Source: Janthinobacterium tructae (GTDB taxonomy: Bacteria; Pseudomonadota; Gammaproteobacteria; Burkholderiales; Burkholderiaceae_D). From it: a stretch of 64,000 nucleotides of DNA. The notes below the pieces were generated by a model. It was given only the letters and a program-made list of their open reading frames with translations. It made no database searches and was not told the DNA's origin. Position 1 is the stretch's first letter; each line of letters begins with the position of its first letter. The translations under genes and the position numbers were made by a program. Shown piece after piece: positions 1 through 64,000 of this stretch. The stretch spans positions 1,922,001 through 1,986,000 of the forward strand of contig NZ_CP041185.1 of NCBI RefSeq assembly GCF_006517255.1, written 5' to 3'.

Positions 1-1412
1 ATTTCCGCCTGCATCAGCTTTTTATAACTGGCTTCGTCCAGCTGGCCACTGCGCAACTGGCTGCGCGCCTGGCGGATTTCCGCTGTCTGCGGGAAGGAGC
101 CGATGGTTGTCGTCGGATACAGTGGCAGTTGCAGCAGTGCAGCTTGCTCGGCGGCACGTTCGGCATAGCCGCTGGCGCGCTGGCCCAGCGTCGCATCAAT
201 GCGCGCCACGGCCGCTTTCACATCCGGATTGTGCACGCGGCTCGACTGGCGGCGCGCTTCAACGGCGACATGGTTGGCATCGAGCGCCGCCTGCACGGAG
301 GCGCGGCCATGGTTCAGGGCGCCGGCAATGGTGTGCACTTCATCGAGCTTTTGACGCGCAAAGGCCAGCCAGGACTGGATATCGGCATCGAGCTTTTGTT
401 CACTGGCCAGGTCGACGGGTACGTGCAGCAGCGAGCACGACGGGGCGATCCACAGGCGCGACTGCAGGCTGGCATGCACGGGTTCCAGCCATGCCAGCAC
501 GTCATTCAAGTCCGTCTTCCAGATATTGCGGCCATTCACCACACCCAGGGACAAGACGCTGGTGGCGGGCAATTGCGCGATGACTTGCCCCACTTCATCG
601 CGGGCATGCACGGCGTCGATGTGCAAGCCTTGCACCGGCAGCTTGCACGCCAGTTCCAGGTTATCTTGCAGCTTGCCGAAATACGTGGCCAGCAGCAGTT
701 TGAGGTGATGGACCTTGCTCAAGGCCGCGTAGGCCGTGAGCAGCGCCTGCCGCCACTCACTGCCCAGTTCCGTGACGAGGATCGGTTCGTCGATCTGCAC
801 CCATTCCACGCCTTGCGCGGCCAGTTCCTGCAGCAATTGCACGTAGACGGGCAGCAAGCCTTGCAGCAGCGCCAGCTTGTCGGAATCATCCTTGGCCTTG
901 CCCAGCCACAAATAGGTAACGGGGCCGATCAGTACGGGCTTGGCTTTTACACCGAGCTGGCGCGCTTGCGCCAGTTGCTGCAACAGGCGGCTGCTGTCGA
1001 GCTTGAATTGCGTGTCGGCCGCAAATTCCGGCACGATGTAGTGATAATTGGTGTCGAACCATTTCGTCATTTCGCCGGCGTGGACGCAGCTGCAATCGCT
1101 GTCGCTGGCCGAGCGGCCACGCGCCACACGAAAATAGTTGTCAAGCGCCGCGCCTTCCAGGCCGCGCACGCGCTGCGGCAAATTGCCCAGAGTAAAACTC
1201 AGGTCCAGCACCTGGTCGTAGAAGGAAAAGTCGCCCACGGGCGCGAAGTCCAGCGCGTTTTGCTCTTGCCAATGGCGCTGGCGCAATTGCGCGCCCTGGC
1301 CTTCCAGCGCATCCAGGCTGCTTTGGCCCTTCCAGTAATCTTCCAGGGCGAATTTCAGTTCGCGTTTCGCGCCGATGCGCGGGTAGCCCAGATTGTGTGT
1401 CGTGACGGTCAT
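1..1412 (-). CDS. metE: Cobalamin-independent methionine synthase MetE (C-terminal part lies outside the window)
   Basis: Transfers the methyl group of 5-methyltetrahydropteroyl-triglutamate to homocysteine, the last step of methionine synthesis, in the cytoplasm. The protein starts [20 protein letters not shown], the hallmark N-terminus of MetE, and continues with [10 protein letters not shown] and the N-terminal barrel. About 470 of the usual ~760 residues are present; the catalytic zinc half is beyond base 1. ATG at 1412 is preceded by an AAGGAG ribosome site. A TGAgtggtaTTCA sequence at 1492-1504 (minus strand) is one base off the MetR box TGAA-N5-TTCA, but no metR gene is adjacent, so regulation by MetR is only a suggestion. 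Confidence 0.95.
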
Positions 1413-1609
1413 GACGGTGCTCCTTATGAAGTATGCACACATCATAAAAGGTTCCATCCATTAAAAATAATGATAATATTTTATATATCCATGAATACCA
1501 CTCATGTGAAATCATGCTCGAACGCATCTGGCCGTCTTGCGCGGGTCACGCCCGCGCCGCTGAAACGGACGACCGCATAGCCTACCGGCACTGTGTGACG
1601 GCGACGGGC

Positions 1610-1700
1610 AAAAAAAAAGCCCGCTGCGGGAGCGGGCTGAATCTATTTTCTTGGAGGAAGATAGAGGAGACAGATGCATGATGCCGCATTGCAGCATATC
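1610..1700 (-). ncRNA. Candidate anti-SD small RNA, copy 1 of 4
   Basis: One of four near-identical elements of ~90 nt, all on the minus strand (others at 2798, 5203, 7614). Read 5'-3' on the minus strand it has a hairpin ATGCTGC-AAT-GCGGCAT (7 pairs), a single-stranded TGTCTCCTC, a second hairpin CTAT..ATAG whose loop region carries TTCCTCC, then GATTC and an intrinsic terminator (AGCCCGCT/AGCGGGCT stem followed by nine T). The pyrimidine motifs are complementary to Shine-Dalgarno sequences. A separate 8-bp hairpin (1726-1733/1741-1748), absent from the other copies, lies just upstream. The 5' end is not fixed by a convincing promoter. It could instead be the shared 3' end of mRNAs. Confidence 0.65.
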
Positions 1701-1798
1701 AATCCAATTACATGTTGTGATAGCGGAGATATGAATTATCCATATCTCGTACAAGTTGCGAAACAGGCAGCGACATCAACGGCAGTTGCGGCCACTAT

Positions 1799-2701
1799 TC
1801 AATCCTGGGGCGGCGAACAAAAGGCAAAGCGTTGCCGATGCATGCGCAGATAATATTTTTGTTCTTCCCTCAAAACGATGCGCAACGGAGCAGGCAAACC
1901 GATGAGTTCACGATGCCGCCCCAGCAGCGAGGGGGAGCACAACATGGCGCCATCATCAGCAAAGCTGATCAGGCCCCGATCGAACAAGGCATCCAGGGTC
2001 GCGATCAGCGGCAAACCATTATGGGGATCAAGGCGCTGCTGATCAGTGGCTCCTTGCCAGGACAGCGCATGCGAAGCACGCAGAACCGGCTCAAGATCGC
2101 ACCCCGTTACCGCACATTTTCTATCCCACAATGCGGGCAATTCGTCCCGATACCTGCCTTGGCCACGCCGGGCCTGGCACAGTATTTCTATCTCCGTTGA
2201 TCGCCCCTTCCCCCTCGAAAGCAAATCATGGATATCATTTTGCTCCACCCTGCTGGCGATCAATGCGAGGATGGCTTCCTTCCCTTTGTTCAAGGCCCCG
2301 AAAGCTTGTCGGGGATTGGTGCCGTGAAAAACGACGACTTCGGCCGAGGAGACAGGCGTACTGCGCAGATCAGCATACCAGCGCACCATGCGGTGATACT
2401 CTTCCGATTCATTCGGACTGACCACTCCCCCGCCGCGATACACGATGACTGGCGCGTCATCGAGCACCGTGCCAGCAGCAACGATGCCGATCTTGTTTAC
2501 CCATAACAGCAGGGTGTCACCGCGCCTGGGCCGCTTGATCTTTTCCAGGAACTCGGGGCCGCCACTTGTCACCGCAACGCCCCTGACTAACCATTCGTTA
2601 TGAAAACTGAACTCATTATTGGACGTTGCATCGCTATTGATGAAAAACGTGTCCGCCTCAGGAACTTTTTGCTGTCCTTTGCTCAGATTTTCATGTGCCA
2701 T
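1799..2701 (-). CDS. HNH endonuclease with PUA/EVE-like N-terminal domain, possible modification-dependent restriction enzyme
   Basis: 300 residues. The C-terminal half carries an HNH_2-type nuclease: CAVTGC, then RASHALSW, RLDPHNGLPL and LDALFDRGLISF, the usual order of metal-binding and catalytic elements. The N-terminal half contains RRGDTLLLWVNKIGIVAAGTV followed by an EYHRMVRWYADLRSTPV segment, which resembles the PUA/EVE fold that reads modified bases; this is my pattern judgement. EVE/PUA-HNH fusions are known as restriction enzymes against modified phage DNA. The gene stands alone, is visibly less GC-rich than its neighbours and is bracketed by small-RNA copies 1 and 2. No methylase partner is nearby. 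The ATG at 2701 lacks a strong ribosome site. Confidence 0.75.
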   Translation of the reverse strand: MAHENLSKGQQKVPEADTFFINSDATSNNEFSFHNEWLVRGVAVTSGGPEFLEKIKRPRRGDTLLLWVNKIGIVAAGTVLDDAPVIVYRGGGVVSPNESEEYHRMVRWYADLRSTPVSSAEVVVFHGTNPRQAFGALNKGKEAILALIASRVEQNDIHDLLSRGKGRSTEIEILCQARRGQGRYRDELPALWDRKCAVTGCDLEPVLRASHALSWQGATDQQRLDPHNGLPLIATLDALFDRGLISFADDGAMLCSPSLLGRHRELIGLPAPLRIVLREEQKYYLRMHRQRFAFCSPPQD

Positions 2702-2797
2702 GTCGGACTTTCATAGGAGGATAGCCGCGCATTGAAACATGCATTGCCACCAACGTCCACAGAATACTCTTCAGACAACAAATATGAATTTCCAGGC

Positions 2798-2887
2798 AAA
2801 AAAAAGCCCGCTGCGGGAGCGGGCTGAATCTATTTCCTTGGAGGAAGATAGAGGAGACAGATGAATGATGCGGCGTCGCAGCATATA
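2798..2887 (-). ncRNA. Candidate anti-SD small RNA, copy 2 of 4
   Basis: Same architecture as the copy at 1610: 5' hairpin ATGCTGC-GAC-GCCGCAT, TGTCTCCTC, a CTAT-c-TTCC/GGAA-ATAG hairpin with loop TCCAA, and the AGCCCGCT/AGCGGGCT terminator with eight T. Here the middle stem is better paired than in copy 1. Just upstream on the minus strand is GAATATAAAG, a possible -10 element shared with copy 3, which would place the transcript start close to the first hairpin. It lies between the stop of alaC and the start of the HNH gene, so it could also act as the alaC terminator. Confidence 0.65.
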
Positions 2888-2965
2888 AAACTACTTTATA
2901 TTCGTGATGTCAGAAATTCGCAGTAGTGATATTAGGGGCAACAGATCATTCCGTGCGACAACTTT

Positions 2966-4183
2966 TTACGTTGCCGCATGCGCTTTCCCGTCGCCAGAAC
3001 GCAACATATTCTTGATGCCCCGCAAGGCCTGCCGTACGCGGGCCTCATTTTCGATCAGGGCGAAGCGCACGTATTCGTCGCCGTACTCGCCGAAGCCGAT
3101 GCCGGGCGAGACGCTGACCCTGGCTTTTTGCAGCAGCAGCTTGGCAAACTCCAGCGAACCCAGGTGGCGGTAAGCCTCGGGGATATGCGCCCAGATGTAC
3201 ATCGACGCCTTCGGCTTTTCCACCATCCAGCCCGCTTCATGCAAGCCTTTCACCAGCACGTCGCGGCGGCGCTGGTACTGGGCGCAGATTTCCGTCACGC
3301 AGCTTTGGTCGCCTTCCAGCGCGGCAATGGCCGCCACTTGCACGGGCGTAAAACTGCCATAGTCGTGATAGCTCTTGATACGCGCCAGGGCCGACACCAG
3401 TTCCGCGTTGCCGACCATGAAACCGATGCGCCAGCCCGCCATGTTGTAGCTTTTCGACATGGTAAAAAACTCCACGGCCACATCGCGCGCACCGGGCACC
3501 TGCATGATCGACGGCGCCTTCCAGCCATCGAAGGTGATGTCGGCGTAGGCCAGATCATGCACCACCAAAATATTGTGCTGTTTTGCCAGCGCCACGACAC
3601 GCTCGAAAAACTCCAGTTCCACACATTGCGCCGTCGGGTTGGACGGAAAACCCAGCACCATCATCTTCGGCTTCGGGTAGCTTTCGCGGATGGCCCGTTC
3701 CAGTTCGGCAAAGAAATCCACGCCCGGCCCCATGCGCACGGAACGGATGTCGGCGCCGGCGATCACGGCGCCCCAGATGTGAATCGGGTAGCTGGGGTTC
3801 GGCACCAGCACCGTGTCGCCACGGTCGAGTGTCGCCAGCATCAAATGCGCCAGGCCCTCTTTCGAGCCGATGGTGACGATGGCTTCGCTGTCCGGGTCTA
3901 TGTCGACCTCGTAGCGCTTCTTGTACCAGTGCGCAATCGCGCGGCGCAGCCGCGGAATACCTTTTGACGCGGAATAGCCGTGCGTGTCGGGACGTTTCAC
4001 CGTTTCGATCAGCTTGTCGACGATGTGGGCCGGGGTGGCGCCATCGGGATTGCCCATCGACATGTCGATGATGTCCTCGCCACGGCGGCGAGCGGCCATC
4101 TTGAGCTCGGCGGTGATATTGAAAACGTAGGGGGGAAGGCGATTGATGCGCGAAAAGCTGCGCGGAGCTTGGCTGTCGGTCAT
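2966..4183 (-). CDS. alaC: Alanine-synthesizing aminotransferase AlaC
   Basis: PLP-dependent class I aminotransferase that makes alanine from pyruvate and glutamate. 405 residues, full length for the family. Diagnostic segments are [18 protein letters not shown] near residue 41, the Schiff-base lysine K244 in [13 protein letters not shown], and [10 protein letters not shown] at 180-189. ATG at 4183 is the natural start. Its stop is followed by the copy-2 element, whose terminator is correctly oriented to end this transcript. The divergent side holds a promoter and a candidate structured RNA. No linked biosynthetic partner is present. Distinguishing AlaC from AlaA/AspC relatives rests on the overall sequence and the [10 protein letters not shown] motif. 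Confidence 0.92.
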
Positions 4184-4273
4184 GATATCTCTTTACGTAA
4201 GCGCCCGGATCCGTCCGAGCGACGTTGGCACAGTGGCTGTGCCTGCAACGATATTAACCCGGTTTATCCAGCA

Positions 4274-4303
4274 CTGGCAAGGGTGCTGCAGAGCCGTTAC
4301 AAT
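4274..4303 (+). promoter_or_regulatory. Sigma-70-like promoter of the candidate structured RNA
   Basis: CTGGCA at 4274-4279 and TACAAT at 4298-4303 with an 18-base spacer. The -10 element differs from consensus at one position; the -35 matches 4 of 6. Transcription would start near 4310, just before the left arm of the long-range stem of the RNA at 4310-4478. Confidence 0.5.
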
Positions 4304-4309
4304 GAAGGC

Positions 4310-4478
4310 TGATCGAAAATGAGCGCACCGGTTGGTAACCCGGTAAGTGCCCGGCACCGTCCGGCATGCTCCCGCCCAAGCGGACCCACGGCGCTGACCC
4401 TTGGCTGTTACACCAGCCGGGGAGGTGTTCTGGTTCGTGCATTTCCCGCCGCGCCATCCCTCCCCTGCTTTTTTACTT
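4310..4478 (+). ncRNA. Candidate rod-shaped structured RNA upstream of the pentapeptide gene (6S-like or leader)
   Basis: Bases 4317-4331 pair with 4430-4444: 13 of 15 positions pair (11 Watson-Crick, 2 G-T). Inside, CCCGG at 4339-4343 pairs with CCGGG at 4417-4421, and an apical hairpin joins CCGTCCG (4357-4363) to CGGA (4381-4384) plus CGG (4389-4391). The result is an elongated rod with internal bubbles, a shape typical of 6S RNA. GGGGAGG (4419-4425) can instead pair with CCTCCCC (4459-4465), just before a T-run (4469-4475), so a terminator/antiterminator switch for the gene at 4493 is an alternative. I cannot assign a known RNA family by eye. Confidence 0.45.
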
Positions 4479-4492
4479 TAGGAATGAGACGG

Positions 4493-5176
4493 ATGGCAAC
4501 ACACGACACCGCAGCAAGCAGCATGACCCTGGACCGCGCCGGCATCGAGCAGCAACTGGCGCAATCAGTGCACCACTTCATCGAGTGCACCTTCGACGGC
4601 GAAGACTTGTCGCGCCTCGATTTGCAAGGTTGCACGTTTGAACGCTGCACCTTTGCCGAAACCAGCTTGTTCGCCAGCAAGCTGGCGCGCAGCACCTGGC
4701 GCCGCTGCCGCGCCGGCAGCGCCGATTTCGAATCCGTCGACGCCGTCGACGCCACGTTCGAAGGCTGCGACCTGAACAACACGAAATGGCGCCGCGCCAA
4801 ACTCGCCTCGGTCACGTTCCGCGGCTGCAAGCTGACGGGCGCCTCGTTCGAGGAAGTGGCCCACCTGGGCCTCACCTTCGAAGACAGCCTGCTGGTGGGC
4901 GCCGACCTGCGCGGCTTCTCGTTCCGCAAGGCCATCTTGAAACAGCTGGATTTTTCCGACGCCTACCTGGCCGGCTGCGACTTCCGCGACGCCGTCTTCG
5001 AAGGGGGCAGCTTGCGCAACGCCACCATCAAACTGGCGAAGTTCCAGGGCGCGGACTTGCGCGGCGTCGATATCGACGGTTTCAAATTGAGCGAAGCGGC
5101 GCTGCTGAAAGGCGCCGTCATCACGCATGCGCAGGCAGCGAACTTCATGCGCGCGCTCGATCTGGTAGTAATCTAA
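4493..5176 (+). CDS. Pentapeptide-repeat protein, Qnr/McbG-like
   Basis: 227 residues built almost entirely of A(D/N)LXX-type pentapeptide repeats (for example CTFERCTFAETSLF, GADLRGFSFRKAIL, GCDFRDAVFEGGSL, GADLRGVDIDG). Such proteins fold into a right-handed quadrilateral beta-helix. The length and the C-terminal helix-like tail (GAVITHAQAANFMRALDL) resemble Qnr and McbG, which mimic DNA and protect DNA gyrase; that role here is inference. The frame is open from 4319, but ATG 4493 is favoured because AGGA at 4480-4483 is nine bases ahead, whereas ATG 4484 abuts it. It lies directly downstream of the candidate structured RNA, which may be its leader. Confidence 0.8.
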   Translation: MATHDTAASSMTLDRAGIEQQLAQSVHHFIECTFDGEDLSRLDLQGCTFERCTFAETSLFASKLARSTWRRCRAGSADFESVDAVDATFEGCDLNNTKWRRAKLASVTFRGCKLTGASFEEVAHLGLTFEDSLLVGADLRGFSFRKAILKQLDFSDAYLAGCDFRDAVFEGGSLRNATIKLAKFQGADLRGVDIDGFKLSEAALLKGAVITHAQAANFMRALDLVVI

Positions 5177-5202
5177 TTGGTATTGATTTAATTTCAACAG
5201 GC

Positions 5203-5291
5203 AAAAAAAAGCCCGCTGCGGGAGCGGGCTGAATCTATTTCCTTGGAGGAGATAGAGGAGACAAATGCATCTTGCGGCATCGCGGCATATC
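5203..5291 (-). ncRNA. Candidate anti-SD small RNA, copy 3 of 4
   Basis: Same layout as the copies at 1610, 2798 and 7614: 5' hairpin around ATGCCGC-GAT-GCCGCAA (5 of 7 pairs), TGTCTCCTC, a CTAT-TCC/GGA-ATAG hairpin and the identical terminator with eight T. The middle region is one base shorter than in copy 2 (ATCTCCTCC against ATCTTCCTCC), which breaks any shared reading frame but keeps the stem. A TATAAAG element precedes it, as in copy 2. It sits between the convergent ends of the pentapeptide gene and the MFS gene. Confidence 0.65.
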
Positions 5292-5354
5292 ACGCCACTT
5301 TATATTCATGATGATAGAAATTACTGCCAGTGATAATGAGCAGACATCAGGGTT

Positions 5355-6569
5355 TCAAGCCGGGCGGCGCGTGGCCAGCGGTAAAAATTCTGCCAGCCAC
5401 ACCAGCAGGGCCAGGCCCGGAAACGCCATGCCGGTCAGCAAGGTCGCTGGCCAGCCGTAGCTGGCGTACACCCAGGCACCGATGGCCGAGCCAGCCGCAC
5501 CGCCGGCGAAGAACAGCGCGAAATACAGGCCGTTCAGGCGGCCCCGCACTTCCGCGCCCAGGCTGAAGATGGCGCGCTGGCCCAGCACCAGATTCGCCGC
5601 CACGCCCATATCGAGCACGATGGAAGCGAGCACCAGCAAGCCCAGTGCCACGTGTTTTGACGTTGGCGCAAACATCGGCAAGGCAAACGCGACGATGCCC
5701 AGCGCCAGCGCGGCAGCCGTGGCAGGCAAGGTGTGGCCCGCATCGGCCAGGCGGCCGGCAATCGGCGAGGCGACGGCGCCGGCCATGCCGACCAGGGCAA
5801 AGATGGCGATGCCCGTTTGCGACAGGCCGAACGCGGGGCTGGCCAGCACCAGCGGCGTGACGGTCCAGAACAGGCTGAAGGCGCCAAACAGGCCCGCATG
5901 GTAAGCGGCGCGGCGGCGCAGCACGGGCGTGCCCAGCAGCAGATGCCACAGCGAGGCCATCAGGGCCGGATATTTCATATTCGACACGGGCTGGCGTACG
6001 GGCAAGGCGCGGCGCAGGACTGCTGCCAGCGCCAGCATCAGTACGGCGGCGCCGCCAAACACCACGTGCCAGCTGGCGTGCGCGGCCACCAATGACGCCA
6101 CGGGACGGGCCAGCATGATGCCCAGCAACAAGCCGCTGACCACCTTGCCGACCGTCTGGCCCCGCGTCGCTTCCTGCGACAGGTGGGCGGCAAACGGCAC
6201 GATCACTTGCGCCGCCACGGAACCGAGGCCGATGGCCAGCGCAGCGGCCAGGAACACGATGGCGCCCGTGCTCATCGCCGCGACCACCAGGGCGGTGGCC
6301 GTCACCAGCAAGGCCGTGATGATCAGGCGGCGGTTTTCCAGCAAATCACCGAGCGGCACGACAAACAGCAGGCCCAGGGTATAGCCGACTTGCGTCAGCG
6401 TGACGATCAGCCCGGCCGCCTTGGCCGACAGGCCCGTCGACGCGCTGATGGGCCCGACGAGGGTTTGCGCATAATACAGATTGGCCACGATCAGGCCGGA
6501 AGCGACGGCCAGCAGCAGCACCATGGCGGGTGCAATGTCGTGGGGAGCAGAAGATGAGGCCTTGTTCAT
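5355..6569 (-). CDS. MFS transporter, 12-TM drug/metabolite efflux type
   Basis: Inner-membrane proton-coupled exporter of unknown substrate, 404 residues from ATG 6569, which has a GAGGAAACAAC ribosome site; the longer frame to 6611 lacks one. N-terminal LLLAVASGLIVANLYYAQTL and the loop-2 GDLLENRRLI segment fit the YtbD/AraJ-like branch of DHA1 transporters. Roughly twelve hydrophobic segments can be traced, with a central loop around LPVRQPVSNMKYPAL. It is divergently arranged with a LysR regulator at 6684, the common layout for a regulator controlling its neighbour. Copy 3 of the small RNA follows its stop and supplies a terminator. Confidence 0.88.
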   Translation of the reverse strand: MNKASSSAPHDIAPAMVLLLAVASGLIVANLYYAQTLVGPISASTGLSAKAAGLIVTLTQVGYTLGLLFVVPLGDLLENRRLIITALLVTATALVVAAMSTGAIVFLAAALAIGLGSVAAQVIVPFAAHLSQEATRGQTVGKVVSGLLLGIMLARPVASLVAAHASWHVVFGGAAVLMLALAAVLRRALPVRQPVSNMKYPALMASLWHLLLGTPVLRRRAAYHAGLFGAFSLFWTVTPLVLASPAFGLSQTGIAIFALVGMAGAVASPIAGRLADAGHTLPATAAALALGIVAFALPMFAPTSKHVALGLLVLASIVLDMGVAANLVLGQRAIFSLGAEVRGRLNGLYFALFFAGGAAGSAIGAWVYASYGWPATLLTGMAFPGLALLVWLAEFLPLATRRPA

Positions 6570-6622
6570 GTTGTTTCCTCGGTTCGATAGGGATGTTGCC
6601 ATTCTAGGCAAAACCGGGCCTA

Positions 6623-6642
6623 AGATAATTAGCGCATAATCT
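6623..6642. promoter_or_regulatory. Candidate LysR operator between the MFS and LysR genes
   Basis: An imperfect 20-bp palindrome with arms AGATAAT and ATAATCT, containing ATTAGCGCATAAT at 6628-6640. It lies in the 114-bp gap between the divergent MFS (start 6569) and LysR (start 6684) genes, the usual place for a LysR-type T-N11-A site. Confidence 0.4.
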
Positions 6643-6683
6643 ACCTACACTTTTCACATAAAATGAACAATGGAAGCTATCCT

Positions 6684-7610
6684 ATGGACAAGATCAAGGC
6701 CATGCAGACCTTCGTGCGCATCGTCGAAGCCAACAGCTTTTCCAAAGCGGCCGAGACCTTGAATTTGCCGCGCGCCGCGCTGACGGCCACCCTGCAAAAG
6801 CTGGAAGCCTATCTGGGCACGCAATTGCTGCAGCGAACCACGCGCCGCCTGTCCCTGACGCCGGAAGGGGCCGAGTACTTTCGCCACTGCATCGATATCC
6901 TGAAGGCCGTCGACACGGCGGAACTGGCGTTCCGTGGGCCCGACGCGACAAAACCGCGCGGCTTGTTGCGCATCAACTTGCCCAATACGGTAGGCCGCAG
7001 GCTGGTCGTGCCGCATATCGCGCGCTTCCACGCCGCCTGGCCGGACGTGCAATTGCAGCTGAGCCTGACGGACCGCCTGGTCGACCTGACGCAGGAAGGC
7101 ATCGATTGCGCCTTGCGCGTGGGCACTTTGCAAGATTCCGCCTTCATCGGCAAACAGGTCGGCCTGATGCGCTTTGTCACCTGCGCGTCCCCTGCCTACC
7201 TGGCGCGCCACGGCACGCCGCACACCCTGGCGGACCTGGCCACGCACAGCGGCATCATGCATTATTCGGGCCGCACGGGACGCGCTTTCGACTGGGATTT
7301 CCTGCAAGGCAAGGAGGTCGTGCGCGTGCAGATGGCCGGCCCCATCGCCGTCAACGATGCCGACGCCAGCGTCGCCTGCGCGCTACAAGGGCTGGGCCTG
7401 GCGCAAGCGGCCTTGTACCAGGTGCGCGAGCACCTCGACAGCGGCGCGCTGGTGGCCGTGCTGGCCGACCACCCGCCGACGCCGATGCCCATGTCGCTGT
7501 TGACGCCGCAAGGGCGGCTGGCCACGCCCAAGCTGCAGGCGTTTGCCGGCTGGCTCACGGCCCTGCTGGCCGCCCAGCCCGACGTGCAACTCCCAACGCA
7601 CAAAATCTGA
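6684..7610 (+). CDS. LysR-family transcriptional regulator
   Basis: 308 residues. N-terminal winged helix-turn-helix MDKIKAMQTFVRIVEANSFS..AAETLNLPRAALT, then the effector-binding domain from about residue 90 (GLLRINLPNTVGRRLVVPHI). The sequence belongs to the large CrgA/PA-type LysR group common in Burkholderiales. ATG 6684 is preferred over 6663 because GGAAG lies seven bases ahead of it. It probably controls the divergent MFS exporter. The small-RNA copy 4 begins only four bases after its stop on the opposite strand, so the shared terminator hairpin also sits at the end of this gene. Confidence 0.9.
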   Translation: MDKIKAMQTFVRIVEANSFSKAAETLNLPRAALTATLQKLEAYLGTQLLQRTTRRLSLTPEGAEYFRHCIDILKAVDTAELAFRGPDATKPRGLLRINLPNTVGRRLVVPHIARFHAAWPDVQLQLSLTDRLVDLTQEGIDCALRVGTLQDSAFIGKQVGLMRFVTCASPAYLARHGTPHTLADLATHSGIMHYSGRTGRAFDWDFLQGKEVVRVQMAGPIAVNDADASVACALQGLGLAQAALYQVREHLDSGALVAVLADHPPTPMPMSLLTPQGRLATPKLQAFAGWLTALLAAQPDVQLPTHKI

Positions 7611-7613
7611 GGC

Positions 7614-7703
7614 AAAAAAAAGCCCGCTGCGAGAGCGGGCTGAATCTATTTTCTTGGAGGAGAATAGAGGAGACAAGTGCATTATGCTGCATCGCGGCAT
7701 ATC
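7614..7703 (-). ncRNA. Candidate anti-SD small RNA, copy 4 of 4
   Basis: Same layout as the other three copies: 5' hairpin ATGCCGC-GAT-GCAGCAT (one mismatch), TGTCTCCTC, a CTATT..AATAG hairpin containing CTCCTCC, and the terminator stem with one loop change (CTCGC for CCCGC) and eight T. Upstream, AATTGGATTGATATGC is shared with copy 1 but not with copies 2 and 3, so the four copies form two upstream subtypes. It is separated from the prc terminator by 57 bases, so it should be transcribed independently of prc. Confidence 0.65.
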
Positions 7704-7760
7704 AATCCAATTGATTGTTGGAATGATAGAAATACGCCAAACAGATAACTGATCGGGACG

Positions 7761-7792
7761 AAAAAAAACCGGCTCCTTCAGGAGCCGGTTTT
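7761..7792 (-). terminator. Intrinsic terminator of the tail-specific protease gene
   Basis: CCGGCTCC (7769-7776), loop TTCA, GGAGCCGG (7781-7788): an 8-bp perfect GC-rich stem. On the minus strand it is followed by eight T (7761-7768), 18 bases beyond the prc stop. TTTT on the plus side makes it partly bidirectional. Confidence 0.9.
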
Positions 7793-7809
7793 CCACCTCA
7801 CAACAAGCC

Positions 7810-10077
7810 TTACTTCGCTGCCGTCACCGGCGTCGCCTTGGTATCGGCGCCATACGGCAAGACCTTGGACGCCATGCGGGTATCGGCCTTGATCAGCGCC
7901 ACTTCATCGGCCAGGATGCGCGCCGCTTCGTTCAGCAGCACGTCCTTGGCGCTCTTGGCGGCCGTTTCGGCATCGAGCTCGGCGCTGAGGGCCCGCTCGT
8001 CGCCCTGCAAGCCGTCGTCGGTGCGCAAGGCGCCCTTCACGGCGGCGATCTGCTTGGCCGTCTTGCTGGCCGCTTTCGCGCCCTTCAGCACGTCTTTTGG
8101 ATCAGGAATCACCACCAGGTCGTCGGCAGGATTCGAAATTTGTGCGATCAGGCGCTTTTCACGTGCCTTGGCGCGCGCTTCCTGGGCATCGCGCTCCTTG
8201 CGGCGCACGGTTTCATTGAGCGAAATCTGGTTTTCCTTGCGCTGCTTGACGACCAGGGCTATGTCATCGAGCAAGTACTGGAAATCCTTGTCCTTGGCCA
8301 CGCGCGCTTCATGCTTCTTGTCCAGCAGCGGCACGATATCTTTCAGGTCGCCCGTCGGCATGTATTGCGCCGGCTTGATGGCCACCCATGGCAGGGCATT
8401 GTCATAGCTCGATTCGCCAAAGTTTTCCGTGTCCGACATGGCTGGCAGCTTGATGTCGGGGGTGACGCCGCGCAACTGCGTGGTGCCGCCATTGATGCGG
8501 AAGAATTGCGCGATGGTCATTTTCAGCTCGCCGAAGCGGGCTTTCTCGCTGCCGCCGAAACGGTCGAGGTTGAACAAGGTTTGTACGGTACCCTTGCCGA
8601 AGCTGCCTTCGCCGATGATGACGCCACGGCCGTAGTCCTGCACGGCGGCGGCGAAAATTTCGGAGGCCGATGCGGAGCCGCGGTTGATCAGCACGCCCAT
8701 CGGGCCATCCCATGCCAGGCCGGCATTCGTATCACTTTCCACGTCGACCTTGCCTTCGGCATTGCGCTGCATCACGACCGGGCCCTTGTCGATGAACAGG
8801 CCCGTCAGTTCGACGGCTTCGTTCAGCGAACCGCCGCCGTTGTTGCGCAAGTCGATCAGGACGTTGTCGACCTTATCCTTCTTCAACTCGGTCAGCAAAC
8901 GGCTGACGTCGCGCGTGGCGCTCTTGAAATCTTTGTCGCCACGGCGGCGCGCCTCGAAATCCTGGTAGAACGTCGGCAGGGAAATGACGCCGATGCGGCG
9001 CTTGACGCCGTTTTCACGCACTTCGATGACCGATTTCTTCGCCGCCTGCTCTTCCATGCTGATTTTCTTGCGCACCAGCGGCAAGACCACGTGCTTGGCG
9101 TCCGGGCCGGCGTCGGCCGGCAGGATATCGAGGCGCACCACGGAATCCTTGGCGCCGCGGATCAGCTGCACCACGTCGTCGATGCGCATGCCCAGTACTT
9201 CGGTGATGGGGCCGCTTTCGCCCTGCCCCACGCCGACGATGCGGTCGCCCACTTTCAGCTTGCCCGACAAGCCGGCCGGGCTGCCCGGCACGACTTCGCG
9301 CACCACCGTATATTCATCGCGCGTCTGCAGCACGGCGCCGATGCCTTCAAGCGACAGGCGCATGGCGATGTCGAAGTTGTCCGAGGCGCGCGGGCCCAGG
9401 TAATTGGTATGCGGTTCGATCGACATGGCGTAAGCGTTCATGAAGATCTGGAACACATCTTCGCTGTTGAGCTTGCGCGAACGGGTGGTGTAGCTTTCAT
9501 AGCGCTTGTCCAGCGTTTCGCGGATGGCCTTGTCTTCCTTGCCCGCCAGTTTCAGGCGCAGCCAGTCGTTCTTGACACGCTTGCGCCACAGGTCGCGCAC
9601 TTCTTCGTCGTTCTTCGGCCAGGCCGCCTTTTCGCGGTCGATCTGGTAGCTCTCGTCGGCGGCAAAGTCGAACTTGGTTTTGAGTAATTCACGCGCATAC
9701 GCCATGCGCTCGTCGAAACGCTGCTGGTACAGGTTGTAAATGGCAAACGGCGCCGTCAAGTCTTCATTGATGATGGCATCGTCCAGCCGGGTGCGCAGCG
9801 GGGCGAAACGGTCGATGTCGGCCTGCACGAAAAACAGTTTTTCCGCGTCCAGCGACTTGAAATAGCGGTCGAAGATTTTCTCCGACATGGCGTCATCGAG
9901 CGGCGTGGCCTTGTAATGGACGCGCGTCAAGACGCGCGATGCCCACAAGGCGGCCTGCGTTTGCTGGGCCAGCGGCTTCATGGTGAGCGGAGGAGCGGCG
10001 CTCTTGTCCGTCTGGGCTGCGCCAGCGTGGGCTGACAGGGCGAGCACCAGGGTGACCAGCATCATTTGCTTCTTCAT
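7810..10077 (-). CDS. prc: Carboxy-terminal (tail-specific) processing protease Prc
   Basis: Periplasmic serine protease that trims C-termini and degrades misfolded or ssrA-tagged envelope proteins. 755 residues with signal peptide MKKQMMLVTLVLALSAHAGA. Order of parts: N-terminal helical domain, PDZ domain around residues 240-335 (LEGIGAVL, GSPAGLSGKLKVGDRI), S41 protease core, and a long C-terminal DUF3340-type domain. The catalytic Ser-Lys pair is S470 (NRGSASASEIFAAAVQDYG) and K495 (GSFGKGTVQ), with D481 in the same spacing as E. coli Prc. ATG at 10077 has GGAGAAGCCG ahead. It is a single-gene unit with its own terminator. Confidence 0.96.
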   Translation of the reverse strand: MKKQMMLVTLVLALSAHAGAAQTDKSAAPPLTMKPLAQQTQAALWASRVLTRVHYKATPLDDAMSEKIFDRYFKSLDAEKLFFVQADIDRFAPLRTRLDDAIINEDLTAPFAIYNLYQQRFDERMAYARELLKTKFDFAADESYQIDREKAAWPKNDEEVRDLWRKRVKNDWLRLKLAGKEDKAIRETLDKRYESYTTRSRKLNSEDVFQIFMNAYAMSIEPHTNYLGPRASDNFDIAMRLSLEGIGAVLQTRDEYTVVREVVPGSPAGLSGKLKVGDRIVGVGQGESGPITEVLGMRIDDVVQLIRGAKDSVVRLDILPADAGPDAKHVVLPLVRKKISMEEQAAKKSVIEVRENGVKRRIGVISLPTFYQDFEARRRGDKDFKSATRDVSRLLTELKKDKVDNVLIDLRNNGGGSLNEAVELTGLFIDKGPVVMQRNAEGKVDVESDTNAGLAWDGPMGVLINRGSASASEIFAAAVQDYGRGVIIGEGSFGKGTVQTLFNLDRFGGSEKARFGELKMTIAQFFRINGGTTQLRGVTPDIKLPAMSDTENFGESSYDNALPWVAIKPAQYMPTGDLKDIVPLLDKKHEARVAKDKDFQYLLDDIALVVKQRKENQISLNETVRRKERDAQEARAKAREKRLIAQISNPADDLVVIPDPKDVLKGAKAASKTAKQIAAVKGALRTDDGLQGDERALSAELDAETAAKSAKDVLLNEAARILADEVALIKADTRMASKVLPYGADTKATPVTAAK

Positions 10078-10597
10078 CGGCTTCTCCGAAAATTAGTTGA
10101 ATCAATTCCAGGCGGCGCAGCTATGCATGCGCCAGCCAGCAAGACAGTAAGGGGAATACACGACTGGTCTGCATATTATTCTACAGGATACGGCCTGGCA
10201 GTCTCCCATGGAAGATCAGTTTCTTCCTGGAAGCTTAAACGCGGATTAAAGGCCGCGTCTCATTCATTACAAACTGAAACATTCGTGACAAAAATCGCAT
10301 CGCCCGCCAGCGATGAAGATCAACTTGCGCCATTGAAATCAGAAAAGTCAATGGGGCATTTTCGCAACGCTTGATGCAGACGATGTTTTTGTGCAAAAAA
10401 ATGATTCTTGCGGGAAACACTTAGTAACAAAAGGCAAGCAACATGCTATCATCGCGGCCTGAAATTTTGCTTGCACGCGTGCAGCTCTCAAGCGGGCACG
10501 CCTCCGCTTCAAGCGCATCCCCCACCAGATCTCCTCCCCATGTGTCATGTCATGACCAGGAATGGCCGAGCTGATTACCCTTTGCCAGACTCACACT
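10078..10597. other. Intergenic region between divergent prc and chemoreceptor genes
   Basis: 520 bases without a convincing gene. It should hold the promoters of both flanking genes. The only clear element I see is a perfect 12-bp palindrome TGCACGCGTGCA at 10472-10483. Short open frames here have no ribosome sites or recognisable sequence. Confidence 0.5.
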
Positions 10598-12568
10598 ATG
10601 CCTACAAAATCGTTCTCCCCCCGCCATTGGAGTGTCGGCGGCAAGATTACCGTCTTCACGTTTGCCCTCGTCAGCCTGATCCTCGCCAGCCTGACGACCT
10701 TGATCAGCATCCGCATCTCGACCGTACTGGAACAGCGCGCCGAAGCGGCCGTCACCAGCGAGCTCAATAGCGTCATGACGACCACGCAAGTATTCCACAC
10801 GGCCATGGTCAACGAGGCGGCCAGCTTCGCCCGCCTGTTCGCGGCCGAATTTCCCGGCCCGTTCACGGTCGACGCGGGCGCCATGGTGGCCGTGGCCGGC
10901 AAGGCCACGCCCGCCCTGGCCAACGGCGGCAAGGTGCTCAACCTCGACACGGCCGTGGTCGACCGCTACACGGCGCAGACGGGCGTGATCGCCACCATCT
11001 TTGCCGCCAACGGCGATGAATTCGTGCGCATCAGCACCTCGCTGAAAAAGCAGGATGGCGAACGCGCCATCGGTACCCAGCTCGACCACAATCACCCCAG
11101 CTATGCGCCGCTGCACGCAGGCCAGCGCTTCGTTGGCATGGCCACCTTGTTTGGCAAGCAATACATCACCCAGTACGATCCCGTGCGCGATGCTGGCGGC
11201 AAGGTGGTGGGCGTGCTGTTCATCGGTCTCGATATCAGCAAGAATCTGGCCATGCTGAAAGAGAAGATTCGCCAGGTCAAGATCGGCCAGACGGGCTACA
11301 TCTATATCGTCGACACGGCCCCCGGTGCCAATTACGGCCACCTGGTGCTGCACCCGAACAGCGAAGGCAAGAGCGCGCTCGATTTCAAGGCCAGCGATGG
11401 CCGCCTGTTCATCCAGGAAATGCTGGCGCAGAAAGACGGTGCCATGCGCTATACGTGGACGGCGCCGGGCGAAACGAGTGCCAGCGCGCGCGAAAAGCAG
11501 CTGTATTACCGTCAATTCAAGGAATGGCAATGGATCATCGCGGGCGGCACGTTCACGGACGAGATCACCCTGGAGGCGCGCCAGCTGCGCAAGCAGCTGG
11601 CCATTTCCGGCTTCATCGCCCTGCTCGTCTTCGCCCTGCTGCTGTACTGGCTGGTGCGCGCGCTCGTCTCGCGCCCGCTGGCCGCCGCCGAAACGGCCGC
11701 CGCGCAGATTGCCGCCGGCGACCTGACGGTACACCTCGATACGACCAGCATGGACGAAATCGGCCGCCTGCTGCGCGCCATGAACCGCATCAGCGACAAC
11801 CTCTCGCAAGTGGTCGGCAATGTGCGCGGCAGCGCCGGGCAAATCGCCACGGCGTCCGGTGAAATCGCCAGCGGCAATCTGGATTTGTCGAGCCGCACGG
11901 AACAGCAAGCCAGTTCGCTGGAAGAAACGGCCGCCTCGATGGAAGAACTGAGTTCCACCGTGCGCCAGAACGTCGATCACGCACAGCAGGCAAGCCGGCT
12001 GGCGCGCGACTCGTCGAGCCTGGCAGCCGAAGGCGGCGCGGCCGTAGCGCAAGTGGCCAGCACCATGGACGCCATCCGCAGCTCGTCAAGCAAGATCGCC
12101 GACATCATCGGCGTGATCGACGGCATCGCCTTCCAGACGAATATCCTGGCCTTGAACGCGGCCGTGGAAGCGGCGCGGGCCGGCGAGCAGGGACGCGGCT
12201 TTGCCGTCGTCGCCACCGAGGTGCGCACCCTGGCGCAGCGCTCGACGGCCGCCGCGAAAGACATCAAGGATCTGATCCAGGCATCCGCCGGCACGGTGGA
12301 CCTGGGCCACGCCCAAGTGAGCCAGGCCAGCGCCACCATGGATACCGTGGTGGCCAGCGTGCAGCAAGTGAGCGCCATCATGGCCGAGATCGCGCAGGCC
12401 AGCGACGAGCAGCGCAGCGGCATCGAGCAAGTCAACCAGGCCATCGCCCAGATGGACCAGGTGACCCAGCAGAACGCGGCCCTGGTGGAAGAAGCGGCCG
12501 CGGCGGCCGACGCCTTGCAGGAACAGGCGCAGGAGCTGAACCAGGTGGTGGGCGTGTTCAAGCTGTAA
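10598..12568 (+). CDS. Methyl-accepting chemotaxis protein with Cache 3/Cache 2-type sensor
   Basis: 656 residues. TM1 near 15-40 ([19 protein letters not shown]), a periplasmic sensor of ~290 residues with [19 protein letters not shown] and [21 protein letters not shown], the Cache 3/Cache 2 fusion pattern, TM2 near 345 ([20 protein letters not shown]), HAMP, then the signalling hairpin with tip [20 protein letters not shown]. Receptors of this type usually sense small organic acids; no ligand can be inferred. No CheR-binding C-terminal pentapeptide is present (it ends GVFKL). The start is uncertain: ATG 10598 lacks a clear ribosome site and the frame is open to 10562. Confidence 0.92.
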
Positions 12569-12619
12569 GGTCATGCCTGGTGCTAAGATGGGGAAAAATC
12601 CACCTTGCCAGGAGACACG

Positions 12620-12892
12620 ATGCACGACGACTACGTTTTAATAGCCCGGCTGATGATCCCCACGGATGCGCACGTCATCCGCGGCTGCCTCGCAGCGGCC
12701 GGCATCGACGTGCTGCTGACGGACGACCAGCACATGCAGGCCGACATGCTGCTGGCAGCCGCCATCGGCGGCGCCCGCGTCATGGTGCGCGAGCACGATG
12801 TGGCGCGCGCGAATGACATCCTGGCCGCCTTCGAGCGGGGCGACCTGGCGCTGGCGGACGATGCCGACGTGGGAGTGCCCGTCGCCGAGTAA
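12620..12892 (+). CDS. DUF2007-type small protein
   Basis: 90 residues from ATG 12620, with CAGGAGACACG ahead. The sequence YVLIARLMIPTDAHVIRGCLAAAGIDVLL followed by ARVMVREHDVARANDILAAF matches the DUF2007 'putative signal transducing protein' fold, a small ferredoxin-like alpha/beta domain of unknown function. It follows the chemoreceptor in the same direction after 51 bases, so co-transcription is possible, but no functional link is known. Convergent with tdk, with three bases between the stops. Confidence 0.75.
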   Translation: MHDDYVLIARLMIPTDAHVIRGCLAAAGIDVLLTDDQHMQADMLLAAAIGGARVMVREHDVARANDILAAFERGDLALADDADVGVPVAE

Positions 12893-12895
12893 AGT

Positions 12896-13444
12896 TTAGG
12901 AGTAGAAACAGCGTCCACATGCCTGGCGGTAACTCTCGTTGCCGCCAATACTGATCTGCTCGCCTTCCTTGATGCGGTGGCCCTGTTCATCCACGCGGAT
13001 GTTCATCGTGGCCTTCTTGCCGCAAGTACAAATATTCTTCAATTCCTCGATATCGTCGGCCAGCGCCAGCAGATAGGCCGAGCCGGGAAACGGTTCGCCC
13101 TTGAAATCCGTGCGCAAGCCATAGCAGATGACGGGCACGCCCTTCACTTGCGCCAGCTGGTGCAGTTGCTGCACCTGGGCCGTGCTGAGAAATTGCGCCT
13201 CATCGACCAGCAAACAGGCGACCTGGGGTATATCGTCGAGGAAATTCGTGTCGGCATGGAAGATATCGACCTGGCGCTGCGGGCCCAGGCGCGAGGTGAC
13301 GCGGCCTACGCCGTAGCGGCTGTCGATGGCTGCCGTGTACAGGCGCACCTGCTGGCCCTGCTCTTCATAGTTGTGCGCGACTTGCAACAAGGCCGTCGAC
13401 TTGCCCGCGTTCATCGCGGAATACCGGAAATAAAGTTTTGCCAC
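12896..13444 (-). CDS. tdk: Thymidine kinase
   Basis: Phosphorylates thymidine to dTMP with ATP in the salvage pathway. 182 residues from GTG 13444, which aligns VAKLYFRYSAMNAGKSTALL with the normal N-terminus of type II thymidine kinases. The frame extends to a TTG at 13474, but those ten residues match nothing in the family. P-loop SAMNAGKST, Walker B LLVDEAQFL, the lasso segment YGLRTDFKGEPFPGS, and zinc ligands CTC and CGRC at the C-terminus are all present. Monocistronic and convergent with the DUF2007 gene. Confidence 0.95.
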   Translation of the reverse strand: MAKLYFRYSAMNAGKSTALLQVAHNYEEQGQQVRLYTAAIDSRYGVGRVTSRLGPQRQVDIFHADTNFLDDIPQVACLLVDEAQFLSTAQVQQLHQLAQVKGVPVICYGLRTDFKGEPFPGSAYLLALADDIEELKNICTCGKKATMNIRVDEQGHRIKEGEQISIGGNESYRQACGRCFYS

Positions 13445-13735
13445 CGCCGCCTGCCCTGTCTGGTTGATTTTCAATACTATTTAGTATCTTTTCGAGGCGT
13501 GATTATAAATCGCAATGGAGGACTTGCGGCAGCTTAATAGTCCTGCCTTTGGCGCGGCAAACGGACAAAAAACGGCGCATACTCGCATCGCGCACCTTGC
13601 CGCCGATATGCGCAGGGCGCATATGCAAGCATATAAACATTCGTTCGCCGCACTCGTCCACCCGCCTACACTGCGCGGCACGGAAGGCTGCTCGGGACAC
13701 AATCCGGAGCGGCTGTTTCTCTGACAGGAGCCACC

Positions 13736-15127
13736 ATGAATGATCGAATGCCATCCCCATCCCAGCCGCCAGCGCTATACAAGCTGATCGGCAATACCCC
13801 ACTGGTCGAAGTCACCAGGCTAGCCACAGGCCCGTGCCAGCTGTTCCTGAAACTGGAATCGCAAAATCCCGGCGGTTCCATCAAGGACCGCATCGGCCTG
13901 TCCATCATCGAAGCGGCCGAAGCCGACGGCCGCTTGCAGCCCGGCGGCACCATCGTCGAGGCCACCGCCGGCAACACCGGCATCGGCCTGGCCCTGGTGG
14001 GCCGCATCAAGGGCTACCGCGTGATTCTCGTCGTGCCCGACAAGATGTCGACGGAAAAAGTGCTGCACCTGAAAGCCCTGGGCGCGGAAGTGCACACCAC
14101 GCGCTCGGACGTGGGCAAGGGCCATCCCGAGTACTACCAGGATTACGCGGCGCGCCTGGCGCGCGAGCTGCCGGGCGCCTTCTTCGCCGACCAGTTCAAC
14201 AATCCGGCCAATCCGCTGGCCCACGAAACGACCACGGCGCCCGAAATCTGGGAGCAAAGCGGGCATGACGTGGACGCCATCGTCGTCGGCGTCGGTTCCT
14301 CAGGCACCCTGACGGGCCTGACGCGCTACTTCCGCAAGGTACAGCCGAAGCTGGAATTCGTGCTGGCAGACCCGCAGGGCTCCATCCTCACGGAATACAT
14401 CGAGTCCGGCAAAGTCAGCGACACGAGCGGCTCGTGGGCCGTGGAAGGCATCGGCGAAGATTTTATTCCGTCTATCGCCGACATGGACAGCGTCACGCAG
14501 GCCTACACCATCACGGACCAGGAAAGCTTTGATTCCGCGCGCGCCCTGCTGCTTGCCGAAGGCATCTTGGGTGGCTCGTCGACCGGTACCCTGCTGGCCG
14601 CTGCCCTCAAATACTGCCGCGAACAGACGACGCCAAAGCGCGTCGTCACGTTCGTGTGCGACACGGGGACGCGTTATTTATCCAAAGTCTACAACGACGG
14701 CTGGATGCGCGACCAGGGCCTGTTGCAGCGGGCGCCCTCGGGCGACTTGCGCGACCTGATCGGACGCCGCTACGACGAGGGCGACGTCGTCAGCGTGGCG
14801 CCGGGCGACACCCTGCTCACCGCCTTCAATCGCATGCGCTCGGCCGACCTGGCGCAGCTGCCCGTCATCGACAGCGGCCAGCTGGTCGGCATCCTCGACG
14901 AATCTGACTTGCTGCTGCACGTCTCCGGCGACGCCGCGCATTTCGCCGGTCTGGTGGGCGCCACCATGACGACGCAGATCGAAACCCTGGCGCCCTCAAG
15001 CGGCTTGCCCGCCCTGCGCGCCACCCTGGACCGTGGCTTGACGGCCGTCGTCGCCGACGCTGACGCCTTTTATGGCCTGATCACCCGCTTCGACCTTCTC
15101 AACCACTTACGCCGGACACTATCTTGA
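13736..15127 (+). CDS. Cystathionine beta-synthase
   Basis: PLP enzyme condensing serine with homocysteine to cystathionine, first step of reverse transsulfuration. 463 residues: catalytic fold-II domain (K50 in NPGGSIKDRIG; TAGNTGIGLA substrate loop; GVGSSGTLTGL phosphate-binding loop) and a C-terminal pair of CBS domains from about residue 345 (VVSVAPGDTLLTAFNRMRSADLAQLPVID). The CBS tail separates it from plain cysteine synthases. ATG 13736 has CAGGAGCCACC ahead. The stop overlaps the TTG start of the next gene (TTGA), so both are translated from one message. Together they convert homocysteine sulfur to cysteine. Confidence 0.93.
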   Translation: MNDRMPSPSQPPALYKLIGNTPLVEVTRLATGPCQLFLKLESQNPGGSIKDRIGLSIIEAAEADGRLQPGGTIVEATAGNTGIGLALVGRIKGYRVILVVPDKMSTEKVLHLKALGAEVHTTRSDVGKGHPEYYQDYAARLARELPGAFFADQFNNPANPLAHETTTAPEIWEQSGHDVDAIVVGVGSSGTLTGLTRYFRKVQPKLEFVLADPQGSILTEYIESGKVSDTSGSWAVEGIGEDFIPSIADMDSVTQAYTITDQESFDSARALLLAEGILGGSSTGTLLAAALKYCREQTTPKRVVTFVCDTGTRYLSKVYNDGWMRDQGLLQRAPSGDLRDLIGRRYDEGDVVSVAPGDTLLTAFNRMRSADLAQLPVIDSGQLVGILDESDLLLHVSGDAAHFAGLVGATMTTQIETLAPSSGLPALRATLDRGLTAVVADADAFYGLITRFDLLNHLRRTLS

Positions 15128-16305
15128 GCCACGAAACCACACGCAAGAGCCACCTCGCCACGCGCGTCATCCACGCCGGCCAGTCGCCCGACCCATCGAC
15201 GGGCGCCATCATGCCGCCCATTTACGCCACTTCCACCTTCGTGCAAGAGAGTCCCGGCGTGCACAAGGGCCTCGATTACGGCCGCTCGCACAATCCCACG
15301 CGCTGGGCGCTCGAGCGCTGCGTGGCCGACCTGGAAGGCGGCAGCGCGGCCTTCGCGTTCGCCTCCGGCCTGGCCGCTATCTCGTCCGTGCTGGAATTGC
15401 TCGACGCTGGCAGCCATATCGTCGCCGGCGACGATATGTACGGCGGCACCTACCGTTTATTTGAGCGCGTGCGCCGCCGCTCGGCCGGCCACGCATTCAC
15501 GTATGTGGATTTGACCAATCCGGAAAACCTGCTGGCCGCGCTGCGCCCGGAAACGAAGATGGTATGGGTGGAAACGCCCACCAACCCCATGCTGAAACTG
15601 GCCGACCTGCGGGCGATTGCCGACATCTGCCGCGCGCGCGGCATCATCGCCGTGGCCGACAACACCTTCGCCAGCCCGCTGGTGCAGCGCCCCCTGGAAC
15701 ACGGTTTTGATATCGTCGTCCACTCGACCACCAAGTATCTGAACGGCCACTCGGACATCATCGGCGGCATCGCCATCGTCGGCGCGGAAGAACGCCAGGC
15801 CGAATGGCGCGAGCAGCTGGCCTTCCTGCAAAACTCGGTGGGCGCGATTGCCGGCCCGTTCGACAGCTTTTTGGCCCTGCGCGGCGTGAAAACCCTGGCC
15901 ATCCGCATGCAGCGCCATTGCGAAAGCGCGCTGGCCCTGGCGCAATGGCTGGAACAGCAAAAGGAAGTGAAAAGCGTGTTTTATCCGGGCCTGGCCTCGC
16001 ACCCGCAGCACCAACTGGCGCAGCGCCAGATGGATGGCTTCGGCGGCATCATCTCGATCGACCTCGATACGGACCGGGCCGGCGCGCGCCGCTTCCTGGA
16101 ACGCTGCGAGGTGTTCGCCCTGGCCGAAAGCCTGGGCGGCGTGGAAAGCCTGATCGAACACCCTGCCCTGATGACGCATGCCAGCATCCCGCCCGAACAG
16201 CGGGCCAAGCTGGGCATCGGCGACGGCCTGATCCGCCTGTCCGTGGGCATCGAGGACATCGAAGACCTGCGGCATGACTTGCGCACGGCGCTCGACGCGA
16301 TTTGA
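15124..16305 (+). CDS. Cystathionine gamma-lyase (Cys/Met-metabolism PLP enzyme)
   Basis: Second step of reverse transsulfuration: cystathionine to cysteine, 2-oxobutyrate and ammonia. 393 residues, fold-I PLP enzyme with K204 in HSTTKYLNGHSD, the tyrosine/arginine YGRSHNPTR at 52-60 and GGVESLIEHPALMTH near 339. Family members also include cystathionine gamma-synthase and methionine gamma-lyase; pairing with CBS argues for the lyase. It starts with TTG overlapping the CBS stop, so translational coupling is likely. 2-Oxobutyrate from this reaction feeds propionyl-CoA, the substrate of the methylcitrate operon at 39.5-47.5 kb; that link is inference. Confidence 0.9.
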   Translation: MSHETTRKSHLATRVIHAGQSPDPSTGAIMPPIYATSTFVQESPGVHKGLDYGRSHNPTRWALERCVADLEGGSAAFAFASGLAAISSVLELLDAGSHIVAGDDMYGGTYRLFERVRRRSAGHAFTYVDLTNPENLLAALRPETKMVWVETPTNPMLKLADLRAIADICRARGIIAVADNTFASPLVQRPLEHGFDIVVHSTTKYLNGHSDIIGGIAIVGAEERQAEWREQLAFLQNSVGAIAGPFDSFLALRGVKTLAIRMQRHCESALALAQWLEQQKEVKSVFYPGLASHPQHQLAQRQMDGFGGIISIDLDTDRAGARRFLERCEVFALAESLGGVESLIEHPALMTHASIPPEQRAKLGIGDGLIRLSVGIEDIEDLRHDLRTALDAI

Positions 16306-16312
16306 GGGGACA

Positions 16313-16415
16313 GTGTCGGATTACGCTGCGCCTCGGCGGCCCCGCTAATCCGACCTACATGCTACGGTACGCCGTAGGTCGGATTAGCACGGCAACGCCG
16401 TGCGTAATCCGACAC
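16313..16415. repeat. REP/BIME-like paired palindromic element, locus A
   Basis: Two inverted copies of a ~43-bp unit whose arms read GTAGGTCGGATTAGC and GCGTAATCCGACAC. The left unit spans about 16313-16358 in reverse orientation and the right about 16373-16415. Within each unit the arms are themselves imperfect inverted repeats (GTCGGATTA/TAATCCGAC). The same unit pair, in the opposite arrangement, occurs at 42703-42801. It fills the gap between the CGL and acylase stops. Confidence 0.85.
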
Positions 16416-16438
16416 CTCGTTGGCATAAGCAACACCGC

Positions 16439-18658
16439 TCACTCCCCCGGCCGATACCTGCGCTCCAGGTGCTGTTCCATCTGCTCGGGATAAAACAGCA
16501 CCTCCTTGAATTGACCGCGCGCATACATGACCGCCTGGTCCTGGAAGTGCGGCGACTGCGGGTCGCCGCTCTGGCCACCGGCGAGGATGCTTTTCGCCCT
16601 GATGCGCGGGCCGAATTCCACGGCCGCCACAAAACTGTTGCCACGCTCGCCATAGATGCGTTTCGTGGTGCTCTTGCTGCTCTGGCCATACGCAGCCAGC
16701 GCGCCCCAGTTGCCCGACGCGTAAGGCACGGGCAAGCTGGGTTGCGCATCGTCGAACGGTTGCACGATATCTCCCGTCAGGCGCTGGTAGCGGTTGATCT
16801 CGCCCCACGGCGTTTGCCAGTGGCCGAAATCGCGCTGCAGTTTATCGGCGGCGCTGGCCAAGGCCGCCAGGCGCTGCGCCGCAGTGACCCTCTCCGTCGC
16901 CATGAAGTCAACCACGGGCACTCCCTGCTCGCGCGCCTGCTTGCCTGTCAGCTCGGCCAGTTCCTGGCCCCAGAACACGGCCAGCGAAGTGGCCGTGGAC
17001 GTCAGAGAATAGCGCCAGTCCCAGGCCCGCAGCAGCGCGACCTTGTCGGCCAGCGCCAGCTTTTGCGCAGAGTTCTCCGACAGCGCATCGAAGGCGGCGA
17101 ACAGCGGCGGCAGCAGCGACTCGAACGCCGTCAGTTCGCTGTCGTAGGACGCGGCGATCAGGCTGTCCAGGGTAAAACCCGTCCTGTTCTGGAACACCTT
17201 GACGGCATGCAGGCCGCGCGCATTTTCGCCATACACGGACATGTAGGCGGGATAGTCCTGCTGGCGCGGACTGTTGGCGCCGGCCGCCGAATACGGCCAG
17301 TTGTTGGTGTTCTGTATCCAGCCGTTCTTCGGATTGAACAGGGTGATGGTTTGCGCCACCGTGTGCAGCCCTTGCCATTGCGTGGCCGGGTCGCTGCCGT
17401 CAACAGGCTGCTTCCAGTTGAAGCGCGGATCGCGCACGGGGATGAAATTACCGTGGAAATAGGCGATATTGCCGTCCGCATCCGCATATACCGTATTGTT
17501 CGACGAATTCGTGCGCAGTTCCATCGTCTTGTAAAACGCCGCGTAATCGCGCGCCTTGGTGCGCGTGTACGACTGCGTCAAAGCCTTCAACGGTTCATTC
17601 ATCAGCCGTACTGCCACCCATTTACCATCCTGCACGCGCACGATGGGACCGTGGTGGCTGTAGTAGACCGTGATGGTTTTCGCCCCCATGCCGCCATCGG
17701 CCAGTTTATATGGCAAGGTAATCGGCACGGCTTTCAAGGGGCGCAGCGCGCCGTCATAGCGGTAGAACCATGCGCCATCACGGTCGACGATGCTTTCCAG
17801 GTATTCGTCGATGACGTCGCCGCCGCCCGAAGTATGCATCCAGCCCAGGCGCTCATTGAAACCCTGGTAGACGAAGAACTGGCCCCAGGTGACGGCGCCG
17901 TACGCGTTCAGGCCTTCGCCGCTGGTCATCTGCACTTCGGGGCGGAAATAGAACGAGGTGTGCGGATTGATCATCAAGAGCGCGTGGCCATTTTTCGTGA
18001 TCGCGGGCGCGATGGCGAAGCCGTTCGAACCGCTAGGCTCGGGTTCCAATCCGGACGCCAACCCGGTCTCGATGCTGGCCAGCGCCACGGCGGCCGGCCT
18101 GGCCTGCTGGCCGTAAAACGCTTCGAGCTGCGCCAGGTTGATCGATTCGATATCGCCGCCGATGCTGCCTTCGCTGAAACTCAAGGCCATCCACGGCTCG
18201 AAATGCGTGATGAGCCGCGGTTTCACCTGCGGGTGCGTGGCCAGGTAAAAATTGAGGCCATCGGCAAACGCATCCATCAACTTGCGCAGCCACGCTGGGC
18301 TGGCGCGGTACTGCGCCTGCAGCTCCAGCGGGTCGATGAAGAGCTTCATGCGCAGGTCGCGGTACAGCTCCCGTTCGCCCTCCACTTCCGCCAGCCGCCC
18401 CATGGCATTGATATAGTTCAATTCCACACGGGGAAAATCATCCTCGGCTTGCGCATACATCAGGCCAAAGACGGCATCCGCATCCGTCTTGCCCGTCACG
18501 TGGGGAATGCCCCAGGTGTCGCGCGCGATGCTGACGTTGGCGGCCTGCGCCTGCCAGCGGGCCATGTCAGCAACAGAAGCGGCGGGCGCCGCCAGCACCG
18601 GGGGAACTGCAACGGCGCTGCAGACGATGGCGGCAAACAGGGTGCGGCGAGCCAGCAT
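16439..18658 (-). CDS. Penicillin acylase family amidase (possible AHL/aculeacin-type acylase)
   Basis: Periplasmic N-terminal-nucleophile hydrolase of 739 residues. A signal peptide covers about the first 23 residues (to VLAAPAA). The alpha chain runs to about residue 210; autocleavage before S211 (EPEPSGSNGFAIAP) would free the catalytic serine of the beta chain. NWPYSAAG and HSHHGP-like YYSHHGPIV segments are typical of the family. Substrates range from penicillins to acyl-homoserine lactones and cannot be told from sequence. ATG 18658 has GGAGTAGTTC ahead, 15 bases after the ParB-like gene, so the two are probably one transcript. Confidence 0.88.
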   Translation of the reverse strand: MLARRTLFAAIVCSAVAVPPVLAAPAASVADMARWQAQAANVSIARDTWGIPHVTGKTDADAVFGLMYAQAEDDFPRVELNYINAMGRLAEVEGERELYRDLRMKLFIDPLELQAQYRASPAWLRKLMDAFADGLNFYLATHPQVKPRLITHFEPWMALSFSEGSIGGDIESINLAQLEAFYGQQARPAAVALASIETGLASGLEPEPSGSNGFAIAPAITKNGHALLMINPHTSFYFRPEVQMTSGEGLNAYGAVTWGQFFVYQGFNERLGWMHTSGGGDVIDEYLESIVDRDGAWFYRYDGALRPLKAVPITLPYKLADGGMGAKTITVYYSHHGPIVRVQDGKWVAVRLMNEPLKALTQSYTRTKARDYAAFYKTMELRTNSSNNTVYADADGNIAYFHGNFIPVRDPRFNWKQPVDGSDPATQWQGLHTVAQTITLFNPKNGWIQNTNNWPYSAAGANSPRQQDYPAYMSVYGENARGLHAVKVFQNRTGFTLDSLIAASYDSELTAFESLLPPLFAAFDALSENSAQKLALADKVALLRAWDWRYSLTSTATSLAVFWGQELAELTGKQAREQGVPVVDFMATERVTAAQRLAALASAADKLQRDFGHWQTPWGEINRYQRLTGDIVQPFDDAQPSLPVPYASGNWGALAAYGQSSKSTTKRIYGERGNSFVAAVEFGPRIRAKSILAGGQSGDPQSPHFQDQAVMYARGQFKEVLFYPEQMEQHLERRYRPGE

Positions 18659-18673
18659 GAACTACTCCAGTAA

Positions 18674-19513
18674 TCAGGATGCGTCGATCAGCGTGGCGAT
18701 GCGCTGGTTGAGTTCCACATTTTCCGCCTGCAATTGCGCCACTTTCTGCTTCAAACTGGCGATCTCGCCACGCAGGCGCTCCGCTTCGGACGGCGCCTGC
18801 GCCGCGTTTTCCGCCCACGGCTCGTTGCCCGTTTCCGGCGTGTCCTGCGACACGTGGGGCGCTTTCGGCTCGCGCGGCGTGCGCGTGGCGGCGCGCTGTT
18901 CGCGGATTTCCTTGGCCGCCTGGCGTAATAATTTCTTGCCACCGGCGACGGCCGCCACCTGCTCTTCCGGCGGCAGCGACGCCACGGTGGCCGCCGCATT
19001 GATGGAAATCGTGCCCGAGCGGACCGCTTCCACCAGCTCCGGCGCGGCCGCCTTCTGGATTTTTTCGATCTGGCTGATCTGGTTGCTGCTCAGGCGCGCC
19101 GCCTTGGCCACCTCTTCGCGCGTGCTCATGGGGGGTTTCGGCGCGTTTTCGCCTTCCGGCGCGTCAGCCGCGCTGACGGGCGCCGGGCTGCGCGCGGCGA
19201 CGATTTCCTTCTTGCGCAAGGCCAGCACGCCGCGCTGGAAGTCCGACACGCTGCGGCGCGCCAGATGATTGTCGATCATCCACAGCATGACGTCGTCGAG
19301 CGAAGTAAAGCTGGTGTTCTGGATGGTCTTGAATTCGATGCCGTGCTGGCGGCAGATGGCGTAGCGGTTATGCCCGTCGATCAGCACGTCGTTCCACAGC
19401 ACCAGCGCGTCGCGGCAGCCTTCGGCCAGCAGGCTGCGCTCGAGCGCCGCGTATTCGCTGGCGGTGAGCGGGTCGATATACGACTGCAGCACCTGATTGA
19501 TAGTGATATTCAT
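18674..19513 (-). CDS. Orphan ParB/Srx-domain protein
   Basis: 279 residues from ATG 19513 (ribosome site GAGGACAACC); the frame opens at 19525. Residues ~12-55 hold a ParB/sulfiredoxin-like domain with VLIDGHNRYAICRQHGI, the phosphate-binding box. A helix-turn-helix-like segment follows (STREEVAKAARLSSNQISQIEKI), and the last ~40 residues form a heptad coiled coil (EIASLKQKVAQLQAENVELNQRI). There is no ParA partner or parS-like repeat, so it is not a chromosome-partition ParB. It is more likely a transcriptional or plasmid/phage-derived regulator. It sits upstream of the acylase in an apparent two-gene operon. Confidence 0.75.
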   Translation of the reverse strand: MNITINQVLQSYIDPLTASEYAALERSLLAEGCRDALVLWNDVLIDGHNRYAICRQHGIEFKTIQNTSFTSLDDVMLWMIDNHLARRSVSDFQRGVLALRKKEIVAARSPAPVSAADAPEGENAPKPPMSTREEVAKAARLSSNQISQIEKIQKAAAPELVEAVRSGTISINAAATVASLPPEEQVAAVAGGKKLLRQAAKEIREQRAATRTPREPKAPHVSQDTPETGNEPWAENAAQAPSEAERLRGEIASLKQKVAQLQAENVELNQRIATLIDAS

Positions 19514-19625
19514 GGTTGTCCTCAATATTGCGGCGCGATGGTCCGCGCCGGCACGAATGCTACACCATCCACCGCCCCTGGCCGGGTAAAATCACGGCGG
19601 CACAGCTCATACAAAAACACGGACC

Positions 19626-20072
19626 ATGAAAAGAAAGTACGCCACCGCGATCATTTTTAGCGTTGCCGCCATCGGCTTCACCTGGGTCAGCCCCTATATC
19701 GCCATGTACCGCATCAGCATCGCGGCGAAATCCGTGCGTCTGGAAAACCTCGCGCAGCAGGCCGACCTGCCCGCCATACGCGCCAGCGTGGCGCACCAGT
19801 TGCGGGTGGCCGGCGAAAAGGCCAATGACGAGGATTTCAAGGAAATGCTCGACACCATCGTCTCGCCGCCCGGCATCACGCTGCTGATACTGCACGGCAA
19901 GCAAGGGGAGGATGGCAAGCGCCACGACTTCGGCATGGCGTACCGCTCGTGGAACGAAGTGGTGCTGCAGCGCAGCGGCGCCGGCCCCGCCGCCAGCCAG
20001 TTTTTGCTGCGCCGGCATGGCATCTGGGACTGGAAGCTGACGGATATTACTTTGCCGCCGGAATTACTCTGA
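19626..20072 (+). CDS. DUF2939 protein, paralogue 1
   Basis: 148 residues with an N-terminal membrane anchor or uncleaved signal (AIIFSVAAIGFTWVSPY) and the DUF2939 pattern: SPYIAMYRI, then LPAIRASVAHQL, YRSWNEVVLQR and RRHGIWDWKLTDITLP at the C-terminus. Function unknown. It is followed 116 bases later by a second member of the family in the same direction. The related tails (HGIWDWKLTDITLP and DGLWRWKLVSVALP) show that the two arose by tandem duplication. Confidence 0.8.
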   Translation: MKRKYATAIIFSVAAIGFTWVSPYIAMYRISIAAKSVRLENLAQQADLPAIRASVAHQLRVAGEKANDEDFKEMLDTIVSPPGITLLILHGKQGEDGKRHDFGMAYRSWNEVVLQRSGAGPAASQFLLRRHGIWDWKLTDITLPPELL

Positions 20073-20188
20073 CGAAACTTGATCTAAAACAACACTTACC
20101 TAAACCACCATATTGATTTTGGGAAATATTATGTAGAATGCTAGTACTTCAGGCGCACCGGGTCGCCAGGCATCCGAGAGATTGCACG

Positions 20189-20701
20189 ATGAAAAGAATG
20201 TTGCTTCTCGCTCTAGTGGCACTGGTCGCGCTGGCCGGCGCCTTCTATGGCAGCCCGTATTTCACCATGAACAAGATCCGCGCGGCAACCATGGACGAGG
20301 ATACCCAGGCCTTGGCGGCACAAATCGACCTGGCGCAGCTGCGCGGCAGCCTGGGGCAGCAACTGCATGCCCTGTTCTCGGCGCCGGAAGTGGCCGACGA
20401 CATCAGCGCCGACGTCATCGACCCCTTGCTCGATACCATGCTGATGCCTGAAGGCATAGTCGCCTTGATGAGGCTCAATGACCGTTACGAAAAACCGATC
20501 GCCAAGGTCAGCGACATCAGCGGCCGCAAGCGCAATGCCAAGCCTGACTACAAGCTGCGCTACACCTCCTGGGACAGCGTCGTGGTGCAGCGTGCCCACA
20601 GCAAGAGCCATATCGGCGAGCTGACCCTGACGCGCGACGGCCTGTGGCGCTGGAAACTGGTGTCGGTGGCGCTGCCCAAGAATCTGCTGGCCGACGCGTA
20701 A
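20189..20701 (+). CDS. DUF2939 protein, paralogue 2
   Basis: 170 residues from ATG 20189 (MKRMLLLALVALVALAGAFYGSPYF), the start that restores the standard N-terminal signal/anchor; the frame opens upstream at 20138 without such a signal. It shares SPYFTMNKI, LAQLRGSLGQQL, YTSWDSVVVQR and DGLWRWKLVSVALP with the preceding gene. It carries an insert of about 20 residues (KPIAKVSDISGRKRNAK) missing from paralogue 1. Probably exported or membrane-anchored to the periplasm. Function unknown. Confidence 0.8.
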   Translation: MKRMLLLALVALVALAGAFYGSPYFTMNKIRAATMDEDTQALAAQIDLAQLRGSLGQQLHALFSAPEVADDISADVIDPLLDTMLMPEGIVALMRLNDRYEKPIAKVSDISGRKRNAKPDYKLRYTSWDSVVVQRAHSKSHIGELTLTRDGLWRWKLVSVALPKNLLADA

Positions 20702-20786
20702 GGCGCGGGCCCGGCGTATCGGCAAACAGCGGCTATCCGACACCGTACACTGCTATCATCGGGTTTTGATTTCCATCGGAGGCAGC

Positions 20787-20999
20787 ATGTCAGACCTGGT
20801 ACAACACGCACTGGCCCACGCGGGCAAACCGGCCACCACGCCCTGGGTGGTGACCCTGGTCAGCGGCGAAAAACTCACCGGCCCCATTTCCCCGCTCAGC
20901 GACGGCTGCTACGCCATCGGCCTGGGACAAATCAAGTACTTTTCCAGCGACAAGGTCGCCTGCCTGAATGTATCGGGCGCGGGCGCATTTCCCATCTAA
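20787..20999 (+). CDS. Small conserved protein ending VSGAGAFPI
   Basis: 70 residues from ATG 20787 with CGGAGGCAGC ahead. Sequence MSDLVQHALAHAG followed by TPWVVTLVSGEKLTGPISPL and KYFSSDKVACLNVSGAGAFPI suggests a small beta-barrel-like protein. I do not recognise a family. Part of its 3' end recurs in decayed form at 23261-23353, which supports it as a real coding sequence with relatives in the genome. Confidence 0.55.
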   Translation: MSDLVQHALAHAGKPATTPWVVTLVSGEKLTGPISPLSDGCYAIGLGQIKYFSSDKVACLNVSGAGAFPI

Positions 21000-21464
21000 A
21001 TACCTTGGCAAGGGACATGACACAGGTCCGCTAGCCGGCCGAGGATGTTGCCTTGCTGACCTGCCCGCCAGCGCCAGCTTGCGCAGTTCGCTGTGGAAAT
21101 GCCGCAACGCGCGCTGGCACAGGTTTTTTCACCAGCGCCCGCCCAATCCCGCCAGATCCTCCCTCCCAGATGCTTTCCCGTGCCCGCTCCGGCGGCGCCG
21201 GAACAAGCCTTGCTCGCCAAAAAGTTGTTTTTGGGCACGAAAATTTCATTGATTTACTGAAATTTCTATGTAAAAATGAATTTACTAAATAAACCAAATA
21301 ATTTATCAAAATCATTTTTTAAGTTAGCCGGTCCTCACACCACGAATCCGTGTTCTGGATAGAGAAGCACTGCACAAGGCGCGGCCCATTACCCGACCAT
21401 ATATGGCTACCGGCACCACGCGTGCCCCCTTTCTAATTTCATAACGTATTCTGGGAGAGGCATC
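21000..21464. other. Intergenic region upstream of the second chemoreceptor
   Basis: 465 bases without a convincing gene. The stretch 21236-21325 is strikingly AT-rich for this genome and may hold the chemoreceptor promoter, but no clear -35/-10 or flagellar sigma-28 site is visible. Confidence 0.4.
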
Positions 21465-23189
21465 ATGGATAAATTGACTGTTCGCAAGCAACTGACCCTG
21501 GCCTTCGGCCTGCTGGTCTTTCTCCTTATCGGTATCTCGATCCTGTCCATACGGAGTTTTTCCAACTCCAACGCCAGCTTTGAGCAGTATGTCACCGGCA
21601 TCACAGCGCGCGCCAATACGGCGCACCGCGTGCGTAACGCGATCGACATGCGCGCCGTGGCGGCCAGGAACCTGGTACTGCTCACCAAGCCGGAAGAGCT
21701 GGACATCGAACACAAACACATCTTGCAGGCGCATGCCAATGTTGCCAAGAACATGCAGCACCTGCTGCAGCTGGCACAGCAGCCGGGGGTATCGGACGAG
21801 GTGCGCGTCATCATCAACAAGATCGACAACATCGAAAAACGCTATGCTCCCGTGGCGCTGGGCATTGTGGACCTGGCGCTGCAAAAGAAAACCGAACTAG
21901 CCATCATCAAGATGAACGAGGAATGCCGTCCGCTGCTGGCCGCCCTCGTCGCCGCCACCGATGAATATTTCACGCTGACGGACCAACGCTCCGCCCTCAT
22001 CCTGGAGGAAGACGACGCGCAGTACCTTCTCAACCGGAACATCCTCATCGGCGCCAGCGTGCTGTCCATCGTGCTGGCGGCCCTGGCAGGCTGGCTCATC
22101 ACGCGCCACTTGCTCAGGGCACTCGGTGCCGAACCGCGCCAGCTGTGCGACGCCGTCAGCCTGCTTGCCGGCGGCGACCTGACAGGAAAACTCAGTGTCG
22201 CGGCGAACGATAGCGTCAGCGTGTTGTCGGCGCTGCAACGCATGCAAGTGTCGCTGACCTCGGTAGTCTCCTCCGTGCGCCAGGATTCCGACACGGTGGC
22301 CCTGGCTGCCGAGGAAATTTCCACTGGCAATAACGATCTGTCCACACGCACGGAACAACAAGCCAGTTCACTGGAAGAAACGGCTTCCTCGATGGAAGAG
22401 CTCACCAGCACCGTGCGCAAGAATGCGGACAATGCCCGCGAAGCCAATGTGCTGGCGACAACCGCATCGGATGTCGCCAGCAAGGGTGGCGCCGTGGTCG
22501 GGCAAGTGATGGGCACCATGGACCTGATCAGCGAATCGTCGCGCAAGATTGTCGACATCATCAGCGTCATCGACGGCATTGCCTTCCAGACCAATATCCT
22601 GGCCCTGAATGCCGCCGTGGAAGCGGCGCGGGCCGGCGAACAGGGCCGCGGCTTCGCCGTCGTGGCGAGCGAGGTGCGCGGCCTGGCCCAGCGCAGCGCC
22701 AGCGCGGCCAAGGAAATCAAGACGCTGATCGACGATTCCGTCAGCCGCGTCGATGCCGGCTCCAGGCTGGCGGCGCAGGCGGGCACGACGATGTCCGAGG
22801 TAGTCGCCAGTGTCGCCCGCGTCAGCAATATCATCGCCGAGATCACGATGGCCAGCCAGGAACAGTCCGCCGGCATCGAACAGATCAATCAGGCGGTGGC
22901 GCAGATGGATGGCGTCACGCAACAAAATGCGGCGCTGGTGGAAGAAGCGGCGGCGGCGGCCGAATCTCTGCGCAACCAGGCCAGCAACCTGGTGCAAACC
23001 GTGAGTATCTTCAAGACGCAAGACCGCCAGGTGGTGGCACCGGCACGCACGACGGCTGCAGCACGCGCCAGCGCAAAACCGCTGCGCATGGTGCCAGCCA
23101 GCAACACCGTCAAGCGCCAGGCCGCGCCGGCAAAACCCCGTGCGGTGCAAGCGCAAGCCGTGACGGCCGGCGATTGGGAAGAGTTTTAA
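21465..23189 (+). CDS. Methyl-accepting chemotaxis protein, four-helix-bundle sensor, with CheR tether
   Basis: 574 residues. TM1 at 12-30 ([18 protein letters not shown]), a ~150-residue periplasmic four-helix-bundle domain (the 4HB_MCP family of Tar/Tsr), TM2 near 190-208 ([20 protein letters not shown]), HAMP, and a signalling hairpin with tip [20 protein letters not shown]. The C-terminus is a flexible Ala/Pro/Lys-rich linker ending GDWEEF, which matches the xWxxF tether that recruits CheR and CheB. The other receptor in this window lacks it. ATG 21465 has GGGAGAGGCATC ahead. The ligand is unknown. Confidence 0.94.
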
Positions 23190-23260
23190 GCAGCTCACAG
23201 GCACAGGGGGAAGGCCGCGACTGGCACCTCCCCTGTCACGTTGCAATAACACGCCAGCAT

Positions 23261-23353
23261 GATTTTTCGTCCAGCGAACTTGCGCCTGCCTGGACCTTAC
23301 GCACTACCCTGGCCGACGGGATGCATGTGTCGGGCGAAGGCGCGTTTCCCATC
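23261..23353 (+). pseudogene. Degenerate fragment related to the 3' end of the gene at 20787
   Basis: In frame this reads DFSSSELAPAW then ADGMHVSGEGAFPI, compared with YFSSDKVACLNVSGAGAFPI* at 20787. Bases around TCCAGCGA..GCCTGCCTG and TCGGGCGnnGGCGCnTTTCCCATCT agree closely between the two loci, with about 30 extra bases here. No start with a ribosome site and no stop at the homologous place, so it looks like a remnant of a paralogue. Confidence 0.45.
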
Positions 23354-23405
23354 TGCGTCATGCTGCGCAAGCCCGCGCTCACGCCGCCAGGCACTCGCTC
23401 CCCGG

Positions 23406-24776
23406 CTACGCGAGGTCGGGCAAGCGCTCCAGCGCCACTTTCAAGGCGGCAAAACACTGCGCGTCGATGGCTGTGCCCACGGTCTCGGCCATGATCTCGA
23501 GCGCTTTTGGAATGGGAATTGGCCCCCGATATGGCCGGTCGGCCGTGATGGCGTCGAAAATATCGGCCGTGGTGATGATGCGCGTTTCCAGGCTGATGTC
23601 GTCGGCCGTCAAGCCGCGCGGATAGCCCTTGCCATCGAGCCGCTCATGGTGCGCAGCTGCCACGACAGCCAGTTCGGCAAACGCATCAATGCGTGACAAA
23701 ATCGTTTGTGTATAGTGTGCGTGCTGCTGCACGGCCAACCACTCATCCGCGTCGAGTTTGCCGGCCTTGTCCAGCACGCTATTGCTGACGCCAAGTTTCC
23801 CGACGTCGTGCAGCAAAGCACCCCGCTTGAGCCAGCGACGCCGCTCCGGCGTCACGCCCAAGGTTTCGGCGATCATGTCAGCATACAAGGCTACCCGGGC
23901 GCTGTGCCCGCTCGTGTACGGGCTTTTCGAATCGACCACCTGACCGAACGCGGCAGCGATGTCGTCGAGATAGTCCTCATCCACCGGCAGGGAACGGTTG
24001 GCCGGCTCCAGCGCCGCCACGGCGGCCGTCAGATCCTGCGACCGCAACATGGACCAGAAGGCGGCCGACTGCGCCACCCGTTCGAACGCCAGCACCAGTT
24101 GCGGGTCAAACCAGCTGCCCGCGCGCTGGCGCACCTCGGCCTGGGCGGCGCGCGCGCCATCGGCCGTATGAAACACGTCGATCACCTGTGCCAGCAGGGC
24201 AATGCGCGAAAACAGGGGAATCGCCTGCCCTGCCAGTTTGTCCGGCTTGCCCTGGCCATTGTAGTGTTCGTCGAGGCTGTAGATGCCCTGTGCCACGGAT
24301 TCCGGAAAGCGCAGCAGGCGCGCAATGTCGGCGCCGCGCTGGCAGCGCGTGGCGATCAGCTCCTGCGCGATGTGCGCGCCGTCGCGCAAGATCGTCATCA
24401 CGGCGCGGAAGCGCTCGGCCAGGCCCGCCTTCAGGCCCGTGTGCTTGAGGACGAATTTCAGCACTTGCGGCAGGCTGTCGCCCACCGTCTTGAAGCCTTG
24501 TTTGAAAGACAGATCATCCGTCAGGTAGAGCTCGCAGATGCGCGCGGCATTGCTGCTGCAGCCCAGGTCCTTGAGCAGCAGGGTGTAATACAGATTCCAC
24601 AGGTCTTCATCCACCATGCCCAGTTCGCGTCCCACGTGCATGCCGATCCAGCAACAGCGGATGCAATGGCCTTCTGGCTGTCCCTCCGTGATGTCCAGGG
24701 CCTGGCTCAGGGCGGCGATCAGTTCGGAAAGCCGGATGCCGTCAACGGGCGGCGCACTTGCGGATAAGATTAACAT
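23406..24776 (-). CDS. HD-GYP domain cyclic-di-GMP phosphodiesterase
   Basis: 456 residues. The C-terminal half is a canonical HD-GYP: SGHSARVALYADMIAE, LLHDVGKLGVSNSVLDKAGKLD, AHYTQTIL, AHHERLDGKGYPRGL and ADIFDAITADRPYRG, all with intact metal ligands, so it should hydrolyse c-di-GMP to GMP. The N-terminal ~250 residues hold a second, degenerate HD-like domain (EGHCIRCCWIGMHVGRELG, LLLKDLGCSSNAARI) that likely senses or dimerizes. No membrane segment; cytoplasmic. ATG 24776 (MLILSAS) is preferred to the TTG at 24797. It lies tail-to-tail with the chemoreceptor and opposes the GGDEF protein at 30.8 kb functionally. Confidence 0.92.
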   Translation of the reverse strand: MLILSASAPPVDGIRLSELIAALSQALDITEGQPEGHCIRCCWIGMHVGRELGMVDEDLWNLYYTLLLKDLGCSSNAARICELYLTDDLSFKQGFKTVGDSLPQVLKFVLKHTGLKAGLAERFRAVMTILRDGAHIAQELIATRCQRGADIARLLRFPESVAQGIYSLDEHYNGQGKPDKLAGQAIPLFSRIALLAQVIDVFHTADGARAAQAEVRQRAGSWFDPQLVLAFERVAQSAAFWSMLRSQDLTAAVAALEPANRSLPVDEDYLDDIAAAFGQVVDSKSPYTSGHSARVALYADMIAETLGVTPERRRWLKRGALLHDVGKLGVSNSVLDKAGKLDADEWLAVQQHAHYTQTILSRIDAFAELAVVAAAHHERLDGKGYPRGLTADDISLETRIITTADIFDAITADRPYRGPIPIPKALEIMAETVGTAIDAQCFAALKVALERLPDLA

Positions 24777-24866
24777 GGCATAAATACAAATTTCCAATTT
24801 GCAATAAATTATATTCTACGCGAGATCTTGCCTGTAGATACCTTATGGCGACATCCTTGTCCATGC

Positions 24867-24998
24867 AACCTCGACGGCACGGCCACTTTGTTCCACGCCA
24901 ACATCCTGAAACAGGGCACCAACGTCGAGTTCAACAACCTGACGGGTAGCGTCAACGAGCCGCGCACGTATGGGGTGCCGTTCAAGGCGACGTTTTGA
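24867..24998 (+). pseudogene. C-terminal remnant of a TonB-dependent receptor
   Basis: A 44-codon open stretch reads NLDGTATLFHANILKQGTNV, then NEPRTYGVPFKATF and a stop. Receptor beta-barrels of the TonB-dependent class end with exactly this kind of strand (EPRTYGVxxxxxF, terminal Phe). Nothing upstream continues the protein, so only the last barrel strands survive. It sits in the 295-bp gap between the HD-GYP gene and the lipoprotein cluster and may mark a deletion or insertion junction. Confidence 0.6.
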
Positions 24999-25071
24999 TG
25001 GGTAAGCGCTGGCGAAGACTAAGCAAGGAGGATGCCGTTCGGTGCAAGCCGACCGGCATCTTTGCACCGGT

Positions 25072-26424
25072 TCACGGGCAGGGGTCGCTCATAGCCAGGC
25101 AGGCTGTAAGTGACTTGGCAAAAGGCGTTATCAACGAGACCTTTGTTTGTTGAAGTAAGCGTTCGCGACATAGCAGCGCTTTGCGCCCAACTGTGTTCAA
25201 GCCCAGTAGCCGATAAAAATCCTGACTGTGAGCCACCGGAAAAATGAGGCTGGCAAACACGCCTAGGCTCTCCCGCCCCACCGAAGCGCCAAGCGCGCGC
25301 GCCGAACAATCGGCCATCGCCTCCGAACTGATCTTCAGCATGCCATGGGAAAGTTCATGCGCCAACAAAAAGAAAGTTTCATCGGTCAGGCATTGCGCCA
25401 TCCCGTCTGCGGATTTTTCCGCCGCCGCCACCGTTGCTGCGACATCACCTGCGGTCAACGCCCTTTTGAGCAGTTCCGGTCTCACGTTTTTTTTCAGGTT
25501 TTCATTCAAACTCAGCCGATAATGCCGGTTAACTGCACAAAAAATCAATACGGCACGTGGCACGGTCGGAGAAATGTACAGCGTACGTGCATTGGCCTGC
25601 ACCTCGGCATTGAACCAGCCTCTGGGGTCGTGCTGCATCGATGCCGCGACAGTGGCAGTGGTGACATTACGGTCGAACAGAACGGTGAACGGACTCGCGT
25701 CTGGTCGCGTCTGCAAGATCAATCGTTGCACCGCCTGCACATTGCTCTGTACCTGCCGTTGCAAGTAAGCAGCCAGGGGAATCTTGTCGTCATCAACATT
25801 GCCGAAGCGAAAAGCCTGGCCCAGCATGACAAAGTGCCTTTCACCCTCGGTGACCTGGAAAGGCAAATTCATTGCCGCGTCAGCCGCCTTGTCGGATGCC
25901 GATTTCTGGGCCTTGGAGTTGCTGTCGGAAGGTGGCGAAGCACCGGCCGTATTGATGCCAAGGACAGTCGGCACGCAGCCGGTGATCTGTATACGGACAA
26001 CCGCATCCAGATACGCGGCAGCCTCGCGCTGGAGCTCGCCAAATGTACGCGCCACGCTCTGCGCCTGGCTATCGCTCAACCGGCTGCAGCCGTAGCTGGG
26101 GGCGATTTCATTGCCTGAACCGACGTCTTCGAGCAAGGCAAAGAACGCCGCGCCCAGCGCGCTGTGGTCTACCGCAGGCATTTGTACCAGCAACTGCGAC
26201 GGCAGTATCGGTTCGCCATGCTGGGCCAGTGCGTTCACGCGCAGCAAAACAGTGCGTTTGCGCAAAGTAGCACCGAGCGCAGCTTCGATCTCGTCCAGCC
26301 TGCTCACCACGGCATCAATGCGCGTCAGCATGCTGTGCGTGTCGGATGGCCCGGGCTCCACCGAGCGGCATGAGCATAGCGCGCAAGCCAGCACCAGCGA
26401 CAGGCAGCGCGCGTAGATGCTCAT
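25072..26424 (-). CDS. Predicted zinc-metalloprotease lipoprotein
   Basis: 450 residues. Signal peptide with lipobox LCSC (lipidated C19). A zinc-protease core lies near the C-terminus: H356-E-L-S-H360 in FFLLAHELSHGMLKISS, with E368 in EAMADCSA as the likely third ligand, a gluzincin arrangement. The rest matches no family I know; ~40-60 is coiled-coil-like and 160-185 is Ser/Ala/Lys-rich. ATG 26424 overlaps the TGA of the preceding lipoprotein gene (TGATG), so the two are translationally coupled. Divergent from a secreted subtilase. The gene is less GC-rich than its surroundings. Probably faces the periplasm or outer surface. Confidence 0.65.
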   Translation of the reverse strand: MSIYARCLSLVLACALCSCRSVEPGPSDTHSMLTRIDAVVSRLDEIEAALGATLRKRTVLLRVNALAQHGEPILPSQLLVQMPAVDHSALGAAFFALLEDVGSGNEIAPSYGCSRLSDSQAQSVARTFGELQREAAAYLDAVVRIQITGCVPTVLGINTAGASPPSDSNSKAQKSASDKAADAAMNLPFQVTEGERHFVMLGQAFRFGNVDDDKIPLAAYLQRQVQSNVQAVQRLILQTRPDASPFTVLFDRNVTTATVAASMQHDPRGWFNAEVQANARTLYISPTVPRAVLIFCAVNRHYRLSLNENLKKNVRPELLKRALTAGDVAATVAAAEKSADGMAQCLTDETFFLLAHELSHGMLKISSEAMADCSARALGASVGRESLGVFASLIFPVAHSQDFYRLLGLNTVGRKALLCRERLLQQTKVSLITPFAKSLTACLAMSDPCP

Positions 26425-27209
26425 CAATGGCCCACACCAGTAATCAGAATCGGCTGGTCGACGTCGACGAGTTCCAGGCGCTGGATACCCCCGGCACCGG
26501 ATGACGCGATGCGTAACTCTTTTGATTTGACGCAGACATTCAAGGGCTCGGGAAACCTGGCGCTCAACATATAGGCGGTATTGGACTGGTTGTCGCCGAA
26601 GCTCAGTTTGCCTTTGACCATATCGCGCACCGATGCCTCGGCACCAATCTTGCTGAGATCGTCACGCTTGATTTCGTAAGCGGCATTGTCGGCGCGCAGC
26701 GCCTCGCGCACCAGGTAATATCGAACGCCGGGTTCAATACGATAGTGCTTGGTATTGGAAAACCAGTTGATAGCCTCGGCTTCAGGCTGTCCTTCGACCA
26801 CCATCAGCGTGGGCGCCTCGTATTTGCTGCTCACCCACAGCTTTTTGGCGGCGTTGGCGCTCACTTGCGCATCCCAACCGGTGGACTTGGTCAGGGTCGC
26901 CAACGTCGACATTAACAGGCCAACATTGAAACTCGTGCTGGCCGTATATTGTGGAAATCCCGCCGGATGCGGACCGCTTGGTTTGATGGTGTCCACCATG
27001 CCGATCTGGAACGACGTGCCGGCCTGGTCGACAGAAAAGATACTGCCAGCGGCCATCCAGGTGCTGGGCACTGGCAGGCACTGAAAGCCGGTTTTTGGCG
27101 GCGTGATGACGACTGGCTCGACTGTCTTCGGTTCCGTGTTGCAACCGGCCGACAATATCGAGAACAGCAGCAGTGTAGCGATGCCGTATTGCTGATGGGT
27201 TGGACGCAT
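26424..27209 (-). CDS. Lipoprotein of unknown function
   Basis: 261 residues from ATG 27209 (ribosome site GGGAGG). Classic lipobox LSAGC with lipidated C23, followed by a short linker NTEPKTVEPVVITPPK. The body (MVDTIKPSGPHPAGFPQYTA, WVSSKYEAPTLMVVEGQPE) shows no family I recognise. Its stop overlaps the start of the metalloprotease lipoprotein by one base. The pair may form an envelope complex, and the divergent subtilase shares the 158-bp control region. Confidence 0.6.
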   Translation of the reverse strand: MRPTHQQYGIATLLLFSILSAGCNTEPKTVEPVVITPPKTGFQCLPVPSTWMAAGSIFSVDQAGTSFQIGMVDTIKPSGPHPAGFPQYTASTSFNVGLLMSTLATLTKSTGWDAQVSANAAKKLWVSSKYEAPTLMVVEGQPEAEAINWFSNTKHYRIEPGVRYYLVREALRADNAAYEIKRDDLSKIGAEASVRDMVKGKLSFGDNQSNTAYMLSARFPEPLNVCVKSKELRIASSGAGGIQRLELVDVDQPILITGVGH

Positions 27210-27367
27210 GATGAAAACCTCCCGGTGGTGGATGGACCGTGGTGCTCCGGCGGCAGCGCTGCCGGCTTGATCCATGGTCAGCTATCCATGAACACCGAGT
27301 GTGATAAATATCAATCAAACGCTGGCATGACGCGCGAAGATGGAGGCTCCGACCTGCAGGAGGCTAT

Positions 27368-30274
27368 ATGTGGACATGGTGCTTGATGATATCCGCTTGC
27401 CTGGCTTGCATGACAGCCCTGCCGGTGCAAGCCGCCCCAGACGTGCCGCCATCGTGGGCTTTGCATAACGAGGGGGGCCTGATCCCGGTGGATCTGGATC
27501 AGATGCAGAGCTACCGCATTCAAGCTGTCGCCGGGCAGGATATCGGCCTGCCCGGGCCGACGCCGGCGACGGCGCGCAAGATCGTCACCATAGCAATCTT
27601 CGATACAGGCCTTGATGCCAGTCATCCCGCCTTTGCCAAACTGCTTGCCCGAACTGACACAAGCACACCACGCCTGGCCGCGTCCGGTGAGAATGCTGGC
27701 TACCGCGATACCGATGGCAGCGGCACGCATCTGGCCGGCATTGTCGCATCGATCTCGCAAGACATTGTCATCATCCCAATGCAGGTATTGCAGCGCGCAA
27801 GCAACGCGCCAGTCAAACCCCATCTTATCGATGCCGTGTCGGAACGGATGGGCGTCGATGCTGTGAGCATGCAAGAATTGTCTCAGCGCGTGGCTGCTGC
27901 TATTCGCAGCCTTGCGGACAGGTCGGTGCAGCTAATGCTGCTACCCTTCGGCTGGCCACGCACCGCCGACACCGACCCGGTCGCGGCGGCAATCGCCGAG
28001 GCGCAGGCCCGTGGCGTCCTGCTCGTCGCGGCGGCGGGAAATGATGCATCGACCACGCTGCCCGTCCCCTGCCAGTTAAGCGGCGTCATTTGTGTCGCCG
28101 CCAGCCGGCCCGATGGCGCCATCGCCAGTTTTTCGAATATCGGCCCTGGCGTCGATATCGCAGCGCCAGGTGTCGAGATACCGGGGCCGATACCAGTTGG
28201 CCGCCGATCAATCCGGCAACCGGGATATGCCTACGACAACAGATCGGGCACCTCCCAGGCCGCAGCCATGGTCGCCGGCGCCGCAGCCCTCTTGCTGTCG
28301 CGAGGCATTCCAGCGGCAGACGTTTATCCGCGCTTGGTACTGGGCGCCCGGTCCATGCTGCCTGAAACCCGAGTCATCGAAGGGCCCGTCAACACCAGCG
28401 GTCATGCCGTCGACAGCCTGGATCCGCATGACATACCGCTGCGATACGGCCAGCTGGATATCGCTGCCGCCTTGGCGTTGCCCGCGCGGACCTTGATACT
28501 GCCGGCGAACAAAGAGGTCAAGGCTATCGCCTGGGACGGCGTCGCAAAGACCGTCGCGCTGGAGCTGGCACTGAAAAACGTCTGGGAATCGAGCCCTGCT
28601 GCGCACTTCGCGATCACTATCCGGCCCGCCGGTGACGATACGGTGCTTCCATCGGCCACCATCGACCGCGCATCCTTCAATGGTAACTGGCCGGCACAAC
28701 AGGAAAAACGCTTCGCTATCCACTTACAGCTGCCCGACCCGGCGCGTAGCGACCGTCCCATTCCGTCCGACCTCGCCTACACGGTAACAGTCAGCATCAA
28801 TGGCGTTGCACAGTCTCCATTCGACATCGGCGCCACACTATACCGCTCTGTCGGCAAGACGATGGGCGGGCCGCACATCACAAGCTATCCGATCAGCGGT
28901 AGCCTAAAAGCAGGCATGCACTTGCGCAGGGTCGAGCAATCCGACCTTGATCGCAGGCCACACGACTACCTGGCCATGGGGCCCGATCCGGTCAATCCGC
29001 ACGCAATCCGGCTTGCCCTGGCCACATCGAACAATGAAAAATTAGCGCTATCCGCACCGACCAGTATTGCAATCAATGGTTTGCTGGAGCACTGCCACGT
29101 ACAACAACACAGCAAGCTCGATATCGACTTCGACGGCAAAAGCGAATATATCCTCCTGCTCGCCGAGGACCGGCCTGCCAGCCCCGCCGAATTACCACGC
29201 GATCCGCAAGCCGCCCATTTGCTGATCTTTGACGAGCAGATGCGTCTGCTAGTCTATCAAAAGATTCAGGATGAGCGTTTTAGCAGGCCCACGCAAGTTC
29301 GCTGGATGAGACTGGGAAATGTCATGCGACCCGCGTGGAGTGGCGAGGGAAAACAGTTGGTTCGGGTGTACGCCCCCCGCGACCTGCAGGGCCAGCCCCA
29401 TCGTAGCGAGACGGCCAAAGGCCCCATCAGCCGCAATTTGTATTACCTCGACAACGGCTTTCGCGTCGCGCATCTGCCGCTGGATGCAACACTGCTCTTG
29501 TTCCCATTTTATTTTGAGGAAACTTATACAGGGCAAGTACCGTTATTGTTTGTGGAAAGGAAAACGCCATGCACATCCGGTTTTTGTTTAGACGTGATGC
29601 AGCTGGCTATGCTCGAGGAGGGGCAACTCCAGCGCGACAAGCGCATGAACAATAGCGAGTTTGGCTTTTTCTCGGACATGTTGAGCGGCCCTTTGCTCGA
29701 TCCCGCGCCAGGTGGCCACTTTGCCGGCGTGCATTGGTATGCCAGGGATGCGCACCACCTGTTGAGAGTCAGCTTTTTCAACCGGCGTGCGCGCCATTTC
29801 GGCCAACATATGATCGCTCCCACGCGCGCAGCACTCGATATCCCCATCGCCGTCACCGGAGCATTTCAATCAGAGCGGCAGTCCGCTGCCTTTGTCAACA
29901 CGGTACACGAGCTGCAATACCATGATTTCAAAACCGGCCAAATCGCGACAAGCAGGCTCAACGCGTACTCATTCCTGGGAGAGCACCGCTATATACCACA
30001 ACAATTTCCCATCGTCATACGCGATGTATCAAAACACACAGAAGGCCGCCCCGCCTTGCTGATCGCTGCAAGGCAAGGCGAATATAGCATCTCCCTGCCC
30101 GCCATGAAGCAAGCTGGAAAAGGCAATCACATCATCAGCCCGGCTCGCTGGCACTTGCGCAGCAGTGCCGACTGCAAGGCGTTGGAAGAGCCTGTCTTCC
30201 TGCCGGCACAGTCCGTCTATGCACTGGATTTTTTCTGTGGCGATAGGATATTGAGGATCGCCTTCGCCGACTGA
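27368..30274 (+). CDS. Secreted S8 (subtilisin-like) serine protease
   Basis: 968 residues with a Sec signal peptide (LMISACLACMTALPVQAAP). The catalytic triad is complete: D79 in IAIFDTGLDASHP, H121 in GSGTHLAGIVAS, S296 in RSGTSQAAAMVAGAAAL, with the oxyanion asparagine N225 in VAAAGND. The usual proline after GTSxA is alanine. The protease spans about 70-330; the remaining ~640 residues are unlike the common PA, P/Homo B or autotransporter domains and include two cysteines (TPCTSGFCLD). ATG 27368 has GCAGGAGGCTAT ahead. Divergent from the two lipoproteins and followed by tRNA-Leu. Export is predicted, the route beyond the inner membrane is unknown. Confidence 0.85.
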   Translation: MWTWCLMISACLACMTALPVQAAPDVPPSWALHNEGGLIPVDLDQMQSYRIQAVAGQDIGLPGPTPATARKIVTIAIFDTGLDASHPAFAKLLARTDTSTPRLAASGENAGYRDTDGSGTHLAGIVASISQDIVIIPMQVLQRASNAPVKPHLIDAVSERMGVDAVSMQELSQRVAAAIRSLADRSVQLMLLPFGWPRTADTDPVAAAIAEAQARGVLLVAAAGNDASTTLPVPCQLSGVICVAASRPDGAIASFSNIGPGVDIAAPGVEIPGPIPVGRRSIRQPGYAYDNRSGTSQAAAMVAGAAALLLSRGIPAADVYPRLVLGARSMLPETRVIEGPVNTSGHAVDSLDPHDIPLRYGQLDIAAALALPARTLILPANKEVKAIAWDGVAKTVALELALKNVWESSPAAHFAITIRPAGDDTVLPSATIDRASFNGNWPAQQEKRFAIHLQLPDPARSDRPIPSDLAYTVTVSINGVAQSPFDIGATLYRSVGKTMGGPHITSYPISGSLKAGMHLRRVEQSDLDRRPHDYLAMGPDPVNPHAIRLALATSNNEKLALSAPTSIAINGLLEHCHVQQHSKLDIDFDGKSEYILLLAEDRPASPAELPRDPQAAHLLIFDEQMRLLVYQKIQDERFSRPTQVRWMRLGNVMRPAWSGEGKQLVRVYAPRDLQGQPHRSETAKGPISRNLYYLDNGFRVAHLPLDATLLLFPFYFEETYTGQVPLLFVERKTPCTSGFCLDVMQLAMLEEGQLQRDKRMNNSEFGFFSDMLSGPLLDPAPGGHFAGVHWYARDAHHLLRVSFFNRRARHFGQHMIAPTRAALDIPIAVTGAFQSERQSAAFVNTVHELQYHDFKTGQIATSRLNAYSFLGEHRYIPQQFPIVIRDVSKHTEGRPALLIAARQGEYSISLPAMKQAGKGNHIISPARWHLRSSADCKALEEPVFLPAQSVYALDFFCGDRILRIAFAD

Positions 30275-30361
30275 GCCGCCCCACTTGTCGCCATGCCTTG
30301 CAACGCCCGCCTGCATAAGGTGGTGTAACGCCTATCTCTTGTGCTAGAATCTCGCCGCGCT

Positions 30362-30448
30362 GCCCGGATGGTGAAACTGGTAGACACTGGAGACTTAAAA
30401 TCTCCCGCCTGTAAGGGCGTGCCGGTTCGATTCCGGCTCCGGGCACCA
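30362..30448 (+). tRNA. tRNA-Leu (anticodon UAA)
   Basis: 87 bases including encoded CCA. Acceptor arms GCCCGGA (30362-30368) and TCCGGGC (30438-30444) pair perfectly, discriminator A. The anticodon stem GGAGA/TCTCC encloses loop CTTAAAA, giving anticodon TAA. A long variable arm (CGCCTGTAAGGGCG) identifies a class II tRNA, and the T arm reads GCCGGTTCGATTCCGGC. Confidence 0.97.
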
Positions 30449-30722
30449 GCGCACATGCCACTTCCAGAGATAGTACTTACTACCCTTCTGACGCTCTCCC
30501 GTTCCGCAAAACTGTCTTTATTCCGCAAAAAATCTCCAGCCGCTATATTTCAGGTTTCACAAGTTGGCCCGGCGATGCCGCACCTAGCGTCCCGTCATGG
30601 TCGTCATTGTCACGTTATAGGCACCGTCATCGCGCTCGTTTCCCGCATCCTGACTCGCCTGCCCCCGCCGACATTTTTGCAACAACACCCTTCGCTCCTC
30701 TCGCTTCGCCGCGACTTCCTAC

Positions 30723-30731
30723 TGATATAAT
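30723..30731 (+). promoter_or_regulatory. Extended -10 promoter element for the kinase/GGDEF gene
   Basis: TGATATAAT is a perfect extended -10 (TGnTATAAT), 76 bases ahead of the chosen start. No good -35 is visible, which extended -10 promoters tolerate. The rest of the 358-bp gap after tRNA-Leu (30449-30806) shows no gene. Confidence 0.5.
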
Positions 30732-30806
30732 ACTTACAATCAAGTAATACCACGAAATGTGCGCCTCAAGGCTCCCGCAACCGTTTGTGTACCGCTAGCC
30801 CAGCCC

Positions 30807-33800
30807 ATGAGCTCCCTTTTCGACCACGAGATCATCAAACAGCTGCACAGCGGTGGCCGCTCGCGGGTATATCGCGCCAGGGCCGCTGATGGCACTGCGC
30901 TGATCGTCAAGAAGCCCAATCAGCAGTTCCCCTCCTTTCAGCAACTGGCACAATTCAAGCGCGAGTATGCGATCGCGCGTCGCTGCCGCCATCCTGGCGT
31001 AGTGCATCCGCTGGCGCTGCAGTTGCACGGCGGGTGCTGGACGATGCTGCAGGAAGATAGCGGTGGCCTGGCGCTCGACCAGGTGTTGCGCGCGCAGCTG
31101 GCGGCGCGCAGGACGCCGGCGCAGCCTGCGTTGGCGCTGGACGATTTTTTCGACATCGCGCTGCAACTGTGCGCGGCGCTGGAAGCGGTCCATCGTCATG
31201 GCGTGATCCACAAGGACATCAATCCCTCCAATCTGGTGTGGAACGCCGATCGGCGTCTGCTGCAGCTGACCGATTTCGGCATCGCCTGTGAACTGCCGTA
31301 CGAAAGCCATGGCATCGTCAATCTCCAGGCCCTGGAAGGCACGTTGCGTTACATGGCGCCGGAACAGACGGGGCGCATGAATCGGCGCGTCGACTGGCGT
31401 GCCGATTTCTATGCGCTCGGCGCCACCTTCTACGAACTGCTGGCCGGCCAGGCGCCGTTCGAGGCGGGCGACGCGATGGAACTCGTGCATTGCCACATTG
31501 CCCGCAGTCCCGACTGGTCGCACCCGGCACTCGCAAACTTGCCGGGCCAGCTGCTGCCGATCATCCAGCGCCTGCTGGAAAAAAATGCCGATCAGCGCTA
31601 TCAGAGCTTGCAAGGCCTGCGCAGCGACCTCGAAGCATGCCGCGCGGACAAGCCGGCGCAGGCGCTCAAGCTGTCCGACCACAATGGCCGCTTCCTTGTG
31701 CCGCAGACGCTGCATGGGCGCGAGGATGCCATCGCCGTGCTGCTGGCGGCGTTTGAACGCAGTGCCGCAGGTCGCTGCGAGATGCTGCTGCTGGCCGGCC
31801 ATTCAGGCATCGGCAAATCGGCGGTCGTCAACGAAGTGCAGAAACCGATCGTCGCCCGGCGCGGCTGTTTCCTGTCCGGCAAGTTTGACCAGCTCCAGCG
31901 CGACGTCCCGTATGCCTCGCTGATCCAGGCCTTCCAGGGGCTGGTGCGCCAGTTGCTGGGCCAGCCCGAAGCAACGCTGCGGCAATGGTCCGGAAAACTG
32001 CACGGCGCCCTGGGCGATGGCATCGGCGTGCTGGTCGAACTGATTCCCCAACTGGCGTTGATCGTCGGCCCCACCGACGCGGTGCCCGCGTCGGCGCCGG
32101 CTCAGGCCCAGCTGCGCCTGGACCGCCTGTTCCCCCGCTTCGTCGAAGTCTTCGCCTGCGCCGGGCATCCGCTGGTGCTGTTCCTGGACGACCTGCAATG
32201 GGCCGATGCGGCCACGCTGCGGATGATCGAGCTGCTCATGCTCTCCTGCGACCAGTGCTGCCTGCTGTTCATCGGTGCGTACCGCGACAACGAAGTGAGC
32301 GCCGCGCACCCCCTCATCGCGCTGCGCGACAAGCTGCTCGCACGCGAGGTGCGACTGTCCACGCTGTTTTTGCGCCCCCTGAACGAAGCGCAAGTTGCGC
32401 AAATGGTCGCGGCCACCGTGCGCGTGGCGGCGCCAGACTGCGCGCCACTGACCCGCATTTGCTACACCAAGACGGCCGGCAATCCATTTTTCCTCAACCA
32501 GTTCCTCGCTTCGCTCAATGAGACGGGCCACCTGCGCTACCGCGCAGCCGACGATTGCTGGGACTGGGACCTGCGCGCGATACAACAGGTCAAATATACC
32601 GACAACGTGGTCGAGGTGCTGCTGGAGAAAATCCACCGCCTGCCCACGGCAACGCAGCACCTGCTGCAACTGGCCGCCTCCAGCGGCAACCGCTTCACGC
32701 TCGACACGCTTGCGCTGGCAGTGGACCGCTCGCCCCGGCACACGCAGCAAGCCTTGTGGCCGGCGCTGCATGCAGGACTGGTCCAGCCGCTCGACGAACG
32801 CTATAAATACGTCAATGGCGACACCCGCGCCGGCCACAGCGGCGTCCATTACCGCTTCCTGCACGACCGGGTGCAGCAGGCAGCCTACCTGGTCGCCGAT
32901 GCCTCTACCCGCGCGGCCAACCATCTTCGCATCGGCCGCCTGCTGCTGCAACATGCCACGCCGGGGCACCAGGACGAGACACTGTTCGAGATCGTCGAAC
33001 AGCTCAACGCCGGCCGTGCGCTGCTCGACGATGCGAACGAGCGCGTGCAGCTGGCGGCGCTCAATCTGCAGGCTGGCGTCAAGGCACGACGCTCGGCCGC
33101 GTTCCAGGCCACGCTGGAGCACATGCGAATTGGTCTCGGCCTGCTGCCGGCAGAGGCGTGGAGCGTCCACGCCGACCTCTGGCTCGACCTGCAGCTGGGC
33201 GCGGCCGAAGCGGCTTACCTGTGCGGGCAGTTCGATGCCGCCGAGGCGATCTATCCGCTGGTGCGCGCCCGCACCTTGCACCCGCTGCTGCAGGTACGCT
33301 GCATTGCCATCCAGGCGCACCAGTATCAATTGCAGGGCCGCCTGCTCGACGCCATCGAAGTGCAGCGCGAAGGCCTGGCGCAGTTGAACATCGCCATTGC
33401 GCACGATGTCGCGCACATGAAGGCGCGCTTCGACGACATCCTCGCCGATATCGGGAGGCTGCATGGCACGCAGGCGCCCGACACCTTGCTGGCGGCCGGC
33501 GACATGTGCGCGCCGGACGCGGTGGCCGCGATGCAGATGATGCAGGGCCTGTGGATGGCCAGCTATTACGCCGGCCAGCAGGATCTCAGCGCGCTGATGG
33601 TGGTTTCGATGACGCGGCTGTCCATGCAACGGGGGAACAGCGATTTCAGCGCCGTCGCCTATGTCGGCTACGCGCTGATACTGGCGCTGTACGACGGCGA
33701 CGTGGCGCGCGGCTACGACTTCGGCGCGATGGCGATGGCGCTGGCCAGGCGGCGTGCCAATCTGCAGACGCGCACACTCACGGGCCTGATGTTCGGTGCG

Positions 33801-35849
33801 CTGATCAGCCACTGGACGCAGCCCCTGCGCAGCTCCGACGCCCTGTACGAAGAAGCCTTTGGCTGGGCGCTGGAAATCGCCGATTTCGTGCAGGTCGGCG
33901 TGGTGGCGGCCGTGCGCGCCACCGAACGGATGATCCTCGGCGACTATCTGCCGCACCTGATGCACGACATCGAGCATGACCTGGCGCTGATGCGCGCCAA
34001 CGGCCAGCAGGCGATGGCCGATTGCTGCGTCGCCGCCGCGGTCCAGCCGATCAAATGCCTGATGGGCCGCCTGCCCCGGCACGACAGCTACGATGATGCG
34101 ACGTTCAGCGAGGCGCGCTTCCTCGAACAGTATGGCGATTCGCAGCTGTATCGCGCCTACTATTTGCAAGGCAAGATCCGCAACGCCTACCTGTTCGACG
34201 GCGCCGACGCCGAGCTGCTGGCCGGCCAGCTCGGCATCGTCACCCAGATCATGCGCGGCCAGGCCAAGGTTGCCGAGTCGAGCTTCTACGCCGCGCTGAT
34301 ATGGCTGCGTGCCTTGCGGCGCGACCCGGCGCGACCCGATGCGGGCGATGTGCTGAGCGTGATCGATGCACTGCAGGCGAGCCTCACCGAGTGGGCCAGG
34401 CTAGGCTCGGACAATAGCGCTGCCAAACATCTGCTGGTGATGGCCGAGATGGCACGCTACCGCGACGATCTGCAGCTGGCCACGCGCCATTACCGGCAGG
34501 CGATCGACGCCGCCGGCCTGGCAGGCTACGTCAACGTACAAGCGCTGGGCAATGAGCTGTGCGGCGAATACTGGTCCGAGCAGGGCCAGGCGCGCGTGGC
34601 CGGCGTCTTCATCCAGGACGCCATCGCGCACTACGGCCAGTGGGGCGCAGAGGGCAAGGTGACGCAACTGCGGGCGCGCCACGCTGCGCTGCTGTCACGG
34701 ATGGATGGCCGCGCCACGCTATCGCATGTAGGCCCCGACACGCACGGCAGTTCCACGCTCGACCTGGTGTCGCTGCTGAAGGCGGCACAGATCCTGTCGA
34801 ACGAAGTCGGCCTGCGCAATGTGCTGACACGGCTCATTTCCATCGTGTGCGAAAACGCCGGTGCGCAGGTAGCGCGCTTGCTGCTGCTGTCCGAAGGCAG
34901 CTACCAGCTGGAGGCCAATATAGATGGCGACGGCGTCACCGTCCTGCAAGCGCGGCGGCTCGACCTGAACGCCGCCAGCGACCCGCAGTTCCCGCTGTCG
35001 CTGCTGCGCTACGTGATCCGCACTGGCGCGGAGGTGATCGAAGACAGCATCACCGGCGTCTCGCGCTTTGCCGCCGACCCGTACGTGCAGTTGCGGCGGC
35101 CGCGTGCCGTCATGTGCCTGCCGATCCGGCACGGCGGCCAGATCGACGGCATCCTGTACTTCGAGAACCGGCTTGCAGAAGCCTCGTTTACGCAGGAGCG
35201 CGTCGCCTTCCTGCGCATGCTCGGTGTACAGGCGATGATTTCGATCTCCAGCGCCAGGCTGCATGACAGCCTGGAGCGGCGCGTTGCCGAACGCACGGAA
35301 CAGCTGGAAGACGCCAACCGCAAGCTGGCAACCCTGTCCATCACCGACGGCCTGACGGGCCTGTCGAACCGGCGCCATTTCGACGACGTGCTGCGCACCG
35401 AATGTGCGCGCGCCACGCGCGTCGGCCAGCCGCTGGCCGTCGTCATGCTCGATGTCGACTACTTCAAGCGCTTCAACGACCGTCACGGCCACCAGGCCGG
35501 CGACGCATGCCTGATCCGGGTCGCGCAGGCGCTGGCGGCCAGCATGCGGCGCGCAGGCGACCTGACGGCGCGCTACGGCGGCGAAGAGTTTTCAATGGTG
35601 CTGCCGAACACAGGCGCAGACGAGGCGCGCCAGATCGGCGAAGCGCTGCGGCGCGCCATCGAAGAGCTGGCCATCCCCCATGCGAGTGCCGATGCAGCAC
35701 AGGTGACGATCAGCGTCGGCATCGCGGTCCAGCCGCCACCGGGCGCCGCCGATCCCGACGCCCTGCTGCGCCTGGCCGACGCCGCGCTCTACCACGCCAA
35801 GGATGCGGGGCGCAATTGCGTGGTGCTCAAGGTGCTGCCGCCGTGTTGA
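30807..35849 (+). CDS. Giant hybrid signalling protein: Ser/Thr kinase - AAA ATPase - GAF - diguanylate cyclase
   Basis: 1680 residues from ATG 30807 (frame open to GTG 30759). Order: Ser/Thr kinase (~7-270) with VIHKDINPSNLVWN catalytic loop (HKD for HRD) and DFG; STAND/AAA-16 ATPase (~300-620) with Walker A GHSGIGKSAV and Walker B LVLFLDDLQWAD; a long TPR-like helical region (~750-1300); GAF domain (~1320-1475); short coiled coil LERRVAERTEQLEDANRKL; GGDEF domain with intact GGEEF at 1591-1595 and inhibitory RxxD (RAGD, 1582-1585). It should make c-di-GMP under product feedback. No membrane segment. Related kinases more often end in a histidine kinase; the GGDEF output is the variant here. 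Confidence 0.93.
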   Translation: MSSLFDHEIIKQLHSGGRSRVYRARAADGTALIVKKPNQQFPSFQQLAQFKREYAIARRCRHPGVVHPLALQLHGGCWTMLQEDSGGLALDQVLRAQLAARRTPAQPALALDDFFDIALQLCAALEAVHRHGVIHKDINPSNLVWNADRRLLQLTDFGIACELPYESHGIVNLQALEGTLRYMAPEQTGRMNRRVDWRADFYALGATFYELLAGQAPFEAGDAMELVHCHIARSPDWSHPALANLPGQLLPIIQRLLEKNADQRYQSLQGLRSDLEACRADKPAQALKLSDHNGRFLVPQTLHGREDAIAVLLAAFERSAAGRCEMLLLAGHSGIGKSAVVNEVQKPIVARRGCFLSGKFDQLQRDVPYASLIQAFQGLVRQLLGQPEATLRQWSGKLHGALGDGIGVLVELIPQLALIVGPTDAVPASAPAQAQLRLDRLFPRFVEVFACAGHPLVLFLDDLQWADAATLRMIELLMLSCDQCCLLFIGAYRDNEVSAAHPLIALRDKLLAREVRLSTLFLRPLNEAQVAQMVAATVRVAAPDCAPLTRICYTKTAGNPFFLNQFLASLNETGHLRYRAADDCWDWDLRAIQQVKYTDNVVEVLLEKIHRLPTATQHLLQLAASSGNRFTLDTLALAVDRSPRHTQQALWPALHAGLVQPLDERYKYVNGDTRAGHSGVHYRFLHDRVQQAAYLVADASTRAANHLRIGRLLLQHATPGHQDETLFEIVEQLNAGRALLDDANERVQLAALNLQAGVKARRSAAFQATLEHMRIGLGLLPAEAWSVHADLWLDLQLGAAEAAYLCGQFDAAEAIYPLVRARTLHPLLQVRCIAIQAHQYQLQGRLLDAIEVQREGLAQLNIAIAHDVAHMKARFDDILADIGRLHGTQAPDTLLAAGDMCAPDAVAAMQMMQGLWMASYYAGQQDLSALMVVSMTRLSMQRGNSDFSAVAYVGYALILALYDGDVARGYDFGAMAMALARRRANLQTRTLTGLMFGALISHWTQPLRSSDALYEEAFGWALEIADFVQVGVVAAVRATERMILGDYLPHLMHDIEHDLALMRANGQQAMADCCVAAAVQPIKCLMGRLPRHDSYDDATFSEARFLEQYGDSQLYRAYYLQGKIRNAYLFDGADAELLAGQLGIVTQIMRGQAKVAESSFYAALIWLRALRRDPARPDAGDVLSVIDALQASLTEWARLGSDNSAAKHLLVMAEMARYRDDLQLATRHYRQAIDAAGLAGYVNVQALGNELCGEYWSEQGQARVAGVFIQDAIAHYGQWGAEGKVTQLRARHAALLSRMDGRATLSHVGPDTHGSSTLDLVSLLKAAQILSNEVGLRNVLTRLISIVCENAGAQVARLLLLSEGSYQLEANIDGDGVTVLQARRLDLNAASDPQFPLSLLRYVIRTGAEVIEDSITGVSRFAADPYVQLRRPRAVMCLPIRHGGQIDGILYFENRLAEASFTQERVAFLRMLGVQAMISISSARLHDSLERRVAERTEQLEDANRKLATLSITDGLTGLSNRRHFDDVLRTECARATRVGQPLAVVMLDVDYFKRFNDRHGHQAGDACLIRVAQALAASMRRAGDLTARYGGEEFSMVLPNTGADEARQIGEALRRAIEELAIPHASADAAQVTISVGIAVQPPPGAADPDALLRLADAALYHAKDAGRNCVVLKVLPPC

Positions 35850-35892
35850 TACGCATGCGGCGCGCGCCATTTTCACGGCGCTTGGCAGCGAC

Positions 35893-37392
35893 TCAATCGC
35901 TGCCGTGACTATTTTCGCGCGCCTGCTCCCTCGCTTTTTCGCTTGAGGCCAGGCCGTTGAAGAACAGATTGAGCAGCACGGCAACGATGGCGGCCAGCAG
36001 GATGCCGCTGTGCAGCAAGGGCGACAGGGCCTTCGGCATGTGCTGCGCATACTGCTCGGCCACCAGCGGCAGCATGCCAAAGCCGATAGCCAGGGCCACG
36101 ATGAACAGGTTGTTGCGGTTGCTCTTGTAGTCGACGCCGGCCAGGATGCGGATGCCGGTGGCGGCCACCATGCCGAACATCACCAGCCCCGCCCCGCCCA
36201 GCACGAACGCCGGCACGGACTCGGCCGTTTGCGCGATCTTCGGGATCACGCCCATGACCAGCAGGATGATGCCGGCCGCTACGCAGACCCAGCGGCTGCG
36301 CACGCCCGTCACCCCCACCAGGCCCACGTTTTGCGAGAACGAAGTGTACGGGAAGGTATTGAAGATGCCGCCGATCAGGGTGCCCAGGCCATCGACGCGC
36401 AAGCCGCGGCTGATGTCGTCCTGGGTGATGCGCTTGCCCGTCATCTCTCCCAGCGCGAGGAACATGCCCAAGGACTCAATCATGACGACGATCATCACCA
36501 GGCTCATGGTCACGATGGCAACCACGTCGAAGGTCGGCATGCCGAACTGGAACGGCGTGACGATGGCAAACGCCTTGGCGCTGGCCACCTTGGCGAAATC
36601 GGCCCTGCCCAAGGCAAACGACAGGGCCGTGCCGGCGATGATGCCGATCAATACCGCGATATTCGACAGGAAACCGCGGCCATACTTGGCCACCAGCAAG
36701 ATGACGGCCAGCACGAAGAAGGCGATGCCCATGTTATCCAGCGCGCCGTAGCCGGGGTTGGCAATCAGCGGCACGGGGCCAAGCGGCGCAGGCAAGCCGG
36801 CCGCCGTGGCGGCAGCGGCCATCTTGAGGAAGGCGGGATCGGCAATTTGCGCCATGGCGGGCGGCCCGCCCATGGCCCAGTTCACGCCCACGCGCATCAG
36901 CGACACGCCGATCACGGCGATGATGCTGCCGGTGACCACGGGCGGAAACAGGGCCAGCAGGCGGCTGATGAAGGGCGCGATCAGCATGGAAACGACGCCG
37001 GCGCCGATCACGGCGCCAAAGATGCCGGTGATGCCCAGGGCCGGGTTGTTTGCCATGGCCAGCATGGGACTGACGGCGGCAAAGGTCACTCCCATCATCA
37101 CGGGCAGGCGGATGCCGAAGTACTTGCCTATCCCCAGGGACTGGATCAGGGTCACCAGACCGCAGCAGAACAGGTCGGCACTGATCAGTGCCGCCACCTG
37201 CTCGGGCGGCAGCTTGAGGGCGCGTCCGACGATCAGCGGCACGGCGATGGCACCCGCATACATGACGAGCACATGTTGCAAGCCCAGGGTGAACAGCTTG
37301 CCGGCTGGCAGGATTTCATCGACGGGCGATGGCGCTGCAGGCGTGCTGCCCGGAGCGCTGCGGTGGATGGATTTCAAGCGGGGAGAGGCCAT
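35893..37392 (-). CDS. NCS2 nucleobase:cation symporter (xanthine/uracil permease type)
   Basis: 499 residues, about 14 membrane segments, inner membrane. The signature LGLQHVLVMYAGAIAVPLIVG at the N-terminus and NTFPYTSFSQNVGLVGVTGV in the second half are those of the xanthine/uric acid branch (XanP/PbuX-like) of NCS2 transporters; the uracil branch differs at TM8-TM10. Start ATG 37392 has GGAGCGTAA ahead. A TGTATACA palindrome lies about 170 bases upstream. No purine catabolic gene is adjacent, so the exact base carried is not certain. Confidence 0.9.
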   Translation of the reverse strand: MASPRLKSIHRSAPGSTPAAPSPVDEILPAGKLFTLGLQHVLVMYAGAIAVPLIVGRALKLPPEQVAALISADLFCCGLVTLIQSLGIGKYFGIRLPVMMGVTFAAVSPMLAMANNPALGITGIFGAVIGAGVVSMLIAPFISRLLALFPPVVTGSIIAVIGVSLMRVGVNWAMGGPPAMAQIADPAFLKMAAAATAAGLPAPLGPVPLIANPGYGALDNMGIAFFVLAVILLVAKYGRGFLSNIAVLIGIIAGTALSFALGRADFAKVASAKAFAIVTPFQFGMPTFDVVAIVTMSLVMIVVMIESLGMFLALGEMTGKRITQDDISRGLRVDGLGTLIGGIFNTFPYTSFSQNVGLVGVTGVRSRWVCVAAGIILLVMGVIPKIAQTAESVPAFVLGGAGLVMFGMVAATGIRILAGVDYKSNRNNLFIVALAIGFGMLPLVAEQYAQHMPKALSPLLHSGILLAAIVAVLLNLFFNGLASSEKAREQARENSHGSD

Positions 37393-37556
37393 TTACGCTC
37401 CATTTCCTGGGTTACCGCGGCCCGGATGGGCGCAGGTGAAAGGGAAAAGCAAGAGAGAAACGGGACGACAGGAACACACTGGCGGTGGATGAGGCATGCG
37501 AAGCTCCTTGAATGGGATGACCAAGGTATGCCATGCACGCTTCGTGCCAGGTGAAA

Positions 37557-37566
37557 TTGTATACAG
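37557..37566. promoter_or_regulatory. TTGTATACAG palindrome upstream of the permease
   Basis: TGTATACA is a perfect 8-bp palindrome in the 5' region of the NCS2 permease gene. GntR-family regulators of the FadR subfamily often bind T(T)GTATACA(A) sites, so it is a plausible operator. On the minus strand the same bases could form a -10 element (TATACA). Confidence 0.35.
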
Positions 37567-37668
37567 TTTGTGGCGACAAACCAGCATGAGGCGCATGGCG
37601 CCCTCCCCCTTCGCACCGATTTCAGGCGCGCCGCCATGAGCATGCACTAAAAGGGGACGCCAGCGCGG

Positions 37669-38097
37669 TCAGCGTCGCGTCCGCACCTCCTTGACGGCAG
37701 CGGCTGCATCGGCCGCCAGTTCACCGATATCCTTGTCGCGGCGCCGGTCGAACCAGCGCACGCTGGCACTCACCAGCCACCACGCCGGCAAACCGACGAG
37801 CGCCATCAGCGGTGCGGCAATGAACAGGAAGCCCGTGGCCGGATCACAGCCATACAGCGCCGCCACCGTTTGCGCGCTGTCAAACAAGCCGGGCCACCAC
37901 GCCAGCACCGCCGACACCAGAACGGGACCGGCAAACGTGGCAATGATGATGCTGGAGCAAATACGGATGAGCGCCTCCTTGCAGTTGCGTGGCCACATGA
38001 CCATGAAGCTGAGCAAGGTGGCAAAGAAGGCGGCCAGCAAGGGGACGCCCAGCAGCTTGATCCAGGCAGCCCCTGCGGCGGTGATATCGATATGCAT
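37669..38097 (-). CDS. Small three-helix membrane protein, holin-like
   Basis: 142 residues from ATG 38097 (GGAAAGTACATC ahead). Three hydrophobic segments: LLGVPLLAAFFATLLSFMVM near 16-36, IIIATFAGPVLVSAVLAWW near 49-68, and FLFIAAPLMALVGLPAWWLV near 87-106, then a charged tail (RWFDRRRDKD). Size, topology and location near a phage-type repressor suggest a holin, but I cannot place it in a defined holin family. It follows the winged-helix gene in the same direction after 81 bases. Confidence 0.5.
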   Translation of the reverse strand: MHIDITAAGAAWIKLLGVPLLAAFFATLLSFMVMWPRNCKEALIRICSSIIIATFAGPVLVSAVLAWWPGLFDSAQTVAALYGCDPATGFLFIAAPLMALVGLPAWWLVSASVRWFDRRRDKDIGELAADAAAAVKEVRTRR

Positions 38098-38178
38098 GAT
38101 GTACTTTCCGTTGCGGCAAAAAAAGCTGCGCTTGGCAGCTTGCTTGCTGTCATTCATTTGAGAAGGCGGCTTGCTGCC

Positions 38179-38589
38179 CTACCCTTGCGCCGGTCCGAAC
38201 AACGCCGCCACCAGCGGATCGCGGCGCGCCGCACCGCGTGGCCAGCACGCCGTGCGGCGCACCTGCGGCGGCAGTTCGGCCCAGCCGTCGACCTCATCGT
38301 CCGGTTCGCCCAGCGCGTACAGTGCGGGTCGCTGGCGCCCCGGTTCCGTGCAATGGCGCTGCGCCAGGTGAATCTGTCCCATGCCGCACATGTGGCGCAA
38401 ATAGCGGCTCATGGTGCCCGCATCGAGTCCCAGCAAGGCGGACAATTGTGCCGCGCTGGCCTGACCCTGCTCGCGTATGTATTGCGCGATGCGGGCGATA
38501 TGCAGCTGCGACTTCCTGCTGCGTCCCTGTAACTGGCGCCCCTGGCGCGGCGCCACCCTGCTTTCCACCAACTGACTGCTGTTCAACAT
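38179..38589 (-). CDS. Winged-helix DNA-binding protein, phage-like
   Basis: 136 residues from ATG 38589, ribosome site GGGAGG eight bases ahead. Residues ~25-85 (RKSQLHIARIAQYIREQGQASAAQLSALLGLDAGTMSRYLRHMCGMGQI) form a clear winged helix-turn-helix with DAGTMSRYLRHM as recognition helix, followed by ALYALGEPDDEVD. Proteins of this kind are common near phage control regions of Burkholderiales. It is divergent from the S24 repressor and shares its operator region, so repression by that protein is likely. Confidence 0.65.
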   Translation of the reverse strand: MLNSSQLVESRVAPRQGRQLQGRSRKSQLHIARIAQYIREQGQASAAQLSALLGLDAGTMSRYLRHMCGMGQIHLAQRHCTEPGRQRPALYALGEPDDEVDGWAELPPQVRRTACWPRGAARRDPLVAALFGPAQG

Positions 38590-38659
38590 CTGCCTGACCT
38601 CCCGTGGTGTCGTCCATCGGCAGACGCTGTAGTGCGTTTGCGACAGGCAACGAGTGGAC

Positions 38660-38713
38660 TTTATCAATCGCTAATGTTAAAGTCAAGCATTTGGTAATTT
38701 ATCAAACGGTAAA
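38660..38713. promoter_or_regulatory. Two operator-like sites between the winged-helix and S24 repressor genes
   Basis: TTTATCAA occurs at 38660-38667 and 38698-38705. Each is followed by a degenerate mirror half (TCGCTAAT and ACGGTAAA; 5 of 8 bases match TTGATAAA). The perfect form TTTATCAATTGATAAA lies just after the repressor gene at 39470-39485. The second site is 26 bases ahead of the repressor start, where it would block its own promoter. Confidence 0.55.
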
Positions 38714-38738
38714 TTTCGGGTTTAATGTGGAGATGAAT

Positions 38739-39461
38739 ATGTATCAATACAGACGCGACCGCCTGCTGGCCCTGATCCGCGAGCACTACGACAACACGCG
38801 CAAGAAAATTTCCGACGTCAGCGGCTGGAGCGAGGCGCGCATCTCGCAAATCCTCTCGCCCAGCTACCGCGAGGGACGCGCCTTCAGCGAAAAAATCGCG
38901 CGCAAACTGGAAGCGGACCTGCAACTCGACAGCATGTACTTCGACCAGGGTGCCGCGCCCGACCAGGCGGCGCTGGTGGCGCGTGCCTTGGGCGCGCCAG
39001 GTGAGGTACAGCCGGTGGTGGTGCTCGATGGCGAAGATGCGCGCTTCTACCCGATCCGCAAGGTCAAACTGCGCCTGTCGGCAGGTATCACGGGCTTTGC
39101 CATCGAACCGGAAACGCACGACGGCAGCACCATCAGCGTGCCGCGCAGCTGGGTCGAGCGCAATGGCTACCACCCTGAAAAACTGGTGGCCATCAAGGTC
39201 AAGGGCGAGAGCATGGAGCCGGCCCTGTACGAGGACGACGTGGTGATCATCAATACGGCCGACAAGCGGCCGGCCGATGGCATTGTGTTTGCCATCAATT
39301 ACGAAGGCGAACCGGTGGTCAAGCGCATGACGCGCGATATCGGCGAATGGTGGCTGACCTCGGACAACCCGGACCAGCGCAAATACCACCGCAAGCTGTG
39401 CCGTGGCAATGAATGCCTGATCGTGGGCAGGGTCGTGCGCAAGGAAAGCGACCGGATTTGA
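38739..39461 (+). CDS. LexA/CI-like S24 repressor with helix-turn-helix
   Basis: 240 residues from ATG 38739, where GGAG is six bases ahead; two earlier in-frame starts fit worse. N-terminal helix-turn-helix KISDVSGWSEARISQILS near 23-40; C-terminal S24 peptidase with the nucleophile serine in VKGESMEPALYEDD and the partner lysine in EPVVKRMTRD. A possible self-cleavage Ala-Gly is in LSAGITGF. Such repressors are inactivated by RecA-stimulated self-cleavage after DNA damage. Divergent from the winged-helix/holin-like pair, which suggests an SOS-responsive phage-type switch. No other phage genes are seen. Confidence 0.85.
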   Translation: MYQYRRDRLLALIREHYDNTRKKISDVSGWSEARISQILSPSYREGRAFSEKIARKLEADLQLDSMYFDQGAAPDQAALVARALGAPGEVQPVVVLDGEDARFYPIRKVKLRLSAGITGFAIEPETHDGSTISVPRSWVERNGYHPEKLVAIKVKGESMEPALYEDDVVIINTADKRPADGIVFAINYEGEPVVKRMTRDIGEWWLTSDNPDQRKYHRKLCRGNECLIVGRVVRKESDRI

Positions 39462-39495
39462 GAACAAAGTTTATCAATTGATAAACATTGTTCTC
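39460..39495. repeat. 36-bp palindrome after the S24 repressor
   Basis: Bases 39460-39477 and 39478-39495 are inverted repeats with a single mismatched pair and no loop; the core GTTTATCAATTGATAAAC is perfect. It sits between the convergent ends of the repressor and prpE genes. The core holds two copies of the TTTATCAA half-site found ahead of the repressor. The stem is AT-rich and has no T-run, so an operator (or recombination site) fits better than an intrinsic terminator. Confidence 0.8.
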
Positions 39496-39505
39496 ATGTT
39501 GGCGT

Positions 39506-41392
39506 TTACACCAATGCTGCCTGGATCTGCTGCAGCGATGCCGGATCGTCCATCGACGTCAGGTCGCCAGGGCTGCGCCCTTCGCAGATGGCCTGGATCG
39601 AGCGGCGCAGCAGCTTGCCCGAACGTGTCTTCGGCAACTGTGGCACGAACAGCACGCGCGCGGGCCGCGCCACGGCGCCCAGCTGGCGGTCTACCACGGC
39701 CATCACTTCGCGCTCCAGCGCCGCTTTCGCTTCAACGCTGTCGAAACCCTGCGGGTTTTTCAGAATCACGAAGGCCATCGCCACCTGGCCTTTGAGCTTG
39801 TCTTCCACGCCCACCACCGCCACTTCCGACACATTCGGATGGCTGGTGATGCTTTCCTCGATTTCGCGCGTGCCCAGGCGGTGGCCGGCCACATTGATCA
39901 CGTCATCGGTGCGTCCCAGGATGAAGTAATAGCCGTCCGCGTCGCGCACGCCCCAGTCGAAGGTGGAATACACTTGCCGGCCGCTGAAGGTGGACCAGTA
40001 GGTGTCGACGAAACGCTCGTCGTCGCCGTACACCGTCTGCATGCAGCCGGGCGGCAGCGGGCCTTCCAGCACCAGCACGCCCTTCTCGTTGGCGCCGCAC
40101 TCCTCGCCCGTCGCTTCATTGAGCAGCTTGACCTGGTAGCCGTACATGGCCATGCCGGGGCTGCCCAGGCGCGTCGGCGTATCGGCCACGCCTTTTGCCA
40201 CAGACAAGATCGGCCAGCCCGTCTCCGTCTGCCAATAGTTGTCGATGATGTCCACTTTGAGTTCATCGGCGATCCATTGCGAGGTGGTTTCATCGAGCGG
40301 CTCGCCCGCCAGGTACAGCGCCTTCAGAGAAGACAGGTCGTACTTGCGCATCAGTTCCACCGGATGCTTGCGCAGCACGCGGATGGCCGTCGGCGCCGAG
40401 AACATGCGCGTGACCTTGTATTTTTCGACGATGCTCCACCAGATGCCCGCATCGGGACAGATCGGCAAACCCTCGTACAGGATGGTGGCCATGCCGGCGA
40501 TCAGCGGGCCATACACGATGTAGGAATGGCCCACCACCCAGCCGATATCCGAGGTGGCAAAGAAGGTTTCGCCGGGCTTGCCGCAGAAGTTGTACTGCAT
40601 CGACGACGCCAGCGCCACTGCATAGCCGCCCACGTCGCGCTGCACGCCCTTCGGTTTGCCCGTCGTGCCCGAGGTGTACAGCACGTACGACGGCTCGTTC
40701 GATTCGAGCCAGGTGACGGGCACCTGCGCGTCCAGGTGCTGCTCGCGCAGGGTCGCGTAATCGACGTCGCGGCCAGGCGTCAGCTGCATCGGCACCAGAT
40801 GGCGGTCAACCAGCAGTACCTGCTGCGGCTTGTGCGCGGCGATGCGGATGGCTTCGTCGAGCAGCGGCTTGTAGGCGATTGCCTTGCCATTGCGCGAACC
40901 GGCATCGGCGGAGAACACCAGTTTTGGCTGCGCATCGTCGATGCGGCTGGCCAGGCTGTTGGCGGCAAAACCGCCAAACACCACGGAATGCACGGCGCCG
41001 ATGCGCGCGCACGCCAGCATGGCAAAGGCCGCCTCGGCGATCATCGGCATGTAAATCAGGACACGGTCGCCCTTGACCACGCCCAGCGACTGCAGGATGG
41101 CGGCGCAGCGTTCCACTTCGCGCTGCAGCTCGCGAAAGCTGTAAGTGCGCTCGGTATTCGTTTCGGTGGAAATGGCGATCAGCGCGGCGGCATCGCCCTG
41201 GCTGTCCACCCAGCGGTCGACGGCGTTGTGGCACAAATTGGTAGTGCCGCCGACGAACCATTTGGCAAACGGCGGGCGGGAATAATCAAGCACTTGCGAA
41301 AACGGGGTATGCCAATCGATCTTTTCCGCTTCCTCGCGCCAAAAAGCGTCAGGCGTGTCGATCGAGCGTTGATAAAATGCTGCGAAATTCAT
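39506..41392 (-). CDS. prpE: Propionyl-CoA synthetase PrpE
   Basis: Activates propionate to propionyl-CoA with ATP and CoA. 628 residues of the acetyl-CoA synthetase family: core A3 motif YTSGTTGKPKGVQRD, GRTDDVINVAGHRLGTREIE and the acetylatable lysine motif PKTRSGKLLRR at the C-terminus. PrpE rather than Acs is chosen for its N-terminus (FYQRSIDTPDAFWREEAEKI) and its position as last gene of the methylcitrate operon. ATG 41392 has GGAGGAGAC ahead. Its 3' end meets the 36-bp palindrome beyond the S24 repressor. Confidence 0.93.
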   Translation of the reverse strand: MNFAAFYQRSIDTPDAFWREEAEKIDWHTPFSQVLDYSRPPFAKWFVGGTTNLCHNAVDRWVDSQGDAAALIAISTETNTERTYSFRELQREVERCAAILQSLGVVKGDRVLIYMPMIAEAAFAMLACARIGAVHSVVFGGFAANSLASRIDDAQPKLVFSADAGSRNGKAIAYKPLLDEAIRIAAHKPQQVLLVDRHLVPMQLTPGRDVDYATLREQHLDAQVPVTWLESNEPSYVLYTSGTTGKPKGVQRDVGGYAVALASSMQYNFCGKPGETFFATSDIGWVVGHSYIVYGPLIAGMATILYEGLPICPDAGIWWSIVEKYKVTRMFSAPTAIRVLRKHPVELMRKYDLSSLKALYLAGEPLDETTSQWIADELKVDIIDNYWQTETGWPILSVAKGVADTPTRLGSPGMAMYGYQVKLLNEATGEECGANEKGVLVLEGPLPPGCMQTVYGDDERFVDTYWSTFSGRQVYSTFDWGVRDADGYYFILGRTDDVINVAGHRLGTREIEESITSHPNVSEVAVVGVEDKLKGQVAMAFVILKNPQGFDSVEAKAALEREVMAVVDRQLGAVARPARVLFVPQLPKTRSGKLLRRSIQAICEGRSPGDLTSMDDPASLQQIQAALV

Positions 41393-41494
41393 GTCTCCTC
41401 CGGTAGGCGTGCAATCTGTGTCGGGCCTGGGCCAACTGGCCTGGGCGCCGCATTATGTGTACGATCTGTGTAGCATCTGCCTGCGTATCTCTGC

Positions 41495-42685
41495 CTAAAA
41501 CGCGTCGCCTGGAATGCGCACGACACCTTCCATCAGCACGCGTGCGCTGCGGCTCATGATGGCTTTGGTGACGCTCCATGCGCCATCGACCAGCGCCGCT
41601 TCCGCGCCCACCATCAGGGTGCCGGACGGGTGGCCGAAACGCACGCTGGTTTTTTCGCCGCCGCCCGCCGCCAGATTCACCAGGGTGCCGGGAATGGCAG
41701 CAGCCGTGCCGATGGCGACAGCGGCCGTGCCCATCATGGCGTGGTGCAGCTTGCCCATCGACATGGCGCGCACCAGCAGGTCGATCTCGCCCGCTGCCAC
41801 CTGCTTGCCGCTGGACGAGACATAGCTGGCCGGTTTGGCGACAAAAGCCACTTTCGGCGTGTGCTGGCGCTTCGCCGCTTCATCCAGGTGGGCAATGAGA
41901 CCCATGCGCAGGGCGCCATGCGCGCGGATGGTCTCGAAACGGGCCAGCGCGGCCGGATCGCCATTGATGGCGTCCTGCAGTTCCGTGCCCGTGTAACCGA
42001 TGGCCTGCGCATCGACAAAAATCGTCGGGATGCCGGCATTGATCATCGTGACTTTCAAGGTGCCGATGCCGGGCACGTCGAGCTCATCGACCAGGTTGCC
42101 AGTGGGGAACATAGCGCCACCGCCACCCTCTTCCTCCGCGGCCGGATCGAGGAATTCCAGTTTCACTTCGGCGGCCGGGAAGGTCACGCCATCGAGCTCG
42201 AAGTCGCCCGTTTCCTGCACCTCGCCATGCGTCACGGGGACGTGGGCGATGATGGTCTTGCCGATATTGGCTTGCCAGATGCGCACCGTGGCGACACCAT
42301 TTTCAGGCACGCGCGCGGCGTCCACCAGGCCGCTGGCAATGGCGAACGAGCCGACTGCCGCCGACAGGTTGCCGCAATTGCCGCTCCAGTCGACAAACGG
42401 CTTGTCGATGGAAACCTGGCCGAACAGATAATCGACATCGTGCTCCGGCTTGCTACTTTTTGCCAGGATCACCGTCTTGCTGGTGCTCGAGGTGGCGCCG
42501 CCCATGCCGTCGATCTGCTTGCCGTACGGGTCCGGGCTGCCGATCACGCGCAGCAGCAGCGCATCGCGCGCCGCGCCCGGCACTTGCGCGCTGGCGGGCA
42601 AATCCTGCAGGCGGAAAAACACGCCCTTGCTGGTGCCGCCACGCATGTAGGTGGCGGAAATTTTGATTTGGGGGGTGTGGCTCAT
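41495..42685 (-). CDS. prpF: 2-Methylaconitate cis-trans isomerase PrpF
   Basis: 396 residues. PrpF isomerizes the 2-methylaconitate released by AcnD so that it can be hydrated to 2-methylisocitrate. The diapimerase-like fold is recognisable from IKISATYMRGGTSKGVFF at the start, DGMGGATSSTSKTVIL near 59 and FVDWSGNCGNLSAAVG near 96, where the conserved Ser/Cys active-site residues reside. ATG 42685 has CAGGAGTGAC ahead. A REP/BIME-like repeat pair occupies the 119-base gap to acnD, and 102 bases separate it from prpE. Presence of prpF always goes with acnD in place of prpD. Confidence 0.95.
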   Translation of the reverse strand: MSHTPQIKISATYMRGGTSKGVFFRLQDLPASAQVPGAARDALLLRVIGSPDPYGKQIDGMGGATSSTSKTVILAKSSKPEHDVDYLFGQVSIDKPFVDWSGNCGNLSAAVGSFAIASGLVDAARVPENGVATVRIWQANIGKTIIAHVPVTHGEVQETGDFELDGVTFPAAEVKLEFLDPAAEEEGGGGAMFPTGNLVDELDVPGIGTLKVTMINAGIPTIFVDAQAIGYTGTELQDAINGDPAALARFETIRAHGALRMGLIAHLDEAAKRQHTPKVAFVAKPASYVSSSGKQVAAGEIDLLVRAMSMGKLHHAMMGTAAVAIGTAAAIPGTLVNLAAGGGEKTSVRFGHPSGTLMVGAEAALVDGAWSVTKAIMSRSARVLMEGVVRIPGDAF

Positions 42686-42702
42686 GTCACTCCTGGAAAG
42701 AG

Positions 42703-42801
42703 GTAGGTCGGATTAGCGGGGCAGCGCCACGCGTAATCCGACACATTGTTGGCGGGTTTTTCGCAAATATTGTCGGATTACGCTACGCTAATCCGACCTA
42801 C
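42703..42801. repeat. REP/BIME-like paired palindromic element, locus B, inside the prp operon
   Basis: Two units of the same repeat as at 16313-16415, here arranged GTAGGTCGGATTAGC..GCGTAATCCGACA then TGTCGGATTACGC..GCTAATCCGACCTAC, with a 30-bp spacer. It lies four bases from the acnD stop and ahead of prpF, so it is transcribed within the operon and could fold into a stable hairpin that affects mRNA decay or distal expression. Confidence 0.85.
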
Positions 42802-42804
42802 CCG

Positions 42805-45411
42805 TCAGGCTGCCTTGGACGACTCGAGGAAATCCTGGGCGAAGCGCTGAAGCACGCCGCCCGCCTCGTAGATCGACACCTCTTCCGCCGTATCGAGGCG
42901 GCAGGTGACGGGCACTTCGAGCGTTTCGCCGTTCTTGCGGTGAACGAGCAGGGTCAAAGTGGAGCGCGGCGTGCGCTCGCCCACGACGTCGTAGGTTTCA
43001 CTGCCATCGAGGCCCAGGGTCTTGCGGTTCACGCCAGGCAGGAACTCCAGCGGCAGCACGCCCATGCCCACCAGATTGGTGCGGTGGATGCGCTCGAAGC
43101 CTTCGGCCACGATGGCTTCCACGCCAGCCAGGCGCACGCCCTTGGCGGCCCAGTCGCGCGAGGAACCCTGGCCGTAGTCGGCGCCGGCGATGATGATCAG
43201 GGGCTGCTTGCGCTCCATGTACACCTCGATGGCTTCCCACATGCGCGAAATCGTGCCTTCCGGCTCGATGCGCGTGAGCGAACCGGCTTTGACTTTGCCA
43301 TCCTCGATGACCATTTCGTTCTTCAGGGTCGGATTGGCAAACGTGGCGCGCTGCGCCGTCAGATGGTCGCCCCGGTGCGTGGCGTAGGAATTGAAGTCTT
43401 CCTCCGGCAAACCCATCTTCGCCAGATACTCGCCCGCCGCGCTATCGAGCATGATGGCGTTCGATGGCGACAAATGATCGGTCGTGATGTTGTCGCCCAG
43501 GACGGCCAGCGGACGCATGCCTTTCAATGGGCGTGCGCCAGCCAGCGCGCCTTCCCAGTATGGCGGACGGCGGATATACGTCGTCTGCGGACGCCAGTCG
43601 TACAGGGGGCTGACCTTGATGCCGTCGTCCACCTGCGCGGCAAACATCGGGATGTACACCTTGCGGAACTGCTCCGGCTTGACGCTGGAAGCGACGATGG
43701 CGTCGATTTCCTCGTCGGATGGCCAGATATCCTTCAACTGGATGGCCTTGCCGTCCGGGGCGATGCCCAGCACGTCCTTCTCGATATCGAAGCGGATGGT
43801 GCCGGCGATCGCGTAGGCCACCACCAGCGGCGGCGAGGCGAGGAAAGCCTGTTTCGCGTACGGGTGGATGCGCCCGTCGAAATTGCGGTTGCCCGACAGG
43901 ACAGCCGTGGCGTACAGGTCGCGCGACACCACTTCTTCCTGGATGACAGGATCGAGCGCGCCCGACATGCCGTTGCACGAGGTGCAGGCAAACGCCACGA
44001 CGCCGAAGCCCAATGTTTCAAGCTCGGTCATCAGGCCCGCTTCCTGCAGGTACAGCTCCACCGTTTTCGAGCCCGGTGCCAGCGACGATTTGACCCAAGG
44101 TTTACGGGTCAGGCCCAGGCGGTTCGCATTGCGCGCGATCAGGCCGGCGGCGATCATGTTGCGCGGATTGTTCGTGTTGGTGCAGCTGGTGATGGCGGCG
44201 ATGATGACGGCGCCGTCCGGCATCTTGCCCGGCTCGTTTTCCACCACCCCGGAAATGCCGCGCGCGGCCAGTTCCGACGTCGGCACGCGGTTGTGCGGAT
44301 TCGACGGCCCGGCGATATTGCGCACCACGGACGACAGATCGAACGTCAGCACGCGCTCGTACTCGGCGTCGACCAGGCTGTCGGCCCACAGGCCGGTCTC
44401 TTTGGCGTACAGCTCCACCAGCTTCACCAGTTCGTCGTCGCGGCCCGTCAGTTTCAGATACTTGATGGTTTGTGCGTCGATGTAGAACATCGCGGCCGTG
44501 GCGCCGAATTCCGGCGCCATGTTGGAAATCGTGGCGCGGTCGCCCAAGGTCAGGTGCGAAGCGCCTTCGCCAAAGAATTCCAGGTAGGACGAGACGACCT
44601 TCTGCTTGCGCAAAAATTCCGTCAGCGCCAGCACGGTATCGGTGGCCGTGATGCCCGGCTGTGGTTTACCCGTCAGCTTGACGCCGATGATGTCGGGCAG
44701 GCGCATCCACGAAGCGCGGCCCAGCATCACGCTTTCCGCTTCCAGGCCACCGACGCCGATGGCGATCACGCCCAGCGCGTCGACCATGGGCGTGTGCGAA
44801 TCCGTGCCGACCAGGGTGTCGGGATAGGCCACGCCATTTTGTACCTGGATCACGGGCGACATGCGCTCGAGGTTAATCTGGTGCAGGATGCCGTTGCCTG
44901 GCGGGATCACGTCGACATTTTTAAAGGCTTTCTTGGTCCAGTCGATGAAGTCAAAGCGGTCTTCATTGCGGCGGTCTTCGATGGCGCGGTTCTTGGCGAA
45001 GGCGTCGGGATCGAAGCCGCCGCATTCGACGGCCAGCGAATGGTCGACCACCAGCTGCGTCGGGACGACGGGGTTGACCAGGGCCGGGTCGCCGCCCTGG
45101 GCCGCGATGGCGTCGCGCAGGCCGGCCAGGTCGACCAGGGCCGTCTGGCCCAGGATGTCATGGCAGACGACGCGCGCGGGGAACCATGGAAAGTCCAGGT
45201 CGCGGCGGCGCTCGATGAACTGGCTCAGCGACGCGTTCAGGGTGGCAGGGTCGCAGCGGCGCACGAGGTTTTCGGCCAGCACGCGCGAGGTATACGGCAA
45301 GGTGGCGTAGGCGCCTGGCTGGATCGCATCGACGGCGGCGCGCGTGTCGAAGTAGTCTAGCTGGGTGCCCGGCAAGGATTTGCGGTGCAGCGTATTCATA
45401 TTGGTGCTCAT
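42805..45411 (-). CDS. acnD: Fe/S-dependent 2-methylcitrate dehydratase AcnD
   Basis: 868 residues of the aconitase family. Dehydrates 2-methylcitrate to 2-methylaconitate. The [4Fe-4S] ligands are in AAITSCTNTNNPRNM and VVAFACTSCNGMSGALDP; GADYGQGSSRDWAAKGVRLAGV near the C-terminus binds substrate. It replaces the iron-free PrpD. ATG 45411 overlaps the prpC stop (TAATG), with GGACC eight bases ahead; ATG 45399 (MNTLHRK) is an alternative that matches homologues equally well. The long open frame upstream of 45411 is the prpC reading in another frame. Confidence 0.95.
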   Translation of the reverse strand: MSTNMNTLHRKSLPGTQLDYFDTRAAVDAIQPGAYATLPYTSRVLAENLVRRCDPATLNASLSQFIERRRDLDFPWFPARVVCHDILGQTALVDLAGLRDAIAAQGGDPALVNPVVPTQLVVDHSLAVECGGFDPDAFAKNRAIEDRRNEDRFDFIDWTKKAFKNVDVIPPGNGILHQINLERMSPVIQVQNGVAYPDTLVGTDSHTPMVDALGVIAIGVGGLEAESVMLGRASWMRLPDIIGVKLTGKPQPGITATDTVLALTEFLRKQKVVSSYLEFFGEGASHLTLGDRATISNMAPEFGATAAMFYIDAQTIKYLKLTGRDDELVKLVELYAKETGLWADSLVDAEYERVLTFDLSSVVRNIAGPSNPHNRVPTSELAARGISGVVENEPGKMPDGAVIIAAITSCTNTNNPRNMIAAGLIARNANRLGLTRKPWVKSSLAPGSKTVELYLQEAGLMTELETLGFGVVAFACTSCNGMSGALDPVIQEEVVSRDLYATAVLSGNRNFDGRIHPYAKQAFLASPPLVVAYAIAGTIRFDIEKDVLGIAPDGKAIQLKDIWPSDEEIDAIVASSVKPEQFRKVYIPMFAAQVDDGIKVSPLYDWRPQTTYIRRPPYWEGALAGARPLKGMRPLAVLGDNITTDHLSPSNAIMLDSAAGEYLAKMGLPEEDFNSYATHRGDHLTAQRATFANPTLKNEMVIEDGKVKAGSLTRIEPEGTISRMWEAIEVYMERKQPLIIIAGADYGQGSSRDWAAKGVRLAGVEAIVAEGFERIHRTNLVGMGVLPLEFLPGVNRKTLGLDGSETYDVVGERTPRSTLTLLVHRKNGETLEVPVTCRLDTAEEVSIYEAGGVLQRFAQDFLESSKAA

Positions 45412-46565
45412 TATTTGCGGTCCTTGATCGGCACGAATTCCAGGTCTTCCGGGCCCACGTAGTTGGCGCTCGGGCGGATGATCTTGTTGTCGATGCGCTG
45501 TTCGATGATGTGGGCGGCCCAGCCCGAGGTGCGCGAAATGACGAACAGCGGCGTAAACATCGCCGTCGGCACGCCCATCATGTGGTACGACACGGCCGAG
45601 AACCAGTCCAGGTTCGGGAACATGTTCTTGATTTCCCACATGACCGATTCCAGGCGCTCGGCGATGTCGAACATCTTGGTGGAACCGGCTTCCAACGACA
45701 GATTGCGCGCCACTTCCTTGATGACCACATTGCGCGGGTCGGAAATCGTGTAGACGGGGTGGCCGAAGCCGATCACCACTTCCTTGTTGGCCACGCGTTC
45801 GCGGATGTCGGCTTCCGCTTCATCGGCGTTGTCGTAGCGTTTTTGAATGTCCAGCGCCACTTCGTTCGCGCCGCCGTGTTTCGGGCCGCGCAGCGCGCCG
45901 ATGGCGCCTGTGATGGCCGAATGGATGTCGGAACCCGTGCCGGCGATGACGCGGCTGGTGAAGGTCGACGCATTGAATTCGTGTTCCGCGTACAGGATCA
46001 AGGACGTGTGCATGGCTTTTTCCCACGACGCCGACGGTTTTTCGCCGTGCAGCAGGTGCAGGAAGTGGCCGCCGATCGAGTCGTCGTCCGTTTCCACTTC
46101 GATGCGCTTGCCGTTATGGCTGTAGTGGTACCAGTACAGCAGCATGGAGCCGAACGACGCCATCAGGCGGTCGGCGATGTCGCGCGCGCCAGGCGCGTTA
46201 TGGTCGTCTTTTTCCGGCAGGGTGCAGCCCAGCACGGACACGCCCGTGCGCATCACGTCCATCGGGTGGGCGGCGGCCGGCAGCGCTTCCAGGGCCGACT
46301 TGACAGCCGACGGCAAGCCGCGCAGGGATTTCAGCTTGGCTTTGTAGCCTTTCAATTCGGCGGCGGTCGGCAGCTTGCCATGCACCAGCAGGTAGGCGAT
46401 TTCCTCGAACTCGCAGCTGTCGGCCACGTCCAGGATGTCATAGCCGCGATAGTGCAAATCGTTGCCGGTCTTGCCGACCGAGCACAGCGCCGTGTTGCCG
46501 GCAGTAACGCCGGACAGGGCGACGGATTTTTTAGGCTTGAAAGTAGCGACTTGCGGTGCGGTCAT
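45411..46565 (-). CDS. prpC: 2-Methylcitrate synthase PrpC
   Basis: Condenses propionyl-CoA with oxaloacetate to 2-methylcitrate. 384 residues, the short citrate-synthase type. N-terminus [20 protein letters not shown] and [12 protein letters not shown] are diagnostic of PrpC; catalytic histidines lie in GPKHGGANE and [17 protein letters not shown] 46565 with TGGAGAACACT ahead. 75 bases after prpB, and overlapping acnD by one base, so all are on one message. Confidence 0.96.
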
Positions 46566-46640
46566 AGTGTTCTCCAGAAGATGATTGTCAGTCCAGTGCG
46601 GCGGGCCTGGGCCTCCCAAGGCCCGCTCTTGTATAGGTGC

Positions 46641-47528
46641 TTACTTCTTTTGCGCGGCGAACAGCGCATCGAGCTTTTGCTCGAAGTCGTGATAATTGAT
46701 CGATTCGTACAGCTCCATGCGCGTCTGCATGGTGTCGACGACATTTTTTTGCGTGCCGTCGCGGCGCAGGGCGCGGTAGACGTTGTCGGCCGCCTTGTTC
46801 ATGGCGCGGAAAGCCGACAGCGGATACAGGGCCAGACCCACATGGGCGCTGCGCAATTCGTCCAGCGTGAACAGCGGCGTGGAACCGAATTCCGTGATGT
46901 TGGCCAGGATAGGCACATTGACGGCCTTGGCGAACGTGGCATACATGTCCAGGTCCGTGATGGCTTCCGGGAAGATCATGTCGGCGCCCGCTTCGACGCA
47001 GGCGACGGCGCGTTCCAGTGCCGCTTCCAGGCCATCGACGGCCAGCGCATCGGTGCGCGCCATGATGACAAAGTTCGGGTCCGTGCGCGCATCGACGGCC
47101 GCCTTGATGCGGTCGACCATTTCTTCCTTGCTGACGATTTCCTTGCCCGGACGGTGGCCGCAGCGCTTGGCGCCCACCTGGTCTTCGATATGCAGGCCGG
47201 CAGCGCCGAACTTGATCATCGATTTCACGGTGCGCGCCACGTTGAAGGCGGACGAACCGAAGCCCGTGTCGGCATCGACCAGCAGCGGCAAGTCGCACAC
47301 GTCGGTGATGCGGCGGATATCGGTCAGCACGTCGTCCAGGCTGGAAATGCCCAGATCGGGCAAGCCCAGCGAGCCGGCCGCGACACCGCCGCCGGACAAA
47401 TAAATGGCTTTATAACCGGCACGCTTGGCCAGCAAGGCGTGGTTGGCGTTGATGGCGCCGACGACTTGCAACGGGGATTCTTCCTGGACGGCCTTGCGGA
47501 ATGCGGCACCTGCGGAGTATTGAGTCAT
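46641..47528 (-). CDS. prpB: 2-Methylisocitrate lyase PrpB
   Basis: Cleaves 2-methylisocitrate to pyruvate and succinate, the last step of the methylcitrate cycle. 295 residues of the ICL/PEP-mutase family; active-site loop [10 protein letters not shown] with C123, metal-binding [10 protein letters not shown] near 82-91, and [13 protein letters not shown]. First gene of the operon. ATG 47528 is about 55 bases downstream of the sigma-54 start region. The operon order prpB-prpC-acnD-prpF-prpE gives a complete route from propionate to pyruvate and succinate; no prpD and no prpR are linked. Confidence 0.96.
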
Positions 47529-47593
47529 GTGTTCACCTTATGGGATTCGGGTCGTCCCGAATGTTTCATGGACTTGCTATGAGCATCACTATT

Positions 47594-47608
47594 GCAAATG
47601 CCGTGCCA
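47594..47608 (-). promoter_or_regulatory. Sigma-54 (-24/-12) promoter of the prp operon
   Basis: On the minus strand: TGGCACGGCATTTGC, that is TGGCAC-N5-TTGC, an exact match to the RpoN consensus, continuing with the favoured A after TTGC. Transcription would start around 47583, leaving a ~55-base leader to prpB. Confidence 0.9.
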
Positions 47609-47730
47609 GGGCCGCGCGTCCACCCGGAAAGTACGCCGGTACGCAGTGCCATACGGGGGAAACGGCCATATATCGGCGTGGCGTGCAGTGTCACGCACGG
47701 GAACAGCGATGTCACGATTGAGATCAACGA

Positions 47731-47781
47731 TGTTTCAAATATGTTTCAATCATTCCATTTGAAACATTGAAACATGAAACA
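47731..47781. promoter_or_regulatory. Upstream activator cluster for the prp operon (candidate PrpR sites)
   Basis: Two TGTTTCAA sites (47731-47738, 47742-47749) face three mirror sites TTTGAAACA (47758), TTGAAACA (47767) and TGAAACA (47775). The cluster lies roughly 125-190 bases upstream of the -24/-12 element, the right distance for an enhancer-binding protein. PrpR, the propionate-responsive sigma-54 activator, is the obvious candidate, but its gene is not in the window. Confidence 0.7.
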
Positions 47782-47820
47782 GGCCAAACTGCCACCGGGC
47801 GGGACGCCGGGCGCGCACAT

Positions 47821-47846
47821 AAAAAAACAGCCGGCGGGCGCCGGCT
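47821..47846 (-). terminator. Intrinsic terminator of the small gene at 47871
   Basis: CAGCCGGC-GGGC-GCCGGCTG (47827-47846) is a perfect 8-bp stem. Minus-strand transcription then meets six T (47821-47826), 25 bases after the stop. It also insulates the prp activator region from that gene. Confidence 0.88.
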
Positions 47847-47870
47847 GCAGATTTGCTGGAAATGCAGGAT

Positions 47871-48119
47871 TCAAGCCAGCCGCACCAGCGGGTTGGCGAT
47901 GATGTTGTCGATCTGGCGCACGGCTTCTTCGCAGGCGGCGGCAATGGCGCCATCCTCGTCGTCGCGCACGAACTGCATGGTCGAGCCTTCAAATACTTCC
48001 AGGCCTTCCGCAGTGGCGCGTTCGATGTCGCAGCTGGCCGACCATTTGCCATCGGTGGTGGGCACGGCCAGGGGAACGATTTCCCAGCCTTTATAGTGAA
48101 TTTTAGAACTGTTTTCCAT
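47871..48119 (-). CDS. Small conserved protein with IHYKGWEI motif
   Basis: 82 residues from ATG 48119 with AAGGAGG ahead. Sequence IHYKGWEIVPLAVPTTDGKW followed by an acidic middle and EEAVRQIDNIIANPL. Likely a small alpha/beta cytoplasmic protein; function unknown. It resembles the next gene (EQYRGFTISVTPQ..ARTEVDNLLRP) in length and layout, so the two are probable tandem paralogues. It has its own intrinsic terminator. Confidence 0.7.
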   Translation of the reverse strand: MENSSKIHYKGWEIVPLAVPTTDGKWSASCDIERATAEGLEVFEGSTMQFVRDDEDGAIAAACEEAVRQIDNIIANPLVRLA

Positions 48120-48244
48120 GGGGTGCCTCCTTCGTGACTGACTCAATAGTGGAAATCGTAGCATGAAGCGCGACCGCTAGCGACGTGTTTCACGCGCCAG
48201 CGGGCGCGTCAGGCTGACTTTCAGGCTAAACGATTTACGCTGGC

Positions 48245-48481
48245 TCAAGGACGCAGCAGATTATCCACTTCCGTCCTGGCCACTTCCAGGCCAGCCGTGC
48301 AAGCCGTCTCGGGCGCCGCATAGCCGCCCAGGGTGCGGCTGCGCGTGATCGCTTGCGCCGCGCTCTCGCCCTCGCGCTGCAGGCGGTAGGTAAAATCCCA
48401 TAAATCGTCGTTGTCCTTTTGCGGGGTCACCGAAATCGTAAAACCGCGGTATTGTTCGCTGCGTGCAGTGGTATCGTTCAT
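48245..48481 (-). CDS. Small conserved protein, likely paralogue of the gene at 47871
   Basis: 78 residues from ATG 48481 (GGAGG ahead). The motif EQYRGFTISVTPQKDNDDLW aligns with IHYKGWEIVPLAVPTTDGKW of the neighbour, and both end in an amphipathic helix (GLEVARTEVDNLL). Found as small stand-alone proteins in related bacteria by my recollection; no function is assigned. 125 bases separate it from the next gene, so co-transcription is possible. Confidence 0.65.
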   Translation of the reverse strand: MNDTTARSEQYRGFTISVTPQKDNDDLWDFTYRLQREGESAAQAITRSRTLGGYAAPETACTAGLEVARTEVDNLLRP

Positions 48482-48646
48482 GAACTCCTCCTTGTAGGAT
48501 GAGGTTACCACGCTGCACGCGCCAGGGTGCGCACGACTGCCGCGCACTCCATATCTGTTTTTCGCATATCAAATGTCAATTCTCACCATTTTTTTAGCGC
48601 ACTCTGGCGATATAATGCCCTTCCCTGTCCGTACTTTGCCGCCGCG

Positions 48647-49504
48647 ATGACCCCACAAATCCAAGCTTTCTTCGACCCCGCCACCGCCACCGTCACGTAT
48701 GTCGTGTACGAGGCCGATGGCCAGGACTGCGCCATCATCGATTCCGTGCTCGACTACGACCCGAAGGCGGGCCGCACCTCGACCACCTCGGCCGACAAGG
48801 TGATCGCCTTCGTGCGCGAACACGGCTTGCAGTGCCGCTGGCTGCTGGAAACCCACGCGCATGCCGATCACCTGTCCGCCGCGCCCTACCTGCAACAGCA
48901 GCTGGGCGGCGACGTGGCCATCGGCGCGGCCATCCAGACGGTGCAGCAGGCGTTCGCCGCCGTCTACCACCAGGATGACGCCAGGGCCGACGGCTCGCAG
49001 TTCGACCAGCTGTTCGCGCCCGACCAGGTGTTTCATATCGGAAAATTGGAAGTGCGCGCGCTGCACGTGCCCGGCCACACGCCGGCCGACCTGGCTTACC
49101 AGATCGGCGATGCCGTCTTCGTCGGCGACACCCTGTTCATGCCGGACGTGGGTTCGGCCCGCTGCGACTTCCCCGGCGGCTCCGCATCCCTGCTGTATCG
49201 CTCCGTGCAGCGCCTGCTGTCACTGCCGCCGCAAACGCGGCTGTTTATGTGCCACGACTACCCGCCCAACGGCCGCGCGCCGCGCTGGGAAGTGACGGTG
49301 GCGGAACAGCGCGCCAGCAACATCCACTTGCGCGACGGCATCACGGAAGCACAGTTCGTGGCCATGCGCACGGGCCGCGACGCCACGCTGGACATGCCGA
49401 CCCTGATCCTGCCCGCCATCCAGGTCAACATCAACGCGGGCAAGCTGCCCGAGCCGGAAGACAATGGCGTGCGCTACCTCAAAATACCGCTGAACGCGAT
49501 CTGA
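48647..49504 (+). CDS. MBL-fold hydrolase, persulfide dioxygenase-like (ETHE1/Blh type)
   Basis: 285 residues from ATG 48647; the frame opens at 48527 but the shorter start aligns with the family (MTPQIQAFFDPATATVTYVVYE). The metal site THAHADHLSAA, VPGHTPADLAY, VGDTLFMPDVGSARCDFPGG and FMCHDYPPNGR are those of ETHE1/SdoA enzymes that oxidize glutathione persulfide to sulfite, rather than of glyoxalase II. This fits sulfide detoxification downstream of cysteine breakdown. A TATAAT at 48611-48616 may be its -10. No BigR-type regulator is linked. Confidence 0.88.
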   Translation: MTPQIQAFFDPATATVTYVVYEADGQDCAIIDSVLDYDPKAGRTSTTSADKVIAFVREHGLQCRWLLETHAHADHLSAAPYLQQQLGGDVAIGAAIQTVQQAFAAVYHQDDARADGSQFDQLFAPDQVFHIGKLEVRALHVPGHTPADLAYQIGDAVFVGDTLFMPDVGSARCDFPGGSASLLYRSVQRLLSLPPQTRLFMCHDYPPNGRAPRWEVTVAEQRASNIHLRDGITEAQFVAMRTGRDATLDMPTLILPAIQVNINAGKLPEPEDNGVRYLKIPLNAI

Positions 49505-49560
49505 TTGCCTCGGGCACACCCCGCCCCTCGCACCGCCTTTCTTGACACCACGCAAGTTCC

Positions 49561-49599
49561 AGCTCAGGCAATCCGCATACAGTGCAGATTGCCTGAGCT
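49561..49599. repeat. 13-bp perfect inverted repeat ahead of the Tle3-like gene
   Basis: AGCTCAGGCAATC (49561-49573) and GATTGCCTGAGCT (49587-49599) form a perfect 13-bp stem with a 13-base loop. It sits 57 bases after the metallohydrolase stop and 50 bases before the effector start. A T-run (TGTTTTTGC) follows only ~14 bases later, so it may be a weak terminator, an operator or a boundary of the inserted effector module. Confidence 0.75.
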
Positions 49600-49648
49600 T
49601 GCTTGGGCGCAGCTGTTTTTGCTTTCCTGTCCTGGATGGAGCGCCCAC

Positions 49649-51783
49649 ATGTCACCCGACCCTACGCTCGATACCAATTGCATCCTGCTCGCCGAAGCGG
49701 AAGGCACGACCTTGTTCAGCCATGCGCTGCTCGAGGCCGTCACGCGCCTGCCCCGTCCCGGCATCATCATCTTTGTGCACGGCGTCAATTCCGACGGTGA
49801 ATGGTATGAGCAGGCGGAACAAGGCCTGTGCGACGGCCTGAATGCGCGTCTGAAGCGCCGTGACGAGGACCTGGCAATCCCCGGCCCGGCTGCCGGGAAG
49901 ATGCAGGCTGCCACATACACACCTGAATTGACGGATGACGGTTTCCTCAACCCCAAGCGCAATGCCACCACCTTCCTGCAGGCGGACGACGCCAATTCGC
50001 CCGTGATCCGCTTCCGCTGGGGCTACAAGGCCAACGGCGAGGAATTGCAGGCATTCGGCGACGGCATCTATCTCAACGAAAAGAATTACTGGGGCGGCGG
50101 GCCGTTCGCCAACGGCTGCAGCGCCCTGCCCGATCTGTGGGGCCAGGGCTTGTCGGAGGAACTGTTCCTGTGGATGCATATCCAGCACATGAACCCGACG
50201 AATGACCGGCAAGTGTATGCCTGCCCGCCGCGCCCGTACTTCGTGTTTGCCGCCTGGCGCCTGGCGCGTCTCGTACAATCGATCAGGGCGTGCCAGCACG
50301 ACGCACCCGTCACCATCGTCTGCCATAGCCAGGGCAATATGGTGGCCATGGCGGCCGCCTTTCTCGGTGAAACGCTGGGAGCTTCCGCCGTGGCTGACTG
50401 TTACGTGCTGTGCAACCCGCCCTACAGTCTGCTCGATAGCAATTTCACGGAAAACTGGGTCAGCGGCCATCTGAAGGATGAGCATGGCAATACGGGCCGG
50501 CAAAAGTATGAAGCCCGTACCCAAACCTTGAAAGCGTTTTTCAACATCCTACGCAACCGTTCGGCCATGCAGCAGGATGCCGCCTTTGTCGACGAGTGCA
50601 GCGCCAATCGCAAGCCTGAACGCAAGGACAGCTACACGGCCGCGTTCGACCGCGCAGACTACGGCTTGCATGGCTCTACCTATGGCCGGGTCACCCTGTA
50701 TTTCAATCCGCACGATCAGGTGATTTCGGCCACCCCCGTGCAGGGCATAGGCTGGCGCGGCATGTCGGCGCAGGAAATTGCCGATACGGGCGGCGAAGGC
50801 GTCTTCACGCAACGCGTGTTTGCGCAAAACCACCTTGTCGGCCAGGAAAATGAAAAGGACTACGATATCTGGCAGCGCAATGGCCAGCCCTTGACGCCGG
50901 ACAGCCTTGATTTCTGGCACCCGCGTTCACTGGTCGCCGAGTACTCGATCGAAAAGGGTATGCGGGCCAGCAAAGGTATCGGGCGCAAGATACTGACCTT
51001 TTTGTTCGCGCCCATCGTCATCATTCTCGCCAAGACTGCCGGCACGCGCATCAACGCCCTGCCACCCAAGTCCTGGCGGCTGCCGATGAAGGCGCCCAAG
51101 CTGCCCGAGGCATTCCTGCCGCACTCGAAGCGCTTTGCCGACATCAGCGATCAGTTTGACGAAGGCTGCGATGCCCCGGCCGACTCCCTGCACAAGGACC
51201 GCGCCGCCGAAGCCGATGAGGCATATGCGCCTTACCGTCCTCAGGGCAAGGGCGATGCGCAAACCGAGGCGGCGCTGCGCTATGAACAGAACGGCATGCT
51301 GCGCATGCAGGCAAGGCGCGACGGCTTGGTCGAAAAAGGCAAGCCTGTGACGGCGGTGGACAAGCCGGAGGAGGCTAGCAAGGAATTCAATGCCTGGCGC
51401 AAGAACGAAATTCAGAACTACCTGACCGCCAACATCGACACCCACGCCACCGATCACTCAACCATCATGACCAATCCCGAGCATGCGCAAAGGCGTTGGC
51501 GTATGACGTGGCGGTGGGGGTGTGCACGATCAGGCAGGAGGCGTTGCGCAAATTAAGGGTTGCGGCGGATTGGAGGTTGTTAGAGCCTCTCAATGCCACC
51601 GATGATAGCGCCGAATTTTTTGAGTATTACGATAGCGGAGAATTCAAAAAAACATCTTTATACAAATGGGCTAACGCCAAAGACAGCCCTGCCAGAAAAC
51701 CGAAAAGCATCGTTGACGAGCGCCAGAATGCAAGGCCTGCCAACCCTTCAAGCGACTTTGCGCTGAGGACTGACGGTGCGTAA
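49649..51783 (+). pseudogene. Type VI secretion lipase effector Tle3-like (DUF3274), with a one-base frameshift
   Basis: Alpha/beta-hydrolase fold: IIIFVHGVNSDGEWYEQAE near 39-58 and the serine elbow TIVCHSQGNMVAMAAAF with S227, then a long insert and the C-terminal DUF3274 region (KGKPVTAVDKPEEASKEFNAW). Tle3 enzymes are phospholipases injected into rival cells. The frame breaks at an A-run (51489-51491): the first frame ends at 51556, but the next frame continues with family-typical LAYDVAVGVCTIRQEALRKL and a tail to 51783. One added A restores ~711 residues. The intact tail overlaps the next gene's start, so the lesion is recent or a sequencing error. ATG 49649, GGAG seven bases ahead. Confidence 0.8.
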
Positions 51784-53242
51784 ATTCATTGCCACGCCGC
51801 GCCAACGACTGGTCTGGGCGCTCACCACATTTCTCTTCGTCATTTTCCTGGCACTTTGGTCCATCTGGCCGGGCTATGCCGGCCACCAGCACGCCCATTC
51901 ACCTGGAGACCTCATGAAACAGTTCCTTGCGCTGCCCATGCTCGCTGCGTTCACCATGTTTGCGCTATTGACGGCATGCGCCGTGAAACCTGCGCAGAAA
52001 GAAGACGATCCCCCAATAAGCACGGCCCACGTTCCCTTCCGGGCACAAGTGGTGGGCCTGCAGTGGCTCAATCCCCTGCAGCGGCTCGACTATCCGACCG
52101 AGTGGCAGCTGCTATGGACGTTGGGGCTGGCCAAACCCAACAAGAATGACGATATGGTCAGGACGGATCCCAGGGGCTTCAGCACCTTGCAGGCCGTCGC
52201 CCCCATTGCCCATGATATCAATGGCAGGGAAACGTTCAAGGGTTACCACCATAAGTATTTACAAGAACTGATGAGCAATTTCCACGATATTTATTTTTCC
52301 AGCCCCACTTACTTCTACCACGTCTATCCCAAGGATCAAAAACAGAACTGGCGCGAACTGGCAGGCATCCGCGTCGAGTATGCCCTGCCTGAAGGTAAAT
52401 TCGATCCGGCAGAAGTTCATCAGACAATAAAAGATGAAATTATCAGCAACTTCGACATCGGCAACCCCCACTTCCCCACCCTCTGGACCCGCGCCACGCC
52501 ACCCGACGTGCGCATCACCCTGGGTGGTAACAATGCGGGCTTCGTCTCCCTGCAAGCCGCGCTGGCCTACCTGGAAGCGCATCCGCAGCAAACCGTGTGG
52601 GTCATGAACTGGGATGCGCCGAGCCGGCCAAAAACCATGCAGATCAATGAAAACCTGGTGCTGCTGGTGCTGGCCGGCCCCGACTACAAGACGGAGCGGG
52701 CGGCGCTGGCGTGGATAGGCTATCCGGCCACGAAAAACGTGGCGGACTTTGAACTGGCCAAGGACCAGCCGCCGCGCGCCGTGCAGGCGTGGCAGGCCGT
52801 ATTTGCCGAAGCGGCGCGCCAGGGTGGCAAGACGGAAGAAGACATCGGCTACGTCATCCACGACGCCAACAGGACGTTGCCCAGCTCCTCCGACCGGCTG
52901 GGACAGCTGGCGCAGGCGCTGACCCTGGAAGTGCCGGACTTCGACTTCCTGCCGCAGACCTTCAACACGCCGGCGCTGCTGGGCGAAATGGGTGCCGGCA
53001 CGGCGCTGACCAACGTGGCCCTGGGCATCGCCCATGCGAACCACGTCGGCAAGCCGGTGCTGGTGGCGGGCACCAGCGATCCTGCCAGCGTCATGGGCGT
53101 GCTGGTGTCGCCGCCGGCCACAGTGCGGCCCATCAGTCACGACAAACCGTGGTTCCGCGCGCGCGGCGAACACCATGCGTATTTGCCGTGGTGGGGCATC
53201 CGCCACGATGCGGCGGACGCTATGCAGGGTTATTCAGATTGA
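51776..53242 (+). CDS. DUF2875 protein, Tla3-like adaptor for the Tle3 effector
   Basis: 488 residues. In Pseudomonas aeruginosa the DUF2875 protein Tla3 binds Tle3 in the periplasm and hands it to the type VI spike. Family traits seen: VQGLQWLNPLQRLDYPTEWQLLW-like segment near 92-110, and SPPATVRPISHDKPWFRARGEHHAYLPWWG at the end. GTG 51776 with TGAGGA six bases ahead overlaps the restored end of the effector by 8 bases. It gives an N-terminal membrane segment (LVWALTTFLFVIFLALWSIW). An internal ATG 51914 (GGAGACCTC ahead) would give a lipoprotein signal ending LLTAC; both are plausible. Confidence 0.82.
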   Translation: MRKFIATPRQRLVWALTTFLFVIFLALWSIWPGYAGHQHAHSPGDLMKQFLALPMLAAFTMFALLTACAVKPAQKEDDPPISTAHVPFRAQVVGLQWLNPLQRLDYPTEWQLLWTLGLAKPNKNDDMVRTDPRGFSTLQAVAPIAHDINGRETFKGYHHKYLQELMSNFHDIYFSSPTYFYHVYPKDQKQNWRELAGIRVEYALPEGKFDPAEVHQTIKDEIISNFDIGNPHFPTLWTRATPPDVRITLGGNNAGFVSLQAALAYLEAHPQQTVWVMNWDAPSRPKTMQINENLVLLVLAGPDYKTERAALAWIGYPATKNVADFELAKDQPPRAVQAWQAVFAEAARQGGKTEEDIGYVIHDANRTLPSSSDRLGQLAQALTLEVPDFDFLPQTFNTPALLGEMGAGTALTNVALGIAHANHVGKPVLVAGTSDPASVMGVLVSPPATVRPISHDKPWFRARGEHHAYLPWWGIRHDAADAMQGYSD

Positions 53243-53364
53243 AGTCTGAAGGCACCGCTCCTCACATGGCGTCAAACGCAACAACATAATGCAAATGATG
53301 CGTCTTCCGCCATGCCAGATCCCTCAGTACCATGTGGTGACCCTATTCGAGGATCAGCCACGCC

Positions 53365-54810
53365 ATGCAACCACCGACAAAACCCGTACCGCCCGACCAG
53401 CAAGCCACCGAGACCGGTAGCATCACCACACCCGTGCGCGGCGCGCTTGCCAGCCTGTCCCTGGCGATGCTGCTGCCGGCGCTGGGCACCAGCATCGCCA
53501 ACGTGGGCTTGCCCGACATGGCCAGGGCCCTGCAGGCACCGTTCCAGGATGTGCAATGGATCGTGCTGGCGTATCTGCTGGCCATCACCGCCCTGATCGT
53601 CAGCGTGGGGCGGCTCGGCGACATGCTCGGCCGGCGCCGCCTGCTGCTGGCCGGTATCGCGCTGTTTGCCATTGCCTCCATCCTGTGCGCCCTGGCGCCC
53701 ACCTTGTGGCTGCTGGTTGCCCCGCGCGCCCTGCAGGGCCTGGGCGCTTCCGTCATGATGGCGCTGACCATGGCCTTTGTCGGCAGCACCGTGCCCAAGA
53801 CCAGGACGGGCAGCGCCATGGGCCTGCTCGGCACCATGTCGGCGGTGGGCACCACGCTCGGCCCCGCGCTGGGCGGCCTGCTGATCGCGCACTTCGGCTG
53901 GCAAGCCATTTTCCTCGTCAATGTGCCGCTGGCCGGCATGGCGCTGCTGTTGGCCTGGCGCTACCTGCCGGCGGACCAGCGCGGCGCACACGCCAAACGC
54001 CCCGTGTTCGACCACCGCGGCACCGTGCTGCTGGCGCTGACCCTGGGCGCGTATGCGCTGGCCATGACCCTGGGCCGCGGCCATTTCGGCGCGCGCAATG
54101 GGGCGCTGTTGCTGGCCGCCTGCGTCGGCGCCATCGTGTTCGTCCGGGTCGAACTGAAGGCGCCGGCGCCGCTGATACGCCTGACCATGCTGCGCGCACC
54201 CGTGCTCGGCGCCGGCTTGGCGACCAGCATGCTGGTCTCGACGGTCATGATGTCCACCCTGGTGGTCGGCCCCTTCTACCTGGCGCGCGGCCTCGGCCTG
54301 GGCGCCGCCGTCACCGGCATGGTGCTGGCGGCCGGGCCGCTGGTGGCGGCGTTCTGCGGCGTGCCGTCCGGCTGGCTCGTGGACCGCTACGGCGCACAGC
54401 GCATGGGCGGCGCGGGCCTGTGCGGCGCGGCCGGCGCCTGCCTGGCGCTGGCCCTGCTGCCAGCCAGCCTGGGTATTCCCGGCTATGTCGCCCCGATCAT
54501 GCTGCTCACGGCCAGCTACGCGCTGTTCCAGGCCGCCAACAATACCGCCGTGATGGGCGATATCGTTCCCGATCAGCGCGGCGTTATCTCGGGCATGCTC
54601 AATCTGTCGCGCAATCTGGGCCTCGTCACGGGCGCCTCCGTGATGGGCGCCGTCTTCGCTGCCGGCGCCGGCGATATCACCGGCGCCCAGCCAGCCGCCA
54701 TGATCGGCGGCATGCACGCCACCTTTGCCGTGGCCAGCGCGCTGATACTCGCCGCGCTGGCCATTTTCGTGCTCGGCCGCGCCCTGAGCAAGCCTGGAGA
54801 ACGCGCATGA
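53365..54810 (+). CDS. DHA2-family (EmrB/QacA) MFS drug transporter, 14 TM
   Basis: 481 residues, inner membrane, proton-driven export of lipophilic compounds. MLLPALGTSIANVGLPDMAR (motif D1), GRLGDMLGRRRLLLAGI (motif A) and GPALGGLLIAHFGWQAIFLVNVP (motif C and DHA2-typical continuation) are present. Fourteen hydrophobic segments can be traced. ATG 53365 follows a weak site. Convergent with a LysR regulator 72 bases away. Without an adjacent EmrA or outer-membrane partner it probably acts alone. Confidence 0.92.
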   Translation: MQPPTKPVPPDQQATETGSITTPVRGALASLSLAMLLPALGTSIANVGLPDMARALQAPFQDVQWIVLAYLLAITALIVSVGRLGDMLGRRRLLLAGIALFAIASILCALAPTLWLLVAPRALQGLGASVMMALTMAFVGSTVPKTRTGSAMGLLGTMSAVGTTLGPALGGLLIAHFGWQAIFLVNVPLAGMALLLAWRYLPADQRGAHAKRPVFDHRGTVLLALTLGAYALAMTLGRGHFGARNGALLLAACVGAIVFVRVELKAPAPLIRLTMLRAPVLGAGLATSMLVSTVMMSTLVVGPFYLARGLGLGAAVTGMVLAAGPLVAAFCGVPSGWLVDRYGAQRMGGAGLCGAAGACLALALLPASLGIPGYVAPIMLLTASYALFQAANNTAVMGDIVPDQRGVISGMLNLSRNLGLVTGASVMGAVFAAGAGDITGAQPAAMIGGMHATFAVASALILAALAIFVLGRALSKPGERA

Positions 54811-54882
54811 TGCGCGCCGTGCAATCGCGCTCCCGCCTGTCCCACTGGTGCTGCCGGTCCTGGCCTGCCGCTGCCGGCGGCA

Positions 54883-55788
54883 TCAGCCGACGTTGATCCG
54901 GGCCGCGCAGGCGTCGACCACGCAGCCGCGCAGCCAGCGGTGGGCCGGGTCGGCATCCATGCGCGGATGCCACATCAGCGACACGGTCAGATCGGGCATG
55001 CCTAGCGGCAGCGCAAAACTGAACATGCCGGCGCGCAGATTGCCCGTATGCCGTTCCGGCACGGTGGCGATCAGGTCGGAGCCGGCGGCCAGCGCCAGCG
55101 CCGCCGTAAAGCCACCGACGATGCTGGCGATCGTGCGCTGCAGTCCCAGGGCGGCCAGGGCGTCGTCCATCGGTCCCGTATCCTGGTCGCGCCGCGCCAC
55201 CAGCACGTGCTGGCCGGCCGCATAACGCTCGGCGCTGATCTCGCCTTGCGCCAGCGCATGGCCGCTGCGCACCACGCCCACGAAACGGTCGCTGAACAGC
55301 CTGCGCGTGCGCACTTCCGGGCTGGTGAGACTGCCGATCACGCCCGTTTCCAGGTCGATGCTGCCCTCGCGCAGCTGCACGCTTTCCCGGTCGACCTTTT
55401 GCACGAAACGCAGACGCACGCCAGGCGCTTGGGCGCCGATATGCGCGAGCAGCGCCGGGCCGAAATTTTCCACAAAGCCGTCGCTCGCACGCAGCGTAAA
55501 TGTTTGCGCCAGCTGGCGCGGATCCAGCTGCTCCGTCGGGCCCAGTACGGCCAGCACTTCGCCTAACAGGGGCCGCACTCTTGCGCGCAGCTCCAGCGCG
55601 CGCGGCGTGGGTACCAGTTCACGGCCGGCGCGCACCAGCAACGGATCGCCGGTCGTCTCGCGCAGGCGCGCCAGGGCGCGGCTCATGGCCGATGGACTCA
55701 GACGCAAGCGCCGCGCCGCGCGCGTGACGCTGCCTTCGGCCAGCAGAACATCGAGCGTGATTAACAGGTTCAGATCGGGTAGCGACAT
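54883..55788 (-). CDS. LysR-family transcriptional regulator
   Basis: 301 residues with MSLPDLNLLITLDVLLAEGS..AARRLRLSPSAMSRALARLRE, the winged-helix domain of the NodD/LinR-like LysR branch, and an effector domain with DRFVGVVRSGHALAQG. Typically these control a nearby transporter or hydrolase; here the neighbour in tail-to-tail position is the DHA2 transporter, and the M28 peptidase lies upstream in the same direction. The target is not determined. The sequence of the DNA-binding domain is intact. Confidence 0.9.
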   Translation of the reverse strand: MSLPDLNLLITLDVLLAEGSVTRAARRLRLSPSAMSRALARLRETTGDPLLVRAGRELVPTPRALELRARVRPLLGEVLAVLGPTEQLDPRQLAQTFTLRASDGFVENFGPALLAHIGAQAPGVRLRFVQKVDRESVQLREGSIDLETGVIGSLTSPEVRTRRLFSDRFVGVVRSGHALAQGEISAERYAAGQHVLVARRDQDTGPMDDALAALGLQRTIASIVGGFTAALALAAGSDLIATVPERHTGNLRAGMFSFALPLGMPDLTVSLMWHPRMDADPAHRWLRGCVVDACAARINVG

Positions 55789-55844
55789 GGTTTTTACCTT
55801 GGCATGCGTTGCTGGCGCCGAGTTGCTGGCGCCAGCAACGGCGC

Positions 55845-57305
55845 TTACTCGCCCTGCTCCGGCGCGCGCCCGATCTCGCCGTCGATATTGGCCAGGAACC
55901 AGGCCAGCGACGACATCAGCGCCACGTTGCGCTTGAGGTTATCCGGGTCGACCTTGTCCAGGGTGTCGGCCGGAGTGTGGTGGTAATGGAAATAGCTGTG
56001 GCTGTCGACCAGCGGCTCGAAGCTGGGCACGCCGCCCGTTTCCAGGCGGTGCAAGTCGCCCGTGCCCAGCGCGTCGCGGCGCGTGAACGCGTGCGCGCCC
56101 ATCGGCTGCAGGGCGGCCAGCAACGGCGCAAACAGTTTTTCCGCCTTCGGCCCCACGCTGGCCTTGATGCCGAACGGGCGGCCGGCGCCGCTGTCCATCT
56201 CGATGGCCGCATATTGTTTGCCGAGCGCCTGCTTGTGGGCCTCGAAATAGGCCTGGCCGCCACGGCCGCCATTTTCCTCGTTCATCCAGGCGATCACGCG
56301 GATGGTGCGGCGCGGACGGTAGTCGAGCTTTTTCAGGGTTTCCACCACGCCCATGGCCGCCACCACGCCGGCGCCGTCGTCGTGCGCGCCCGTCGCCAGG
56401 TCCCAGGAATCGAGGTGGCCCGAGACCACCACCACTTCGTCGGCCTTGTCCGTACCCGGCCAGTCGGCAATGACGTTGTAGCTGTCCGCCTCGGGCAGGT
56501 TTTGCGGCGTCAGGGTCAGGCGCATTTTCATCGGGCCGCGTGCGGCCAGGCGGCCGATCAGCAAGGCATCTTCCACGGTGACGGCGGCGGCGGGAATGCG
56601 TTTGTTGTCATCGAGGCCCGTGGCGCCCGCATGCGGGATGCGGAAGTTCGCGCCGCCCACCGAACGTACCAGCGCGGCGGCTGCGCCCAGGTCAGCCGCC
56701 GCCTTCGGACCATTGAAACGGAAGCGCGAACCCTGGCCGTAAGTCACACCGGCCAGACCACGCTCGGCCATCTCCTGGTCGAACGGCGTGTCGATCAGCA
56801 CGATGGCGCCCTTCACTTGCGCCGCGCGCGCCTTGAGTTCCTCAAAGCTTTTGACGATGATGAGGGGCGCCGTCAGGCCGGCGGCCGGCGTGGCGCCCGA
56901 ACCGCCCAGGGCGGTGAGCACCACGCGCTGCGATACGCCCTGCGGACGGCCCGCATAATCGACGATGTCCGCCGTTTCCACACCGCGCACCCAGTGCGGC
57001 ACTTTCACGGGCTGCAAGGTGACGGTGGCGCCCAGCTGGCGCATGGTGTCGGCCACCTGCTGCACGGCGGCGGCCGCGCCGGCGGAACCGGACAGGCGCG
57101 GGCCGATCAGATCCGTCATGTCGGCCAGACGGGCATACGCCCAGTCGCTGTGCAGCGCCGTGTCGCGCACCTGCGCCAGCGCTTGCGGCGCATTGCCTGG
57201 CGCGGCGGCAAAGGCGCCGGCGCTGACGGCGCAGCCGAGGGCAATGGCAATGGCGATGAACAAAGCGGAACGGCGCAGTGGCGCGCCAGTCAGGATGCTA
57301 TGCAT
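55845..57305 (-). CDS. M28-family zinc peptidase, carboxypeptidase Q-like
   Basis: 486 residues with a signal peptide (ALFIAIAIALGCAVSAGAFA). Periplasmic di-zinc exopeptidase. Metal ligands in order: SGHLDSWD (His), TGAHDDGAGV (bridging Asp), WMNEENGGRG (catalytic Glu-Glu), AIEMDSGAGR (Asp) and YFHYHHTPADT (His). A PA-like insert lies at about 150-230. Full length for the plasma glutamate carboxypeptidase type. It is 56 bases upstream of the LysR gene on the same strand; separate transcription is likely. Substrates would be small peptides. Confidence 0.92.
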   Translation of the reverse strand: MHSILTGAPLRRSALFIAIAIALGCAVSAGAFAAAPGNAPQALAQVRDTALHSDWAYARLADMTDLIGPRLSGSAGAAAAVQQVADTMRQLGATVTLQPVKVPHWVRGVETADIVDYAGRPQGVSQRVVLTALGGSGATPAAGLTAPLIIVKSFEELKARAAQVKGAIVLIDTPFDQEMAERGLAGVTYGQGSRFRFNGPKAAADLGAAAALVRSVGGANFRIPHAGATGLDDNKRIPAAAVTVEDALLIGRLAARGPMKMRLTLTPQNLPEADSYNVIADWPGTDKADEVVVVSGHLDSWDLATGAHDDGAGVVAAMGVVETLKKLDYRPRRTIRVIAWMNEENGGRGGQAYFEAHKQALGKQYAAIEMDSGAGRPFGIKASVGPKAEKLFAPLLAALQPMGAHAFTRRDALGTGDLHRLETGGVPSFEPLVDSHSYFHYHHTPADTLDKVDPDNLKRNVALMSSLAWFLANIDGEIGRAPEQGE

Positions 57306-57478
57306 GTAATGTCAATTCCAGTCAACAAGGTCGAAGCGGGTACGCCGTGGCCAGGGGCAAGGCGCGGCTTTCTACGATAGCGTATTTGTTCTGTCATTGC
57401 AGCAACTTTTACGGGATCGATTGCCTCTCCCCCCGGAGTCGATTACCATCAAGATCGTGATCGCTACCGGATACCGCC

Positions 57479-58009
57479 ATGCTCAAGGGAACCCTCTGTA
57501 CCGTCCGGCATTTGCAGGCCGCCGACCTGAATGCCTATATTTCCCTCGTCAACGACCTGCCCTCGCGCGGCGAGTTTTTCTCGATGCAATTCAAGTCGCC
57601 CGAGGCCATGCGGCGCGACTTCCTGCAATCGGGCTTTGTCACCGAAGACAGCGAATTGTTCCTCATCGAAGACAAAGCCCAGCACATCATCGGCACGATC
57701 ACGCACTTCAAGAGCCGCACGCCGGCCTCGCGCGAGATCGGTTACCGCCTGTTCGACCGGCAGCGGGACGGGCGCGGCTATATCAGCGAAGCGACGCGCC
57801 TGGTGGTCGATTACCTGTTCAACGCCTATACGTATCATCGGCTGGAGCTGCTGATGGACCCGCTGAACATCGGCTCCGAGCGCATCGCGCAAAAGAACGG
57901 CTTTACCGAGGAAGGCTTGATGCGCCAGGCGTTTTTTATCAATGGCGCGATGTGCGATGTCAAAATGTACAGCCTGCTGCGGCCCGAATGGCAGGCGCGC
58001 CTGCGCTGA
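57479..58009 (+). CDS. GNAT-family N-acetyltransferase, RimJ/RimL type
   Basis: 176 residues. Acetyl-CoA pyrophosphate-binding loop RLFDRQRDGRGYISEATRLV, preceded by ASREIGYRLF and followed by YHRLELLMDPLNIGSERIAQKNGFTEEG, the standard RimJ-like layout that acetylates protein N-termini or small amines. Cytoplasmic, single gene. The substrate is not predictable. ATG 57479 fits the family N-terminus (GTLCTVRHLQAADLNAY). The 173-base gap upstream of it shows nothing of note. Confidence 0.88.
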   Translation: MLKGTLCTVRHLQAADLNAYISLVNDLPSRGEFFSMQFKSPEAMRRDFLQSGFVTEDSELFLIEDKAQHIIGTITHFKSRTPASREIGYRLFDRQRDGRGYISEATRLVVDYLFNAYTYHRLELLMDPLNIGSERIAQKNGFTEEGLMRQAFFINGAMCDVKMYSLLRPEWQARLR

Positions 58010-58129
58010 CTTGTTACCATCGGGGCAGGAGTGTAAGAAGTTGTATTAGACGTGGAACAAGCTGGTGACAGCAGATATAGTCCAGTCCATGCAGATCATT
58101 GTGATCTCGCCGGAATGGAAGGAAATGCC

Positions 58130-58582
58130 ATGTTGAACAAGAAACTCCTGGGTGCGGTAATGGTAGCTGCGGTGGCTGTGTCTTCGGCCGCGGTCGCCGG
58201 TGACCGCGACTTCAATACCGTTGCAGGCGCCGTTGTCGGAGCGGCCATTGGCAACAGCACCGGCGGGCGCAATGGCGCGATCGTTGGTGGCGTGCTTGGC
58301 GCCGCCGTCGGCAACAGCATCAGCACGAATGACCGCTATTATGACCGTGGCGGCTATCGCGGCGGCTACCGCGAAACCTATTACGCGCCTGCGCCGCAAC
58401 CGGTGTACTATGCGCCGGCACCGCAGCCCGTGTATTACGCACCGCCACCACGCTATTACGGCCCACCGGCTGTCGTCTACGTGCAACCGGGCCGCGGCTA
58501 CTACCGCGACCATGACCGCCGCGACTACTATGACCGCGGCCACGGCCACGGTCACGGTCACGGCTGGGGCCATCGCCGCTAA
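58130..58582 (+). CDS. Glycine-zipper exported protein with Tyr/Pro repeats and His-rich tail
   Basis: 150 residues from ATG 58130 (GGAAGGAAATGCC ahead); the frame opens at 58052. Signal peptide KKLLGAVMVAAVAVSSAAVAG, then a glycine-zipper segment VAGAVVGAAIGNSTGGRNGA with a second half IVGGVLGAAVGNS that could insert in a membrane. A tyrosine/proline region follows with the tandem repeat APAPQPVYY, and the protein ends in (HG)4WGHRR, a possible metal-binding tail. Likely envelope-associated; function unknown. A strong intrinsic terminator follows. Confidence 0.8.
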   Translation: MLNKKLLGAVMVAAVAVSSAAVAGDRDFNTVAGAVVGAAIGNSTGGRNGAIVGGVLGAAVGNSISTNDRYYDRGGYRGGYRETYYAPAPQPVYYAPAPQPVYYAPPPRYYGPPAVVYVQPGRGYYRDHDRRDYYDRGHGHGHGHGWGHRR

Positions 58583-58609
58583 GCAGCACCCTGCACCCGC
58601 CCCCTCTAC

Positions 58610-58642
58610 AACCTGCGCCAGCCTGCTGCCGCAGGTTTTTTT
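58610..58642 (+). terminator. Intrinsic terminator after the glycine-zipper gene
   Basis: AACCTGCG (58610-58617) pairs with CGCAGGTT (58630-58637), followed by a T-run to 58642. It is 28 bases beyond the stop. Confidence 0.88.
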
Positions 58643-58730
58643 GTTAGATAAGCAAGGTATCGCCCCTGCACAATTTCGGCTAAGCTGTATCCTATGATCA
58701 ACATTGCTGGAAGCATGGACTGCTCAACCG

Positions 58731-59681
58731 ATGCATTTAATCAAAGACGCGCTTGACTTCGGCCCCTGGCTCGATGCCGCCGCCGGCAGCAGCGTGGGCG
58801 CCGGCTCCCTGCCACGGCGCGAAAACCAGGACAACTTCCTGCTGATCGATGCCAGCGGCCACGCCGTCTGCCTGTCGCGGCAGGCGCCATTCCACTGCCA
58901 GGTGCCAGGCTGGCCGCGCGGCCATGTGCGCGCAGCCGTGCTCGACGGCATGGGCGGCCACGGCCAGGGGCGCGAGGCGGCGGAAGCGGCCGTGCAAGGC
59001 TTGCTGGCCATGCCCGCCTGCCTCGACCCGGCCAGCCTGGCAGCCAGGCTCGACGCTCTGCATACGCGCTTGCAGGACGGTTTCGCCAGGAGCGCGCCCG
59101 CCCAGGCGCGACCGCCCGGCACCACGCTGACCTTGCTGGAAGTGCCACCCGGCGAAGCGCCGCTGCTGTATCACGTGGGCGATTCGCGCCTGTATGAACT
59201 TGCCGATGGCGTGGCCAGCGTCCTCACCGTCGACCACGTGCCGGCCACCGTGTACGCCATGCGCGGCGCGCTCGACGAAACGCACTGGCGCGCCGCCGTG
59301 CACGGCGAGCACCATCCGCAAATCTCACAGGCATTTATTTTAGGCAACGCCCTGAGTGACAGCTTGCAGCTCGACAAGCCCCTGCGCGGCCTCGATGCAT
59401 CCACCTTGCCGCCCTTCCTGGCGCATCTGGGCGACCGCCGCGTGCTGCGCGTGCGCCCCGGCGCCCACTATGTGCTGGCCAGCGACGGCTTCTGGGCCTG
59501 TGACGCTCCGCTGGCGCTCACGGCCCGCTGGCCCGCCTTGTGTGCCGGCAAGAGTGCAGCCCAGGCCGTCAGCGCCCTGTTCGACGACTTCCTCTCGCAT
59601 CCGCCAAAAGGCTTGCATAGCGACAACATTACCATGGTGGCGCTGCGCTTCGAGGCGGCGTTCAGCGCCCCAGGCGGCTAG
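58731..59681 (+). CDS. PP2C-type protein phosphatase
   Basis: 316 residues from ATG 58731 (the frame extends to a TTG at 58704). Mn/Mg-dependent Ser/Thr phosphatase. The metal-binding motifs are LPRRENQDNFLL, AVLDGMGGHGQGREAAEAA, LYHVGDSRLYEL, LASDGFWACDAPL and SDNITMVALRFE, in the correct order. Partner of Ser/Thr kinases and FHA readers; an FHA protein lies 0.7 kb downstream, and the only kinase in the window is at 30.8 kb. The last 20 bases overlap the convergent DUF2177 gene. Confidence 0.9.
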   Translation: MHLIKDALDFGPWLDAAAGSSVGAGSLPRRENQDNFLLIDASGHAVCLSRQAPFHCQVPGWPRGHVRAAVLDGMGGHGQGREAAEAAVQGLLAMPACLDPASLAARLDALHTRLQDGFARSAPAQARPPGTTLTLLEVPPGEAPLLYHVGDSRLYELADGVASVLTVDHVPATVYAMRGALDETHWRAAVHGEHHPQISQAFILGNALSDSLQLDKPLRGLDASTLPPFLAHLGDRRVLRVRPGAHYVLASDGFWACDAPLALTARWPALCAGKSAAQAVSALFDDFLSHPPKGLHSDNITMVALRFEAAFSAPGG

Positions 59682-60087
59682 CTGCCAGATAACCAGCCGT
59701 CGCCGAGATGGCCGACAACACGGCGCCCCAGGCCATGTCGATCGCCGTCAGGCCCAGCGGCCAGTCACGCAAGGTGGCATAGTTGCTCAAATCATAGGTG
59801 CCATAGGCAAGCAGTCCAAGCAGCGCGCCCAGTGCCGCCGCCGTGCGACCGCGCCGCGCGCGCAAGCCCGGCAAAATGGCAAAGACCAGCAGCCCCGCCA
59901 CGTACAGCAGATAAAACAGCACGGCCGGCGCCCAGCGCGGGGACTCCGCCAGCAGCGGCCCCAGCGCCGCCGCGTACACAGGCTTCATCAGCACCGCCAG
60001 CCACAGGGCGTCGATGGCCAGGAAGACGCACAAGGTGGCGCCATAGGCAATGGCAAGCTGGAGCGGGCGTTGGGCGGGCATGGTCAT
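59662..60087 (-). CDS. DUF2177 integral membrane protein
   Basis: 141 residues from ATG 60087, four predicted TM helices: LAIAYGATLCVFLAIDALWLAV, VLFYLLYVAGLLVFAI, AALGALLGLLAYGTYDLSNYATL and AWGAVLSAISATAGYLA. YDLSNYATLRDW and DMAWGAVLS are the family signatures. Function unknown. The gene ends inside the PP2C gene on the opposite strand (20-bp tail overlap). Its 5' side faces the FHA gene across a region with two ACATA/TATGT palindromes. Confidence 0.85.
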   Translation of the reverse strand: MTMPAQRPLQLAIAYGATLCVFLAIDALWLAVLMKPVYAAALGPLLAESPRWAPAVLFYLLYVAGLLVFAILPGLRARRGRTAAALGALLGLLAYGTYDLSNYATLRDWPLGLTAIDMAWGAVLSAISATAGYLAASRLGR

Positions 60088-60231
60088 CTCTCGATTCAAG
60101 CGTTAGGGGAACGGCCAGCATAATGCAAAACGCCCCAGGCTCGCATCGCGGGCGTCAAAATGCCCGCCCGGCGCGCCCGCGCATTAACGGGACGCGACCC
60201 CATGCAATATCAAAATAACATATCCAGAAAG

Positions 60232-60276
60232 ACATAATATGTGTTTTTGAGCAATAGTTTCCATGACATATATGTC
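60232..60276. promoter_or_regulatory. Two ACATA-TATGT operator-like palindromes between the DUF2177 and FHA genes
   Basis: ACATAATATGT (60232-60242) and GACATATATGTC (60265-60276, perfect 12-bp palindrome), centres 33-34 bases apart, about three helix turns. They lie in the 299-bp divergent gap, which otherwise shows no gene. The regulator is unknown. Confidence 0.45.
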
Positions 60277-60386
60277 GGGGTGTGAGCAGGGACATGAATT
60301 TGGGCAAAAAGTGCGCATTCCGGGGCCGCGAAAGTTGCCAAGCAGGCGCAAAAGCGCGTAAGCTCTCATGTAGAACAGAGGGCGAA

Positions 60387-62015
60387 ATGTCCCCGCTCGA
60401 TTCGAGTCAGAATGTCATGAAAAAATGCAGCAACCCGGAGCACCCGCACTGTACGTTCTGGGTCTTGCCTGGGGATACAGTCTGTGCGGGCAACCACCCG
60501 CAAGCGACGACTGCTCCCAGCAGCTACGACCTGTTGACCGCACTGCGCAGCGCCCGTTCCGAGCCATCGGCAACGGCGCTTTCGCACGCCCCTGCGCATG
60601 ATTCTGATACCCGTGATGCTGTGATTCGCGATGCGGCCATTCAAACGGTAAGCCGTTCCTCACCGGCTGCGGCCGCCCCGGCATTCACGCCAGCGCCCGT
60701 TGCGCCTGCAACGGTGCCGCCCGCCTACCAGCCGGTGCAAGCCCACCTGCACATCAGCGGCTTCGATCCGCGTGCGGCAGGCGGACGACAAACCCTGAAG
60801 ATGGAATTGCGCGGCATGAGCGCTGCCTGCGCACCGCAGCTGACCTTGCGCCTGCGCTCGGAGCTGATCCCGCGCGGTGCCGTGCAACATGATTTTGTGC
60901 GCACCACGCGCGGCGACTGGCGCCCCGTGTTTGTCGAGTTCTCCTCGCGCAACAAGGAACACGGGCAATACCAGATCGAAGTGGAAGTGCGCAGCCATGT
61001 CGATGGCGCCGTGGCGCAGAAATGGGTGTGCACCTTCGTCATCCTGGTGCCGCGCCGCGACGCCACGCTGACGGAAATCCACCAGATCTTCCTCAGCACG
61101 CACAAGAATGTGCGCGTGATGGCGGACGACGCCTCGATCGCCCGCGTGACGGGCGGCGACGGCTGCAACCTCGACGTGACGGCGCGCAATGCCGGCATCG
61201 CCCACGTGGATTTATCTGCGCCGCAAGGCAAGATCGACATGGGTTTTACCACCATCGCCTGGGATGAGGAGTTGATCGAAGTCGACCTGCCCGCCGCCAG
61301 CCACTGCCATCCGCACCCGAGCCAGGCCGCCTGCCTCGTCAATGCGGCGCCGGAAGCGGGCGAACAGCGCCAGATCCGCCTGTTCGCGCTGGAAGAATGC
61401 ATGCTGGGCCGCTTCGAGCTGGTGGACCCGGAAGCCGATGTGCTGCTCAGCCATTTCAGTCCCGATGGCCAGGACAACAATGGCCTGACGCGCCGCCTGT
61501 CGGGCCGCCACGCCATCATCCGGCGCAGCGGGCAAGGTTTTGAAATCGAGGATGTATCGCGCTATGGCGTGCTGCTCGACGGCGTGTGGCCCGGCAAGCA
61601 CAAACCGGTCGCCCTGCGCCTGGGCATGCGCATCGAATTGTCTGCCAGCATCAAAGGCATCGTCGTGCTCAGCGTCACTGCCATCCTGGCGCACGGCGTG
61701 ATCCTGCACCGCATCGACCACGGCGCCCGCGCCGAATGTTTTTACCTGCTGCTGCCGGACACCCAGCCCACGCCGGCCAGCCATCTGGCCACGCCGCAGG
61801 CCAGCTGCCTGCCCGTGCTATTCCACCGCAACGGCGGTTTCTGGCACCTCGATAGCGCCAGCGGCAAGGAAACCGCGCTGGCCCCCGCCACTGCGCTGGA
61901 TAAACTCAGCGGCTTCGCGCGGCACAACCGCTTCGCCAGCGAACCGTATCCGGAATGCTGGATCATCCGCACCGAAGGCGCGGCGCTGTACGATAGCACC
62001 ATGCAAACTGCGTAG
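60387..62015 (+). CDS. FHA-domain protein with N-terminal Cys/His cluster
   Basis: 542 residues from ATG 60387 (GAGGGCGAA ahead); ATG 60417 is an alternative that starts directly at the cluster MKKCSNPEHPHC, followed by PGDTVCAGNHPQ, which looks like a small zinc finger. A Pro/Ala linker (~100-140), a beta-rich middle (HLHISGFDPRAAGGRQTLKM) and a C-terminal FHA domain follow; in the latter, LGRFELVDPEADVLLSH and LSGRHAIIRR supply the GR and SxxH phosphothreonine-binding residues. No membrane segment. With the PP2C gene nearby it suggests a phospho-threonine circuit, whose kinase is not in this locus. Confidence 0.75.
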   Translation: MSPLDSSQNVMKKCSNPEHPHCTFWVLPGDTVCAGNHPQATTAPSSYDLLTALRSARSEPSATALSHAPAHDSDTRDAVIRDAAIQTVSRSSPAAAAPAFTPAPVAPATVPPAYQPVQAHLHISGFDPRAAGGRQTLKMELRGMSAACAPQLTLRLRSELIPRGAVQHDFVRTTRGDWRPVFVEFSSRNKEHGQYQIEVEVRSHVDGAVAQKWVCTFVILVPRRDATLTEIHQIFLSTHKNVRVMADDASIARVTGGDGCNLDVTARNAGIAHVDLSAPQGKIDMGFTTIAWDEELIEVDLPAASHCHPHPSQAACLVNAAPEAGEQRQIRLFALEECMLGRFELVDPEADVLLSHFSPDGQDNNGLTRRLSGRHAIIRRSGQGFEIEDVSRYGVLLDGVWPGKHKPVALRLGMRIELSASIKGIVVLSVTAILAHGVILHRIDHGARAECFYLLLPDTQPTPASHLATPQASCLPVLFHRNGGFWHLDSASGKETALAPATALDKLSGFARHNRFASEPYPECWIIRTEGAALYDSTMQTA

Positions 62016-62051
62016 TAATACTGTTGTAAATCTGCAGTTATCCGCAAGGCA

Positions 62052-62156
62052 CTAGCGGGGTACCAGCACGAGAAAAATCATCGACAAGCCCAGAATAAAC
62101 ACCGCTTCCAGCGTAAACACGATGGCGGGAATCTGCAATTCGCGCGGGATTTTCAT
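62052..62156 (-). CDS. 34-residue single-helix membrane peptide
   Basis: ATG 62156 with a GAGG site seven bases ahead, reading MKIPRELQIPAIVF, then LEAVFILGLSMIFLVLVPR and a TAG stop. A short basic/amphipathic start is followed by one ~20-residue hydrophobic helix with a single acidic residue, and a basic C-terminus. It lies alone in the 400-bp gap between the FHA and YdjM-like genes. I recognise no family. Good ribosome site and sensible composition argue for translation. Confidence 0.55.
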   Translation of the reverse strand: MKIPRELQIPAIVFTLEAVFILGLSMIFLVLVPR

Positions 62157-62415
62157 GGCGAAACCTCTTCAAAACGTGGGACTACTTTCAGCATAGCGCG
62201 CCCTGCGCCAATTACATTATCAGCCGCACAACACACTTGAACACCCGGCATGACTTGCCGAGTCTGCTAGCCAGGCCCTGCCGACACATAATTTAACAAA
62301 TTATCGTCAGATATTCTGCAAATAGCACCCGTCCACGCCCTTGCATACTGTATATTCATCCAGTTAATATCCCCCTGTATTTCACACAACGCCCGCATGG
62401 CGTTTTACATTTCCT

Positions 62416-63009
62416 ATGGCTTCCAACAAAGCGCATCATGCGACCGGTTGGGCTGCCGGCGTGATCGCCGCGGCCCTGGTCGCGCACGCTGGCGCCGGTG
62501 GCCCCTACCAAGTGCTGAGCATGCTCGCCTTTGTGATGGGCGCACTGGGCGGCACGGCGCCGGACTGGCTGGAAGTGGCCTGGTGGGCGCGCACGCACCG
62601 CCTGTGGATCACGCACCGCACCTGGACGCACTGGGGCCTGGCCTGGATCGCCCTGCTCGTCTACACGTATCTGCAATTGCCGCACCACCTGTGGGCGCCG
62701 CCCCTGTTCGGCTTTGCCGCAGGCGGCATCATGCATCTGCTGGCCGACTGGCCCAATCCATTGGGAGTGCCGTGGATTTTCCGCCGCCACTCGCTGCGCT
62801 GGTGGAAAAGCGGCCGCCACGACATCATCGTCATCCTCGCCGCCTGGCTGGCCGCCACCGTCGTGGCCGACCACGTGTTTTTCGATGGCATCCACCTGCG
62901 CCGCACCGTGCTGGCGTTTGACAGCCTGCTGCACTGGTCCGCTGGCGCACTCCAGACGGCCTGGGCGGATCTGCAACAGTGGCAAGAGCGCTGGCGCCTC
63001 GGGGGCTGA
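62416..63009 (+). CDS. YdjM-like inner-membrane metal-dependent hydrolase (DUF457)
   Basis: 197 residues. The pattern NKAHHATGWAAGVIAA at the start, GALGGTAPDWLEV, THRTWTHWGLAW and GGIMHLLADWPNPLGVPW supplies the conserved His/Asp residues of the YdjM/DUF457 membrane hydrolase family. Three or four TM helices. YdjM of E. coli is LexA-regulated; no LexA box is seen here. ATG 62416 begins MASNKAHHAT, the family start. Biochemical function is not established. Confidence 0.85.
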   Translation: MASNKAHHATGWAAGVIAAALVAHAGAGGPYQVLSMLAFVMGALGGTAPDWLEVAWWARTHRLWITHRTWTHWGLAWIALLVYTYLQLPHHLWAPPLFGFAAGGIMHLLADWPNPLGVPWIFRRHSLRWWKSGRHDIIVILAAWLAATVVADHVFFDGIHLRRTVLAFDSLLHWSAGALQTAWADLQQWQERWRLGG

Positions 63010-63015
63010 CGCCAA

Positions 63016-63058
63016 TTGACGCCGGCGGCATGGGAATGTGATAATGAGTATCATTCTC
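63016..63058 (+). promoter_or_regulatory. Fur-box-overlapped promoter of the fecI-like gene
   Basis: TTGACG (63016-63021) and GATAAT (63040-63045) with an 18-base spacer. GATAATGAGTATCATTCTC at 63040-63058 matches the Fur consensus at 16 of 19 positions and covers the -10, so iron-loaded Fur would shut the promoter. Confidence 0.85.
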
Positions 63059-63124
63059 AAACAGCCCAGCCAGCCGGCACCCCGCGTTCCGTCAGCCCAG
63101 CTCATCCCTTGCCTGGAGAACGCA

Positions 63125-63643
63125 GTGAGCACCGTCAGTCCCACCCATGCCATTCCCCTGACCACCCTGTACAGCGAGCACCACGGCTGGCTGTATGGCT
63201 GGCTGCGCGGCAAGCTGGGCAACCGCGCCGAGGCGGCCGACCTGGCGCAAGACACGTTTTTACGCCTGCTGGGCAAGCGCGAGGTGACGCCGCTGGCGCC
63301 CCTGCGCGAGCCGCGCGGCTACCTGGCAACCATCGCGCGCGGCTTGCTGATCGACCGCTACCGGCGCCAGGCGCTGGAACACGCCTATCTGGAAGCGCTG
63401 GCGCAGCAAACGGAGCCGACAACGATCTGCGCCGAAACGCATGCCATCATCATCGAAACCCTGCTCGCAGTCGACCGTCTGCTCGACCGCCTGGGGGCGC
63501 GTACGCGGACCATCTTCCTGCTGGCGCAAATCGAAGAGCTCAGCTATGTGGACATCAGCCGGCGCCTCGGTGTCTCCCTGCCCACCGTCAAGAAGCACCT
63601 GGTGCGCGCCTACACGGAATGCCTGCTGCTGGCGGCCGGCTGA
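63125..63643 (+). CDS. FecI-like ECF sigma factor
   Basis: 172 residues from GTG 63125 with TGGAGAACGCA ahead; the frame extends to 63038, but that start would lie inside the Fur box. Sigma region 2 LYSEHHGWLYGWLRGKLGNR..AADLAQDTFLRLL and region 4 LPTVKKHLVRAYTECLL after IFLLAQIEELSYVDISRRLGVS, a FecI/FpvI type. Directs transcription of an iron-siderophore receptor gene. Its stop overlaps the start of fecR (TGATG). The expected TonB-dependent receptor would be just beyond the window. Confidence 0.93.
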   Translation: MSTVSPTHAIPLTTLYSEHHGWLYGWLRGKLGNRAEAADLAQDTFLRLLGKREVTPLAPLREPRGYLATIARGLLIDRYRRQALEHAYLEALAQQTEPTTICAETHAIIIETLLAVDRLLDRLGARTRTIFLLAQIEELSYVDISRRLGVSLPTVKKHLVRAYTECLLLAAG

Positions 63644-64000
63644 TGTTTGGCGCCACCACCGCCCCTTCCACGCCCATCGCCCGCAAGGTGCTGGCCGCCG
63701 CCGCCCGCTGGCATGTGGATCTCCAGTGCGGCAGCGCCGACCCGGCCGCCGTGCAGGCATGGCGCGAAGCCAGCGCCGAGCATGAACGGGCCTGGCAGCT
63801 GCTGCAGCGCCTGGACGGCCAGCTTGCCACGCTGCCGGCAGCGCTGGCGATCCCTGCCCTGCAGGCGGCACAGCAGCGCCGGCGCGCCGCCGCCAAAATA
63901 CTCGCCGCGCTGGTGGCGGCCGGTGGCGGCATCGCGCTGGGCCAGGCGGGCTTGCAATCGGGCCCATGGCAAGCCCTGACGGCGTCCTTGCGCACGGCGC
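63643..64000 (+). CDS. FecR-like anti-sigma regulator (truncated by the window edge)
   Basis: Only the first ~119 residues are in view. The N-terminal cytoplasmic DUF4880-type domain (RKVLAAAARWHVDLQCGS, AWREASAEHERAWQLLQRLDG) binds the sigma factor, and a membrane segment near 85-105 (AAKILAALVAAGGGIALG) leads to the periplasm. FecR proteins relay the state of the outer-membrane receptor to FecI. ATG 63643 overlaps the fecI stop by one base, giving translational coupling. Confidence 0.9.
   Translation, partial: MFGATTAPSTPIARKVLAAAARWHVDLQCGSADPAAVQAWREASAEHERAWQLLQRLDGQLATLPAALAIPALQAAQQRRRAAAKILAALVAAGGGIALGQAGLQSGPWQALTASLRTA

Follow-up and report, generated by a model that had tools for sequence, protein, structure and literature searches.

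The 64,000-nt stretch of Janthinobacterium tructae DNA analysed here (the window) carries four near-identical elements on its minus strand, raising the question of what these repeats encode and on what they might act. An initial annotation had placed them between unrelated genes, each ending in a terminator with 8-9 T, and this description held. An Rfam scan of the window matched all four elements to RF02278, 'Betaproteobacteria toxic sRNA', at 59.9-62.6 bits over the full 64-position model, each above the gathering score of 50 bits and far beyond chance (E = 3.2e-10 to 1.5e-9 in the 64 kb search). At the gathering cut-off the scan returned RF02278 four times and one tRNA, making RF02278 the sole Rfam RNA family for the elements; on these matches, the four repeats are copies of that catalogued family (Table 1). 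A 61-62 nt core, TGTCTCCTCTAT...GCGGGCTTTTTTTT, is almost unchanged across the copies. RNA folding gave two hairpins in every core (z -3.5 to -4.4), with the C/U-rich 5' end and a C/U-rich loop single-stranded and the second hairpin forming the terminator, whose T-run is 8 in copies 2-4 and 9 in copy 1. The surrounding genes are unrelated by Pfam and encode a MetE-type methionine synthase, an HNH protein, an aminotransferase and a pentapeptide-repeat protein, further neighbours being an MFS transporter, a LysR regulator and a tail-specific protease.

Table 1. Coordinates of the RF02278 copies, their upstream blocks and related sites (window positions unless a G000:C1 or locus position is given)
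Feature	Position	Strand	Rfam bits	Fold z	Remarks
RF02278 sRNA copy 1	1611..1672	(-)	62.5	-3.5	5' UGUCUCCUC seed, two hairpins, terminator; T-run reaching 1610
RF02278 sRNA copy 2	2798..2859	(-)	62.5	-4.0	
RF02278 sRNA copy 3	5203..5263	(-)	59.9	-4.4	
RF02278 sRNA copy 4	7614..7675	(-)	62.6	-4.0	
Upstream block of copy 1 (-74..-1)	1673..1746	(-)			Dyad 1681-1697, overlapping -10-like box 1678-1683
Upstream block of copy 2	2860..2933	(-)			Dyad 2868-2884; -10-like box 2865-2870
Upstream block of copy 3	5264..5337	(-)			Dyad (one mismatch) 5272-5288; -10-like box 5269-5274
Upstream block of copy 4	7676..7749	(-)			Dyad 7684-7700; -10-like box 7681-7686
Extra cluster copy, RF02278	G000:C1:1920276-1920336	As window copies			
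Extra cluster copy, RF02278	G000:C1:1920965-1921025	As window copies			
Copy outside cluster, L005	G000:C1 3728782				Above cut-off
Copy outside cluster, L008	G000:C1 3118009				Above cut-off
Copy outside cluster, L009	G000:C1 5464432				Above cut-off
Weak RF02278 match, L010	G000:C1:3823160-3823219		33.4		Divergent seed TGTCTCTTT
Perfect dyad in L104	1501-1517 (G000:C1:3783520)				Upstream of a TonB-receptor gene

The local clustering noted in the initial annotation was also found, at a different size. A genome-wide search with the Rfam model returned nine RF02278 copies above the cut-off and one weak match; the cluster comprises six same-strand copies, not four, in a 9.4-kb interval, and two of these lie shortly before the window start. 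Three more copies and the weak match lie elsewhere. The weak match (L010) may be decayed or unrelated. At L008, a clear promoter (TTGCAC-17-TATAGT) adjoins the seed. All 36 other genomes of the genus that were searched have 3-12 matches at E<=0.001, and at the same threshold matches occur in 277 of the 294 genomes of the wider GTDB family, covering 42 of 44 genera, so that several copies per genome, as in RF02278 generally, are the rule in this genome and the relatives searched. When 20-kb regions picked around matches in 20 relatives were compared along with that of this genome, 19 of the 21 held 3-6 copies, and no region had copies on both strands. Eighteen of the 20 relatives' regions align over 4,983-11,000 of the 11,000 cluster bases, the remaining two (L067, L068) sharing only about 2,400-2,600, and the aligned pieces average 81-95% identity. 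In genomes of genus g46 (G137, G170, G081, G213 and others), RF02278 copies occur in same-strand pairs spaced by about 210 nt, which could be one way in which copies multiply locally.

RNAs of this kind are already known, and the copy cluster is a new instance of them. The CcsR/cuckoo RNAs of alphaproteobacteria are likewise multi-copy with CCUCC-type anti-SD (Shine-Dalgarno) loops, and the initial annotation had proposed kinship with them; the Rfam scan lent this membership no support, the elements matching RF02278. Herbaspirillum is a genus of the Oxalobacteraceae, a family for which no description of such RNAs had been claimed to exist. RF02278 copies have been reported in Herbaspirillum (PMC7011215, PMC6337395), and because the family is already published, the claim of novelty fails. 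The H. seropedicae tsRNAs (Hsnc059, Hsnc063, Hsnc086 and Hsnc107) belong to the same Rfam family as the window copies, number four compared with nine here, and have stated sizes of 93-115 nt; the northern blots described alongside those sizes are of other sRNAs (PMC7011215, PMC6337395). The members in Burkholderia cenocepacia are the 'double-hairpin RNAs' ncS03, ncS05, ncS27 and ncS62, reported as independently transcribed short RNAs with a shared upstream motif in three of the four copies; ncS62 has a published length of 57 nt, and ncS27 is a 92-nt member whose leader gets processed (PMC5688073). Like the window copies, they combine two hairpins, a C/U-rich 5' end and loop, a terminator and several copies per genome. 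The three to five Burkholderia homologues are described as spread through the genome and not in tandem (PMC5688073), whereas six of the nine copies above the cut-off here form one same-strand cluster. That study also likens the double-hairpin RNAs to Neisseria NmsR, a tandem pair of homologous copies with two C/U-rich stretches directed against the RBS of metabolic genes (PMC5688073). Among the literature matches listed, none described RF02278 RNAs in Janthinobacterium. New here are the genus-wide cluster, a promoter dyad found only in Janthinobacterium and near relatives, and, for this genome, the motif GGAGACA ahead of uptake genes.

Each copy is preceded by a conserved block of ~74 bp, which we read as a promoter. 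Defined by column conservation over 91 copies from the genus, the blocks are invariant at TAT (-72..-70), AT (-58/-57) and AT (-49/-48), and A.TGG is conserved at -36..-32. GTCTCCTCTA occurs in 91/91 genus copies, partly by selection as the copies were found with the core profile, and a CA[TA][ACG][AC]T box, a pattern drawn after the alignment was seen, lies 5-6 nt ahead of the seed in 91/91. From 36 loci, which were top-scoring Rfam matches and not a random sample, 21 copies belonging to other genera were selected, on inspection, as having the promoter next to the seed; in 20/21 of them the best -10 box is at -11/-12, ending 5-6 nt ahead of TGTCTCC. The loci left out were nine with TGTCTCCTCCACCC and a different upstream region, three from the same genus and three mispositioned (L074, L092, L097). 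TATACT stands 5-6 nt ahead of the seed in 15/21 and AATTGG at -38/-37 in 14/21; at the AATTGG position, Janthinobacterium copies read AATTGG in 44/91 and AAGTGG in 39/91. In a replicon of B. cenocepacia, the promoter scoring best, TTGCAA-17-TAAATT, falls just ahead of the seed, and TGTCTCC...TTTTTT spans 57 nt, matching ncS62 in length. Within Janthinobacterium, an E. coli-type sigma-70 score ranked the -11/-12 box as the best site in only 20/91 copies and among the top three in 44/91, so the putative start site there rests on the alignment with other genera. The low rank could reflect an activator-dependent promoter or a different start.

The inverted repeat ATGCnGC-n3-GCnGCAT, taken in the initial annotation for the 5' hairpin of a ~90-nt RNA, is real as a repeat (perfect in every window copy except the 5203 copy, which has one mismatch) and doubtful as RNA structure. 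When the 89-90 nt elements were folded, only one of the four copies gave the hairpin in its stated register, and one other gave it with the register shifted. The dyad is more likely part of the promoter, overlapping the -10-like box, with the transcript beginning at about TGTCTCC. We consider it unlikely that the RNA is ~90 nt long and begins with this hairpin, perhaps processed off as in ncS27 and S17, even though the repeat is exact in 56/91 genus copies and its seven pairs are kept in 558/637 cells versus 0.11-0.44 in slid versions. Long, processed family members do exist (ncS27 at 92 nt, PMC5688073; S17L, which yields S17S, PMC11722255), and the ncS27 precedent leaves some room for a longer primary RNA. 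Set against this, the single freely varying pair of the hairpin is kept in 49/91 genus copies, its outer pair is A-A in 18/91, equal to the number with a CAAGAT box, and a T beyond the hairpin, at -6, never varies, which fits the needs of a -10 box. Among the distant copies with this promoter type, 0/21 have the exact dyad and 3/21 its inner core, while most of them keep the TATACT box. An RNA hairpin upstream of the seed was rejected as weakly supported by structure. Because the -10 boxes lie just ahead of the seed, the exact dyad is absent in distant copies and the published length of ncS62 is 57 nt, the inverted repeat probably lies in promoter DNA and not in the RNA, the case being weaker inside Janthinobacterium.

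The dyad together with the seed was found in 35 stretches, all from Janthinobacterium, Duganella, Pseudoduganella, Massilia, Rugamonas or an 'Oxalobacteraceae bacterium'. The dyad as a widely shared operator was considered and rejected; a search allowing one mismatch gave 151 sites per strand versus 23 for the backward control, and the exact sites among the matches listed were four sRNA promoters and two others, one near a TonB receptor gene. The TonB-receptor gene downstream of the perfect dyad in L104 itself carries GGAGACA (L255), possibly by chance. A second family type, distinguished by eye (e.g. L024, L070, L093), has its -10-like box ~60 nt upstream and therefore would have a longer leader, as in S17.

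The seed UGUCUCC is the complement of GGAGACA, and this motif is frequent ahead of genes in the J. tructae genome. GGAGACA was the commonest 7-mer ahead of starts (13 of 610 called genes), in a count whose start choice favoured GGAGG-like sites; in a second count of GGAGNNN ahead of ORF starts it was level third with 17, after GGAGCAG (20) and GGAGCCG (18) and beside GGAGCGC (17), and 17 of its 45 occurrences lay ahead of an ORF, among the highest fractions of GGAGNNN. The pattern GGAGACAN{2,8}ATG had 115 whole-genome sites versus 13 for the backward control, compared with 72 versus 37 for the permuted motif GGAGCAA. The gene set was built from 100 of the 115 sites, at least six of which are complements of the sRNA copies themselves; 68 GGAGACA genes were collected by script (fetched stretches, with ORF and codon-composition filters), all were scanned against Pfam, and 61 had a match.

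Uptake components, assigned by eye, made up 23 of these 61 genes and none of 29 Pfam-positive controls (p = 4e-5); for the controls, 201 were gathered in a 0.86 Mb sample and 40 scanned, including some that are plainly not real genes. The enrichment persisted when the 23 genes were collapsed to 18 loci (p = 2e-4) and when an arguable AbrB-family control was counted as uptake (1/29, p 3e-4). Since catabolic enzymes also occur among the controls, only uptake enrichment was tested. The 23 comprise ten solute-binding proteins, three permeases, an ABC ATPase, two MFS transporters, an amino-acid permease, MadL, two porins, OmpW and two TonB receptors. Other GGAGACA genes include four AMP-binding enzymes, a thiolase, a PaaA-type protein, urocanase, formylglutamate amidohydrolase, XylR and LacI types and two chemoreceptors. 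The 5' end is thus complementary to SD sites of uptake genes, as for an sRNA of the S17 or ncS27 type.

Published work on these relatives backs the part of the initial annotation that saw a multi-copy, base-pairing sRNA repressing translation through anti-SD-like C/U stretches. Bordetella pertussis S17 shares the SD-occlusion logic and the C/U-rich 5' end of the copies here; it is reported in a preprint to repress BP2158 through a 5' site, with compensatory mutations restoring repression, which supports SD occlusion by the same 5' end (PMC11722255). Its candidate targets include 32 transporter genes or operons together with almost every phenylacetate gene, and the preprint reports no detectable effect on two other tested candidates (PMC11722255). 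S17 is raised in the Bvg+ mode, and S17S is cut by RNase E from a long leader (PMC11722255), whereas the copies here have a promoter-like block right at the seed. In B. cenocepacia, ncS27 overexpression slowed growth and silencing sped it up, and its predicted targets are mainly in carbon and amino-acid transport and metabolism (PMC5688073); a review also describes effects on carbon use (PMC10987360). Because the S17 and ncS27 studies point to uptake and catabolic genes, a catabolic role has already been proposed in print.

A general anti-SD toxin that mimics the 16S 3' end and shuts down translation globally is, by comparison, improbable. The 16S tail GGATCACCTCCTT, found at eight places in the genome, does share CTCC/CCTCC with the sRNA, so the mimicry put forward in the initial annotation is partly borne out, and the family takes the name 'toxic' from growth inhibition of E. 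coli (PMC5688073, PMC4603805). However, the conserved sRNA segment continues as UGUCUCC, an extension that the 16S tail does not match, and published accounts have S17 and ncS27 acting on specific genes for uptake and catabolism (PMC11722255, PMC10987360). S17 was also described as not toxic in exponential E. coli, its overexpression leaving growth unimpaired (PMC11722255). A repeat-like or selfish element (REP/MITE-like) with no RNA function, suggested by dispersed copies among unrelated genes within a few kb, is hardly credible given the terminator, the conserved upstream block, the near-invariant seed throughout the genus and the published transcripts of family members (PMC5688073).

Across genomes, no clear link emerged between the preference for GGAGACA and the sRNA. 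Using the first-listed genome of each of 44 genera (44 of 294 genomes, with counts transferred by hand), copy number correlated with net GGAGACA density (rho 0.58; size-corrected 0.44, p 0.003), compared with rho 0.23 (size-corrected 0.28) for the permuted motif, and showed no significant correlation with the GGAGACA/GGAGCAA ratio (rho 0.17). Among 24 order-level genomes, motif preference did not split by sRNA presence: G054, with zero RF02278 matches, has 52 GGAGACA versus 24 GGAGCAA sites, and G049 and G056, with one match each, have 30 versus 48 and 54 versus 67.

Taken together, we think it very probable that the clustered RF02278 copies produce, from their own promoters, SD-blocking sRNAs of ~62 nt that exert catabolite-repression-like control over uptake and catabolism genes. 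Each copy would be transcribed separately, with the RNA starting at or next to UGUCUCC and stopping at the terminator. The single-stranded 5' UGUCUCCUC, aided by the CCUCC loop, would then pair with GGAGACA-type SD sites on solute-uptake and catabolic mRNAs and block the ribosome, and the outcome may resemble catabolite repression. More speculatively, GGAGACA might, in Janthinobacterium and its relatives, be a shared SD address on around a hundred genes for uptake and catabolism that is recognised by about nine redundant RNAs whose dose is set by a single dyad-binding regulator, an arrangement we regard as somewhat less than an even bet. Most of the RNAs would come from the six-copy cluster, whose promoters carry the lineage-specific 17-bp dyad over the -10 box, and a putative DNA-binding regulator could there tune the dose of a catabolite-repression-like RNA system.

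With this cluster, Janthinobacterium can be counted among organisms in which a conserved and little-studied sRNA family is present at a large, clustered dose, and it offers a directly testable target code, GGAGACA, together with a promoter dyad. Should the regulon be borne out, RF02278 RNAs would become candidates for a general mechanism of catabolite control in Burkholderiales.
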